Source: Nitrospinota bacterium (GTDB lineage Bacteria > Nitrospinota_A > UBA7883 > JACRGQ01). Taken from it: 38,519 nt of DNA. The notes below the pieces were generated by a model, which saw only the letters and a list, made by a program, of their open reading frames with translations, had not been told where the DNA came from and did not search any database. The position numbers and the translations under genes were made by a program. Numbering within the stretch: position 1 is the first letter of the stretch; the number at the start of each line of letters is the position of its first letter. The stretch spans positions 1 through 38,519 of the forward strand of contig JACRGR010000003.1 of NCBI GenBank assembly GCA_016212275.1, given 5' to 3'. This document shows positions 1 to 38,519 of the stretch, in pieces.

Positions 1-1047
1 CCCGGACGCGGAGGATATGCCAGCGCGCGCGCCGCCGACCGGCTGGTGTACGAGGCGCGTACGCGCGCGGCGGAGTTTTTCGGCGCACACGACCCCGCCC
101 GCGTGATATTCACCCCCGGCGGAACCTACTCGCTGAACATGGCGATAAAAGGGTTTCTGCGCGCTGGCGACCACATCATCGTCTGCGGCAGGCAACACAA
201 CGCGGTGGTCAGGCCGCTGGAAACGCTCGATGGCGCTATCGGTGTTTCACGTTTCGTGTGGGACGGCATGGGGCCGGTGCGGGAAAAGGATGTGGAGCCT
301 TTGCTCACACCCCGAACGCGCGCCATGATAGTGAACCACGCCAGCAACGTGGACGGCCTTTTGTATCCGCTGGAACCCCTCGGCGTTTTTTGCAAAAAAC
401 ACAGACTGGCCCTCATCGTGGATGTGGCGCAGTCGGCGGGGCTGGTGGCGCTGGACATGAAGCGGCACCACATCTCCCTGCTGTGCGCCACGGGCCACAA
501 GGGGCTGTGGGGGCTGGCGGGTATGGGTCTGCTGGCACTGGGCGGCGGAGTGGAATTGGATCCGTTGGTGGAAGGGGGGACCGGGAGTTTTTCCGACAGC
601 GGGCGGATGCCCGACGCCTATCCCGACCGTTTGGAGCCGGGATCCATGAACTTGGCGGGGATTGCCGCGCTAAACGCGGGTCTGCGCGAGGTGGGCGAAG
701 CGGGCATTGACGCGATCTTCGCGCGGAAAATGCGTCTGGCGCTGATAGCGTATGGGGGATTGAAAGGCATCGGCGGCATGCGCATTTACTGGCCGGAAAG
801 ACCGGAACACCGCATCCCGGTTTTTTCGTTTGCGGTGGAAAGGATGGACTGCGCGGAGATAGGAACGCGGCTGGACGCGGAATATGGCATCGCCTGCCGG
901 GCGGGGCTCCATTGCGCCACGCAAGCGCACGAGGAGATAGGCTCCTATCCGCAGGGCACGGTGAGGTTCGCCCCCGGCTGGTTCAATCAAGAGGCCGAGG
1001 TGGAACTGTTCCTCAAGGCGGTCGCGGCTATCGTGGCGAAACGATGA
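1..1047 (+). CDS. cysteine desulfurase family protein (class V aminotransferase fold), 5' end outside window
   Basis: PLP enzyme of the NifS/SufS-like cysteine desulfurase family, expected to remove sulfur (or selenium) from cysteine (or selenocysteine). The reading frame is open from base 1 and the first residues (PGRGGYAS) match the substrate-loop region near the N-terminus of the family, so only a short N-terminal part is missing; the GTG at 46 is not the true start. Seen: the motif ATGHKGLWG with the PLP-binding lysine near base 499, the DVAQSAG segment with the PLP-contacting aspartate, and near the C-terminus CRAGLHCA, which contains the catalytic cysteine. It resembles the subfamily annotated 'cysteine desulfurase family protein' rather than IscS. 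The last codon overlaps the DUF3343 gene by 4 bases, so the two are translationally coupled and probably work together in sulfur or selenium trafficking. Confidence 0.9.
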   Translation, partial: PGRGGYASARAADRLVYEARTRAAEFFGAHDPARVIFTPGGTYSLNMAIKGFLRAGDHIIVCGRQHNAVVRPLETLDGAIGVSRFVWDGMGPVREKDVEPLLTPRTRAMIVNHASNVDGLLYPLEPLGVFCKKHRLALIVDVAQSAGLVALDMKRHHISLLCATGHKGLWGLAGMGLLALGGGVELDPLVEGGTGSFSDSGRMPDAYPDRLEPGSMNLAGIAALNAGLREVGEAGIDAIFARKMRLALIAYGGLKGIGGMRIYWPERPEHRIPVFSFAVERMDCAEIGTRLDAEYGIACRAGLHCATQAHEEIGSYPQGTVRFAPGWFNQEAEVELFLKAVAAIVAKR

Positions 1048-1295
1048 GCCTTTGCATCGCGGTGTTCGAGACAACGCATGAAACGCTCCGCGCTGAAGAT
1101 TTTTTCCGCGCGCGCGATGTGAAGTTCCGCCCGGTGCTGAAACCGCGGAAGATAGGCTCGGCCTGCCGGATGGCGCTCCAGTTCGATTGCGGCGAGATGG
1201 AAAAGGCATTGGCGGCGGTGGGGGACGGCGCCCTTTCGCTCATGGCGTTCTACCGGAAAGACGAGGACGAGTGGGTGAAAACGTATGCCCGGTAA
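1044..1295 (+). CDS. DUF3343 protein (putative Se/S carrier)
   Basis: An 83-residue protein starting at an ATG that overlaps the desulfurase stop codon (ATGA). It has the DUF3343 pattern: a short beta-strand start (CIAVFETTHETLRAE), a mid-protein 'PRKIGSACRMALQF' segment with a single conserved cysteine in place of a CxxC, and a short C-terminal beta-alpha unit. Members are described as putative Se/S carriers and often sit beside cysteine desulfurases, YedF or SelD. The role as acceptor of sulfur or selenium from the upstream enzyme is inferred from gene overlap and family context. No selenophosphate synthase is visible here. Confidence 0.8.
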   Translation: MSLCIAVFETTHETLRAEDFFRARDVKFRPVLKPRKIGSACRMALQFDCGEMEKALAAVGDGALSLMAFYRKDEDEWVKTYAR

Positions 1296-1309
1296 CGGAT
1301 GTCCGCGCC

Positions 1310-1338
1310 TTGCAACATGCGGGATGGCGCGGTATAAA
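1310..1338 (+). promoter_or_regulatory. candidate sigma-70 promoter for the DegT aminotransferase
   Basis: TTGCAA at 1310-1315, a 17-base spacer and TATAAA at 1333-1338, with a GAGGGA ribosome site at 1365-1370 before the ATG at 1373. It lies in the 77-base gap after the DUF3343 gene. The -10 matches consensus at 5 of 6 and the -35 at 4 of 6. Confidence 0.5.
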
Positions 1339-1372
1339 CGGTGGTTCAATGGCCCGTATTTTTTGAGGGAAA

Positions 1373-2494
1373 ATGAAAGCAAGTTTTATTGACTTGGCGG
1401 CACAGCAAAATCGGATCCGGAGCAGGATAGACGCCAACATAAAAAAGGTGCTCGATCACGGGCAGTACATCATGGGGCCGGAAGTGGCCGAGGCGGAGAA
1501 AAAACTGGCGGAGTTCGCGGGCGTGGCGCACTGCCTCACCTGTGCGTCCGGCACCGACGCTTTGCTGATGGCGCTGATGGCGTACGACGTGGAGCCGGGG
1601 GACGCCATTTTCACCACGCCGTTCACCTTCATGGCCACGGCCGAGGTGGTGAGCCTGTTGGGGGCGACGCCGTTTTTCGTTGACATAGACCCGCGCACGT
1701 TCAACATGGATCCCGCGAAGCTCCCCGCCGCCATCGCAAAGGCTGAAACAGAGGGGTTTACCCCGCGCGGCATAATCCCGGTGGACCTGTTCGGCCTGCC
1801 CGCCGACCTCGACGCCGTCACGAAAATCGCGAAGGCGCATGGGCTGTTCGTGCTGGACGATGCCTGCCAGGGGTTCGGCGGCGAGTACAAGGGGAAACGG
1901 CTTGGCGGGATCGGCGATGTGTGCGCCACCAGTTTTTTCCCCGCGAAACCGCTGGGGGTATACGGCGACGGCGGCGCGCTGTTCACCAATGATGCGGAAC
2001 TGGCGGCGAAAATGCGCTCCATCCGCATCCACGGCATGGGGCCGGACAAGTACGACAACGTGCGCATCGGCATCAATGGCAGGTTCGACACGCTACAGGC
2101 GGCCATCCTCCTGCCGAAGCTGGAGATATTTCCGGAAGAGCTTGAATTGCGGCAAAAAGCGGCGGACGCGTACACCGCGTTGCTGAAGGATGCCGTTCAA
2201 CTCCAGTTGGTTCCAAGCGGGTACAAAAGCGCGTGGGCGCAATTCAGTATCGTCTCGCCGAAGAAGGGCGCCATCATTTCGGCGCTCAATGCCGCCGGAA
2301 TTCCCACCGCGGTGTACTACCCGATACCGCTCCACCTCCAGCAGGCCTACCAATACCTCGGCGGACGCGCGGGTGATTTCCCGGTGTGCGAAGGGATAGC
2401 CAAAAGCATTTTCGCGGTTCCCATGCACCCGTACCTTGAGGGCGACCTGATAGGCGAGATCGCATCCCTTATCCTGAAAGCCGCGCGGGCATAA
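1373..2494 (+). CDS. DegT/DnrJ/EryC1/StrS family sugar aminotransferase
   Basis: PLP-dependent aminotransferase of 373 residues, the normal family length, which converts a keto-sugar nucleotide to an amino sugar for surface polysaccharide. Visible landmarks: CASGTDALLMAL (about 57-68, PLP phosphate contact), VLDDACQGFGG with Asp162 and Gln166 against the pyridine ring, and SFFPAKPLGVYGDGG with Lys192 as the Schiff-base lysine. The order and wording resemble WbpE-like enzymes (UDP-3-oxo-GlcNAcA aminotransferases), but the substrate cannot be read from sequence. A GAGGGA ribosome site sits 2-3 bases before the ATG and a sigma-70 promoter lies upstream. No other nucleotide-sugar genes are adjacent, so its pathway is unclear; LPS or other glycan synthesis is the best guess, together with the heptose genes elsewhere in the window. 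Confidence 0.9.
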   Translation: MKASFIDLAAQQNRIRSRIDANIKKVLDHGQYIMGPEVAEAEKKLAEFAGVAHCLTCASGTDALLMALMAYDVEPGDAIFTTPFTFMATAEVVSLLGATPFFVDIDPRTFNMDPAKLPAAIAKAETEGFTPRGIIPVDLFGLPADLDAVTKIAKAHGLFVLDDACQGFGGEYKGKRLGGIGDVCATSFFPAKPLGVYGDGGALFTNDAELAAKMRSIRIHGMGPDKYDNVRIGINGRFDTLQAAILLPKLEIFPEELELRQKAADAYTALLKDAVQLQLVPSGYKSAWAQFSIVSPKKGAIISALNAAGIPTAVYYPIPLHLQQAYQYLGGRAGDFPVCEGIAKSIFAVPMHPYLEGDLIGEIASLILKAARA

Positions 2495-2562
2495 CGCGCG
2501 GTGGCATTTCCCCCGCTGTTTTGTTAGCCTGAAAGGGAACGTAACGCATATTTGGAGGATTT

Positions 2563-2841
2563 ATGGATATGCGGCATTTTGGCGCGGTTTCGGCAACGCT
2601 CATTGCGGGCATCTTTCTGGTCGTTCCTTTTTCCAGCGCGGTGGAAACTCCGAAGGAACCGCGGGATATCCGCAAGGAAATGCGGCAGGAACACCAGGAA
2701 CACAAAAAGGAAATGCGCGAGGAACGGAAGGAACACCGTGAGCACATGAAAGAGATGCGCCACGAACATCATGAGAAAATGAAAGAACACCGGCAGGAAA
2801 TGCACGAACAGGGCGGCGCCGGGATTGGTTCCGGCAAATAG
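2563..2841 (+). CDS. small secreted protein with a highly charged E/K/R/H/M helix
   Basis: A 92-residue protein. Residues 1-26 look like a signal peptide (hydrophobic AVSATLIAGIFLVVPF then SSA), so the mature part should be periplasmic. Residues 30-82 are almost entirely Glu, Lys, Arg, His, Met and Gln in a repeating pattern (EHxE, KEMR, EHRE), which should form one long charged helix or coiled coil and offers many His/Met/Glu metal ligands. A GGAGG at 2554-2558 sits close to the ATG at 2563 and also 10 bases before an in-frame ATG at 2569, so either start is possible. It ends 14 bases before the ECF sigma gene and is probably cotranscribed. The function is unknown; by analogy with short helical periplasmic sensors (ZraP, CnrX, Spy-like) a metal or envelope-stress role is possible, but no homology was established. 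Confidence 0.75.
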   Translation: MDMRHFGAVSATLIAGIFLVVPFSSAVETPKEPRDIRKEMRQEHQEHKKEMREERKEHREHMKEMRHEHHEKMKEHRQEMHEQGGAGIGSGK

Positions 2842-2855
2842 CCGCCGGAAGGTGA

Positions 2856-3506
2856 ATGATTTTGGCACCATCCAGCCCTGACGCGGCTTTACAAAAGGAC
2901 AAGGATTTCGAGGCGGTCAACCGCTTCAAGACGGGCGACAAGGCCGCATTCGACGAACTGATGTCCCGCTACGAGGGGCGGATATTCGGATTCCTCCAGC
3001 GGATGTGCGGGGGCGGCGAACGGGCAAAGGACATGGTGCAGGAGACTTTCCTCACCGCCTACCGTTACCTTGCCGGTTTCCGGGGGGACGCTTCATTCAA
3101 AACATGGCTGTACAAGATCGCTTCAACCTCCTGCCTGAAGAGCAAGCGCAGGCGGAAGGCGGAGCCGAGCCACCACCTTTCGCTGGACGACCTGATACCG
3201 ACGGACGAGGAGGTGAAAGACCTTACCGCTTCCAATTGGTACAACGCCCCGGTGGACGACCTCTTAACGCGGGAACTGAACGAGCATATTGACCGTTCGC
3301 TGATGAAATTGGCGGAGCCGTACAGGCTCGTATTCGTTTTACGCGACGTGGAGGGACTTTCCGCCGAGGAAACGGCGAAGGCGCTGGGCATCAGTGTGGC
3401 GGCGGTGAAATCCCGCCTGCACCGGGCGCGGCTGTTCCTGCGCAAGGAGCTTTCCGCGTACTATCTCTCCGGCGGCAACGGAAAAAAAACCGTGAAAAAG
3501 CGGTAA
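2856..3506 (+). CDS. ECF-family RNA polymerase sigma factor (RpoE-like)
   Basis: A 216-residue group 4 sigma factor. Region 2 is at about residues 30-98 (AFDELMSRYEGRIFGFL, DMVQETFLTAYR, FKTWLYKIA), followed by a basic run KSKRRRK. Region 4 is at about 146-198 (EPYRLVFVLRDVEGLSAEE, ALGISVAAVKSRLHRAR), the -35-binding helix-turn-helix. No C-terminal extension or zinc-binding anti-sigma domain is present. Unusually, no anti-sigma gene follows; the next gene is convergent and begins 18 bases later. The only linked partner is the secreted charged protein upstream. A GGAAGG ribosome site lies just before the ATG. Its targets cannot be deduced here. Confidence 0.92.
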   Translation: MILAPSSPDAALQKDKDFEAVNRFKTGDKAAFDELMSRYEGRIFGFLQRMCGGGERAKDMVQETFLTAYRYLAGFRGDASFKTWLYKIASTSCLKSKRRRKAEPSHHLSLDDLIPTDEEVKDLTASNWYNAPVDDLLTRELNEHIDRSLMKLAEPYRLVFVLRDVEGLSAEETAKALGISVAAVKSRLHRARLFLRKELSAYYLSGGNGKKTVKKR

Positions 3507-3523
3507 TACCTCCGGCGTTTCCC

Positions 3524-4564
3524 CTAAAGGCGCAAAAAGCCGAGTATCCGCATCACGCGGAATTCCACCTCTTCCGGCGTTATCCGTTCCATGCATTCAT
3601 GGTTTCGTTTGCACTGCCGTTTCAGGCACGGGACGCAATCCATGTCCCCTAATTGGACTATCTCGCAAGGCGCTTGCGTCAGCGGGCCGGTCTTTGCCGG
3701 CGAGGTGGGGCCGAACAGCGCCGCGATGGGGCGGTTGAACGCGGCGGCGATATGCATCGGGCCGGAATCAACCGTGGCCATTACCGCACAATGCTTCAAA
3801 AGGGCCGAGGTCTCAACCAGCCCCAGTTCGCCTGCCAGGTTGAACATCCCCGTCCGCCCCGCGATGATGGAGTTTATCATCGCGGAGTCGCCCGCGGAAC
3901 CGGTGAATACCACCGGGAGGCCGCTTTTTTTCGTGATAGCGACCGCGAGGGCCGACCACTGTTTTGCGGACCACTGTTTTGTTTCCCAGCGCGCGCCGGG
4001 GTGGAAGACGAGGTAATGGCCGCCGACGCCAAGCCTTCGGAGAAGACTTTTGACCAGCGCCTCCGATTGTTCCGGCACGTTGAAGCTGAAGTCGGGAGTT
4101 TGTGGTGGCGGAGCGCCGAAAAGGGAGAGCGTCTGCATGAGGATGTCCACCGCATGCGGCTTTGGGCCGGGGGCGATCTTCGTGCCGTAGAGGAATCTGC
4201 TTCCCTCGCGCGCGTTGGCGAATCCCGCCGTCCGTTCCGCGCCCGAAAAACAGGTGAAAAGGCCGCTCCGCAACAGCCCTTGCAGATCGAGGCAAAGGTC
4301 GTATCGTTCCTTCCGTATCCATGAAAGCAGGGACACGATTTCGGCGACCGTGGAGGGGGAGTTCCAGCTTTTTCCCCACGCGGCGCGCCGGAAATGCCAC
4401 ACGCGGTTAACGCCGGGGTGGCATTTCACCAGCCCCGCGTAGAGGTCGTTCACCAGCCAGTCCACGGCCATTTCCGGCCGCGCCCTCTTGAGCGCGTTCA
4501 CGAACGCGAAAGTATGCACCACGTCGCCCAGCGCACTCAGCTTCACGATGAGGAGTTTGTTCAT
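3524..4564 (-). CDS. family 9 glycosyltransferase, lipopolysaccharide heptosyltransferase
   Basis: A 346-residue GT9 enzyme with two Rossmann domains, acting on the cytoplasmic face of the inner membrane to add heptose to the LPS core. Visible: the N-terminal KLSALGDVVHTFAFVNAL motif that opens WaaC/WaaF proteins, the domain-2 start YLVFHPGARWETKQW, and the ADP-heptose site region VDSGPMHIAAAFNRPIAALFGPTSPAKTGP. The C-terminal CVPCLKRQCK-x-HECM segment is a cysteine cluster common in heptosyltransferase I-like proteins. WaaC-like fits best, but C/F/Q assignment is not certain. It overlaps the upstream TPR-like gene by 4 bases (ATGA) and is the last gene of a leftward operon. The ADP-heptose donor would come from HldE at 17670. 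Confidence 0.9.
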   Translation of the reverse strand: MNKLLIVKLSALGDVVHTFAFVNALKRARPEMAVDWLVNDLYAGLVKCHPGVNRVWHFRRAAWGKSWNSPSTVAEIVSLLSWIRKERYDLCLDLQGLLRSGLFTCFSGAERTAGFANAREGSRFLYGTKIAPGPKPHAVDILMQTLSLFGAPPPQTPDFSFNVPEQSEALVKSLLRRLGVGGHYLVFHPGARWETKQWSAKQWSALAVAITKKSGLPVVFTGSAGDSAMINSIIAGRTGMFNLAGELGLVETSALLKHCAVMATVDSGPMHIAAAFNRPIAALFGPTSPAKTGPLTQAPCEIVQLGDMDCVPCLKRQCKRNHECMERITPEEVEFRVMRILGFLRL

Positions 4565-5655
4565 TTGCGTGCCGCCTGCGTGGGAAGGTTTTTCATCCGC
4601 AGGGTCACTTCGGCCCGCAGGCGGGGGTCGGATTTAGTCACGGCGAGCGATTTGGCGTACCACCCTCTCGCCACCGCCGTTTCACCTTTGCGTTCGGCGA
4701 CCGTGCCAATCGCGAAGAACATCAGCGGCTCCCAGTCCGCCTTTGCTTCCGGCTCTATGCCCTCTAGAAGGGGGAGGAGGGTTTTGGCGGCGGATTCCTC
4801 CTTTTCGATGTCGCCTAAATTGTGATAGGTGACCAAGCGGACGAAACCGGCCAGCGGGGCTTGGGGCATCTCCCGGTCCAACACTTCGGCCCATTGGAGC
4901 GCGCGGGAGTAATCGGACTCATACTGCCAATAGGTGCGCGCCAGGAAATCCGCGGCCTCCACTTTCGAGAGGATGGCCCTTTCGTGGGCGCGTTCGGCCA
5001 GCCGCAAGCCCTCCTCCCGCGAACCGGAAAGCCCTAAAAACCAAACGAGCCATTGCATCGGCTTTGGCAGGCGTCCCACATGGTATTTATACACGGCGGG
5101 ACCGATCAACGCGTCGCCACGGTCCGGATAGCGGGTGTACAGCTCGTCGAAATATCCCGTGGCTTTTTTGCCGTTGTACATGGCGGATAGCCAGTTGGAG
5201 CGGTAGCCTTCCATGCGCGCCAGGAACGCGTAGGATCCCGCCATATAGAACAGCGCCTCGAAATCGTCCGGATTTTTTCGGAGTATCGTTTTGCACCGTT
5301 CGATCACTATGTTGAGGTTGCGCGTCAGTTCTTCCGGTTTGCGCACGTCGCGCTTGGCGAGCGGGGAAGATACATACAGGTTCGCCATCAGCCGCCAGCG
5401 GGCGTCGGATTCGGTCATTCCGGAATCTATGGCGGCGGTATAGAAAAGTCCCGCGGGGGAGGCGGGATGGTCGGCGGTCAATTTGGAAAAAATGGAGCGC
5501 GCTTCGGAGAAACGCAGGCGGTACGAGGCGTCCAGGCCGCGCAGGATGTCGTCCTGCCCGGAAAAGAGGATGTCCGCCGCGCATGCCGGGTGCGCCGCCA
5601 CGGCCAGCCATGCCGCCGCCAACAGGGCGAGCACCGGGCGAAAGATAGTGCCCAT
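4561..5655 (-). CDS. secreted TPR-like protein
   Basis: A 364-residue protein starting at the ATG at 5655, chosen over an upstream in-frame start at 5712 because AAGGGG lies 6 bases before it and it opens directly into a signal peptide (PVLALLAAAWLAVAAHPACAAD). The mature protein is helical with TPR-like pairs: for example SYRLRFSEARSIFSKLTADHPASPAGLFY (about 40-70), NPDDFEALFYMAGSYAFLARMEGY (about 125-150), and a C-terminal repeat in which a cumulative 'GWYAKSLAVTKSDPRLRAEV' unit appears. The start lies 1 base after the stop of the glutaredoxin gene and the end overlaps the heptosyltransferase by 4 bases. A periplasmic scaffold or envelope-assembly role is likely; the specific function is unknown. 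Confidence 0.8.
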   Translation of the reverse strand: MGTIFRPVLALLAAAWLAVAAHPACAADILFSGQDDILRGLDASYRLRFSEARSIFSKLTADHPASPAGLFYTAAIDSGMTESDARWRLMANLYVSSPLAKRDVRKPEELTRNLNIVIERCKTILRKNPDDFEALFYMAGSYAFLARMEGYRSNWLSAMYNGKKATGYFDELYTRYPDRGDALIGPAVYKYHVGRLPKPMQWLVWFLGLSGSREEGLRLAERAHERAILSKVEAADFLARTYWQYESDYSRALQWAEVLDREMPQAPLAGFVRLVTYHNLGDIEKEESAAKTLLPLLEGIEPEAKADWEPLMFFAIGTVAERKGETAVARGWYAKSLAVTKSDPRLRAEVTLRMKNLPTQAARK

Positions 5656-5656
5656 A

Positions 5657-5923
5657 TCAATCCCCTTCTTTCCGCGCAAGTTTTTCCAGCTTCGCGAGCA
5701 ATGTTTTTTCATGCGCGCGGTGTTTTGCCAGGCATTGGCCGTTGTGTTCCAGCACGGGAATATCCATTCCGTACCGTTTGTTTAATTCGGCGTCGTTTGA
5801 AATGTCCGCGCGGAGGAGCCGCACCGGAACCTTTTTTGAGACGAGCATCACCATTTCCTCCATCTCGTCGCACAGATGGCAATCCGGTCTTGAATACATG
5901 GTCAGTTCAATCTCTTTTTTCAC
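5657..5923 (-). CDS. glutaredoxin-family thioredoxin-fold protein (DUF836-like)
   Basis: An 88-residue cytoplasmic thioredoxin-fold protein. The N-terminal beta-strand ends in the redox motif C-H-L-C (YSRPDCHLCDEM, about residues 10-21), and a cis-proline is visible in MDIPVLEHNG. This matches the short glutaredoxin-like (DUF836) family. It starts at a GTG with AGGAAG a few bases upstream, and it heads a leftward operon with the TPR-like protein and the heptosyltransferase. No function beyond thiol-disulfide exchange can be assigned. Confidence 0.85.
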   Translation of the reverse strand: MKKEIELTMYSRPDCHLCDEMEEMVMLVSKKVPVRLLRADISNDAELNKRYGMDIPVLEHNGQCLAKHRAHEKTLLAKLEKLARKEGD

Positions 5924-5959
5924 CGTTACTTCCTAATTTCAGTGAGGGTAAGTGTAGCA

Positions 5960-6059
5960 TTTTTGCGCACGGATGGGGACTTGGGTGGCGCCGGATTTTT
6001 ATCGGGAGGGGAAGGTTGCGATTTTTAGGTATATGGGCCAATTTTTGGCGCTTTTTGGC
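5960..6059 (+). promoter_or_regulatory. phased T-tract array upstream of the first pilin (candidate enhancer or curved DNA)
   Basis: Five T5 tracts start near 5960, 5996, 6022, 6042 and 6052. The last two are the identical octamer TTTTTGGC repeated exactly 10 bases apart, and the one at 6022 (TTTTTAGG) is 20 bases before them. They lie 50-140 bases upstream of the sigma-54 -24 element, where an activator site or DNA bend is expected. Seen in sequence; the role is inferred. Confidence 0.35.
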
Positions 6060-6100
6060 TGAAAGCCCGGCGGATTCCTTTGAGAAAATGGGGTCTGCCG

Positions 6101-6120
6101 TTGGTATTAAACTTGCTCTC
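6101..6120 (+). promoter_or_regulatory. sigma-54 (-24/-12) promoter of the first pilin
   Basis: TTGGTATTAAACTTGCTCTC. The invariant GG (6103-6104) and GC (6115-6116) are exactly 12 bases apart, as in the TGGCAC-N5-TTGCW consensus. Predicted transcription start is near 6128, about 55 bases before the pilin ATG. The identical 20-mer recurs before the second pilin. Pilin genes are commonly under RpoN and a PilR-type activator. Confidence 0.75.
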
Positions 6121-6181
6121 TTATTCGGACGGGATCAAGCGCTAATGGGGAAACAATGTTATCCGAAAGGGCGGGAATGAA

Positions 6182-6565
6182 ATGAAAACGTTTAAAAGTG
6201 AAAAGGGCTTTACCTTGATCGAACTCCTGGTGGTTGTCGCGATCATCGGCATCCTGGTGGCGATAGCGATCCCGCAATTCGCCAACTACAAAAAGCAGGC
6301 GAACGATGGAAAGTGCCAATCGGATATTCATAACCTGGCCCTTGCCGCGGAATCGTACTATGCGACCAACGGTGAATACCCGGTATCGGCTACGGGAATC
6401 ACGTCTTCGGCGACCAGCGCCCCGTTGGAAAGTTCGGGTTTCAAAGTTTCTCCCGGCACCAGTTTGTCATTCACCAACGCCACGACCACCTTTTCCGCGA
6501 CCTGCTACCATTCGGGCGGCACCAAAACCTTTACCTGGAATACCGCTTCCGGCGGCCTCCAGTGA
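6182..6565 (+). CDS. type IV pilin-like major subunit, copy 1 (with two cysteines)
   Basis: A 127-residue prepilin. The leader MKTFKSEKG is cut after Gly9 by a PilD-type peptidase to leave N-methylated Phe; the mature start FTLIELLVVVAIIGILVAIAIPQF is the classic class IVa N-terminal helix with Glu5. The rest is short and very Ser/Thr-rich (about 65-127). It carries Cys45 and Cys108, absent from copy 2, which could form a disulfide between the helix and the C-terminal region. It is nearly identical to copy 2 in the N-terminal third and ends in the same FTWN-x-ASGGLQ tail. It is preceded by its own sigma-54 promoter and followed by a weak terminator hairpin. Motility, adhesion or electron-transfer roles are all possible. 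Confidence 0.92.
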   Translation: MKTFKSEKGFTLIELLVVVAIIGILVAIAIPQFANYKKQANDGKCQSDIHNLALAAESYYATNGEYPVSATGITSSATSAPLESSGFKVSPGTSLSFTNATTTFSATCYHSGGTKTFTWNTASGGLQ

Positions 6566-6601
6566 CCGGCGGATGATTCATTCAGCGATTGCTTAAAGGG
6601 T

Positions 6602-6639
6602 AAGGGGATGCGAAAAACTGCATCCTCTTCCTTAACTTT
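6602..6639 (+). terminator. weak terminator hairpin after pilin 1
   Basis: Arms 6602-6611 and 6620-6629 pair over 10 bases with one G-T wobble around an 8-base loop (GAAAAACT). The following stretch CCTTAACTTT is only mildly T-rich, so termination may be partial. Confidence 0.5.
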
Positions 6640-6665
6640 GTATCAATCTCAGCCCTTTCCCTGTT

Positions 6666-6689
6666 TGACAATTTTTGTCACCTCGGACA
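6666..6689 (+). promoter_or_regulatory. inverted repeat, candidate activator site for pilin 2
   Basis: TGACA-ATTTT-TGTCA at 6666-6680, followed by a third half-site GGACA at 6685-6689, about 140-150 bases upstream of the sigma-54 -24 element. Spacing suits an enhancer-binding protein; the regulator is not known. Confidence 0.35.
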
Positions 6690-6817
6690 AATTAATGGTC
6701 TCTTTTGAAATTGGGACGTGTACCCACCCATGAAAGCGGCTATTCTGAATGTTATTTAAATACATGATAATAAAAGGAATATCAAGAATTTTTTGGTATT
6801 GATGCTCTTGAATTTCT

Positions 6818-6837
6818 TTGGTATTAAACTTGCTCTC
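6818..6837 (+). promoter_or_regulatory. sigma-54 (-24/-12) promoter of the second pilin
   Basis: The same 20-mer as at 6101-6120, with GG at 6820-6821 and GC at 6832-6833. A relic copy (TTGGTATTGATGCTC, spacing short by 3 bases) lies just upstream at 6793-6807, and a third GGTATTAAAC without the -12 GC lies near 6848. Predicted start near 6845 gives a leader of about 58 bases. Confidence 0.75.
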
Positions 6838-6902
6838 TTGTGGGGTGGGTATTAAACATGGAATTGGAACAAATAATCAAATTGGAAGGGGGTGAGACTA
6901 GA

Positions 6903-7286
6903 ATGAAAACTCTTAAGGGAGAAAAAGGTTTTACGCTTATCGAACTGCTGGTTGTCGTTGCGATCATCGGCATCCTGGTGGCGATAGCGATCCCGCAATT
7001 CGCCAACTATAAAAAGCAGGCGAACGACGGCGCGGCGGAGGCGGACATCCGCAATTTGGCCTTGGCGGCTGAGTCGTACTACGCGACGAACGGCGCGTAC
7101 CCGGCATCGGTGACGACCATCACCAGCACCACGACCAGCGCGGCGTTTGACGGCGCGGGCTTCAAGGCCACGAAAAACGTGACTTTGGCTTTCACCAACG
7201 CGACCACTACGTTCACGGCTACTGCTTCCAACAGCGGCGGTACCAAGACGTTTACGTGGAATTCCGCGAGTGGCGGCCTCCAATAA
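6903..7286 (+). CDS. type IV pilin-like major subunit, copy 2
   Basis: A 127-residue prepilin, leader MKTLKGEKG cut before Phe, with the same class IVa N-terminal helix and Glu5. The start at 6903 is preferred over the longer frame from 6840 because it gives a normal short leader and has GGAAGGGGGTGAG upstream. It lacks the two cysteines of copy 1 and is even richer in Thr/Ala/Ser in the C-terminal half. A 50-base segment (6960-7009) is identical to 6239-6288 of copy 1, pointing to recent duplication or gene conversion. It is followed by a strong terminator, so it forms a single-gene transcription unit. Confidence 0.92.
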   Translation: MKTLKGEKGFTLIELLVVVAIIGILVAIAIPQFANYKKQANDGAAEADIRNLALAAESYYATNGAYPASVTTITSTTTSAAFDGAGFKATKNVTLAFTNATTTFTATASNSGGTKTFTWNSASGGLQ

Positions 7287-7319
7287 TCGGATCTCGGTCT
7301 GATTACGGACGAAAACGAC

Positions 7320-7355
7320 GGGGCATGGGATTTAATCCCATGCCCCTATTTTTTT
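7320..7355 (+). terminator. strong rho-independent terminator after pilin 2
   Basis: A perfect 11-base stem (7320-7330 with 7336-7346, GGGGCATGGGA/TCCCATGCCCC) around a TTTAA loop, followed by TATTTTTTT. Confidence 0.92.
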
Positions 7356-7411
7356 GCCCTGAATTTTCTCCGGTGTTCCCTCCTTGAAGAAACGGTAAAA
7401 TCCTCTTCGGT

Positions 7412-7996
7412 ATGTCTAAAACACTGGCCATCGTCCCGGTAGCGCTACTTGCCCTCGCGGTGGGGTGGATCGGCGTTTCCGGCGCGGTCAAGGAACGCCC
7501 CGGCTTTTGCGTTTCATGTCATTTGGATGCCGGCACGCCGCTCCACGCGGAAAAGCACCGCCGGTTCATTCAGGAAAACCCGCAAGACCTTGCGGGGTAT
7601 CACCGGACAAAAGTTCCCGGGGAGTTTGCCTGCTCCGGTTGCCACGATGGGCGCACAATCGGCACGAAGGCAAGAGTGGTGTGGGCGGAAGTCCATAACA
7701 CTTTCCTCTATGTTTTTGGGAAATTTGAAGAGCCGGCAATACCCAACTTGGCCCTTCTGCCCGACGAAAATTGCGAGGGGTGTCACGCGGAGATGAAAAA
7801 AGAACGGGGCAGGTTCCACGGTTTCGCGGCGCACCGTCCGAGGGTGACTGTGGCATGTATCGCATGTCACCGCGCTCACGCGGCGGGCAATGCACGGCGG
7901 CATTACCTGGATGAACTGAAACTGGCGGCCGTGTGCGCAAAATGCCACCGTAATATCCCGGCTGGCTTCTCGTTCAGCGCCACAGGTGGCCAATAG
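7412..7996 (+). CDS. membrane-anchored pentaheme c-type cytochrome (NapC/NirT-like)
   Basis: A 194-residue protein with one N-terminal membrane anchor (about residues 5-25) and five CxxCH haem sites (FCVSCH, ACSGCH, NCEGCH, ACIACH, VCAKCH) in a periplasmic domain. The N-terminal anchor followed at once by an FCxSCH site resembles NapC/NirT/CymA quinol dehydrogenases, but those usually carry four haems, so this is a five-haem relative. Its likely job is passing electrons from the quinone pool to periplasmic cytochromes, possibly to the decaheme protein at 25814; this partnership is inference. No good ribosome site is visible; a TAAAAT hexamer lies at 7395-7400. It is separated from the pilins by a strong terminator. 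Confidence 0.85.
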   Translation: MSKTLAIVPVALLALAVGWIGVSGAVKERPGFCVSCHLDAGTPLHAEKHRRFIQENPQDLAGYHRTKVPGEFACSGCHDGRTIGTKARVVWAEVHNTFLYVFGKFEEPAIPNLALLPDENCEGCHAEMKKERGRFHGFAAHRPRVTVACIACHRAHAAGNARRHYLDELKLAAVCAKCHRNIPAGFSFSATGGQ

Positions 7997-8017
7997 TCAA
8001 CGCCCCCCCTGTTCGGT

Positions 8018-8023
8018 TATTAT
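8018..8023 (+). promoter_or_regulatory. -10 element placing the transcript start at the ATG (leaderless candidate)
   Basis: TATTAT ends 6 bases before the ATG at 8030, and no Shine-Dalgarno sequence is present. Transcription would begin at or beside the start codon. The -35 (TAGTCA at 7994-7999) is weak. Confidence 0.4.
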
Positions 8024-8029
8024 TCCGCC

Positions 8030-9928
8030 ATGGCTAACGTGAAAGAGGGGGCAGTTGGAAATAAGGAGGACGCATGGTTGCGGGCCGCCTTCCTGATACT
8101 CCTGCTGTTCGCTATAATAATCGTTTACCGCGGGGCATTGTCTGTCGCTCCATCGGGAGATGCTTACGCCCTGAGTTACGGAAACGCCTTGGTAAAGTCT
8201 CCTGACGGCCTATTCCGGTTTTTTACCTCGGATTTTTTCGCGGGTCGGGATCACCCGACGGTCGGCGCGCACGGGACAGGCTACTACCGCCCTGTGACCA
8301 ATGCGGTATTTTGGCTGGAATACCGCTTGGCGGGGTATAGAAATTGGGTTTACAACCTCGACCAGCAGTTGCTCCATTGGCTGAATGCTTGTCTGGTGTT
8401 TATCCTAGTCTCCCGCCTTGTTCCGTGCCGGGGTTTTACGCCGTATATCGCCGCAACCCTCTTTGCCTTACATCCGGTCAATGCTTTTGCGGCCGTTCGG
8501 GTGGACTCCCGAAGCGACGTTTTGTACTGCTTCTTTTATCTGCTTTCGCTCATCTGCTATCTATCCGCCATGCAAGCGGAGGGACGGTGGAAAAGATACG
8601 GCGGCGTTGGGGCAGGGGCGGTTTTGTATCTATTCTCCATGATGAGTAAAGAGATGGGGGCGACCCTCCCGATGGTACTGGTTCTGCTCCATTGGTACTG
8701 GTGGCGGCAGGGGAAAATGTCTTTGCGGGGGATGGCTTGGACTGCGCCGTTTTGGATTGCTTTCGGACTTCTTATGGCGCTTCGCCAGACCATAGTTGCC
8801 GTCCCGTTGGACGTATATGCGGAGTACCCCCGGCTGGTGATGTACCTGAACGTGCTCAAGGGAATTGCCATCCACCTTCTGCGGGTGCTTATCCCGGTGG
8901 GGGCGGATTACCGTGAATTGTGGCCCAAATTGATCAACCATATCGATCCCTCGCTTTCAGAACCGTTCATATATCTTTCCGCGGCGTTGACGGGATCGTT
9001 GGTCGTGCTGGCGTTCGTGTTTCGCCGGTCGTACCCCCTGTTGTCCCTTTTGATCGGATTTTTCCTCGTCGCCATCACGCCTTTGTTTGTAGTCAACAGG
9101 ATTTTGGGGGTGTCCAACGATTTGAGCGTTATCCCCGTTGAAGAACGGTGGATATATTTGCCAGCGGTGCCAGTGTTCATATTGGGCGGATTGGCGGTGG
9201 AAAGGCTCGCCGGGTGGAATGCTTCGCGCGGTCGTTCTCGGCTAGTGGTGGCCGGTGTTGCGGTAGCGCTTATGGCGGGTATGGGATGGCAAGCCTCGAT
9301 TCATGCGGCGAATTTTGATAATCCGCTTGCGGAAGTAAAACGGTATTACCTGTTCCCCGAAAGCGAACTCGCCCCCTATGAGCGCATGAGGCGGGATTCC
9401 CTGTTCGCCGTCTATGTGGATCTGCCGATGGGCAAATTCAGCGAGGCGGAAACGCGGGCCAAGAACGCCCTCGCGGCCATGCCGGGTTCCCCGATACCTT
9501 ATGTCGCCTTGGCAAAGGTCTATGCCGCCCAAGGCAAGTGGCGGGAGGTCGGTCCGCTTTTGGGGCCGTGGGTTTCGCCGACACCCGATTTCCTGATGGA
9601 GCGGTGGAAGAATAACAAGAAAGTGGCTACGGATGTTCTTTCCACTTACCATGTCATCCCGTATTTATTCGGCATGGCGGTGGCGTACGAGGGCAGTGGC
9701 AAGGATGCGGCGGAACTTTTGTGTATGTCGCTTAACCGGGGATACGCGGAAACGGAGATCGCCGAAGCGTTGCACGCGGTGTGGGCGCTCAACGGTCCCG
9801 CGCAATGCGTTCACGCCGCAAATATCGGCGAGTGCATCAAAAAGGCTCCGGCGGCGGATTCCCCGGAGTGGCGGCGGCCGCTTAACCGTGATGCCTGCCA
9901 ACAGTGGCGGGACCGCTTTGCGCATTAA
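8030..9928 (+). CDS. TMTC-like multi-spanning membrane glycosyltransferase (GT-C fold)
   Basis: A 632-residue inner-membrane protein with about ten hydrophobic segments in residues 15-440. Sequence features match the bacterial TMTC/protein O-mannosyltransferase-like family: GTGYYRPVTNAVFWLEYRL (about 85-103), LDQQLLHWLNACLVFIL, TLFALHPVNAFAAVRVDSRSD and YLFSMMSKEMGATLPMVL, each a counterpart of a conserved family block. The C-terminal 190 residues are soluble, with a TPR-like helix pair (FSEAETRAKNALAAMPGSPIPYVALAKVYAAQGKW). Such enzymes move sugars from a lipid carrier to acceptors on the outer face of the membrane. Its place just after two Ser/Thr-rich pilins suggests pilin or secreted-protein glycosylation, but this is inference. 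Confidence 0.75.
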   Translation: MANVKEGAVGNKEDAWLRAAFLILLLFAIIIVYRGALSVAPSGDAYALSYGNALVKSPDGLFRFFTSDFFAGRDHPTVGAHGTGYYRPVTNAVFWLEYRLAGYRNWVYNLDQQLLHWLNACLVFILVSRLVPCRGFTPYIAATLFALHPVNAFAAVRVDSRSDVLYCFFYLLSLICYLSAMQAEGRWKRYGGVGAGAVLYLFSMMSKEMGATLPMVLVLLHWYWWRQGKMSLRGMAWTAPFWIAFGLLMALRQTIVAVPLDVYAEYPRLVMYLNVLKGIAIHLLRVLIPVGADYRELWPKLINHIDPSLSEPFIYLSAALTGSLVVLAFVFRRSYPLLSLLIGFFLVAITPLFVVNRILGVSNDLSVIPVEERWIYLPAVPVFILGGLAVERLAGWNASRGRSRLVVAGVAVALMAGMGWQASIHAANFDNPLAEVKRYYLFPESELAPYERMRRDSLFAVYVDLPMGKFSEAETRAKNALAAMPGSPIPYVALAKVYAAQGKWREVGPLLGPWVSPTPDFLMERWKNNKKVATDVLSTYHVIPYLFGMAVAYEGSGKDAAELLCMSLNRGYAETEIAEALHAVWALNGPAQCVHAANIGECIKKAPAADSPEWRRPLNRDACQQWRDRFAH

Positions 9929-9933
9929 ACGGA

Positions 9934-9962
9934 TTGCCTGGACGCGCCGGGTGCATTAGTAT
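9934..9962 (+). promoter_or_regulatory. candidate promoter of dut (leaderless)
   Basis: TTGCCT at 9934-9939, a 17-base spacer and TAGTAT at 9957-9962, ending 8 bases before the ATG at 9971. No ribosome binding site is present, so the mRNA should start within 0-2 bases of the start codon. Confidence 0.4.
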
Positions 9963-9970
9963 TTCGCCGT

Positions 9971-10396
9971 ATGTTCCATTTGAAGGTGAAAAAACTCCAT
10001 CCCGACGCGCGGATACCCGCATCGGCCCACCCCGGCGATCTGGGGTGCGACCTGTTCAGCCTGGAACCGGTGACCATTCCGCACGGGGGGCAGGCGCTGG
10101 TGCGTACCGGCGTGGCCCTGAAGTTCCCGGATGGCTGGGGCGGCATCGTGAAAGACCGCTCCTCGATGGCGGTGGCCCGCATTTACACCGCGGGCGGCGT
10201 GATAGACGCGGGCTACCGCGGCGAAGTGAAGATCATCCTGCGCAACGAATCGGGGAACGACTACTCCATCAAGGCGGGGGACAAGATCGCGCAGATCGTC
10301 CCCTTGCGCGCCGAGCAGTGGGTGGTGGACGAAGTGCCGGACCTGGACGATACCACCCGCTCGTCCGGCGGTTTCGGCAGTACCGGCCCCCGCTGA
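9971..10396 (+). CDS. dut: deoxyuridine 5'-triphosphate nucleotidohydrolase (dUTPase)
   Basis: A 141-residue homotrimeric dUTPase, which hydrolyses dUTP to dUMP and pyrophosphate to keep uracil out of DNA and supply thymidylate synthesis. All five family motifs are present in order: AHPGDLGCDL, DRSSMA, GVIDAGYRGEV, GDKIAQIVP and the C-terminal RSSGGFGSTG. The motif-3 Asp and Tyr that bind uracil and activate water are intact. The stop codon lies inside the loop of its own terminator hairpin. Confidence 0.97.
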   Translation: MFHLKVKKLHPDARIPASAHPGDLGCDLFSLEPVTIPHGGQALVRTGVALKFPDGWGGIVKDRSSMAVARIYTAGGVIDAGYRGEVKIILRNESGNDYSIKAGDKIAQIVPLRAEQWVVDEVPDLDDTTRSSGGFGSTGPR

Positions 10397-10408
10397 CGGG
10401 GGTTTTTT
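10387..10408 (+). terminator. rho-independent terminator overlapping the dut stop codon
   Basis: CCCCCG (10387-10392), loop CTGA (10393-10396) and CGGGGG (10397-10402), followed by six Ts. The TGA stop codon of dut is inside the loop. Confidence 0.85.
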
Positions 10409-10512
10409 ACACTGGCGCCCCAAATGGCGGACAGGCAGGCATTGCCGCCAGTCCGCATTATGGGAACACCAGTGTGCAAAACACGGAACACCCCTTCGGG
10501 CTGTCCGGTTTT

Positions 10513-10540
10513 TTGTTCTGGAAAACCCTTGTGGTAATAT
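10513..10540 (+). promoter_or_regulatory. candidate promoter of the metal-efflux operon
   Basis: TTGTTC at 10513-10518, a 16-base spacer and TAATAT at 10535-10540, ending 6 bases before the ATG at 10547. There is no ribosome site, so the transcript is likely leaderless. An imperfect hairpin followed by six Ts (about 10481-10515) precedes it. No clear MerR- or CusR-type operator was recognised. Confidence 0.4.
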
Positions 10541-10546
10541 AAAGCC

Positions 10547-10876
10547 ATGCTGAAAAAGCTGGCCGCCGTTGGTTCCGCGCTCGCCCTCGTGGCGATGTTC
10601 GCCGGAGCGCCTCTTGCCCTTGCCATTCCGGCATCCGCACCGATGGCGATGGACATGGATGCCGATTGCCATTCCCACGGCGACAGCGGCGCTACTCCCG
10701 TTTCCTCCGGCAATGGCGGTATGGCGGCGTGTTGCGGCGTTGCCTGCCACGGCTATGCGGTCGGCCCGGTGGCGCTCGTGCCTTTCTTTCTCGTAACGAT
10801 GATTCTGGCCGTCGGCTATTCGTTCTTCGTCCCGCCCGCGCGGGGCGTTGTTTTCTACCGTCCCCCCAAACACTAA
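10547..10876 (+). CDS. small secreted/membrane protein rich in Cys, His and Met at head of efflux operon
   Basis: A 109-residue protein of no firmly recognised family (it recalls DUF2946-like small proteins found beside metal-efflux genes). It has a signal peptide (about 1-26), a loop with potential soft-metal ligands (MAMDMDADCHSHG and MAACCGVACHGYA, about 33-72), and a hydrophobic segment at about 76-97 that probably spans the membrane. It lies 71 bases before the TolC-type gene and faces the same way, so a periplasmic metal-capture or sensing role for the Cus-type pump is plausible but unproven. Confidence 0.7.
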   Translation: MLKKLAAVGSALALVAMFAGAPLALAIPASAPMAMDMDADCHSHGDSGATPVSSGNGGMAACCGVACHGYAVGPVALVPFFLVTMILAVGYSFFVPPARGVVFYRPPKH

Positions 10877-10947
10877 CCTCGCGTTTTCCATTCCCGGCGC
10901 GGCCCGTGTGTGGCCGCGGCACAAACTGATGAATGAGGTAAGGTGCA

Positions 10948-12279
10948 ATGCGAGTGTTTATGGCCGCGTGCGCGGCAGTGTTTATCATGGTATCGCCGGT
11001 TATGGCGGAGGAAGCGGCCCCCGCGCCATCCTCCCCGCCCGTGCAGGAGTTCAAAACGTACGTCCGGCGTCTGCTGGAAAAGCATCCGGCCCAAAAGGCC
11101 CTTGCGCTTGAAGCCGAGGCGAAGGGGAAGATGCCTTCGCAGGAAGGGGCCTTGCCCAACCCCCAGCTTACCGTGGGAGTGATGGACCTGCCCACGGACT
11201 CGCTGGCGTTCGACAAGGAAGACATGACCCGCAAGACCATCGGCATTACGCAGGCGTTTCCCGCGCCGGGCAAGCGCGACCTGCGGAAAAGGGTGGCCGA
11301 GGACGAAGCCGAAATGGCGCGCCAGATGGCGGGGGAAAAGCGGCTGGATCTCATCTTGGAGGCGCGGTTGGCTTTCTATGAACTACGCTACCTGCTCAAG
11401 GCGCGCGAGGCCGTTCAATCGAACAAGGACATCCTCAAGGAGTTCATAGACATCGCGCTCACGAAATATTCCGTGGGGCAGGGCGTACAGCAGGACGTGC
11501 TGGCCGCGCAGATCGAATATTCCAAGATGGCGGAATACTTCATCACCCTCGAACAGCAATTGGCGGTTCTGGCGAAAAACCTGAACATCGCGGCCGACCT
11601 GCCGCCGGACACCGATTGGAGCCAACCCGTAATCGGCCCGCTGACCGAGATAGCGGGGAGCGAAGAGGCGATGCTGGAGCGGACGGTGGAAGACCGCCCG
11701 ATGTTCCGCCAATTGCGCGCCGCGCTGAAGAAGGCGGAGGACGGCGCGGAACTGGCCCGGCGCGAACTGGCGCCCGACTACGCGGTGAGCTTTTCCTACA
11801 GCCAGCGGGATGACGGTCCCGCTGGAGTAGGCGCCCATGGCCTTCCGGCGGAGGGGCCTACATACCGGAGCGACTTGGTGTCGCTTGAGCTGATGCTGGA
11901 CCTGCCGCTGTACAAGGACGCGAAACAAAACCAGATGATCGCGCAATCGCAAATTATGGCGGACAAGGCGCGCATGGACATCGAGGCCGAAAAGCTGGCC
12001 ATGCGCCGCGAACTGGCGGAGCTGATGGAAATGCAACGAAAGAACATGCGCCTGCTCGCGCTGTACGACACCGGACTTCTGCCGCAAGCGCAACAGGCGG
12101 TGGAGGCGGCGGTATCGGCCTACCGCGTGAACAAGGTGGACTTCCGCTGGCTGGTGATGAACCAGACGGAAAATTTCCAATACCGGATTCAGAGGGAGCA
12201 GATGGAATACGAACTGTACGCCACGCGCGCGCGGCTTTTGCGGACGCTTGGAGATGAAGTGGAGGCGGGAAATGAATAG
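10948..12279 (+). CDS. TolC-family outer membrane channel of heavy-metal RND pump (CusC/CzcC-like)
   Basis: A 443-residue outer-membrane efflux protein with a signal peptide ending near residue 20 (MVSPVMA). Two repeated OEP domains are visible: long helices around EARLAFYELRYLLKAREAVQSNKDILKEF (about 135-165) and the second-half counterpart EKLAMRRELAELMEMQRKNMRLLALYDTGLLPQAQQAVEAA (about 345-390), with the typical FPAPGKR and LELMLDLPLY strand segments. It forms the channel for the CusB/CusA-like proteins encoded downstream. GAGGTAAGG precedes the ATG. The last codons overlap the next gene by 8 bases. Confidence 0.9.
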   Translation: MRVFMAACAAVFIMVSPVMAEEAAPAPSSPPVQEFKTYVRRLLEKHPAQKALALEAEAKGKMPSQEGALPNPQLTVGVMDLPTDSLAFDKEDMTRKTIGITQAFPAPGKRDLRKRVAEDEAEMARQMAGEKRLDLILEARLAFYELRYLLKAREAVQSNKDILKEFIDIALTKYSVGQGVQQDVLAAQIEYSKMAEYFITLEQQLAVLAKNLNIAADLPPDTDWSQPVIGPLTEIAGSEEAMLERTVEDRPMFRQLRAALKKAEDGAELARRELAPDYAVSFSYSQRDDGPAGVGAHGLPAEGPTYRSDLVSLELMLDLPLYKDAKQNQMIAQSQIMADKARMDIEAEKLAMRRELAELMEMQRKNMRLLALYDTGLLPQAQQAVEAAVSAYRVNKVDFRWLVMNQTENFQYRIQREQMEYELYATRARLLRTLGDEVEAGNE

Positions 12280-13801
12280 CGCTGATTACCGGAAAAGGTT
12301 TTTTGTAACGCTGGCGCTGGCGGTTGCCATCGCCGGTCTGTATTTCCTGCGGCACGAGATCGCGGGATTGTTCGCGGCCGGCCACGGCCCGGCGCAACAG
12401 GCGGCGGTGCAACCCGCGAAGGAACGCAAAATAAAATACTGGACCGACCCGATGGATCCCGCGTACACCGCGCAGGGGCCGGGCAAGTCGCCGATGGGGA
12501 TGGAACTGGTGCCGGTGTATGAGGATGACACGGCGGGGGGCGGGATACGGATACGCCCGGAAGTGCAACAAAATATCGGGGTGCGGACGCAAAAGGCGAA
12601 AGTGCGCCCGGTGAGCCGCACGGTGCGCGCCTCCGGCGTGGTGGCCTTCGACGAACGCAAAGTGACGAACGTGCAGGCGAAGGTGAGCGGATGGGTGGAA
12701 AAGCTGTTCGTCAATTTCACCGGCGAAAAGGTGAAGAAGGGGGACTACCTGCTGGAACTGTACAGCCCCGAACTGGTGGCCACCGAGGAGGAATTCCTGC
12801 TGGCGGTAAAGAACCGCGACGCGGTGATGAATAACAAGGACCTCGACCTGATGACCGGCGGCGAGGCTATGTATCAGGCGGCGCGCAAGCGGCTCCAGTA
12901 CCTGGACGTGCCGGAGCACCAGATATGGGACATCGAGTGGAAAAAGGAAGTGCTTAAAACCCTCCATATCCATTCGCCGTTCGACGGCGTGGTGGTGGGC
13001 AAGATGGTATCGGCCGGATTGCAGGTGGGGCCGGGCATGACGCTGTACACCATCGCCGATCTTTCCACCGTGTGGGTGATGGCCGACGTGTATGAGTACG
13101 AGATCGGCTGGGTGAAAACGGGCGACCGAGCGTCCATCACGGTGCCGGCCTACCCCGGCAGGACGTTCACCGGGCGCGTGGCGTTCATCGCCCCCGTCTT
13201 GGAACGCGAGACGCGCACGGTGAAAGTGCGGCTGGAATTCGCCAACCCGCGCGGCGACCTGAAGCCGGAAATGTTCGCCGCTGTTGATATACGCCCCTCC
13301 GAGCGGCCCAAAGCCGTCACCGTGCCGAAAGAGGCGGTGATACGCGGCGGCAAGCGCGACGTGGTGATTGTCGCCTTGGGGGGCGGCCTTTTTTCCCCGC
13401 GTGAGGTGCGGTTGGGGGTCGAGGGGGAGGGCTACTACGAGATAACGAACGGCGTGGCCGAAGGGGACGAGGTGGTGACGAGCGCGCAGTTCCTGATAGA
13501 TTCCGAGAGCAACCTGCGCGAGGCCACGAACAAGATGCTTTCGCACAGCCACTCCGCCGAACCCGCACCGCAACCGGCACCCGCCGCTCCCGCGGACCAT
13601 TCCGGCATGAAGATGGACGGAATGGAGGGGATGCCGATGGAGCATGAAGGGCACACCGGCATGGAGGGCATGGAGCATATGGACCATTCCGGCATGAAGA
13701 TGGAGGGGATGGAAATGCCGTCCGAACCCGCGCCGAAAAAGCATTCCAAGAAAAAACCAAAGCATAAAAACCATGCGGACCACGCGGGGCACGGGGAGTA
13801 G
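12272..13801 (+). CDS. periplasmic membrane-fusion protein of copper/silver RND pump (CusB-like) with Met/His-rich tail
   Basis: A 509-residue adaptor, starting at the ATG at 12272 with GGAGGCGGGA just before it. Order: an N-terminal membrane segment (about 10-30), a heavy-metal-binding domain (KYWTDPMDPAY to KSPMGMELVPVY, about 55-85), a barrel/lipoyl/helical hairpin core (VSGWVEKLFVNFTGEKVKKGD, about 130-150; LHIHSPFDGVVVGKMV), and a beta-barrel region. The final 80 residues are unusual: a tandem, Met/His-rich repeat (DHSGMKMDGMEGMPM, then DHSGMKMEGMEMP) ending in a Lys/His run. Such Met/His ligands suit Cu(I) or Ag(I). Ends 3 bases before the pump gene. Confidence 0.9.
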   Translation: MNSADYRKRFFVTLALAVAIAGLYFLRHEIAGLFAAGHGPAQQAAVQPAKERKIKYWTDPMDPAYTAQGPGKSPMGMELVPVYEDDTAGGGIRIRPEVQQNIGVRTQKAKVRPVSRTVRASGVVAFDERKVTNVQAKVSGWVEKLFVNFTGEKVKKGDYLLELYSPELVATEEEFLLAVKNRDAVMNNKDLDLMTGGEAMYQAARKRLQYLDVPEHQIWDIEWKKEVLKTLHIHSPFDGVVVGKMVSAGLQVGPGMTLYTIADLSTVWVMADVYEYEIGWVKTGDRASITVPAYPGRTFTGRVAFIAPVLERETRTVKVRLEFANPRGDLKPEMFAAVDIRPSERPKAVTVPKEAVIRGGKRDVVIVALGGGLFSPREVRLGVEGEGYYEITNGVAEGDEVVTSAQFLIDSESNLREATNKMLSHSHSAEPAPQPAPAAPADHSGMKMDGMEGMPMEHEGHTGMEGMEHMDHSGMKMEGMEMPSEPAPKKHSKKKPKHKNHADHAGHGE

Positions 13802-13804
13802 GCC

Positions 13805-16800
13805 ATGTTGAACAAGGTGATCGAATGGTCGGTGAAAAACCGCGTCATCATCCTTCTCGCCACGGCGTTCATCGCGGCGGCGGGGTACTACGCGGTGAAG
13901 ACCATACCGTTGGACGCGATACCGGACCTGAGCGACGTGCAGGTGATCATCTTCACCGAGTACGAGGGGCAGGCGCCGCAGATCGTGGAGGATCAGGTGA
14001 CGTATCCGCTCACCACCGCCATGCTCTCGGTGCCGTACGCCAAGGTGGTGCGCGGGTATTCGTTTTTCAACATGTCGTTCGTGTACATCATTTTCGAGGA
14101 CGGCACGGACATCTATTGGGCGCGCTCCCGCGTGCTGGAATACCTGAACTTCGTTTCCAGCAGACTGCCCAAAGGCGTGACCCCCACCATTGGGCCGGAC
14201 GCGACCGGCGTGGGTTGGGTGTACGAATACGCGCTGGTTGATAAAACGGGCGGGCACGACCTGGCCCAACTGCGCTCGATACAGGACTGGTATTTGCGGT
14301 ATGAACTGCAAAAGGTGCATGGCGTTTCGGAAGTGGCCTCGGTGGGCGGCTTCGTGAAGCAGTATCAGGTGGAAGTGGATCCGGCGAAACTGGCGGCCTA
14401 CCGCATCCCGCTGGAAATGGTGGGGGAGGCGATCAAGAGGTCGAACGCCGACATCGGCGGACGCTCAATCGAACTGGCGGAGAAGGAGTACATCGTCCGG
14501 GGCCGCGGCTACATCAAGAGTGAAGAGGACATCGAGGACGTGGTGGTGATGGCCGACAAAGGGGTGCCGGTGCGCGTCAAGGACGTCGCCACCGTGCATC
14601 TGGGGCCGGAATTGCGGCGCGGCATCGCGGAGCTGAACGGCGAGGGGGAAACGGCGGGGGGCGTGGTGATACTCCGCTACGGCGGCGACGCGCTGGAGAC
14701 CATCCAGCGGGTGAAGGAACGGCTGGCGGAACTGAAGGCGGGCCTGCCGGAAGGGGTGGAGATCGTGCCGGTGTATGACCGCAGTAGCCTCATCGAGCGG
14801 GCCATAGCGTTTTTGAAAGACAAGCTCATCGAGGAGTTCATCGTCGTGGCGCTGGTATGCGTGGTGTTCCTCATGCACCTGCGGTCGTCGCTGGTGGCCA
14901 TCCTCACCATCCCGGCGGGGATACTGGCGTCGTTCATCATCATGCGCGCGCAAGGGATAAACGCGAACATCATGTCGCTCGGCGGCATCGCCATCGCCAT
15001 CGGCGCGATGGTGGACGCGGCGATAGTGATGATAGAGAACACGCACAAGCACCTGGAGCGCGCCCCGGCGAACAAGCCGCACGGCGAGATAGTGATGGAG
15101 GCGGTGCGCGAGGTGGGACCCGCGCTGTTCTTCTGCCTGCTCATTATCACCGTGTCGTTCTTCCCGGTGTTCGCATTGCAGGCGCAGGAGGGGCGGCTGT
15201 TCACGCCGCTGGCGTTCACCAAGACCTACGCGATGGCCGCATCGGCGGTGCTGGCGATCACGCTGGTGCCGGTGCTCATGCTGACCTTCGTGAAAGGGGA
15301 CATAGCCCCGGAACACAAAAATCCCATCAATCTCTTTTTGGTGGAAAAGTACACGCCGATGATCCGCTGGATAATGGCGCGAAAATGGTTCGTCATCGCG
15401 GCCACATCGGCGGTGGCGCTGGTCAGCCTCGTCCCGATGGCGAAGCTCGGCTCGGAGTTCATGCCGCCCATGTACGAGGGGGATATCCTCTACATGCCAT
15501 CCATCTATCCCGGCGTGTCGGTGACCAAGGCGGGGGAACTGCTCCAGCAGACCGACCGCATCATCAAATCGTTCCCGGAGGTGGAGCGCGTGTTCGGCAA
15601 GGCGGGGCGCGCCGAGACCGCCACCGACCCCGCGATGCTCCCGATGTTCGAGACTTCCATCATGCTAAAACCCCGCGAACAGTGGCGCAAAGGCATGACC
15701 CCGGAGCGGCTGGTGGCGGAGATGGACGCGGCCATGAAAATACCGGGCGTTTCAAACGTCTGGACCATGCCGATAAAAAACCGGATAGACATGCTCTCGA
15801 CCGGCATCAAGACGCCGGTGGGGATAAAAGTGGCCGGCGCGGACCTGAATACCATCGGCGAGGTGGCGCGGAACATCGAGGGCATACTGAAGGAAGTGTC
15901 GAACACCTCATCGGTGTACGCCGAACGCTCCGGCGCGGGGAACTACCTTGACCTTGTGATAGACCGCAAGAAGGCCGCGCGGTACGGGCTGACCGTTGGC
16001 GCGGTGGAAGAGGCGATAGCCGGCGCGCTGGGCGGCATGAACGTGAGCGAGACGGTGGAGGGGCGTGAACGCTACCCGATAAACGTGCGATATATGCGCG
16101 AACACCGGGAAGGGGTGGAGGCCATCAAGCGTCTGCTGGTTCCCGCGCCGGGCGGCATGCAGGTGCCGCTCTCCCAGCTTGCGGAAGTGAAGTTCGTTTC
16201 CGGCCCACCGGAGATAAAAAGCGAGAACGCCCGGCTGAACGTGTGGGTGTACATAGACATAAAGGACATAGACGTGGGCACCTACGTCGCGCGCGCGAAA
16301 AAGGTACTGGGGGAAAAGCTGGTCACGCCGCCGGGTGTCAGCATCGCGTGGAGCGGGCAGTACCAGTACATGGAGCGCGCCAAGGAGCGGCTGAAACTGG
16401 TGGTGCCGATGACGTTGGGGATCATCTTCCTCCTGCTGTACCTGAACTTCCGGCGCGTCACCGAGGTGCTTATCGTCCTGCTCGCCATCCCGCTGGCTCT
16501 CACTGGCTCGATATGGCTTTTGTACCTGCTGGGGTACAACCTGAGCATGGCGGTGGGGATAGGGATGATCGCGCTGGCGGGGGTGGCGGTCGAAATATAC
16601 GTTTTGAAGATAATGTACATTGAGCACGCCATCGCCCAGCGCGCGGAGGAAGGGCGGATGAACACCCGCGCCGACCTAATCGAGGCGGTCATCACCGGCA
16701 CCTGCGAGCGCCTGCGCCCGATCATCATGACGAAGGCGGCCATCATCGGCGGCCTTTTGCCGATCATGTGGGGGAGCGGCACCGGCTCCGAGGTGATGAA

Positions 16801-16912
16801 GCGCATCGCCACGCCGATGGTGGGCGGGATGCTCTCCACCGTGGTGGCCAGCTTCTTCGTGGTGCCAGTGGTGTATGTGCTGATAAAGCGGAAAAACTAC
16901 CCGGAAGGGTAG
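13805..16912 (+). CDS. heavy-metal efflux RND pump, CusA-like (copper/silver)
   Basis: A 1035-residue HME-RND proton antiporter, the normal length. The N-terminal KNRVIILLATAFIAAAGYYAVK start and the two periplasmic domains between TM1-2 and TM7-8 are present. The TM4 motif AIGAMVDAAIVMIEN matches CusA/SilA rather than CzcA. Methionines at positions matching the CusA metal-binding triad can be seen in DILYMPSIYP, PMFETSIMLKP and NRIDMLSTGIK. With the TolC-type and CusB-like genes it forms a complete tripartite pump moving Cu(I)/Ag(I) from the periplasm or cytoplasm to the outside. No two-component regulator or CusF is in the window. Confidence 0.93.
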   Translation: MLNKVIEWSVKNRVIILLATAFIAAAGYYAVKTIPLDAIPDLSDVQVIIFTEYEGQAPQIVEDQVTYPLTTAMLSVPYAKVVRGYSFFNMSFVYIIFEDGTDIYWARSRVLEYLNFVSSRLPKGVTPTIGPDATGVGWVYEYALVDKTGGHDLAQLRSIQDWYLRYELQKVHGVSEVASVGGFVKQYQVEVDPAKLAAYRIPLEMVGEAIKRSNADIGGRSIELAEKEYIVRGRGYIKSEEDIEDVVVMADKGVPVRVKDVATVHLGPELRRGIAELNGEGETAGGVVILRYGGDALETIQRVKERLAELKAGLPEGVEIVPVYDRSSLIERAIAFLKDKLIEEFIVVALVCVVFLMHLRSSLVAILTIPAGILASFIIMRAQGINANIMSLGGIAIAIGAMVDAAIVMIENTHKHLERAPANKPHGEIVMEAVREVGPALFFCLLIITVSFFPVFALQAQEGRLFTPLAFTKTYAMAASAVLAITLVPVLMLTFVKGDIAPEHKNPINLFLVEKYTPMIRWIMARKWFVIAATSAVALVSLVPMAKLGSEFMPPMYEGDILYMPSIYPGVSVTKAGELLQQTDRIIKSFPEVERVFGKAGRAETATDPAMLPMFETSIMLKPREQWRKGMTPERLVAEMDAAMKIPGVSNVWTMPIKNRIDMLSTGIKTPVGIKVAGADLNTIGEVARNIEGILKEVSNTSSVYAERSGAGNYLDLVIDRKKAARYGLTVGAVEEAIAGALGGMNVSETVEGRERYPINVRYMREHREGVEAIKRLLVPAPGGMQVPLSQLAEVKFVSGPPEIKSENARLNVWVYIDIKDIDVGTYVARAKKVLGEKLVTPPGVSIAWSGQYQYMERAKERLKLVVPMTLGIIFLLLYLNFRRVTEVLIVLLAIPLALTGSIWLLYLLGYNLSMAVGIGMIALAGVAVEIYVLKIMYIEHAIAQRAEEGRMNTRADLIEAVITGTCERLRPIIMTKAAIIGGLLPIMWGSGTGSEVMKRIATPMVGGMLSTVVASFFVVPVVYVLIKRKNYPEG

Positions 16913-16944
16913 GGGGCGGAGTTTTGTTATGCCCGCGAAGCTGA

Positions 16945-16950
16945 TAATAT
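16945..16950 (+). promoter_or_regulatory. -10 element immediately before radC start (leaderless candidate)
   Basis: TAATAT ends 7 bases before the GTG at 16958, within a 45-base gap after the pump gene. A TTGTTA at 16924-16929 would be a -35 with a short (15-base) spacer. No ribosome binding site is seen. Confidence 0.35.
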
Positions 16951-16957
16951 CCCTGCT

Positions 16958-17659
16958 GTGAAACGGTATCCAAAACAGCCGATAAAAGAGTGGCCAGTGG
17001 GCGAACGGCCCCGCGAGAGGCTCATCCGCTACGGCGCGGAAGGCCTGAGCGACGCGCACCTGCTCGCCATCATCATCGGAGCCGGCTCGGCCCCCGGCGG
17101 GAAAACGGCGGTGGACGTGGCACGCGGACTGGTGGAGAAATTCGGCTCGCTGGAGGGGATAGAGGCGGCGGGCATCGCCGAACTGTGTGGAGTGGACGGC
17201 ATGACCGAAGCCAAGGCCGCGCAGGTGAAAAGCTCGCTGGAACTGGGCAAGAGGATAGTGGCGGAAAAACACGCGCCGTACGGTAAGGCGTTTTCAACAA
17301 GCCAAGACATCTACGGCTATTTCGCGCCGTTCCTCAAGGGGCTGAAAAAGGAGATATTCAAAATCATCCTGCTGGACAGCCAGAACACCATGATGCGGGA
17401 CGTGACCGTTTCCGAAGGGTCGCTGGACAAAAGCATCGTCCACCCGCGCGAGGTGTTCAAGCCCGCCATCCGGGAATCGGCGGCCTCCATCATCCTGATG
17501 CACAACCATCCCAGCGGCGATCCCGCACCGAGCAAGCACGACAAGACGATAACCGAAAAGCTGGTGAGCACCGGCGAAGTGGTGGGCATCCGCGTGCTGG
17601 ACCACATCATCATCGGGAAAAAGGGATACTTTAGTTTTTGCGACGAACTGCTGATCTGA
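16958..17659 (+). CDS. radC: RadC-family JAB-domain protein
   Basis: A 233-residue RadC. The N-terminal helix-hairpin-helix region (GLSDAHLLAIIIGAG, GIAELCGVDGMTEAKAAQVKSSLELGKR) is followed by the JAB/MPN metalloprotease-like domain with the metal motif HNHPSGDPAPSKHD near residues 184-197. It starts at GTG. The old DNA-repair assignment is not well supported in the family; the role is uncertain. hldE follows 10 bases after its stop, so the two are probably cotranscribed. Confidence 0.92.
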   Translation: MKRYPKQPIKEWPVGERPRERLIRYGAEGLSDAHLLAIIIGAGSAPGGKTAVDVARGLVEKFGSLEGIEAAGIAELCGVDGMTEAKAAQVKSSLELGKRIVAEKHAPYGKAFSTSQDIYGYFAPFLKGLKKEIFKIILLDSQNTMMRDVTVSEGSLDKSIVHPREVFKPAIRESAASIILMHNHPSGDPAPSKHDKTITEKLVSTGEVVGIRVLDHIIIGKKGYFSFCDELLI

Positions 17660-17669
17660 GAGGGGAAAA

Positions 17670-19145
17670 ATGCTGGAAGCGGAACTGTACCGGCGGTTGA
17701 AAGACCTGAAGCCCGTGACGGTCATCGTCATCGGCGACGTGATATTGGACGAATACCTGGGCGGCGACATCCGCCGCATCTCGCCCGAAGCGCCCGTTGG
17801 GGTGCTGGACTGCGCCCATGAAGACCTGAAGCTGGGCGGCGCCGCGAACGTGGCGGCGAACTTCAAAAAGCTCCACTGCGCAGTGCATCTCATCGGCGTG
17901 ACCGGGAACGACGCCGACGCCGCGCGGCTGAAAGCACTCATCCGCTCGAAGGGAATCTCGCCGGACGGGCTGGTTTCCTCCAGCGACAGGCCGACCATCA
18001 AGAAAACGCGCGTGATGGCCCAGCGGCAACAGCTGGTGCGGATAGACCGCGAAGTGCGCGCCGCCATCCCGGCGGAAACGGAACTCAAGGTGCTGGCGCA
18101 TTTCAAAAAGGTGCTTCCGAAATCCGACGGCGTGGTCATCTCCGATTATCACAAAGGGCTTTTGACAGACGGGGTTCTAAAGGAAATTATCCGGCTGGCG
18201 CGCCGCGCGAAAAAGCCGGTGGTGGTTGACCCGAAGGGGGACTCATTCGCCAAATACGCCGGGGCCGACTTCATAACGCCGAACCGGTTGGAACTGGAAA
18301 AGGCCGCCGGGATGAAATGTCCCGATAAGGCGCGCATCGAAAGGGCCGCCCGTTCGCTCATCCGCAGGCATTCGCTTGGCGCGGTGCTGGCCACGCTCAG
18401 CGCGGACGGCATGTCGCTGTTCGAGAAAGGCGGCAATGGAACTTTTTTGCCCACCGTGGCGCGGGAAGTGTTCGATGTGACCGGCGCGGGGGATACCGTG
18501 GTTGCGGTGTTCACGGCGGCGCATCTCGGCGGGTTCCTGCCCGAAGAAGCGGCCCGGCTGGCGAACCACGCGGGCGGATTGCAGGTGGCGCACCTCGGCG
18601 CGGAAGGTGTGGGGCTGGAAGAGATAAAGCACAGCCTCGCCGGGGAAGCGGGCATCAGCGAATCGAAAGTCGTGGATCTCAAGACCGCCGCCCAACTGGC
18701 GGAGACCCTGCGGAAGAAGAACAAGAAGATCGTGTTCACCAACGGTTGTTTCGACCTCATCCACTACGGTCATATACAGTATTTGCAAAAGGCGCGCAGG
18801 CTGGGGGACCGGCTGTTTTTGGGGCTGAACTCCGATTCGTCGGTACGGCGGCTGAAAGGGCCGTCACGCCCGGTGCTTCATGAGCATGACCGCGCACACA
18901 TCCTCGCGGCTCTGGACTGCGTGGATCAGGTGATACTGTTCAGCGAGCCTACGCCGTTGAAATTGATAAAGGCGATAAAGCCGCACGTCCTCGTGAAAGG
19001 GGGCGACTACGCGGTGGACCAGATCGTGGGCCACAATGAGGTTCAGCGGTGGGGCGGCGAAGTGAAAACGGTGAAGTACATCGAGGGGAACTCCACCAGC
19101 GGCATCATCACGAAGATCATGCGCACCCACAAGGGGAGCGAATAA
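17670..19145 (+). CDS. hldE: bifunctional heptose 7-phosphate kinase / heptose 1-phosphate adenylyltransferase
   Basis: A 491-residue fusion that makes ADP-heptose precursor for LPS core. The N-terminal PfkB/ribokinase domain (about 1-325) shows IGDVILDEYLGGDIRRISPEAPVGV, the GGAANVAAN sugar site and the DVTGAGDTV anion-hole/base motif. The C-terminal nucleotidyltransferase (about 350-491) shows FTNGCFDLIHYGHIQYL with the HxGH motif, and VKGGDY. An AGAGGGG ribosome site precedes the ATG. Its product feeds the GT9 heptosyltransferase at 3524; the epimerase and phosphatase genes are not in the window. Confidence 0.96.
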   Translation: MLEAELYRRLKDLKPVTVIVIGDVILDEYLGGDIRRISPEAPVGVLDCAHEDLKLGGAANVAANFKKLHCAVHLIGVTGNDADAARLKALIRSKGISPDGLVSSSDRPTIKKTRVMAQRQQLVRIDREVRAAIPAETELKVLAHFKKVLPKSDGVVISDYHKGLLTDGVLKEIIRLARRAKKPVVVDPKGDSFAKYAGADFITPNRLELEKAAGMKCPDKARIERAARSLIRRHSLGAVLATLSADGMSLFEKGGNGTFLPTVAREVFDVTGAGDTVVAVFTAAHLGGFLPEEAARLANHAGGLQVAHLGAEGVGLEEIKHSLAGEAGISESKVVDLKTAAQLAETLRKKNKKIVFTNGCFDLIHYGHIQYLQKARRLGDRLFLGLNSDSSVRRLKGPSRPVLHEHDRAHILAALDCVDQVILFSEPTPLKLIKAIKPHVLVKGGDYAVDQIVGHNEVQRWGGEVKTVKYIEGNSTSGIITKIMRTHKGSE

Positions 19146-19172
19146 TTTCCTCTAATTGAAGGGCAGTAATAA

Positions 19173-19706
19173 ATGTCGTCGGAAGAGCAGTTTAAAAACC
19201 GAATGCAAAAATTCCAATTCCGATACCATTTAGGCAAAAAGGGTGTTGCGATTTCCATTAAGGTGGGTATTGTCAATCCAGGTTATTTCGATTGGCAACA
19301 TTCTCCCGAAGCATACAGGATTATTGATGAGTATATGCGTCTCCACTCTAAGGCGAAAGCCGAGTATGAATTTGAAAAGCACGAAAGCGGCCCGGAAATA
19401 CTCATTGATCTTGTCTATGATACCGCTGTCATTACCCTAGCGAAAAGTATCATTGACCTAGTGGCCACCATATTAAATGCCCGTTCAGAAGGCATGAAGA
19501 AAGGCGATAGGAGGAACGATTCCTTAGAGCTAATTGTGCGAACATGTGATGACAGCGGCAAAATTCGAGAAGAAAAGGTTTTGCGTTATGAAACTGACGA
19601 CAAAGTCATAAAAAGTGAGATAAAGAAGGGTTTGGAAGCCGGGATAGCTAAAATTCTCCCAAAACCAAAAAAGAAACCCAGCAAGAAGAAGTCGGTGAGG
19701 AAATAA
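19173..19706 (+). CDS. hypothetical protein, AT-richer orphan
   Basis: A 177-residue protein I do not recognise. It starts with a charged region (about 1-80), has a hydrophobic helix at about 79-100 (DLVYDTAVITLAKSIIDLVATIL), a beta-rich stretch (SLELIVRTCDDSGKIREEKVLRYETDD) and a Lys/Pro/Ser basic tail (KPKKKPSKKKSVRK). The helix-then-strand layout vaguely recalls effector-associated constant component proteins but I cannot support that. Codon use is AT-rich unlike hldE and ccmF on either side, which suggests horizontal gain. Its stop abuts the convergent ccmF stop with no gap. Confidence 0.65.
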   Translation: MSSEEQFKNRMQKFQFRYHLGKKGVAISIKVGIVNPGYFDWQHSPEAYRIIDEYMRLHSKAKAEYEFEKHESGPEILIDLVYDTAVITLAKSIIDLVATILNARSEGMKKGDRRNDSLELIVRTCDDSGKIREEKVLRYETDDKVIKSEIKKGLEAGIAKILPKPKKKPSKKKSVRK

Positions 19707-21671
19707 CTACTCCGTCAGAGCCTGGATAAGGCGCTTTTCGCGTTTGTCGGGCCACATCGTGATGATGGTGCCGATTCCCATCACCATGCCGCCCACCCAC
19801 AGCCACTTGACCAGCGGGTTGACATGCGCCTTGAAGGTGGCGCTTTCATCCGGGTTCATCGCCGCGAATATCAGGTACAGGTCTTCCCTCATCGTGGACA
19901 TGATCGCCACTTCCGAATTCGGCATGTCGTAGTTCTTGTAGAAATTCTTTTCGGGTTGCATGTAGCCCAGCTTCTTGCCGTCCTTCTCCACCAGCACGGT
20001 CGCCACGAATTCCTCTTTCGTCGGCTTCGGTTTCGAGTAATCGGTGCCGACGTAGGTGAGCCGGTAGTTCTTGATGGCGAACGATTCGCCGGGGCGCACC
20101 GTGGTTTCCACCTGCTGGTTGAACAGGTTGCCGGTGAACCCGATGAACATGCACACCACCCCGATGTGGATGGTGTAGCCGCCGTACCGCCGCTTGTTCT
20201 TCCAAACCAGGTTGAATGCCGCCGCCAGCGGGTTTTCCGCATTGCCCGACATGCGCGCTTTCACGCCGCGCGCCAGTTCCAGCGCGATGGTGCCCGCCAC
20301 GAACGCGCAGGCGGAGAAGAACAACCACGCGAAGATGTCCCGTATTCCCAGCGCCAGCACCGCCGCCCCCGCCAGCACGGCGGTCATGAACGGCACGACG
20401 AAGTTGCGCTTCAGGTTCGCCAGCGACGCCTTGCGCCACGCGATGAGCGGGCAGATGCCGGTGAGTATCAGCAGAGCCAGCCCGATTGGGGTCATCACCT
20501 TGTTGAAGAACGGCGGGCCGACGGTTATCTTCACGCCGCGCACCGCTTCCGAGATCATGGGGAACGTGGTGCCCCACATCACGGCGAACGCCGCGCCGAT
20601 GAGGATGAGGTTGTTGAACAAAAAGCTGGACTCGCGCGAGACCATCGAATCCAGGCTGTTCACGGAGCGCAAAAGTTCGCGCCGGGAAAGTATCAGATAA
20701 ACACTGAACGCGATGGTCAGGATGAGGAACGCGAGGAAGTAGTAGCCCACCGTGGTCTCGCCGAACGAATGCACCGACGAGATGAGGCCGGACCGCGTGA
20801 TGAACGTGCCGAAGATGGTGAGGCAGAACGTCACCGATACCAGCGCCACGTTCCATATTTTGAGCATCCCCTTTTTCTCCTGCACCATCACGGAGTGCAG
20901 GTAGGCGGTGCCCACCAGCCACGGCATGAACGAGGCGTTCTCCACCGGGTCCCACGCCCAGTAGCCGCCCCAGCCCAGTTCCACATAGGCCCAGTTCGCG
21001 CCGAGCAGGTTCCCCATCGTCAGAAAGAACCAGGCGAACACCGTCCACCGCCGCGTGGAGTGTATCCACACTTCCCCCTCCTGCCGCGCCATGAGTGCCG
21101 CCATGGCGAACGCGAACGGGATGGCGAAGGCGACGAACCCGACGTACAGCGTGGGCGGGTGGAAGATCATGCCGGGGTTTTGGAGCATCGGGTTCAGCCC
21201 GTAGCCGTCCGGCGGGAGGCCCGGGAGCCGGTCGAACACCGGCGAGGGGAACACCATCAGCAGGCTGAAGAACGCCAGCGTGGCGGCGATGATCCCGGTG
21301 GTGTATGGCATGATCCGCCGGTTTTTGTTCCGGTTCTGGAACAGGGCGATGGCGCCGAACAGGGCCAGCATCCAGCCCCACAAAAGGAGGGAGCCTTTTT
21401 GTCCCGCCCAAAAAGCGGAGACGGTGTAGAACATGCCGAGGTCGCGGTTGGAATAGTTATAAACGTATTCGATGGAGAAATCGCGCGTGACGAACGCGTA
21501 CATAAGCGCGGCGGACGCCACGGTGTAGAGGGCAAAGAGGGCGTAGAAAGCGTTTTGCGCGCTTTGCACCATCACCTGGTTGTTGCGCGCGCCGCCGATG
21601 AAAGAGACCGCGGCGGCGTACAGCGCCACGATGAGCGAAAGCGAAAGGCTTATCTCACCCAGTCCGGTCAT
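19707..21671 (-). CDS. ccmF: cytochrome c haem lyase subunit CcmF
   Basis: A 654-residue polytopic inner-membrane protein of the Ccm (system I) cytochrome c maturation pathway, which takes haem from CcmE and attaches it to CxxCH apocytochromes. The tryptophan-rich WWD motif is visible in WGGYWAWDPVENASFMPWL (about 240-260), with the periplasmic conserved histidine segments HPPTLYVGF and STRRWTVFAWFFLTMGNLLGA around it. It is the second gene of a leftward pair with ccmE, 28 bases apart. It would be needed to mature the 10-haem, 5-haem and 1-haem proteins in this window. The other Ccm genes are not in view. Confidence 0.95.
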   Translation of the reverse strand: MTGLGEISLSLSLIVALYAAAVSFIGGARNNQVMVQSAQNAFYALFALYTVASAALMYAFVTRDFSIEYVYNYSNRDLGMFYTVSAFWAGQKGSLLLWGWMLALFGAIALFQNRNKNRRIMPYTTGIIAATLAFFSLLMVFPSPVFDRLPGLPPDGYGLNPMLQNPGMIFHPPTLYVGFVAFAIPFAFAMAALMARQEGEVWIHSTRRWTVFAWFFLTMGNLLGANWAYVELGWGGYWAWDPVENASFMPWLVGTAYLHSVMVQEKKGMLKIWNVALVSVTFCLTIFGTFITRSGLISSVHSFGETTVGYYFLAFLILTIAFSVYLILSRRELLRSVNSLDSMVSRESSFLFNNLILIGAAFAVMWGTTFPMISEAVRGVKITVGPPFFNKVMTPIGLALLILTGICPLIAWRKASLANLKRNFVVPFMTAVLAGAAVLALGIRDIFAWLFFSACAFVAGTIALELARGVKARMSGNAENPLAAAFNLVWKNKRRYGGYTIHIGVVCMFIGFTGNLFNQQVETTVRPGESFAIKNYRLTYVGTDYSKPKPTKEEFVATVLVEKDGKKLGYMQPEKNFYKNYDMPNSEVAIMSTMREDLYLIFAAMNPDESATFKAHVNPLVKWLWVGGMVMGIGTIITMWPDKREKRLIQALTE

Positions 21672-21699
21672 TGTCGCCGTTCCGTTCCGCGGGGGGCGG

Positions 21700-22101
21700 T
21701 CAGGTGTTTTGCCCCTGCTTCGAGGCCTCGTACTTGGAGGGACAGCTGGTCAAAAGCGTGTGCGCGATGAAGGTGCCGGAGGGATCGTACTTTCCCTGCA
21801 CCACCACCTTGATATTGTCCTTGAACATGTCCGGCAGGGTGCCGTGGTATTTCACCGGCACCTGTTTCGCCGCGTCGGTGATAACGAAATCGGCGTCCAA
21901 CGCGTTGCCCGCCACCTTGATGGTGCCCGGCACCACGTTGCCTTCCATGCGGAAGTCCTGCCCGCTCCCCGCCATCGAGGCGGATTCGGTCACGGTGAGG
22001 TAATACACGGAGGTTTCCTTAATGCCGGCGTAGATGAGGTACGCCACCGCCCCGACGACCACCAGGCCACCGATGAGGAATTTCTTTTGCGTCTTGTTCA
22101 T
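21700..22101 (-). CDS. ccmE: haem chaperone CcmE, CxxxY variant
   Basis: A 133-residue membrane-anchored periplasmic haem chaperone. Start at the ATG at 22101 gives a short cytoplasmic tail and a TM helix at about 8-26 (FLIGGLVVVGAVAYLIYAGI); a longer frame from 22164 was rejected. The OB-fold core follows (FRMEGNVVPGTIKVAG, VKYHGTLPDMFKD, VVVQGKYD). The covalent haem residue is in C-P-S-K-Y (Cys120, Tyr124) where most CcmE proteins have HxxxY. A Cys in place of His defines the known 'system I*' CcmE of archaea and some sulfate-reducing bacteria. It has its own promoter, divergent from the haem-sensor kinase. Confidence 0.92.
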   Translation of the reverse strand: MNKTQKKFLIGGLVVVGAVAYLIYAGIKETSVYYLTVTESASMAGSGQDFRMEGNVVPGTIKVAGNALDADFVITDAAKQVPVKYHGTLPDMFKDNIKVVVQGKYDPSGTFIAHTLLTSCPSKYEASKQGQNT

Positions 22102-22172
22102 TTCATTTTCCGCCCATATTGTTGTTGCCAATACCGCCCCCGCCACGGGGGATGCCGGTGCCAATGCCGCGC

Positions 22173-22200
22173 ACTATACCACAAATGGGCGCGGTGTTGA
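22173..22200 (-). promoter_or_regulatory. candidate sigma-70 promoter for ccmE-ccmF
   Basis: On the minus strand: TCAACA (22200-22195), a 16-base spacer, and TATAGT (22178-22173, 5 of 6). Its -35 overlaps the -35 of the divergent kinase promoter. Leader length to the ccmE ATG is about 65 bases. Confidence 0.45.
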
Positions 22201-22225
22201 TAAGGTGCCGCAATGCGGGTACAAT
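22197..22225 (+). promoter_or_regulatory. sigma-70 promoter of the haem-sensor kinase operon
   Basis: TTGATA at 22197-22202, a 17-base spacer and TACAAT at 22220-22225, each hexamer 5 of 6. Predicted start near 22232, with a GAGGGG ribosome site at 22242-22247 and the ATG at 22251. Confidence 0.65.
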
Positions 22226-22250
22226 TACCCCCGCGAAATTCGAGGGGTAT

Positions 22251-24122
22251 ATGAAAAACCGGCTCGACCGGAAGATCGTTGGCATTATTGTCGTGGTGCT
22301 CTCGCTTGCGCTGATCGTTTTTGGCGCCGCGCTGATCCCGTTTATCACGAACCAGTTGCACACGGGCCATGTGAACCGCATTACCCTGCTCGGGGAATCC
22401 ATGGTGCTCCACATCAAGGAGGAGATGCTCTCCGGCGGCGCGCTGGAGGTGGATAAGCTGATGCGCTCGTTCCGCGTTTTGAGGAATGTCCAGGACGTTA
22501 AGGTGTTGAGGACGGACGGGAACACGGCATTCCGCGATCTCTCCACTCTAGACGCGGTTGTCCGGCGGACGCACGATACCCGTTTCCAGCGGAAAGCGCT
22601 GGAACCCGCGAGGGGGTTTGATCCCGCCGACCCGCATTTTCAGGAAATGCTGAAGACGCGGGGGCCGGTTTCGTTCCTTTCGGAAGACAATATGACGCGG
22701 ACGATGCTCTTCCCGCTTAAGAATGAGGAGGCATGCCACAAATGCCACGGCGCCGCCGAGCCGCTTCGCGGCGCGGTGCTAATCTCGCTTTCCACCGCCA
22801 GGATCATGAATACCATCACACAGGTAAAGGAGGTCTTGATACCGGGGTTTGCGGCCATCATGCTGATTACGGCGATATTGCTGTGGGCGCTGTTGAAGCG
22901 GAGCATCATTTTGCCCATTCAAAAACTGGCCGATCATGCCAACACCATCACCAACGAAGGCCTGCATGGGCTCCGGGTGGAGGCCAAAACGGACGACGAG
23001 ATAGGCGGCCTTGCGGCGTCGTTCAATGCCATGACGGAAAAACTGGAGCGCAATTACCACGAACTGGAAAACCAGGAACGCTTCCTGAAAGGGGTGCTGA
23101 GCCAATTGGGCGAAGGCATCACGGTGATGGATCCCGATTACAACATTGTTTTGGTGAACAGCTATGTGGCGAAGGTGATGAAGATGCCGGAAAGCGAGAT
23201 CCTTGGCAAGAAATGCTACCGGCTCATCCACCGGCGCGAGGACCGCTGTCCCGATTGCCCGGTGGCGATCACATTCGCCACGGGGAAAGAGGCTTACACC
23301 TGTCACCAAGGAATCGCGGGGGACGGGAGCGTGACCAACGCGGAACTGTATTCCTATCCACTAAAGGACGGTAACGGCAAAGTGACCCGCGTGGTGGAAA
23401 AGGTACAGGAGGTCTCGCACCGTTTGCGGCAGGAGGAGCGTCTGCGGCAGGCGGAAAAGCTGGCCGCCATGGGGCTCATTGGGGGTGGCGTGGCGCACGA
23501 AGTGGGGAACCCGCTTGCCTCTATTTCTTCGCTGGCCCAGGTAATGCAAAAAAAGACCAATGAGGACTTTACGCGGGAAAACCTCGCTCTCCTGCTCCAC
23601 CATGTCGACCGCATTTCGCGGATCGTGCAGGACTTTCTCGCTTTTTCCCGCCCCGCCTCGGGGCCTGTTGTTCCGGTGCCCCTGAAATATGTGTTGGACT
23701 CCTCCATCAAGTTGGCGCGATACGACACGCGGTTCGAAAACGTGGAGATATCGTGCGCCTATAACGGAATGGAAGGGAAAAAGGTCGCCTGCAATCCGGA
23801 TCAGCTTCAGCAGGTGTTCTTAAACATCCTGTTCAACGCGGCGGACGCCGTGGCGGGAAGGGAAGGGGGGCGCGTGAGCGTGTCGGTCGCCTCGGTGAAC
23901 GGTTCGGTGAACATTGAGTTCGGCGATAACGGCGAAGGGATCGCCCCCGCCGACACGGGAAGGATTTTTGAAGCCTTTTACACCACCAAGGAACCGCAAC
24001 ACGGAATGGGTATGGGGCTTTTCGTCAGTTACGGCATAATCAAAACACTAGGCGGCGCCATTAGCGTCAAAAGCCAACAGGGGCTGGGCGCCACTTTCAC
24101 CGTTACCCTGCCGGTATCATGA
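22251..24122 (+). CDS. sensor histidine kinase with periplasmic haem-c (CxxCH) sensor domain
   Basis: A 623-residue kinase. The ATG at 22251 is chosen over 22119 for the GAGGGG before it and the direct run into TM1 (about 9-31). The periplasmic domain (32-195) ends with C162-H-K-C165-H166, a covalent haem-c motif, followed by TM2 (196-216), HAMP (about 217-270), a PAS domain (about 275-390) with a cysteine cluster (Cys322, Cys333, Cys336, Cys351), the H-box at His416 (GVAHEVGNPL) and a HATPase_c domain (Asn529, DNGEGIAP at 559-566, GMGMGLF). Haem-c in a periplasmic sensor is known from Geobacter-type chemotaxis and kinase proteins and suggests redox or gas sensing. The stop overlaps the ATG of the sigma-54 activator. 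Its own haem needs the divergent ccmEF. Confidence 0.92.
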   Translation: MKNRLDRKIVGIIVVVLSLALIVFGAALIPFITNQLHTGHVNRITLLGESMVLHIKEEMLSGGALEVDKLMRSFRVLRNVQDVKVLRTDGNTAFRDLSTLDAVVRRTHDTRFQRKALEPARGFDPADPHFQEMLKTRGPVSFLSEDNMTRTMLFPLKNEEACHKCHGAAEPLRGAVLISLSTARIMNTITQVKEVLIPGFAAIMLITAILLWALLKRSIILPIQKLADHANTITNEGLHGLRVEAKTDDEIGGLAASFNAMTEKLERNYHELENQERFLKGVLSQLGEGITVMDPDYNIVLVNSYVAKVMKMPESEILGKKCYRLIHRREDRCPDCPVAITFATGKEAYTCHQGIAGDGSVTNAELYSYPLKDGNGKVTRVVEKVQEVSHRLRQEERLRQAEKLAAMGLIGGGVAHEVGNPLASISSLAQVMQKKTNEDFTRENLALLLHHVDRISRIVQDFLAFSRPASGPVVPVPLKYVLDSSIKLARYDTRFENVEISCAYNGMEGKKVACNPDQLQQVFLNILFNAADAVAGREGGRVSVSVASVNGSVNIEFGDNGEGIAPADTGRIFEAFYTTKEPQHGMGMGLFVSYGIIKTLGGAISVKSQQGLGATFTVTLPVS

Positions 24123-25447
24123 ACAGCGCCGATTCAATCCTGCTGGTGGACGACGAGCAGACCATTCTGGATACCCTTTCGCTCATGCTCCGCGAGGAGG
24201 GCTTCCCCGTGGATACCGCGCCGGACGGCGAAACCGCGCTTCAAATGGCCGGCCGGAAGGATTACCGCCTGATCATCTGCGATGTGGTCATGCCCCGGAT
24301 GGGAGGGATCGAACTCCTCGCCAAATTGAAGGAGCGCGGCTCCGGGGTCATGGTGATCCTGATGACGGCCTTCGGCGATATAACCCACGCGGTGGAGGCC
24401 ATGAAGATGGGGGCGGTGGACTATATCGTAAAGCCGTTCATCATTGACGAGGTGATAACTATCGCCCGGCGGGCATGCGCCTCGGGCAAAGGCGAACTGA
24501 CCGGCGGGAGCGGCATCGTGGGTGAAAGCCCGGAAATGCTGGCGACGATCGCCTTGCTCGATAAGTCCGCCGAATCGGACTGCGCGGTGCTGATAACCGG
24601 GGAAAGCGGCGTCGGGAAGGAACTTGCCGCCGCCTACATCCACCGTAAAAGCCCGCGCTCCGGCAATTCGCTGGTGCCGGTGAACTGCGCCGCCATCCCC
24701 CTGGAACTTTTTGAAAGCGAGATGTTCGGGGTGGTGAAAGGGGCCTTTACGAACGCGCTCCAGTCGCGCGAGGGGCTTGTCACGCGGTCGGACAAGGGAA
24801 CGCTGTTCCTCGACGAAATTTGCAGTTTGCCGTTTGCAATGCAGGGCAAACTGTTGCGGGTGCTGGAAAGCCACGAAGTCATGCCGGTGGGAAGCGGGCG
24901 GTCGGAGAAGGTGGACCTGCGCCTTATCGCCGCCACCAACAAAAGCCTTGAAGATGAAGTGAAAGCAGGGAGGTTCAGGGAAGACCTGTATTACCGGCTC
25001 CGGGTTTTCGAGGTGCACCTGCCCCCCTTGCGCGCGCGCAAAACGGACATCCCCCTGCTGGCCCGCCACTATCTCGGCCGGTGTTGCGAAAAATACAAAA
25101 AACGGATCGAGGGGTTTTCGCCGGAGGTGGAGGAACATTTTCTGCGTCACCCGTGGCCGGGCAACGTGCGGGAATTGAAGAACGTCATCGAACGCGCGGT
25201 TCTAGTGACGGACGGCGGGATAGTGACAATGGCTTCCTTGCAACAAAACAATTTGGCGCCTTCCGCTCTCCGGGAAACCGGTTTTGTTGGTTCGTACAAA
25301 GAGTCCATGGCGCAATCCGCCAGGGAACTTATTTTGAATGCGCTGGCGCATTCCGGCAACGACAAGAAAAAGGCGGCGCAGACCCTTGGCCTCAGCCTCT
25401 CGTCACTCTACCGGAAGATGGAAGAACTGGGCATTTCCACTCAGTAA
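24119..25447 (+). CDS. sigma-54 dependent response regulator (NtrC/AtoC family), GAFTNA variant
   Basis: A 442-residue enhancer-binding protein. The receiver domain (1-120) has the Asp55 phosphoacceptor and Lys105. The AAA+ domain has Walker A GESGVGKE (161-168), Walker B GTLFLDE (227-233) and arginine fingers in the FREDLYYRLRV region. The C-terminal Fis-type HTH is at about 400-435. The sigma-54-contacting loop reads GAFTNA (208-213) rather than the near-universal GAFTGA. It overlaps the kinase gene by 4 bases. Its likely target is the sigma-54 promoter 193 bases after its stop, in front of the porin-cytochrome operon. Confidence 0.95.
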   Translation: MNSADSILLVDDEQTILDTLSLMLREEGFPVDTAPDGETALQMAGRKDYRLIICDVVMPRMGGIELLAKLKERGSGVMVILMTAFGDITHAVEAMKMGAVDYIVKPFIIDEVITIARRACASGKGELTGGSGIVGESPEMLATIALLDKSAESDCAVLITGESGVGKELAAAYIHRKSPRSGNSLVPVNCAAIPLELFESEMFGVVKGAFTNALQSREGLVTRSDKGTLFLDEICSLPFAMQGKLLRVLESHEVMPVGSGRSEKVDLRLIAATNKSLEDEVKAGRFREDLYYRLRVFEVHLPPLRARKTDIPLLARHYLGRCCEKYKKRIEGFSPEVEEHFLRHPWPGNVRELKNVIERAVLVTDGGIVTMASLQQNNLAPSALRETGFVGSYKESMAQSARELILNALAHSGNDKKKAAQTLGLSLSSLYRKMEELGISTQ

Positions 25448-25529
25448 TGCCTGCCGCCATGTTCACGGAATCAATTCCTTTGTCCGTACTGTAGTACGGC
25501 CCCGTTTTCCTGAATGTAAGAACAATACC

Positions 25530-25575
25530 TTCCCGATTCCGGGAAATGGGAATTTGATTTCTCGGAATGGGAATT
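25530..25575 (+). promoter_or_regulatory. candidate enhancer (upstream activating sequence) for the sigma-54 activator
   Basis: TTCCCG-ATTC-CGGGAA (25530-25545) is a perfect inverted repeat. AATGGGAATT occurs twice, at 25545-25554 and 25566-25575, exactly 21 bases (two helical turns) apart. The cluster lies 66-111 bases upstream of the -24 GG, a typical distance for NtrC-family binding. Confidence 0.55.
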
Positions 25576-25639
25576 AGCTTTCATCGTTAACCCTTTATTG
25601 TTAGTTGGTTTAGTCGTTGGGAATTCTTGATGTGTACTT

Positions 25640-25655
25640 GGGCACACAAGTTGCT
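25640..25655 (+). promoter_or_regulatory. sigma-54 (-24/-12) promoter of the porin-cytochrome operon
   Basis: GGGCACACAAGTTGCT: GGCAC then TTGCT, with GG (25641-25642) and GC (25653-25654) exactly 12 bases apart; only the base before GG differs from TGGCAC. Predicted transcription start near 25666, giving a leader of about 150 bases. Confidence 0.8.
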
Positions 25656-25695
25656 CTACCAAGAACGGAACATTACCACCTCCCCGCCATTGCAT

Positions 25696-25727
25696 GCAGG
25701 GAGCGGAACAGGGTGTCCGTTCCCTGC
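25696..25727 (+). other. stable hairpin in the 5' leader of the conduit mRNA
   Basis: Arms 25696-25707 (GCAGGGAGCGGA) and 25716-25727 (TCCGTTCCCTGC) pair over 12 bases with one G-T wobble around an 8-base loop. No T-run follows, so it is not a simple terminator; it may stabilise or regulate the transcript. Confidence 0.55.
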
Positions 25728-25813
25728 TTGCCTGAAGATGGTTGGCGGGTAAGGGTGGTATTCGCATTTTTTTGGGGGGTTCTAATGGGCAACTGTTTGA
25801 AGGGTGAGGAGAG

Positions 25814-26758
25814 ATGATGAAGCAGGCGCATTCAAAATGGAAACCGCATTTGTTCTTATTGCTGGCGGCGCTGTTCCTTTTTGCCCCGGCGATGGCGGAA
25901 GCCAACGTCGGCTGGAAGAAATGCCTGGACTGCCACCAGGACTGGTTTGACAAGTGGAAAGAAACGCGCATGGGGAAACTGTTCCTCAAGGCGCCCCAGA
26001 ACGAGACGCAAAAGCTCGTTTGCGAGGCGTGCCACGGGCCGGGTGAAGAGCATATCGCCAACGTGTCGGCGGGCGAGGAATTAGACCTGTCGAAGCTCAT
26101 CACCTTCAAGAAGCATTCAACACAGACGGTTGATGAGAAGAACGGCCAGTGTTTGCAGTGCCATCAGAATGACGCCTACACCGCCATGTGGAAAGGCTCG
26201 ACGCACCAGGGCAACAAAGTTGCCTGCGTGGACTGCCACACCATCATGCAGAACAACACCGACCGCAAGAACATGGCCAAAAAGACGCAGGCAGATACCT
26301 GCTTCCAGTGCCACCTGCAGCGCAAGGCGCAGTACCAGAAGTCGGCCCACATGCCGTACCGCGAAGGGAAAGTCACCTGCACCGACTGCCACAACCCGCA
26401 CGGCACGCCGAACCCCAAGCTGATCGCGGCGGACAGCGTGAACGAGGCCTGCTACAAGTGCCACATGGAAAAACGCGGCCCCTTCCTGTGGGAGCACGCG
26501 CCGGTGCGCGAGAGTTGCTTGAACTGCCACGAGCCGCACGGGAGCAACCACGACAAACTGCTGATCGCCAAGCGCCCGCAGTTGTGCCAACGGTGCCATG
26601 CGCCCACCGGCCATCCGGCTAACGCGTACACCGATCCGGGTCAGGCGGTGGCGGGCAATGCGCGCCAGGGACAATTCATGGCGAACCGCGCATGTAACAA
26701 CTGCCATTCGCAGATACACGGCTCGAACCATCCCGCCGGTCACCGGTTCCACAGGTAG
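25814..26758 (+). CDS. periplasmic decaheme c-type cytochrome, MtrA/DmsE family
   Basis: A 314-residue protein with a signal peptide (about 1-29) and ten CxxCH sites (KCLDCH, VCEACH, QCLQCH, ACVDCH, TCFQCH, TCTDCH, ACYKCH, SCLNCH, LCQRCH, ACNNCH), the haem number of MtrA, PioA and DmsE. The ending (NNCHSQIHGSNHPAG) is typical of the family. It should sit inside the outer-membrane barrel and carry electrons across. GAGGAG lies before ATGATG at 25814/25817; the second ATG is better spaced. It is the first gene of the sigma-54 operon, 68 bases before the barrel gene. Confidence 0.93.
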   Translation: MMKQAHSKWKPHLFLLLAALFLFAPAMAEANVGWKKCLDCHQDWFDKWKETRMGKLFLKAPQNETQKLVCEACHGPGEEHIANVSAGEELDLSKLITFKKHSTQTVDEKNGQCLQCHQNDAYTAMWKGSTHQGNKVACVDCHTIMQNNTDRKNMAKKTQADTCFQCHLQRKAQYQKSAHMPYREGKVTCTDCHNPHGTPNPKLIAADSVNEACYKCHMEKRGPFLWEHAPVRESCLNCHEPHGSNHDKLLIAKRPQLCQRCHAPTGHPANAYTDPGQAVAGNARQGQFMANRACNNCHSQIHGSNHPAGHRFHR

Positions 26759-26826
26759 AAGGGGGGATGGCAATGGATTTGACGAATGGAAAAAATGGGA
26801 CATCCCGTATACAGAGGGGATTTGAA

Positions 26827-29244
26827 ATGAAGAATATCATCGCTATGGCCGTTGCCGGTCTGCTGGGCTTGACCTGCCCGGCGATGGCCGAGGACGATTG
26901 GGAGCAGACGGGTGAACTGAAAACCAGCCTCACCACCGTCTATAACAAGCAGGGGCAGTTGGCCAAGTTCAACGAGTACCGCGACGTGCAGGACGGCGCG
27001 GACGTTGACAAGCTGAAACTGCACCTCGACAAGAAGGACGGCAACTACTACATAGACCTGAACGGGACGCGCCCCGGCCGGAAGGACCAGAACCTGCTAT
27101 TCGGCGTCGGTTCCTACGGCACGTTCGATTTCTCGTTCAAATACGACGAAACGCCGCACAACTTCTGGTTCGGCTACAACAACATGTGGGGGATAGGCGA
27201 CGCCTCCACCCTGCCGGGCGACGTGGGCGGACGGTATTACACTATTCCGGATTCCGTACAACGGGCGCTCCAGGACTCGGTGGCCGCCGGCGGCACCGGC
27301 AACGGGAGCACCACCGGCACCAGCGGGCTGGTGAACGCCAACCTGACCAACGGCCCCAAAGAAGACTTGGCGGTGAACCGGCAGTCCGGCGCCTTGGCCT
27401 TTAAGTACCAGTTCTCCGAAGGGCTGGCGCTGAACTTCGACGCCTCGCGCGAAAACCGCACGGGCACCCGTCCGTTCGGCGGCTACTTTACCTTCGGCCT
27501 GATGCGCGAAATACCGGAGCCGATAGACTATGTGACCAATATCATGAACGCCAACATGTCCTATAAGTCCGACGACCTCTTCCTGAAGCTGGGGTACAAC
27601 GCCTCCACCTTCAAGAACAACATCGGCACCGTGTCGTTCGACAATCCCTACACCCTTGTTCCCACCACCGCGCTGGCGGACGTGGGCCGGATAGACCTCT
27701 ACCCGGACAACGAGGCGGGCGGCTACAACCTGACGTTTGCGGTCAACCTGCCGATCGAGAGCCGTTTGACCGGCTACTATTCGAAGGGGACGATGAAGCA
27801 GAACGACAACTTCATCCCCTTCACGGTGAACACCGCCATCCTGAACGACGCCACGCTCTCGGCCAAAAACGCGATCACCCGCAACGGCGTCGCGGCCACC
27901 AGCCTGGACGGCAATATTGACAACGAGACGCGGAACCTCAAGTTCAACGTTTCGCCGCTGGAGAGCCTGCACCTGAACCTGAACTACCGGTTCTGGAGCT
28001 ATAAGAACAACACGCCGCTTGTTGATTTCTACCGCGTGGCGGCGGGTGACCGCACCCTCAACACATCGGCGACGGATGTTTCCACCAGCACGGCAAACAG
28101 CGGCGTGTACCGCAGGCCGGTGCTGATGAGCTACGAGTACACCACCTACGCCGCCGACTTGGGGTACGACCTCTCCAAGAGCCTGAAGCTGGCATTGAAC
28201 TACGACCAGACCGCCTACAAGCGCCACGGGCGCGAAGTGGAAAACTCGAAGGAAACCACCACGCGGGGCGCGCTCGATTACCGGGGCGCCGGCGACATGG
28301 GGTGGCTCTTCGGCAAGCTCTCCTATACCACGGCCTCGCGCAAGGGAGACGCGTACAAGGACGTATTCGATGAAGAGTCCTACGGGTACTACCCGACCGG
28401 ATCCACCACCTGGATGAACGGCAACGACCAGGTGCGTCAGCTCCCGATGCTCCAGAAATACGACATTGGCGATCGCGACCGGACCCGGATAGACTTCATC
28501 GCCACCGCCTCGCCGATGGACGGCGACCTGAACATGACGCTGAACTACGGCACCGCCAAAGACGACTACAAAGTGAACCGGGATATGCCCGATAACATTG
28601 TGGCGGACGGCGATCCGGCCTGGCTGAACTACCTCACCAGCCAGGATACCGTCAACGACCTGTACGGCCTGACCAAGAACGAGCTCAACACCTCCGGTAT
28701 CGACCTTTCCTGGCAACTGGCCGCCAGCGTGACCGTAAGCGGCTTCTACAACACCGAGACCTACAAGTACACCCAGCGCAACAGGCCGGGCGGCGGCGGC
28801 ACCGCCACCAGCTCCACCGATTGGTCAATGGACGGCACCGACACGGTGGTGACCACCGGACTGGGGCTCAGCGGCAGGCTGTTCTCCAGCGTGTCCTACG
28901 GGGTCAACTACATCGTGAGCGACGCGAAAGGGGAACAATCGTTCTCGGCTTACGGCAGTAGCACCGGCGCCAACATCACCAATGCCAAGCTTGAGACGAA
29001 GAACAAGATCAGCAGTTGGTATGGCAACGTGGATTACGAGGTCCAAAAGAACATGACCTTGGGGCTGAACTTCGTGTACGAAAAGTACGAAGTGACCGAC
29101 TGGGCGCTGGACAACGTGACCGGGAACTACTTCCCGGCGGGCGATCCCACGGCAAACTCGACCAGCGGCAACCTCCTGCTCGGCGTCGGCAACAACTCTT
29201 ATGACGTGTCGGCCGTCTCGCTGGTCGCCAAGTACAACTTCTGA
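26827..29244 (+). CDS. outer-membrane beta-barrel of porin-cytochrome conduit, MtrB/PioB family
   Basis: An 805-residue barrel protein starting at the ATG at 26827 (GAGGGGA 6 bases before), chosen over 26767. A signal peptide (KNIIAMAVAGLLGLTCPAMA) is followed by family-like N-terminal strands (YNKQGQLAKFNEYRDVQDG, LFGVGSYGTFDFSFKYDETPHNFWFG), many alternating aromatic strands, and a terminal phenylalanine (AKYNF) as expected for BAM recognition. The family sheathes an MtrA-type decaheme cytochrome. There is no CxxC in the mature N-terminus as there is in Shewanella MtrB. With the gene before it this forms the core MtrA-MtrB pair. Confidence 0.9.
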   Translation: MKNIIAMAVAGLLGLTCPAMAEDDWEQTGELKTSLTTVYNKQGQLAKFNEYRDVQDGADVDKLKLHLDKKDGNYYIDLNGTRPGRKDQNLLFGVGSYGTFDFSFKYDETPHNFWFGYNNMWGIGDASTLPGDVGGRYYTIPDSVQRALQDSVAAGGTGNGSTTGTSGLVNANLTNGPKEDLAVNRQSGALAFKYQFSEGLALNFDASRENRTGTRPFGGYFTFGLMREIPEPIDYVTNIMNANMSYKSDDLFLKLGYNASTFKNNIGTVSFDNPYTLVPTTALADVGRIDLYPDNEAGGYNLTFAVNLPIESRLTGYYSKGTMKQNDNFIPFTVNTAILNDATLSAKNAITRNGVAATSLDGNIDNETRNLKFNVSPLESLHLNLNYRFWSYKNNTPLVDFYRVAAGDRTLNTSATDVSTSTANSGVYRRPVLMSYEYTTYAADLGYDLSKSLKLALNYDQTAYKRHGREVENSKETTTRGALDYRGAGDMGWLFGKLSYTTASRKGDAYKDVFDEESYGYYPTGSTTWMNGNDQVRQLPMLQKYDIGDRDRTRIDFIATASPMDGDLNMTLNYGTAKDDYKVNRDMPDNIVADGDPAWLNYLTSQDTVNDLYGLTKNELNTSGIDLSWQLAASVTVSGFYNTETYKYTQRNRPGGGGTATSSTDWSMDGTDTVVTTGLGLSGRLFSSVSYGVNYIVSDAKGEQSFSAYGSSTGANITNAKLETKNKISSWYGNVDYEVQKNMTLGLNFVYEKYEVTDWALDNVTGNYFPAGDPTANSTSGNLLLGVGNNSYDVSAVSLVAKYNF

Positions 29245-29295
29245 CGGCGGGGGGAAATGACAATGGAACAACAATCGAAGTTCGGAGGTTGGAGA

Positions 29296-31194
29296 ATGAA
29301 GGGCGTAATTGAATCCATGATGCCGGAACGGGGCAGAAGGCGGTCGCGCCTCATTGCCGCGCTTTCCGCCGTCATTTTAAGCGTATCCATGTTCACCGCC
29401 TGTAAAGGGTCGGTGGAAAGCAACCAGGCCGCGGCCACATTCGGCGCCCCCACCGGGGTCTCCGTGACGGCCAATAACAGTCAATTGACGGTGGATTGGA
29501 ACGCGGTGGTGGGCGCCGCTTCCTATAAGATATATCAGTCCACCACCGCCGGCGGGTCGTCCGCCGCCACCCCGGTCGCCGGTGTGACCGGCACCGAATA
29601 CACCGCCACGAAACTGACCAATACCACCACCTATTATTACTCGGTATCGGCGGTTGACGGAGCGGGCACGGAAAGCGCGCTTTCCGGCGAAGTCTCCGGC
29701 AAGCCGCTCGCCGTGGTCAGCACCGCGCCGGCGGCCCCCGCGGGCACGTCCGCCAACGGGTGCGATGCGGCAACCTGCCCCAATACGACGATCAACCTTA
29801 TTACCTGGACCAGCGTTTCCGGCCTGACCTACGATATTTACTGGAGCACCACCCAGGCCAACGCCACCATGACCGCCGGGACGAAGATCGCTTCGCCCAC
29901 CAGCCCGTATTCGCATACCGGGTTGACGGCCGGCACCAAGTACTACTACATCATCGTGGCGACCGATTCGCAGGGGCAAAAGACCGCGTCCGCCCAGTTG
30001 TCCGCCACGCCGGGCGTTCCAGCGGCGCCCTCTTGCACGGCGGCGGGGGACGGCGCATCCAGCGTGAAGGTGACCAGTGCGTCCACCAACGCCACCAGCA
30101 TTAACCTGTATTACCGCACCAGCGCTGGCGTAACCACCGTGAACGGCACCGCAGTGACCGGCTATACATCGGCTACGGCGGTATCCGGGTTATCTGCCGG
30201 CACGAAGTACTACTTCGTGTGTACCGCCGTGGGCGCGGGTGGCGAAAGCACCGCGTCGGCGGAAGCGAACGCCTATGCGGGGGCGACCAGCGCGCCGACC
30301 TTTACGGTGACGTCCAGCTCCGGCCAGAACATTATCACGATCACGGCACCCACCACCGGCACGGCGACGTCGTACAAGATATATTGGGATAACAATCCCA
30401 TTGCGACGACCGCGGCGCAAACCAGCAACGTGATCAGCACTACCACCTCTCCCTACACCCATTCGGGGTTGACGGATGGGATGGTGTACCGGTATGCCGT
30501 TTCGGCGGTGAACGCCAACGGCGAAAGCGCCACGGCCACCCTGCAGTCCGTGCTGATGGCCAAACCGCAAGCGCCGACCGGCGTGGCGGTGGATGCCCTT
30601 TCCGCCACCACCGCGGCGGTTTCCTGGGCCACGTTGACGACGGGGGGACCCGGCTCGGCGGGAGTGACCTACAACGTTTATTACTCGACCACCCCGGGAG
30701 TTGTTCCAGGGGCAACCGGCGTCACCAAACTCACCGGCAAGACCTCGTCTAACTCGGCATCTATAGGCGCCACCTTTACCACCGCTACGGCGTATTACTT
30801 CGTGGTGACGGCAAATAACGCCTTTGGCGAAAGCTCCGCATCCATAGAGGCCGGCGTGAAAGTGGCCGCCAACGCCACCAATGCGCCGACCAGGGTACGA
30901 GCGGGGGCCACAGCGAACGCCAATACCGGGGCACTGACGACGGGAGGTATCACTTTGTCATGGACCGCGCCCACAACGGCACCGTCCTATTACAACGTGT
31001 ACTATGGCACCAGTGCGACCATGACCACCACAAACGGGGGAAGCACCAAAATAACCGCGGCGGCTCCCGGCGCGGCCACCACCTTTGCCATCACCGGGTT
31101 GACCAGCGGCGTCGGGTACTACTTCATCGTCACGGCGGTAACGTCGGCAGGCGTGGAGACAGCATCGCAGACCCTTTACGCGGTAGTGCCCTAA
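29296..31194 (+). CDS. fibronectin type III repeat lipoprotein linked to the MtrAB conduit
   Basis: A 632-residue protein. ATG 29296 is preferred (GGAGG 7 bases before) over 29257. A basic n-region and hydrophobic stretch lead to a likely lipobox (SMFTAC, Cys36), so it should be lipidated. The rest is six fibronectin type III-like repeats (starting at APTGVSV, APAGTSA, PAAPSCT, APTFTVT, APTGVAV and APTRVRA), each with a YxIYxST or YNVYYST core, very rich in Thr/Ser/Gly/Ala. No CxxCH is present, so it binds no haem c. It lies 51 bases after the barrel gene and before a strong terminator, so it is the third member of the operon. A surface-displayed adhesin or scaffold for the conduit is my inference. 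Confidence 0.88.
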   Translation: MKGVIESMMPERGRRRSRLIAALSAVILSVSMFTACKGSVESNQAAATFGAPTGVSVTANNSQLTVDWNAVVGAASYKIYQSTTAGGSSAATPVAGVTGTEYTATKLTNTTTYYYSVSAVDGAGTESALSGEVSGKPLAVVSTAPAAPAGTSANGCDAATCPNTTINLITWTSVSGLTYDIYWSTTQANATMTAGTKIASPTSPYSHTGLTAGTKYYYIIVATDSQGQKTASAQLSATPGVPAAPSCTAAGDGASSVKVTSASTNATSINLYYRTSAGVTTVNGTAVTGYTSATAVSGLSAGTKYYFVCTAVGAGGESTASAEANAYAGATSAPTFTVTSSSGQNIITITAPTTGTATSYKIYWDNNPIATTAAQTSNVISTTTSPYTHSGLTDGMVYRYAVSAVNANGESATATLQSVLMAKPQAPTGVAVDALSATTAAVSWATLTTGGPGSAGVTYNVYYSTTPGVVPGATGVTKLTGKTSSNSASIGATFTTATAYYFVVTANNAFGESSASIEAGVKVAANATNAPTRVRAGATANANTGALTTGGITLSWTAPTTAPSYYNVYYGTSATMTTTNGGSTKITAAAPGAATTFAITGLTSGVGYYFIVTAVTSAGVETASQTLYAVVP

Positions 31195-31209
31195 CGAGTT
31201 AATAGTGAA

Positions 31210-31239
31210 GGCCCGGGTTTAACCACCCGGGCCGGTTTT
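31210..31239 (+). terminator. rho-independent terminator of the conduit operon
   Basis: GGCCCGGGT (31210-31218), loop TTAACC, ACCCGGGCC (31225-31233), then GGTTTT. A perfect 9-base GC-rich stem. Confidence 0.85.
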
Positions 31240-31241
31240 AA

Positions 31242-31307
31242 GCGTCGGGCGGCGGAGTCCCGTTGGCTTTCCGCCGCCGCGACGCAACCATTGCGCCCCG
31301 CAGGCGC
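31242..31307 (+). other. strong structured element (two adjacent hairpins)
   Basis: 31242-31256 pairs with 31270-31285 over 15 bases (GCGTCG plus GGCGGCGGA) with a single bulged G at 31279 and a 13-base loop; a second hairpin follows at 31293-31307. It lies after a terminator, so it belongs to an independent transcript or to read-through RNA. No known riboswitch was recognised. Confidence 0.5.
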
Positions 31308-31385
31308 TGAAGGAGAAAAGAACGGAACGACGTCCCCCAAAGAGCGCTTGTTAACAACCTCCTAATTCCTTCTTTCCCCCGAGTT

Positions 31386-31420
31386 CCGGGCCTTTTAACC
31401 ACAGGCCCGGGCTCCTATTT
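31386..31420 (+). terminator. second terminator-like hairpin
   Basis: CCGGGCCT (31386-31393) pairs with AGGCCCGG (31403-31410), with outer GAG/CTC pairs possible, followed by CTCCTATTT. Loop sequence TTTAACCAC is shared with the 31210 terminator. Confidence 0.5.
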
Positions 31421-31593
31421 GCCCGCGGACCATCGGTGAAAAAATGCCACGCTTTACTTTCGGCCCGCGATGTGTTCCACTGGAACTGCATAAATTGCCA
31501 GGGGGGCTGGCAGAAAATTCCCGCGGGTTTGCACCCGCCGAATACCGGGCGCTTCCGCCGTTCTGCCGCTTTTCCGGGCTATGGGAGATTTGC

Positions 31594-31941
31594 ATGGCTC
31601 TTTCTTTGATCAAGACCACGGACGGCGTGAACATCGTGCGTTTCCAGGGGAAACTTGTGGCCGCCTCGCTGGATGAACTCAAGGAATTCCTTGAAAACCT
31701 GCCCCTGTCCGAGCCGGTGGTGCTGAACATGAAGCAGGTGAATATCATTGATTCCATTTCGGTGGGCTACCTCGTCACGCGGTACCGCGCCGCCCGCAAG
31801 AACGGCGCGCAATTCAAACTGGCCAACCTCCATGTGTCCGTCCAAAAGATGCTCAGCATGGCCGACCTGCACCGGTGGTTCGATATCCACGAAAAAGAAG
31901 AAGACGCGGTGGCAAGCATCGTGGAACTTCCCCAAGCCTGA
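31594..31941 (+). CDS. STAS-domain protein (anti-sigma factor antagonist type)
   Basis: A 115-residue single-domain STAS protein. The ATG at 31594 has GGGAG six bases upstream. Core: VNIVRFQGKLVAASLDELKEFLENL, then the fold's VVLNMKQVNIIDSISVGYLVTRYRAARKNG, in which the D-S-I-S stretch holds the serine normally phosphorylated by an anti-sigma kinase (usually DSSGLG). Such proteins switch partners with RsbW-like kinases or other regulators. No kinase or phosphatase partner is next to it, so its pathway is unknown. Confidence 0.85.
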   Translation: MALSLIKTTDGVNIVRFQGKLVAASLDELKEFLENLPLSEPVVLNMKQVNIIDSISVGYLVTRYRAARKNGAQFKLANLHVSVQKMLSMADLHRWFDIHEKEEDAVASIVELPQA

Positions 31942-31961
31942 CCGGTTCCGGGGACTATCCA

Positions 31962-31997
31962 TTGAGAGGCCCTTTTTCGGGAAAAAGGGCCTCTCAA
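31962..31997. terminator. long hairpin 1 (17-bp perfect arms)
   Basis: Arms 31962-31978 and 31981-31997 are perfectly complementary (TTGAGAGGCCCTTTTTC and its complement) with a 2-base centre. Poly-A/T inside the arms would let it terminate transcription in both directions. First of three such hairpins. Confidence 0.75.
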
Positions 31998-32019
31998 ACT
32001 CTCGCCAAAAAGCTTTGTC

Positions 32020-32065
32020 ATTCAGGAAAAACATCCCCTGTTTTCAGGGGATGTTTTTCCTGAAT
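32020..32065. repeat. long hairpin 2 (21-bp perfect arms)
   Basis: Arms 32020-32040 and 32045-32065 are perfectly complementary over 21 bases around a TTTT loop, with poly-A/T runs in the arms. Between the STAS gene and the convergent operon. Confidence 0.8.
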
Positions 32066-32086
32066 CAAAAGTCTTTGGGAGGGGTT

Positions 32087-32120
32087 TGGGGAAGCCTTTT
32101 CTCCAGAAAAGGTTTCCCCA
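32087..32120. terminator. long hairpin 3 (15-bp arms)
   Basis: Arms 32087-32101 and 32106-32120 pair over 15 bases with one G-T wobble and a TCCA loop. Likely serves as terminator for the leftward operon that ends at 32141 as well as for rightward transcripts. Confidence 0.65.
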
Positions 32121-32140
32121 TAGGATTTCCCCGCAAGCTG

Positions 32141-32443
32141 TCAGGGTTTGGGGGCGGGGTTTCCTTTATCTTCGCGTAGCCACCTGCGGACGATGTTCAC
32201 GACGATGTCGGGCCGTTCCTCGGCGATGGTTTTAATGGTTCCGAGGTTGCGCGGAACCCACGGCGGTATCTCGAATGCCGGTTTTGGCGCGGGCGGCGGC
32301 GGGGCTTTTACAACCGCCTTCGCGCTTGCTTTCGGCGGAGATGGCGGCGGCTCTTCCGGCCCGGCATAAAAGTAGTAGTACGTTCCGGCGGCGGCGAAGA
32401 TGGCAAGCGCCACCACCACAACCCCGACAAAAAACGTGGCCAC
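32141..32443 (-). CDS. small membrane-anchored proline-rich protein
   Basis: A 100-residue protein with a GTG start at 32443, 2 bases after the xer stop, with GGGG upstream. It has one N-terminal membrane helix (about 3-27, VGVVVVALAIFAAAGTYYYFY), a Pro/Ala/Lys linker (EEPPPSPPKASAKAVVKAPPPPAP) and a conserved-looking amphipathic end (LGTIKTIAEERPDIVVNIVRRWLRED). The longer frame through xer is a shadow; only this end is real. Function unknown; translational coupling suggests it is made with the recombinase. Confidence 0.6.
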   Translation of the reverse strand: MATFFVGVVVVALAIFAAAGTYYYFYAGPEEPPPSPPKASAKAVVKAPPPPAPKPAFEIPPWVPRNLGTIKTIAEERPDIVVNIVRRWLREDKGNPAPKP

Positions 32444-32445
32444 CG

Positions 32446-33336
32446 TTATCCCCGCGGATGGCTTTTGGCGTGTATTTCGGCCAGCCGGGCGCGGTTGATG
32501 TGCGTGTATATCTGCGTGGTGGTGATGCTGGCGTGTCCGAGCATCATCTGCACCGCGCGCAGGTCCGCCCCGTGTTCCAAAAGGTGGCTGGCGAACGAGT
32601 GGCGCAGGACGTGGGGGGAGATGTTTTTCCGTATCCCGCCCTTGAGCGCGTATTTTCTTATGATCTGCCAGAACATCTGGCGCGTCATCGGCCCGCCCAG
32701 CCGCGTGAGGAACAGTTCCGGCGGGTTCGTTTTTTTTATGAACTGCGGGCGGGTTTTTTCGATATAGGTTCGTAGCATCGCCATCGCGCGTTCGCCCACC
32801 GGTATCATGCGTTCCTTCGAGCCTTTGCCCATCGTGATCAGGTACCCGCCAATCAGGTTCACGTCGCCGGTCTTTACGTTTATCAGTTCGGAAACGCGCA
32901 TGCCGGTGGAATAGAGCAGTTCCAGCATCATTGCGTCGCGCGCGCCTTCGCGGGTGGCGGCGTCCGGCTGGGTCAGCAGGGTTTCCACCTCGCGCGTGTT
33001 GAGCGCGTGGGGGAGGTATTGCGCGGTGGTGGGGCTTTCCATGTTTTCGGTGGGGTCGGCCTCGGCCTTTTTTTCCGCCACGAGGAACCGGTAGAACATG
33101 CGGATGGCCGAAAGCTTGCGCCCGCGCGAACGTGCCGCTATGCCGCCCGCCATCAGCGCTTTGAAAAAGCCTATGATGTCCGCGGGCGTAATGGCGTTCA
33201 CGCCTTGCGCGTCGTCCGCCTTGCAATGGCCCAGGAAATCCCGCACATCGTGCGCGTAGGCCGTTATCGTGTTTTCGGAAAGGTTCCTTTCCACCGCCAG
33301 GTGGGCTATCCACTCGTCCAGCAGGGGATTGGTCAT
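32446..33336 (-). CDS. tyrosine recombinase, XerC/XerD family
   Basis: A 296-residue recombinase, the length of XerC/D, resolving chromosome dimers at dif. The N-terminal SAM-like core-binding domain (1-90) is followed by the catalytic domain with Arg147 (TGMRVSEL), Lys171 (MGKGSKER), His242-x-x-Arg245 (HVLRHSF), His268 (LGHASI) and Tyr277 nucleophile (TQIYTH). All catalytic residues are present. Whether it is XerC or XerD cannot be settled. The start overlaps the metallo-hydrolase stop (ATGA). No integrase-like neighbours or attachment sites are seen, so it is a housekeeping gene. Confidence 0.93.
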   Translation of the reverse strand: MTNPLLDEWIAHLAVERNLSENTITAYAHDVRDFLGHCKADDAQGVNAITPADIIGFFKALMAGGIAARSRGRKLSAIRMFYRFLVAEKKAEADPTENMESPTTAQYLPHALNTREVETLLTQPDAATREGARDAMMLELLYSTGMRVSELINVKTGDVNLIGGYLITMGKGSKERMIPVGERAMAMLRTYIEKTRPQFIKKTNPPELFLTRLGGPMTRQMFWQIIRKYALKGGIRKNISPHVLRHSFASHLLEHGADLRAVQMMLGHASITTTQIYTHINRARLAEIHAKSHPRG

Positions 33337-33974
33337 GTGTATCCTTCGGTCTGGCGCAGAAAGGGGTTGTGCTGTTTTTCGTAGCCTATCGTGGTGGTCT
33401 CGCCGTGGCCGGGGTACACCACCGTGCCGTCCGGCAGGGTGAAGAGCCGGGTCTTGATGGATGTTATCAATTGTTCGTGGTTGCCCCCCGTCAGGTCGCT
33501 CCTGCCGATGGAAGTGCGGAACAACGTGTCCCCCACGATGAGGTTCCCCTCGCCCAAAAGGCAGATGCCGCCCGGCGTGTGGCCCGGCGTGTGGATGACC
33601 TTCAGCGCGAAATCGTCGCACAGGTCTATCATCTCGCCGTCGGCCACCGCGCTGTCGTTCTTCGGCGGGGTTTTCAGGCCGAGGTAGCGCGCCATCTCCA
33701 TCTGGTCAGTGTCGTTCAGCATCCACTCGTCGTCCCGGTGGCACAGGAACGGGATGTTGAAATAGTCCACCAGCGGCGCCACGGCGCCGGTGTGGTCGGC
33801 GTGGCAGTGGGTGTTCACGATGAGTTTCGGGATGAGGTCCTTTTCCTCCATGAACGCGATGATCCGCTTGCCGCTGTCGCCCGGGTCAACGATGATCGAG
33901 GCCCGGTGTTCCTCGCAATAAACGATGTGGCAGTTTTCGTCTATCGGCCCCACGGTGATGACTTCGATTTTCAT
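33333..33974 (-). CDS. metallo-beta-lactamase fold hydrolase (glyoxalase II-like)
   Basis: A 213-residue MBL-fold enzyme. Zinc ligands are visible: THCHADH (His56, His58, Asp60, His61), a His in HTPGHTPGG, Asp in VGDTLF and His in YPGHGETT. The compact length matches the short YcbL/glyoxalase II-like subgroup, probably a thioester hydrolase. First gene of a leftward operon with xer and the small membrane protein. Confidence 0.92.
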   Translation of the reverse strand: MKIEVITVGPIDENCHIVYCEEHRASIIVDPGDSGKRIIAFMEEKDLIPKLIVNTHCHADHTGAVAPLVDYFNIPFLCHRDDEWMLNDTDQMEMARYLGLKTPPKNDSAVADGEMIDLCDDFALKVIHTPGHTPGGICLLGEGNLIVGDTLFRTSIGRSDLTGGNHEQLITSIKTRLFTLPDGTVVYPGHGETTTIGYEKQHNPFLRQTEGYT

Positions 33975-33980
33975 CCGCCC

Positions 33981-33988
33981 ATTTTATA
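33981..33988 (-). promoter_or_regulatory. -10 element near the start of the MBL hydrolase (leaderless candidate)
   Basis: On the minus strand TATAAAAT spans 33988-33981, ending 6 bases before the ATG at 33974. No -35 was found, and only a weak GGGCGG lies between. Confidence 0.35.
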
Positions 33989-34021
33989 CCACCCCGTTGC
34001 CGCGCGGGGCCGGTTTTTAGG

Positions 34022-34027
34022 TACAAT
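34022..34027 (+). promoter_or_regulatory. candidate -10 for pncA-pncB
   Basis: TACAAT at 34022-34027 with a poor -35 (TTGCCG at 33997-34002, 19-base spacer). A strong ribosome site (GGAGGAGGAG, 34031-34040) and the ATG at 34048 follow. Confidence 0.35.
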
Positions 34028-34047
34028 GGGGGAGGAGGAGTAAAGCC

Positions 34048-34686
34048 ATGTCGCTCATTCCCGGCCTTTTAACCGTCATTGACGTGCAGAACGACTTTTG
34101 TCCCGGCGGGGCTTTGGCCGTGCCGTGCGGCGATTGCGTGATTCCGGTCATCAACGATCTTTCCGCCCTGTTCGCCCACACCGCGCTTACCCAGGACTGG
34201 CACCCGCAAGGGCATCTTTCGTTCGTCTCTTCCCATCCCGGAAAAAACCTGTTCGAGGCGGTTTCGCTTTCTTATGGCCCGCAACTGCTGTGGCCGGACC
34301 ATTGCGTGCAGGGTACGCCGGGCGCGGAGTTCCACGAGGGGCTGAAAGTGCAACACTGCGAGCTGATACTCCGCAAGGGGTTCAGGCGGGAAATTGATTC
34401 GTACTCGGCGTTTTTCGAGAACGACCGCAAGACCCCCACCGGGCTTGCCGGATACCTGCGCGAACGCAAGATAGACACGGTTTACTTCACCGGGCTTGCC
34501 ACCGACTTTTGCGTGCTGTATTCGGCGCTGGACGCGCGCCGGCTGGGGTTCACCTCGATAGTCATTGAAGATGCCTGCCGGGGCATGGACTTTCAGGGTT
34601 CGCTTGCCGCCGCGTGGAAACAGATGGCCGAAGGCGGGGTGACGCGGGTGCGCTCCGCCGAACTGTTGGCGAAGGCGGGGGGATGA
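34048..34686 (+). CDS. pncA: nicotinamidase
   Basis: A 212-residue isochorismatase-fold enzyme converting nicotinamide to nicotinate in NAD salvage. The catalytic triad is visible as Asp12 (VIDVQNDF), Lys110 (LRKGF) and Cys155 (ATDFCV); metal ligands are Asp50 and His52 (TQDWHP) and His85 (WPDHC). GGAGGAGGAG precedes the ATG. The stop overlaps pncB by 4 bases (ATGA). Confidence 0.95.
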   Translation: MSLIPGLLTVIDVQNDFCPGGALAVPCGDCVIPVINDLSALFAHTALTQDWHPQGHLSFVSSHPGKNLFEAVSLSYGPQLLWPDHCVQGTPGAEFHEGLKVQHCELILRKGFRREIDSYSAFFENDRKTPTGLAGYLRERKIDTVYFTGLATDFCVLYSALDARRLGFTSIVIEDACRGMDFQGSLAAAWKQMAEGGVTRVRSAELLAKAGG

Positions 34687-36116
34687 CCGCTCCTTCCACC
34701 GGGCTGTTCACCGACCTGTACCAGCTTACGATGGCGCAGGGGTATCGCCAGTACGGCCTGCACGAGCGCGAGGCATGTTTCGATCTGTTTTTCCGTTACA
34801 ACCCGTTCGGCGGCGGCTACTCGGTTTCCGCGGGGCTGGCGGACGCGCTGGCCTTTTTGGAGAACATGCGGTTCTCGCCCCACGACCTTGCCTATCTGGA
34901 ATCGTGCGGGTTGTTCACCAATGATTTTCTCGCATCCCTCGAATCGTTCCGGTTCGCGGGGGATGTGTATGCCGTGCCGGAAGGGACGGTGATGTTCCCG
35001 CTGGCGCCGCTCCTGCGGGTGCAGGGGCCGCTGGACCACTGCCAGATGGTGGAATCGGCCCTTTTGAACATCGTCAATTTCCAGTCGCTCATCGCCACCA
35101 AATCCGCGCGCATCTGCCAGGAGGCGGGCGGGGGGAGCGTGGTGGAGTTCGGCATGCGGCGGGCGCAGGGGCCGGATGGCGCGCTGACCGCCGCACGCGC
35201 GGCGCACATCGGCGGATGCACCGCCACCTCGAACGTGCTGGCGGGGAAAACGTGCGGCATCCCGGTCAGCGGCACGCACGCGCATTCGTGGGTGCTGGCG
35301 TTCGAGAGCGAACTGGAATCGTTCCGCGCATACGCGAAGGCGTACCCGCGAACGAGCGTTTTGCTGGTGGATACCTACGACACGCTGAACAGCGGCGTGC
35401 CGAACGCCATCACGGTGGGAAAGGAAATGCTGGCGCGCGGCGAACATCTGCTGGGCATCCGGCTGGACAGCGGAGACCTTGCGTATTTGAGCGCGCAGGC
35501 GCGGAAGATGTTGGACGAAGCGGGCCTGCCGTTCGTGAAGATCGTCTGCTCCGGCGAACTGGACGAGTTCATCATCCACGACCTGAAGATACAGGGCGCG
35601 AAGATAGACATTTACGGCGTGGGGCAGAACCTGGTAACCGCGAAGGGGAATTCCTCGTTTCCAGGGGTGTTCAAGCTGTCCGCCGTGCGGCGCGCGGATG
35701 GACAGTGGCACGGGCGGATGAAGCTTTCCGACAGCGCGGTGAAGGCCACCATTCCGGGGCTGAAACAGGTGTGGCGGCTGACCGGCGCTGATGGCGGCAT
35801 GATGGCCGACATCATCGAACTGGTGGGAACGGAACACGAATTCGCAAAAGGGGTGTGGGGCTACCATCCGGTTCTGGAATACGAAAAGAAGTATTACGAG
35901 GGCATCGCATCCGCCGAACCGCTACTGCAACAGGTGATGAAGGGCGGAAAACGGTGCGCGGACCTGCCGCCCTTATCGGCCATCCGCGAACGGTTGCCCA
36001 AGGGGCTTGCGGCGCTTCACGCCACCATGCGGCGGTTGCTGAATCCGCATGTGTACAAGGTGAGCCTCGGCGAAAAGCTGATGGAAGAGACCGCCCGACT
36101 CCGCAGAGCGATATAA
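34683..36116 (+). CDS. pncB: nicotinate phosphoribosyltransferase
   Basis: A 477-residue enzyme making nicotinate mononucleotide from nicotinate and PRPP, the step after PncA. The start at 34683 overlaps pncA (ATGA); longer frames were rejected. Family landmarks: LFTDLYQLTMAQGY at the N-terminus, EFGMRRAQGPDGAL, SGTHAHSWV with the phosphorylated histidine, IRLDSGDLAYLS and DIYGVGQNLVTAKG. The length fits the longer (type III) NAPRTase class. Confidence 0.95.
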   Translation: MTAPSTGLFTDLYQLTMAQGYRQYGLHEREACFDLFFRYNPFGGGYSVSAGLADALAFLENMRFSPHDLAYLESCGLFTNDFLASLESFRFAGDVYAVPEGTVMFPLAPLLRVQGPLDHCQMVESALLNIVNFQSLIATKSARICQEAGGGSVVEFGMRRAQGPDGALTAARAAHIGGCTATSNVLAGKTCGIPVSGTHAHSWVLAFESELESFRAYAKAYPRTSVLLVDTYDTLNSGVPNAITVGKEMLARGEHLLGIRLDSGDLAYLSAQARKMLDEAGLPFVKIVCSGELDEFIIHDLKIQGAKIDIYGVGQNLVTAKGNSSFPGVFKLSAVRRADGQWHGRMKLSDSAVKATIPGLKQVWRLTGADGGMMADIIELVGTEHEFAKGVWGYHPVLEYEKKYYEGIASAEPLLQQVMKGGKRCADLPPLSAIRERLPKGLAALHATMRRLLNPHVYKVSLGEKLMEETARLRRAI

Positions 36117-36136
36117 GTTCGGTTGGTGAAGTCCCG

Positions 36137-36595
36137 CTAGCGGCGCTGTCTTTTTTGAGCGTTGAGGATAGTCTGTCTGGCAGTCTCCCGAAGCTCTATG
36201 CATTGAAGTTCGATGCCAAAGGCGTTACAGAACTCCCCCTTCCATGAATCTTTTTTCAGGTGAGATATGGCCGCCTCGTCAGCAACTGCGATAATCTTCT
36301 TGCATGTTCGACCGATTATCTTTTCCACGAGAAGCAGTTTGCGCATATCCTGCATCAATTTTCTTTGTTGGCCGGTTTTTGAAGGCCCTTGATGACTAAA
36401 TATTTCCACGCAGATTGGAGGATAGGAATCGCAATAACCGTCCAAATTCAGCTTCAGCTTTTTCAGTTTTTCCGGCACGCAATGTGAGAGGGAACATTTC
36501 AACTTCTTTTCAAGCGCTTCTCGAATAAGGGGTTCGGCTTCACGTTGCTCGCGGCTGTCACTGTCATGTCTTTTGCTTGGCTCCTGTGGAACCAT
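36137..36595 (-). CDS. hypothetical protein, possible PD-(D/E)xK-like fold
   Basis: A 152-residue protein of no named family. The middle (LDGYCDSYPPICVEIFSHQGPSKTGQQRKLMQDMRKLLLVEK) shows a D...E-x-(F/A)...Q-x-x-K layout that resembles a group of unnamed bacterial proteins and could be a degenerate nuclease-like core, but I cannot confirm it. It is AT-richer than most of the window. The ATG at 36595 follows the stop of the upstream small gene by 1 base, so it is the third gene of a tight leftward cluster. Confidence 0.6.
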   Translation of the reverse strand: MVPQEPSKRHDSDSREQREAEPLIREALEKKLKCSLSHCVPEKLKKLKLNLDGYCDSYPPICVEIFSHQGPSKTGQQRKLMQDMRKLLLVEKIIGRTCKKIIAVADEAAISHLKKDSWKGEFCNAFGIELQCIELRETARQTILNAQKRQRR

Positions 36596-36596
36596 C

Positions 36597-36812
36597 CTAC
36601 TTCCCCTTCACCCGCGCGTAGAAGTCTTCCGCCGCCAGCAGGTAGTCGGTCATCGGGATGCCCACCTTCGCCGCGCGCGCCCGTATCTCGGCCTTGCGTT
36701 TTTTGTTCAGGCGGATCAACAGCATCTCGTCTTTGGCGAGCCGCCGGACGATCTTTTCCCCTTCCTCAATCGGCAGGTCCACCTCAAACACGTTTTTGCC
36801 CAACTTTTTCAT
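36597..36812 (-). CDS. small protein with ribbon-helix-helix-like region
   Basis: A 71-residue protein. The C-terminal part (LIRLNKKRKAEIRARAAKVGIPMTDYLLAAEDFYA, about 32-66) resembles the ribbon-helix-helix found in antitoxins and mobilisation accessory proteins (strand, then two helices). It is cotranscribed with the 67-residue gene upstream (9 bases) and the 152-residue gene downstream (1 base). A DNA-binding or antitoxin role is a guess. Confidence 0.6.
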   Translation of the reverse strand: MKKLGKNVFEVDLPIEEGEKIVRRLAKDEMLLIRLNKKRKAEIRARAAKVGIPMTDYLLAAEDFYARVKGK

Positions 36813-36821
36813 AACGCCTCC

Positions 36822-37025
36822 TTAATCCAATTCAGCGATCCTTTTCGCGTCTTCGATGGCCGCTCCATATTTGGTCAGCAAGGTAAATACCCCTTGCCGG
36901 CCCAATAGGTAGCTATTGTTGCCGCCTTTTGCCTTCCGAAAGGTAACAACCCATAGCCCTTCGCCAACTTTCTGTCCGGTAACGAGACCGCCATCCTTGT
37001 GCCGGAGTTCGAATTTATCGGACAT
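36822..37025 (-). CDS. small hypothetical protein, first gene of three-gene cluster
   Basis: A 67-residue, mostly beta protein (FELRHKDGGLVTGQKVGEGLWVVTFRKAKGGNNSYLLG) ending in a helix (YGAAIEDAKRIAELD). No family recognised. It has no ribosome site, and its promoter predicts transcription start at the ATG itself, so it is a strong leaderless candidate. Its partner genes downstream are tightly packed; a toxin-antitoxin-like module is possible but not shown. Confidence 0.6.
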   Translation of the reverse strand: MSDKFELRHKDGGLVTGQKVGEGLWVVTFRKAKGGNNSYLLGRQGVFTLLTKYGAAIEDAKRIAELD

Positions 37026-37031
37026 GATTCA

Positions 37032-37060
37032 TGTATATCTAATAGTTATACGTCTGTCAA
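37032..37060 (-). promoter_or_regulatory. sigma-70 promoter of the three-gene cluster (leaderless)
   Basis: Minus strand: a perfect TTGACA (37060-37055), a 17-base spacer, and TATACA (37037-37032). The -10 ends 6 bases before the ATG at 37025, so the mRNA starts at the A of the start codon or within 1 base. Confidence 0.6.
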
Positions 37061-37149
37061 GAGGCATGGGTTCGGTGATATTTTCGGTACTGCTAATGGA
37101 CGCCACCGCTGTGGTAGTATGAACCGGGGAATCGGAAGAGGAGAACATC

Positions 37150-37383
37150 ATGTGCCTTGCCGTGCCGATGGAACTGGTGGAACATAACGGTTTTCGCGGC
37201 GTTGCGCGCCTAGGCGGCGTTTCGCGCGAGATAAACCTTCTGCTCGTGCCGGATGTGAAGATAGGCGATTACGTTATCATCCACGCCGGGTGCGCCATCT
37301 CGGTGCTCAGCCGCGACGAGGCGCAAAAGACCATTGACCTCCTGCGCGGGGTGGACGACTTCAAGGATCTGGGGCGGGCATGA
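37150..37383 (+). CDS. hypC: [NiFe]-hydrogenase maturation chaperone HypC
   Basis: A 77-residue HypC/HupF-family protein with the invariant N-terminal Met-Cys2 (MCLAVPM) that holds the Fe(CN)2CO unit with HypD, and the small beta-barrel (VSREINLLLVPDVKIGDYVIIHAGCAISVL). A GAGGAG ribosome site lies before the ATG. Overlaps hypD by 4 bases. The hydrogenase itself is not in the window. Confidence 0.96.
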   Translation: MCLAVPMELVEHNGFRGVARLGGVSREINLLLVPDVKIGDYVIIHAGCAISVLSRDEAQKTIDLLRGVDDFKDLGRA

Positions 37384-38477
37384 AGTACATGACCGAGTTC
37401 CGCGACGGCGAGGTCGCAAAAAAACTCCTCGACGTCATCGCGCGCGAATCGCTGAGGGACATTCGCATCATGGAATTCTGCGGCGGGCACACCATCACGC
37501 TGGTGAAGTACGGCATCCCGCAACTCCTGCCGGGAAACATCGAGATGGTCTCCGGCCCCGGTTGCCCCGTGTGCGTGACCGCCAAAGGGGAGATAGACGC
37601 GGCGATAGAGATAGCGAAAAGGCCGGATACGATATTGGCATCGTTCGGCGACATGGTGCGCGTGCCCGGCACGCGGCTTTCGCTCCAGCAGGCGAAGGCG
37701 GAAGGGGCGGACGTGCGCGTGGTCTACTCGCCGGACGACGCGGTGCAACTGGCCGCCGAGAACCCGGGCAAAAAGGTGGTGTTCTTCGCCGTGGGGTTCG
37801 AGACCACCGCGCCGGTCACGGCGGCGGCGGTGAAGTACGCCGAATCGCTGGGATTGAAAAACTTTTTCCTTTTCACCGCGCACAAGACCACCCCCGCCAT
37901 TTTGGGCGCGCTGTTGGACGGAGAGGTGGCGCTGGACGCATTCGTGTGCCCCGGCCATGTGACCACCATTACAGGCTCCGGCATTTACAAGCCGCTGACC
38001 GACGCGGGAAAGCCGTGCGTGGTCTCCGGCTTCGAGCCGTTGGACATCCTCTCATCCGTCCTGCTCATCGTGCGGCAGATCAACCGTGGAGCGGCGACGA
38101 CCGAGATGGAATATTCCCGCGTGGCTTTGGCGGCGGGAAACGTCCACGCGCAAAAGGTGATGAAAGAAGTGTTCGTGCCGCGCGACGCGGTGTGGCGCGG
38201 GCTGGGCGTGGTGCCGGGGAGCGGATTGCGGCCCGGCGGCCAATACGCGCGGTTCGACGCGGAGGCGGAATTCGGCCTTACCCCGCTGGCGGACGAATCG
38301 GAAACGCCGGGGTGCCTGTGCGCCTCGGTCCTGCGTGGAATGAAGAAGCCCACGGACTGCAAGCTGTTCAAAACGGTTTGCAAACCTGAAAGTCCGGTAG
38401 GGGCCTGCATGGTGTCGGACGAGGGGACCTGTTCGGTGTATTACCGGTTCGGGGGGAAAAGCCTTGCGGCGGCCTGA
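37380..38477 (+). CDS. hypD: [NiFe]-hydrogenase maturation protein HypD
   Basis: A 365-residue iron-sulfur protein assembling the Fe(CN)2CO ligand set. Signatures: MEFCGGHT (Cys34), SGPGCPVCVTA (Cys62, Cys65), FAVGFETTAP, FVCPGHVTTITG, and the C-terminal cysteine region for the [4Fe-4S] cluster (PGCLCASVLRGMKKPTDCKLF, CKPESPVGACMVSDEGTC). Normal family length. It overlaps hypC upstream and the hypE start downstream. Confidence 0.97.
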   Translation: MKYMTEFRDGEVAKKLLDVIARESLRDIRIMEFCGGHTITLVKYGIPQLLPGNIEMVSGPGCPVCVTAKGEIDAAIEIAKRPDTILASFGDMVRVPGTRLSLQQAKAEGADVRVVYSPDDAVQLAAENPGKKVVFFAVGFETTAPVTAAAVKYAESLGLKNFFLFTAHKTTPAILGALLDGEVALDAFVCPGHVTTITGSGIYKPLTDAGKPCVVSGFEPLDILSSVLLIVRQINRGAATTEMEYSRVALAAGNVHAQKVMKEVFVPRDAVWRGLGVVPGSGLRPGGQYARFDAEAEFGLTPLADESETPGCLCASVLRGMKKPTDCKLFKTVCKPESPVGACMVSDEGTCSVYYRFGGKSLAAA

Positions 38478-38519
38478 TACGGTCATACTGGCGCACGGCG
38501 GCGGGGGGCGCGCCTCCGC
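38464..38519 (+). CDS. hypE: start of HypE (cut by window edge)
   Basis: From a TTG at 38464 the frame reads LRRPDTVILAHGGGGRAS, matching the N-terminal 'I-LaHGgGGr' block of HypE carbamoyl dehydratases. GGGGGG at 38451-38456 lies 7 bases before this TTG. The first 14 bases overlap the end of hypD (TGA at 38475-38477). The rest of the gene is outside the window. Confidence 0.75.
   Translation, partial: MRRPDTVILAHGGGGRAS

Follow-up and report, generated by a model that had tools for sequence, protein, structure and literature searches.

Organization of the locus

The window analyzed here is a 38,519-nt stretch of contig JACRGR010000003.1 (GCA_016212275.1) from an uncultured Nitrospinota bacterium, and the feature under study lies at 22251–31194 on the forward strand. 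Its order is a c-haem histidine kinase, an NtrC-type regulator, tandem repeats, a −24/−12 site, MtrA, MtrB and an FN3 lipoprotein (Table 1), in agreement with the parts and gene order of the original prediction, which had been made from the sequence. The kinase gene starts with the ATG at 22251, preceded by the ribosome site GAGGGG, and overlaps the regulator gene, as had been proposed, by 4 bp (24119–24122). Sigma-70-like sites are not more numerous in this region than expected by chance, and position is the sole support for the candidate promoter of the kinase gene. The neighboring ccmF and ccmE genes are consistent with c-haem attachment.

Table 1. Features of the locus and its surroundings, in window coordinates
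Feature	Position	Strand	Remarks
ccmF and ccmE, cytochrome c maturation	19707–22101	−	divergent from the kinase gene
Sigma-70-like promoter, TTGATA-17-TACAAT	22197–22225	+	upstream of the kinase gene; 10/12 consensus bases
Sensor histidine kinase	22251–24122	+	TM, periplasmic c-haem Cache/PAS-like sensor (predicted), TM, HAMP, PAS (CPDCP), HisKA, HATPase
NtrC-type sigma-54-dependent response regulator	24119–25447	+	receiver, sigma-54 AAA+, lid, Fis HTH
Operator-like tandem repeats, 2 × 21 nt (candidate upstream activating sequence)	25535–25576	+	copies 25535–25555 and 25556–25576
Sigma-54 (−24/−12) promoter-like site, GGGCAC-N5-TTGCT	25640–25655	+	similar sites precede mtrA in G017:C56 and in G017:C7
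Predicted 5′ leader of the conduit transcript	25666–25813	+	strongly folded, then a T-run near 25768–25774
MtrA/DmsE-family periplasmic decahaem cytochrome c	25814–26758	+	10 CxxCH
MtrB/PioB-family outer-membrane beta-barrel	26767–29244	+	26 predicted strands
Lipoprotein-like FN3 protein	29257–31194	+	four fn3 stretches, lipobox-like FTAC, no CxxCH
Terminator-like hairpin	31210–31233	+	9-bp stem, then GGUUUU

The three conduit genes had been described as coding for a decahaem MtrA/DmsE-type cytochrome, an MtrB/PioB-type barrel and an FN3 lipoprotein, and each assignment held. The cytochrome scored 256.7 bits against TIGR03508 (cut-off 192.2), and its best solved match was chain A of 6R2Q (E 5e-66). 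The barrel scored 245.8 bits against TIGR03509 (cut-off 240.05); its AlphaFold model, of moderate confidence (pLDDT 63), has 26 long strands, with chain B of 6R2Q as the top Foldseek match (E 8e-32), and the true start of the gene may be downstream of 26767. The third product bears the fn3 stretches and the lipobox-like motif, and is a candidate surface partner of the conduit. The gaps between the genes are 8 bp (mtrA–mtrB) and 12 bp (mtrB–FN3 gene). The decahaem MtrA and 26-strand MtrB families are those of Shewanella MtrAB (6R2Q) and of MtoAB/PioAB (PMC7198977). In contrast to these systems, no gene for an extracellular decahaem MtrC/OmcA was found in the window operon, where the FN3 gene occupies that place, and for this reason the locus was not classed as MtrCAB. 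As for the terminator claimed after the FN3 gene, the hairpin was recovered (−20.6 kcal/mol, z −3.1), but because only four U follow the stem we regard the terminator as plausible but weak.

The kinase sensor and its partner regulator

The CxxCH motif claimed for the periplasmic domain of the kinase (Cys162–His166) is present and lies ahead of the second TM helix. By profile search, this domain matched 3b42 (E 2.7e-22) and 3b47 (E 1.1e-21), the structures of the Geobacter proteins GSU0935/GSU0582. Against PF21563, the sensor alone gave 30.1 bits, over the curated cut-off of 27, while the whole kinase gave 25.8 bits, slightly under it. A Tll0287-like label (PF11845) was rejected, at 14.8 bits with a cut-off of 24.1. 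When the AlphaFold model of the sensor (pLDDT 90.5) was searched with Foldseek, the first three matches all came from 3b42 and 3b47 (E 3.6e-7 to 4e-5), with a TM score of just 0.4–0.5, possibly reflecting the swapped dimers in the solved structures.

Among otherwise divergent aligned relatives of the sensor, the CxxCH is invariant (26/26) and the position of Met59 is kept in 23 of 25. Met59 and His166 are equivalent to Met60 and His144 of GSU0935, according to the profile alignment and the residue numbers of PMC8396549. In the model, strands 120–128 and 143–152 bracket residues 131–137, placing the CxxCH between the third and fourth strands of the sheet, which is where it has been described in haem-Cache domains (PMC12889525). 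The sensor thus resembles GSU0935/GSU0582 (PDB 3B42, 3B47; PF21563; the haem-Cache/Tll0287-like group) in fold, CxxCH position, distal Met and TM–HAMP linkage, and on profile and model evidence it is a member of this c-haem sensor family. Haem binding, as predicted from family, fold and residues, is well supported. The output is different: GSU0935 and GSU0582 are chemoreceptors with MCP output, whereas the sensor in the window belongs to a histidine kinase that has an NtrC-type regulator as its partner.

In their kinase core and regulator architecture the two proteins are like AtoSC, ZraSR and NtrBC, the best models being AtoS and AtoC, both below their cut-offs, but the sensor domain and the target differ from those of these systems. 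The regulator is NtrC-like by architecture and would presumably function as an activator. Its loop reads GAFTNA rather than the canonical GAFTGA, with the Phe and Thr retained. The rpoN gene was found in the genome.

The region upstream of mtrA

The enhancer-like repeat of the original prediction proved to be two copies, 76% identical, in 21-bp phase. In a search of the genome (83% complete) there was no other site closer than 2 mismatches and no other tandem pair. The three 2-mismatch sites were all single copies inside open reading frames and were rejected as signs of a wider regulon; matches with 3 mismatches were in excess over the reversed control, an excess that may reflect composition.

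The sigma-54-like site is near consensus (−24 GG and −12 GC, with a 10-nt gap) and has the 12-base GG-to-GC spacing previously claimed. It is intergenic, on the right strand, and 60–100 bp downstream of the repeats. The match itself carries no significance: chance alone would give 1.59 sites with at most one mismatch per window, and a site from scanning alone is not significant at this window size. For this reason, the sigma-54 claim rests on position and recurrence. No sigma-70-like site was found in the mtrA upstream region.

The predicted leader has a folding energy of −65.2 kcal/mol (z −4.0). Rfam returned only sub-threshold animal RNA families for the mtrA upstream region, which were taken as chance matches; the leader is present in one copy in the genome, discarding a repeated element, and a conserved riboregulator was likewise rejected, as the G017 leader, judged by eye, is short and unlike.

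Comparison with other genomes

The same order, kinase(CxxCH)–NtrC–MtrA–MtrB, was found at G017:C56, in a class-mate labelled Nitrospinota but of another family. Identities to the window are 42% for the kinase, 45% for the regulator, 60% for MtrA and 38% for MtrB, and the two MtrA proteins are sisters in the tree (support 97/98). The concern that homologues of the pair might never occur next to MtrAB is thus answered by a pair that adjoins MtrAB, with a sigma-54-like site (AGGCACAGCCCTTGCT) likewise placed upstream of mtrA. The gene order sought was recovered only as far as MtrB: the FN3 gene is absent after MtrB in G017:C56, and no BLAST match to it was seen beside the other sampled MtrA loci, so that the FN3 protein was rejected as a conserved part of the conduit. 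Also, the operator repeats of the window are not recognizable in G017. The same genome has a second conduit, G017:C7, with the site TGGCATACAATCTGCT upstream of mtrA. It too lies behind an NtrC-type pair, but the regulator is a different one, and the sensor of the kinase is cut off on this contig.

About 38–40 MtrA/DmsE loci were scanned for sigma-54-like sites, and the best-placed ones are those behind kinase–NtrC pairs. These sites scored 5.5 (two) and 4.5 (one), while only two further loci among about 38 reached 4.5, one of them with its site 553 bp upstream from where the scanned stretch ends. A kinase–NtrC pair also precedes MtrA in G119, but there the kinase lacks a CxxCH and the scan gave no sigma-54-like site. 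The G003 regulator was discarded as a candidate for conduit control: it is separated from mtrA by a 318-aa accA-like ORF, and there is no good sigma-54 site.

Among the genomes compared, the full haem-kinase arrangement was seen in the window and one further genome only. Most sampled MtrA loci are without a kinase–NtrC pair, and the other relatives of the sensor are mostly not beside conduits. In G019, a related pair spread across two contigs (kinase halves 39–45%, regulator 43%) has no MtrAB nearby, so this type of pair is not exclusively a conduit regulator.

Proposed regulation of the conduit

We favor, with some reserve, a local two-component system dedicated to the outer-membrane conduit, in which the haem kinase would act through the NtrC-type regulator and sigma-54 on mtrA–mtrB–FN3. 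Computation supports the genes and their conserved order, the fold, the haem site with its family assignment, a promoter-like site that recurs, and the presence of rpoN. From these we infer haem attachment, phosphotransfer, DNA binding and where transcription starts, and also what the signal is and in which direction it acts. The c-haem would be held covalently in the periplasmic Cache/PAS-like domain, with His166 as the proximal and Met59 as the probable exchangeable distal ligand. A change at the iron, which by analogy with the proposal for the Geobacter sensors would be oxidation and release of Met59, would alter the dimer and the HAMP–PAS–kinase output; the kinase would then phosphorylate the regulator, which would bind the two tandem sites and open RNA polymerase–sigma-54 at the −24/−12 site. 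Transcription of mtrA–mtrB–FN3 would provide the MtrAB wire across the outer membrane. Counting against this wiring are the GAFTNA loop, the chance-level sigma-54 match taken alone, the failure to recognize the repeats in G017, and the comparative limits given above: one further genome with the full arrangement, the G019 pair away from MtrAB, the G119 kinase lacking CxxCH, and sensor relatives that mostly do not adjoin conduits. The dedicated sensor–effector unit of the original prediction has strong comparative support from G017:C56; its reading of redox state or electron flow we infer.

The redox state is our first choice as the signal. Met ligation in GSU0935/GSU0582 switches with redox state (PMC8396549). 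A closed loop, in which the c-haem kinase would read how oxidized the periplasmic electron pool drained or filled by MtrAB is, and set the number of wires via sigma-54, is offered as a tentative extension. With the same wiring, the sensor could instead detect nitric oxide or another diatomic gas, and the conduit would be switched by NO or nitrogen oxides, not by redox potential. The family match of the sensor speaks for this, since both GSU0582 and GSU0935 bind NO and CO (PMC8396549), and so does a 2026 preprint on a haem-Cache protein linked to a membrane/HAMP part, for which the koff of NO is like those of known NO sensors; its authors propose that all signaling-fused members are NO sensors (PMC12889525). 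That protein, however, is predicted to be five-coordinate, probably with water as the sixth ligand, while the window sensor keeps the distal Met of GSU0935; moreover, the GSU0935/GSU0582 pair was interpreted as redox-linked, and an electron conduit as target fits redox sensing more directly. We hold gas sensing to be unlikely, though the likeliest of the alternatives.

That the pair is a broader respiratory regulator with its main targets elsewhere, mtrAB being under its own constitutive or other control, would fit the G019 pair and the lack of such a pair at most MtrA loci. We judge it improbable, given that nothing close to the tandem repeats occurs a second time in the genome (83% complete), that in the syntenic G017:C56 a sigma-54-like site again stands immediately ahead of mtrA, and that the upstream region offers no sigma-70-like alternative. 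Finally, the input could be the PAS domain with its CPDCP cysteines, or another ligand, with the c-haem structural or vestigial. Cys322, Cys333 and Cys336 of this region are indeed invariant across the three closest kinases, but a c-haem without a role is hard to uphold because the CxxCH is invariant in all the otherwise divergent sensors, and we give this explanation very little weight.

Precedents exist for haem kinases and sigma-54 regulators near respiratory cytochromes. Joshi and colleagues reportedly described in 2021 that GSU0598 (BccR) is an RpoN-dependent regulator required for cbcBA. GSU0599–GSU0598 (BccR)/cbcBA would resemble the window in its way of working, as a haem-c kinase and a sigma-54 regulator with a component of extracellular electron transfer, but its target is an inner-membrane cytochrome and that of the window an outer-membrane conduit. 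In PMC8396549, GSU0599 of Geobacter sulfurreducens is listed among two-component proteins, and two c-haem motifs are given for it. Regulator genes also adjoin the Geobacter ext/omcB conduit clusters, as in the window, but these are of TetR or LysR types and differ from the pair of haem kinase and sigma-54 regulator seen here (PMC6148476). Accordingly, the claim that the arrangement is undescribed holds for outer-membrane conduits in the literature surveyed, where the known regulators are TetR/LysR (PMC6148476), but not for the general idea.

With sensor, regulator, operator, promoter and conduit side by side, control of the conduit is testable with one sensor domain, one promoter and one reporter, and the locus is a concrete case for the dispute on the signal of c-haem Cache kinases, redox state or nitric oxide. 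To our knowledge, Nitrospinota is not a phylum known for extracellular electron transfer; the arrangement shared with a distant relative suggests that here the conduit is switched on by a chemical state sensed at the haem.

Gene order and conduit proteins

The phylum sample comprised 24 genomes, six of which carry a DmsE/MtrA gene over the cut-off, at seven loci in total; the window's own genome is a 2.19-Mb draft of 81 contigs, 83% complete. The original prediction, which placed a c-haem kinase and its regulator beside MtrAB as a dedicated unit, received strong support from gene-order comparison. A CxxCH kinase, an NtrC-type regulator, MtrA, and MtrB recur in the same order and orientation in G017:C56, a contig of a class-mate from another family, with identities of 42%, 45%, 60%, and 38%, respectively, and the two MtrA proteins are sisters (97/98) in a tree of 42 MtrA-like proteins. 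A kinase–NtrC pair lies upstream of MtrA at 4 of about 40 loci (the window, G017:C56, G017:C7, and one in genome G119), and the c-haem motif was found in the kinase at the first two, the G017:C7 kinase being cut by the contig end. In genome G003, an NtrC-type regulator occurs without a recognised kinase, and an unrelated ORF separates it from MtrA. Most other relatives of the sensor occur in proteins encoded away from conduits.

Features of the kinase–conduit unit
Feature	Position	Strand	Evidence
Sensor histidine kinase gene	22251-24122	same as rest of unit	HAMP, PAS, HisKA, HATPase by domain scan
NtrC-type regulator gene	24119-25447	same	receiver, sigma-54 AAA+, Fis HTH by domain scan
MtrA gene	25814-26758	same	NCBIfam DmsE/MtrA family
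MtrB gene	26767-29244	same	MtrB_PioB by domain scan
FN3 protein gene	29257-31194	same	fn3 by domain scan
Hairpin	31210-31233	same	3' of FN3 gene

The kinase and regulator genes overlap by 4 bp, and 366 bp separate the regulator from MtrA. MtrA (256.7 bits; NCBIfam cut-off 192.2) contains ten CxxCH motifs, and its top solved-structure match is chain A of the Shewanella Mtr complex (6R2Q). MtrB scored 245.8 bits against the MtrB/PioB cut-off of 240.05; its moderately confident AlphaFold model shows 26 long strands and a short helix between strands 1 and 2, both features shared with Shewanella MtrB (PMC7198977), and its top Foldseek match is 6R2Q chain B.

Predicted haem sensor domain

Covalent haem attachment to the kinase is very likely, judging from sequence and model, because CxxCH is invariant in all 26 aligned sensor domains (the window's periplasmic domain and 25 relatives), the profile of this alignment matches two c-haem sensors of Geobacter, GSU0935 (3B42, E 2.7e-22) and GSU0582 (3B47, E 1.1e-21) far above all others, and the top three Foldseek matches of the AlphaFold model (pLDDT 90.5) are structures of these same two proteins. 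The haem ligands of GSU0935 are His144 and Met60 (PMC8396549); counted along the alignment, they correspond in the window kinase to His166 and Met59, and 23 of 25 sequences retain the distal Met. The adjoining ccmE and ccmF genes lend further help.

The cytoplasmic PAS domain also has cysteines at 23214-23258 (residues 322-336), Cys322 and CPDCP 333-336, that are invariant in the three closest kinases and possibly form a second redox or metal site.

Candidate promoter and regulator

Local control of mtrAB by the pair, as proposed, is supported by the synteny, a -24/-12 site, tandem repeats, the presence of rpoN in the genome, and the absence of a sigma-70-like site from the mtrA upstream region. 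The candidate promoter reads GGGCAC-N5-TTGCT in the window, AGGCAC-N5-TTGCT in G017:C56, and TGGCAT-N5-CTGCT before the second conduit of that genome (G017:C7), which lies behind a different NtrC pair. Among about 38 MtrA upstream regions scanned, these scored 5.5, 5.5, and 4.5; only two others reached 4.5, and none exceeded it. A tandem pair of 21-nt repeats, spaced in phase with the helix, lies 90–130 bp upstream of the expected transcription start; the window's 83% complete draft genome has no other close copy. This reading should not be pressed too far, because one -24/-12 match of such quality is expected by chance within the window, the regulator has GAFTNA in place of the GAFTGA loop of sigma-54 activators (its relatives have GSFTGA or GAFTGA), the G119 pair before MtrA has a kinase without CxxCH and no sigma-54-like site, and the pair in genome G019 has no MtrAB beside it.

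Folding of the predicted mtrA leader (25666-25813) is very strong (z -4.0), and a T-run comes after it; the leader could be an attenuator. No counterpart was seen upstream of mtrA in the G017 relative. Elsewhere in the window, identical sigma-54-like sites, TGGTATTAAACTTGCT (6102-6117 and 6819-6834), precede two near-identical type IV pilin-like genes (6182-7286), which are followed by a five-haem cytochrome gene (7412-7996).

Related arrangements and novelty

In G055, a genome of another phylum, a kinase with two CxxCH motifs, an NtrC regulator, a receiver, and an 11-haem NapC/NrfH-like cytochrome stand in tandem (L032:1294-6209). The combination of haem kinase, sigma-54 regulator, and multihaem cytochrome therefore recurs with an inner-membrane partner, as seems to be the case for Geobacter GSU0599-GSU0598-cbcBA, in which GSU0598 is the regulator. 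In two stretches from uncultured Geobacteraceae (L118:8560-11806 and L119:8399-11707), a haem-sensor ORF lies immediately 3' of a 12-haem cytochrome, that of L118 being of the triheme-repeat "nanowire" type. Contig C59 of the window's own genome holds an 868-aa ORF with 29 CxxCH motifs (L135:8830-11436) and a 9-haem lipoprotein-like ORF that runs off the contig (L135:1-909), adjoined by another NtrC-type regulator.

The suggestion that the arrangement is undescribed holds in part. Conduit regulators on record are of the TetR and LysR types (PMC6148476), and no description was found of a haem kinase and sigma-54 regulator on an outer-membrane conduit, kept in two families of one class, although this is weak evidence, as it covers open-licence literature only. 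Each part of the unit comes from a known family, and pairings of a haem kinase with a sigma-54 regulator recur beside other multihaem cytochromes.

Signal sensed

The signal may be redox state or NO. In the Geobacter chemoreceptors, the distal Met is released on oxidation and bound on reduction, with midpoints of -156 and -251 mV (PMC8396549). A 2026 preprint reports tight NO binding by a membrane-bound, HAMP-linked family member and makes the case that those members with a signalling role sense NO (PMC12889525). For the window kinase we favour redox state, but not strongly, because Met59 is conserved and the target is an electron conduit.
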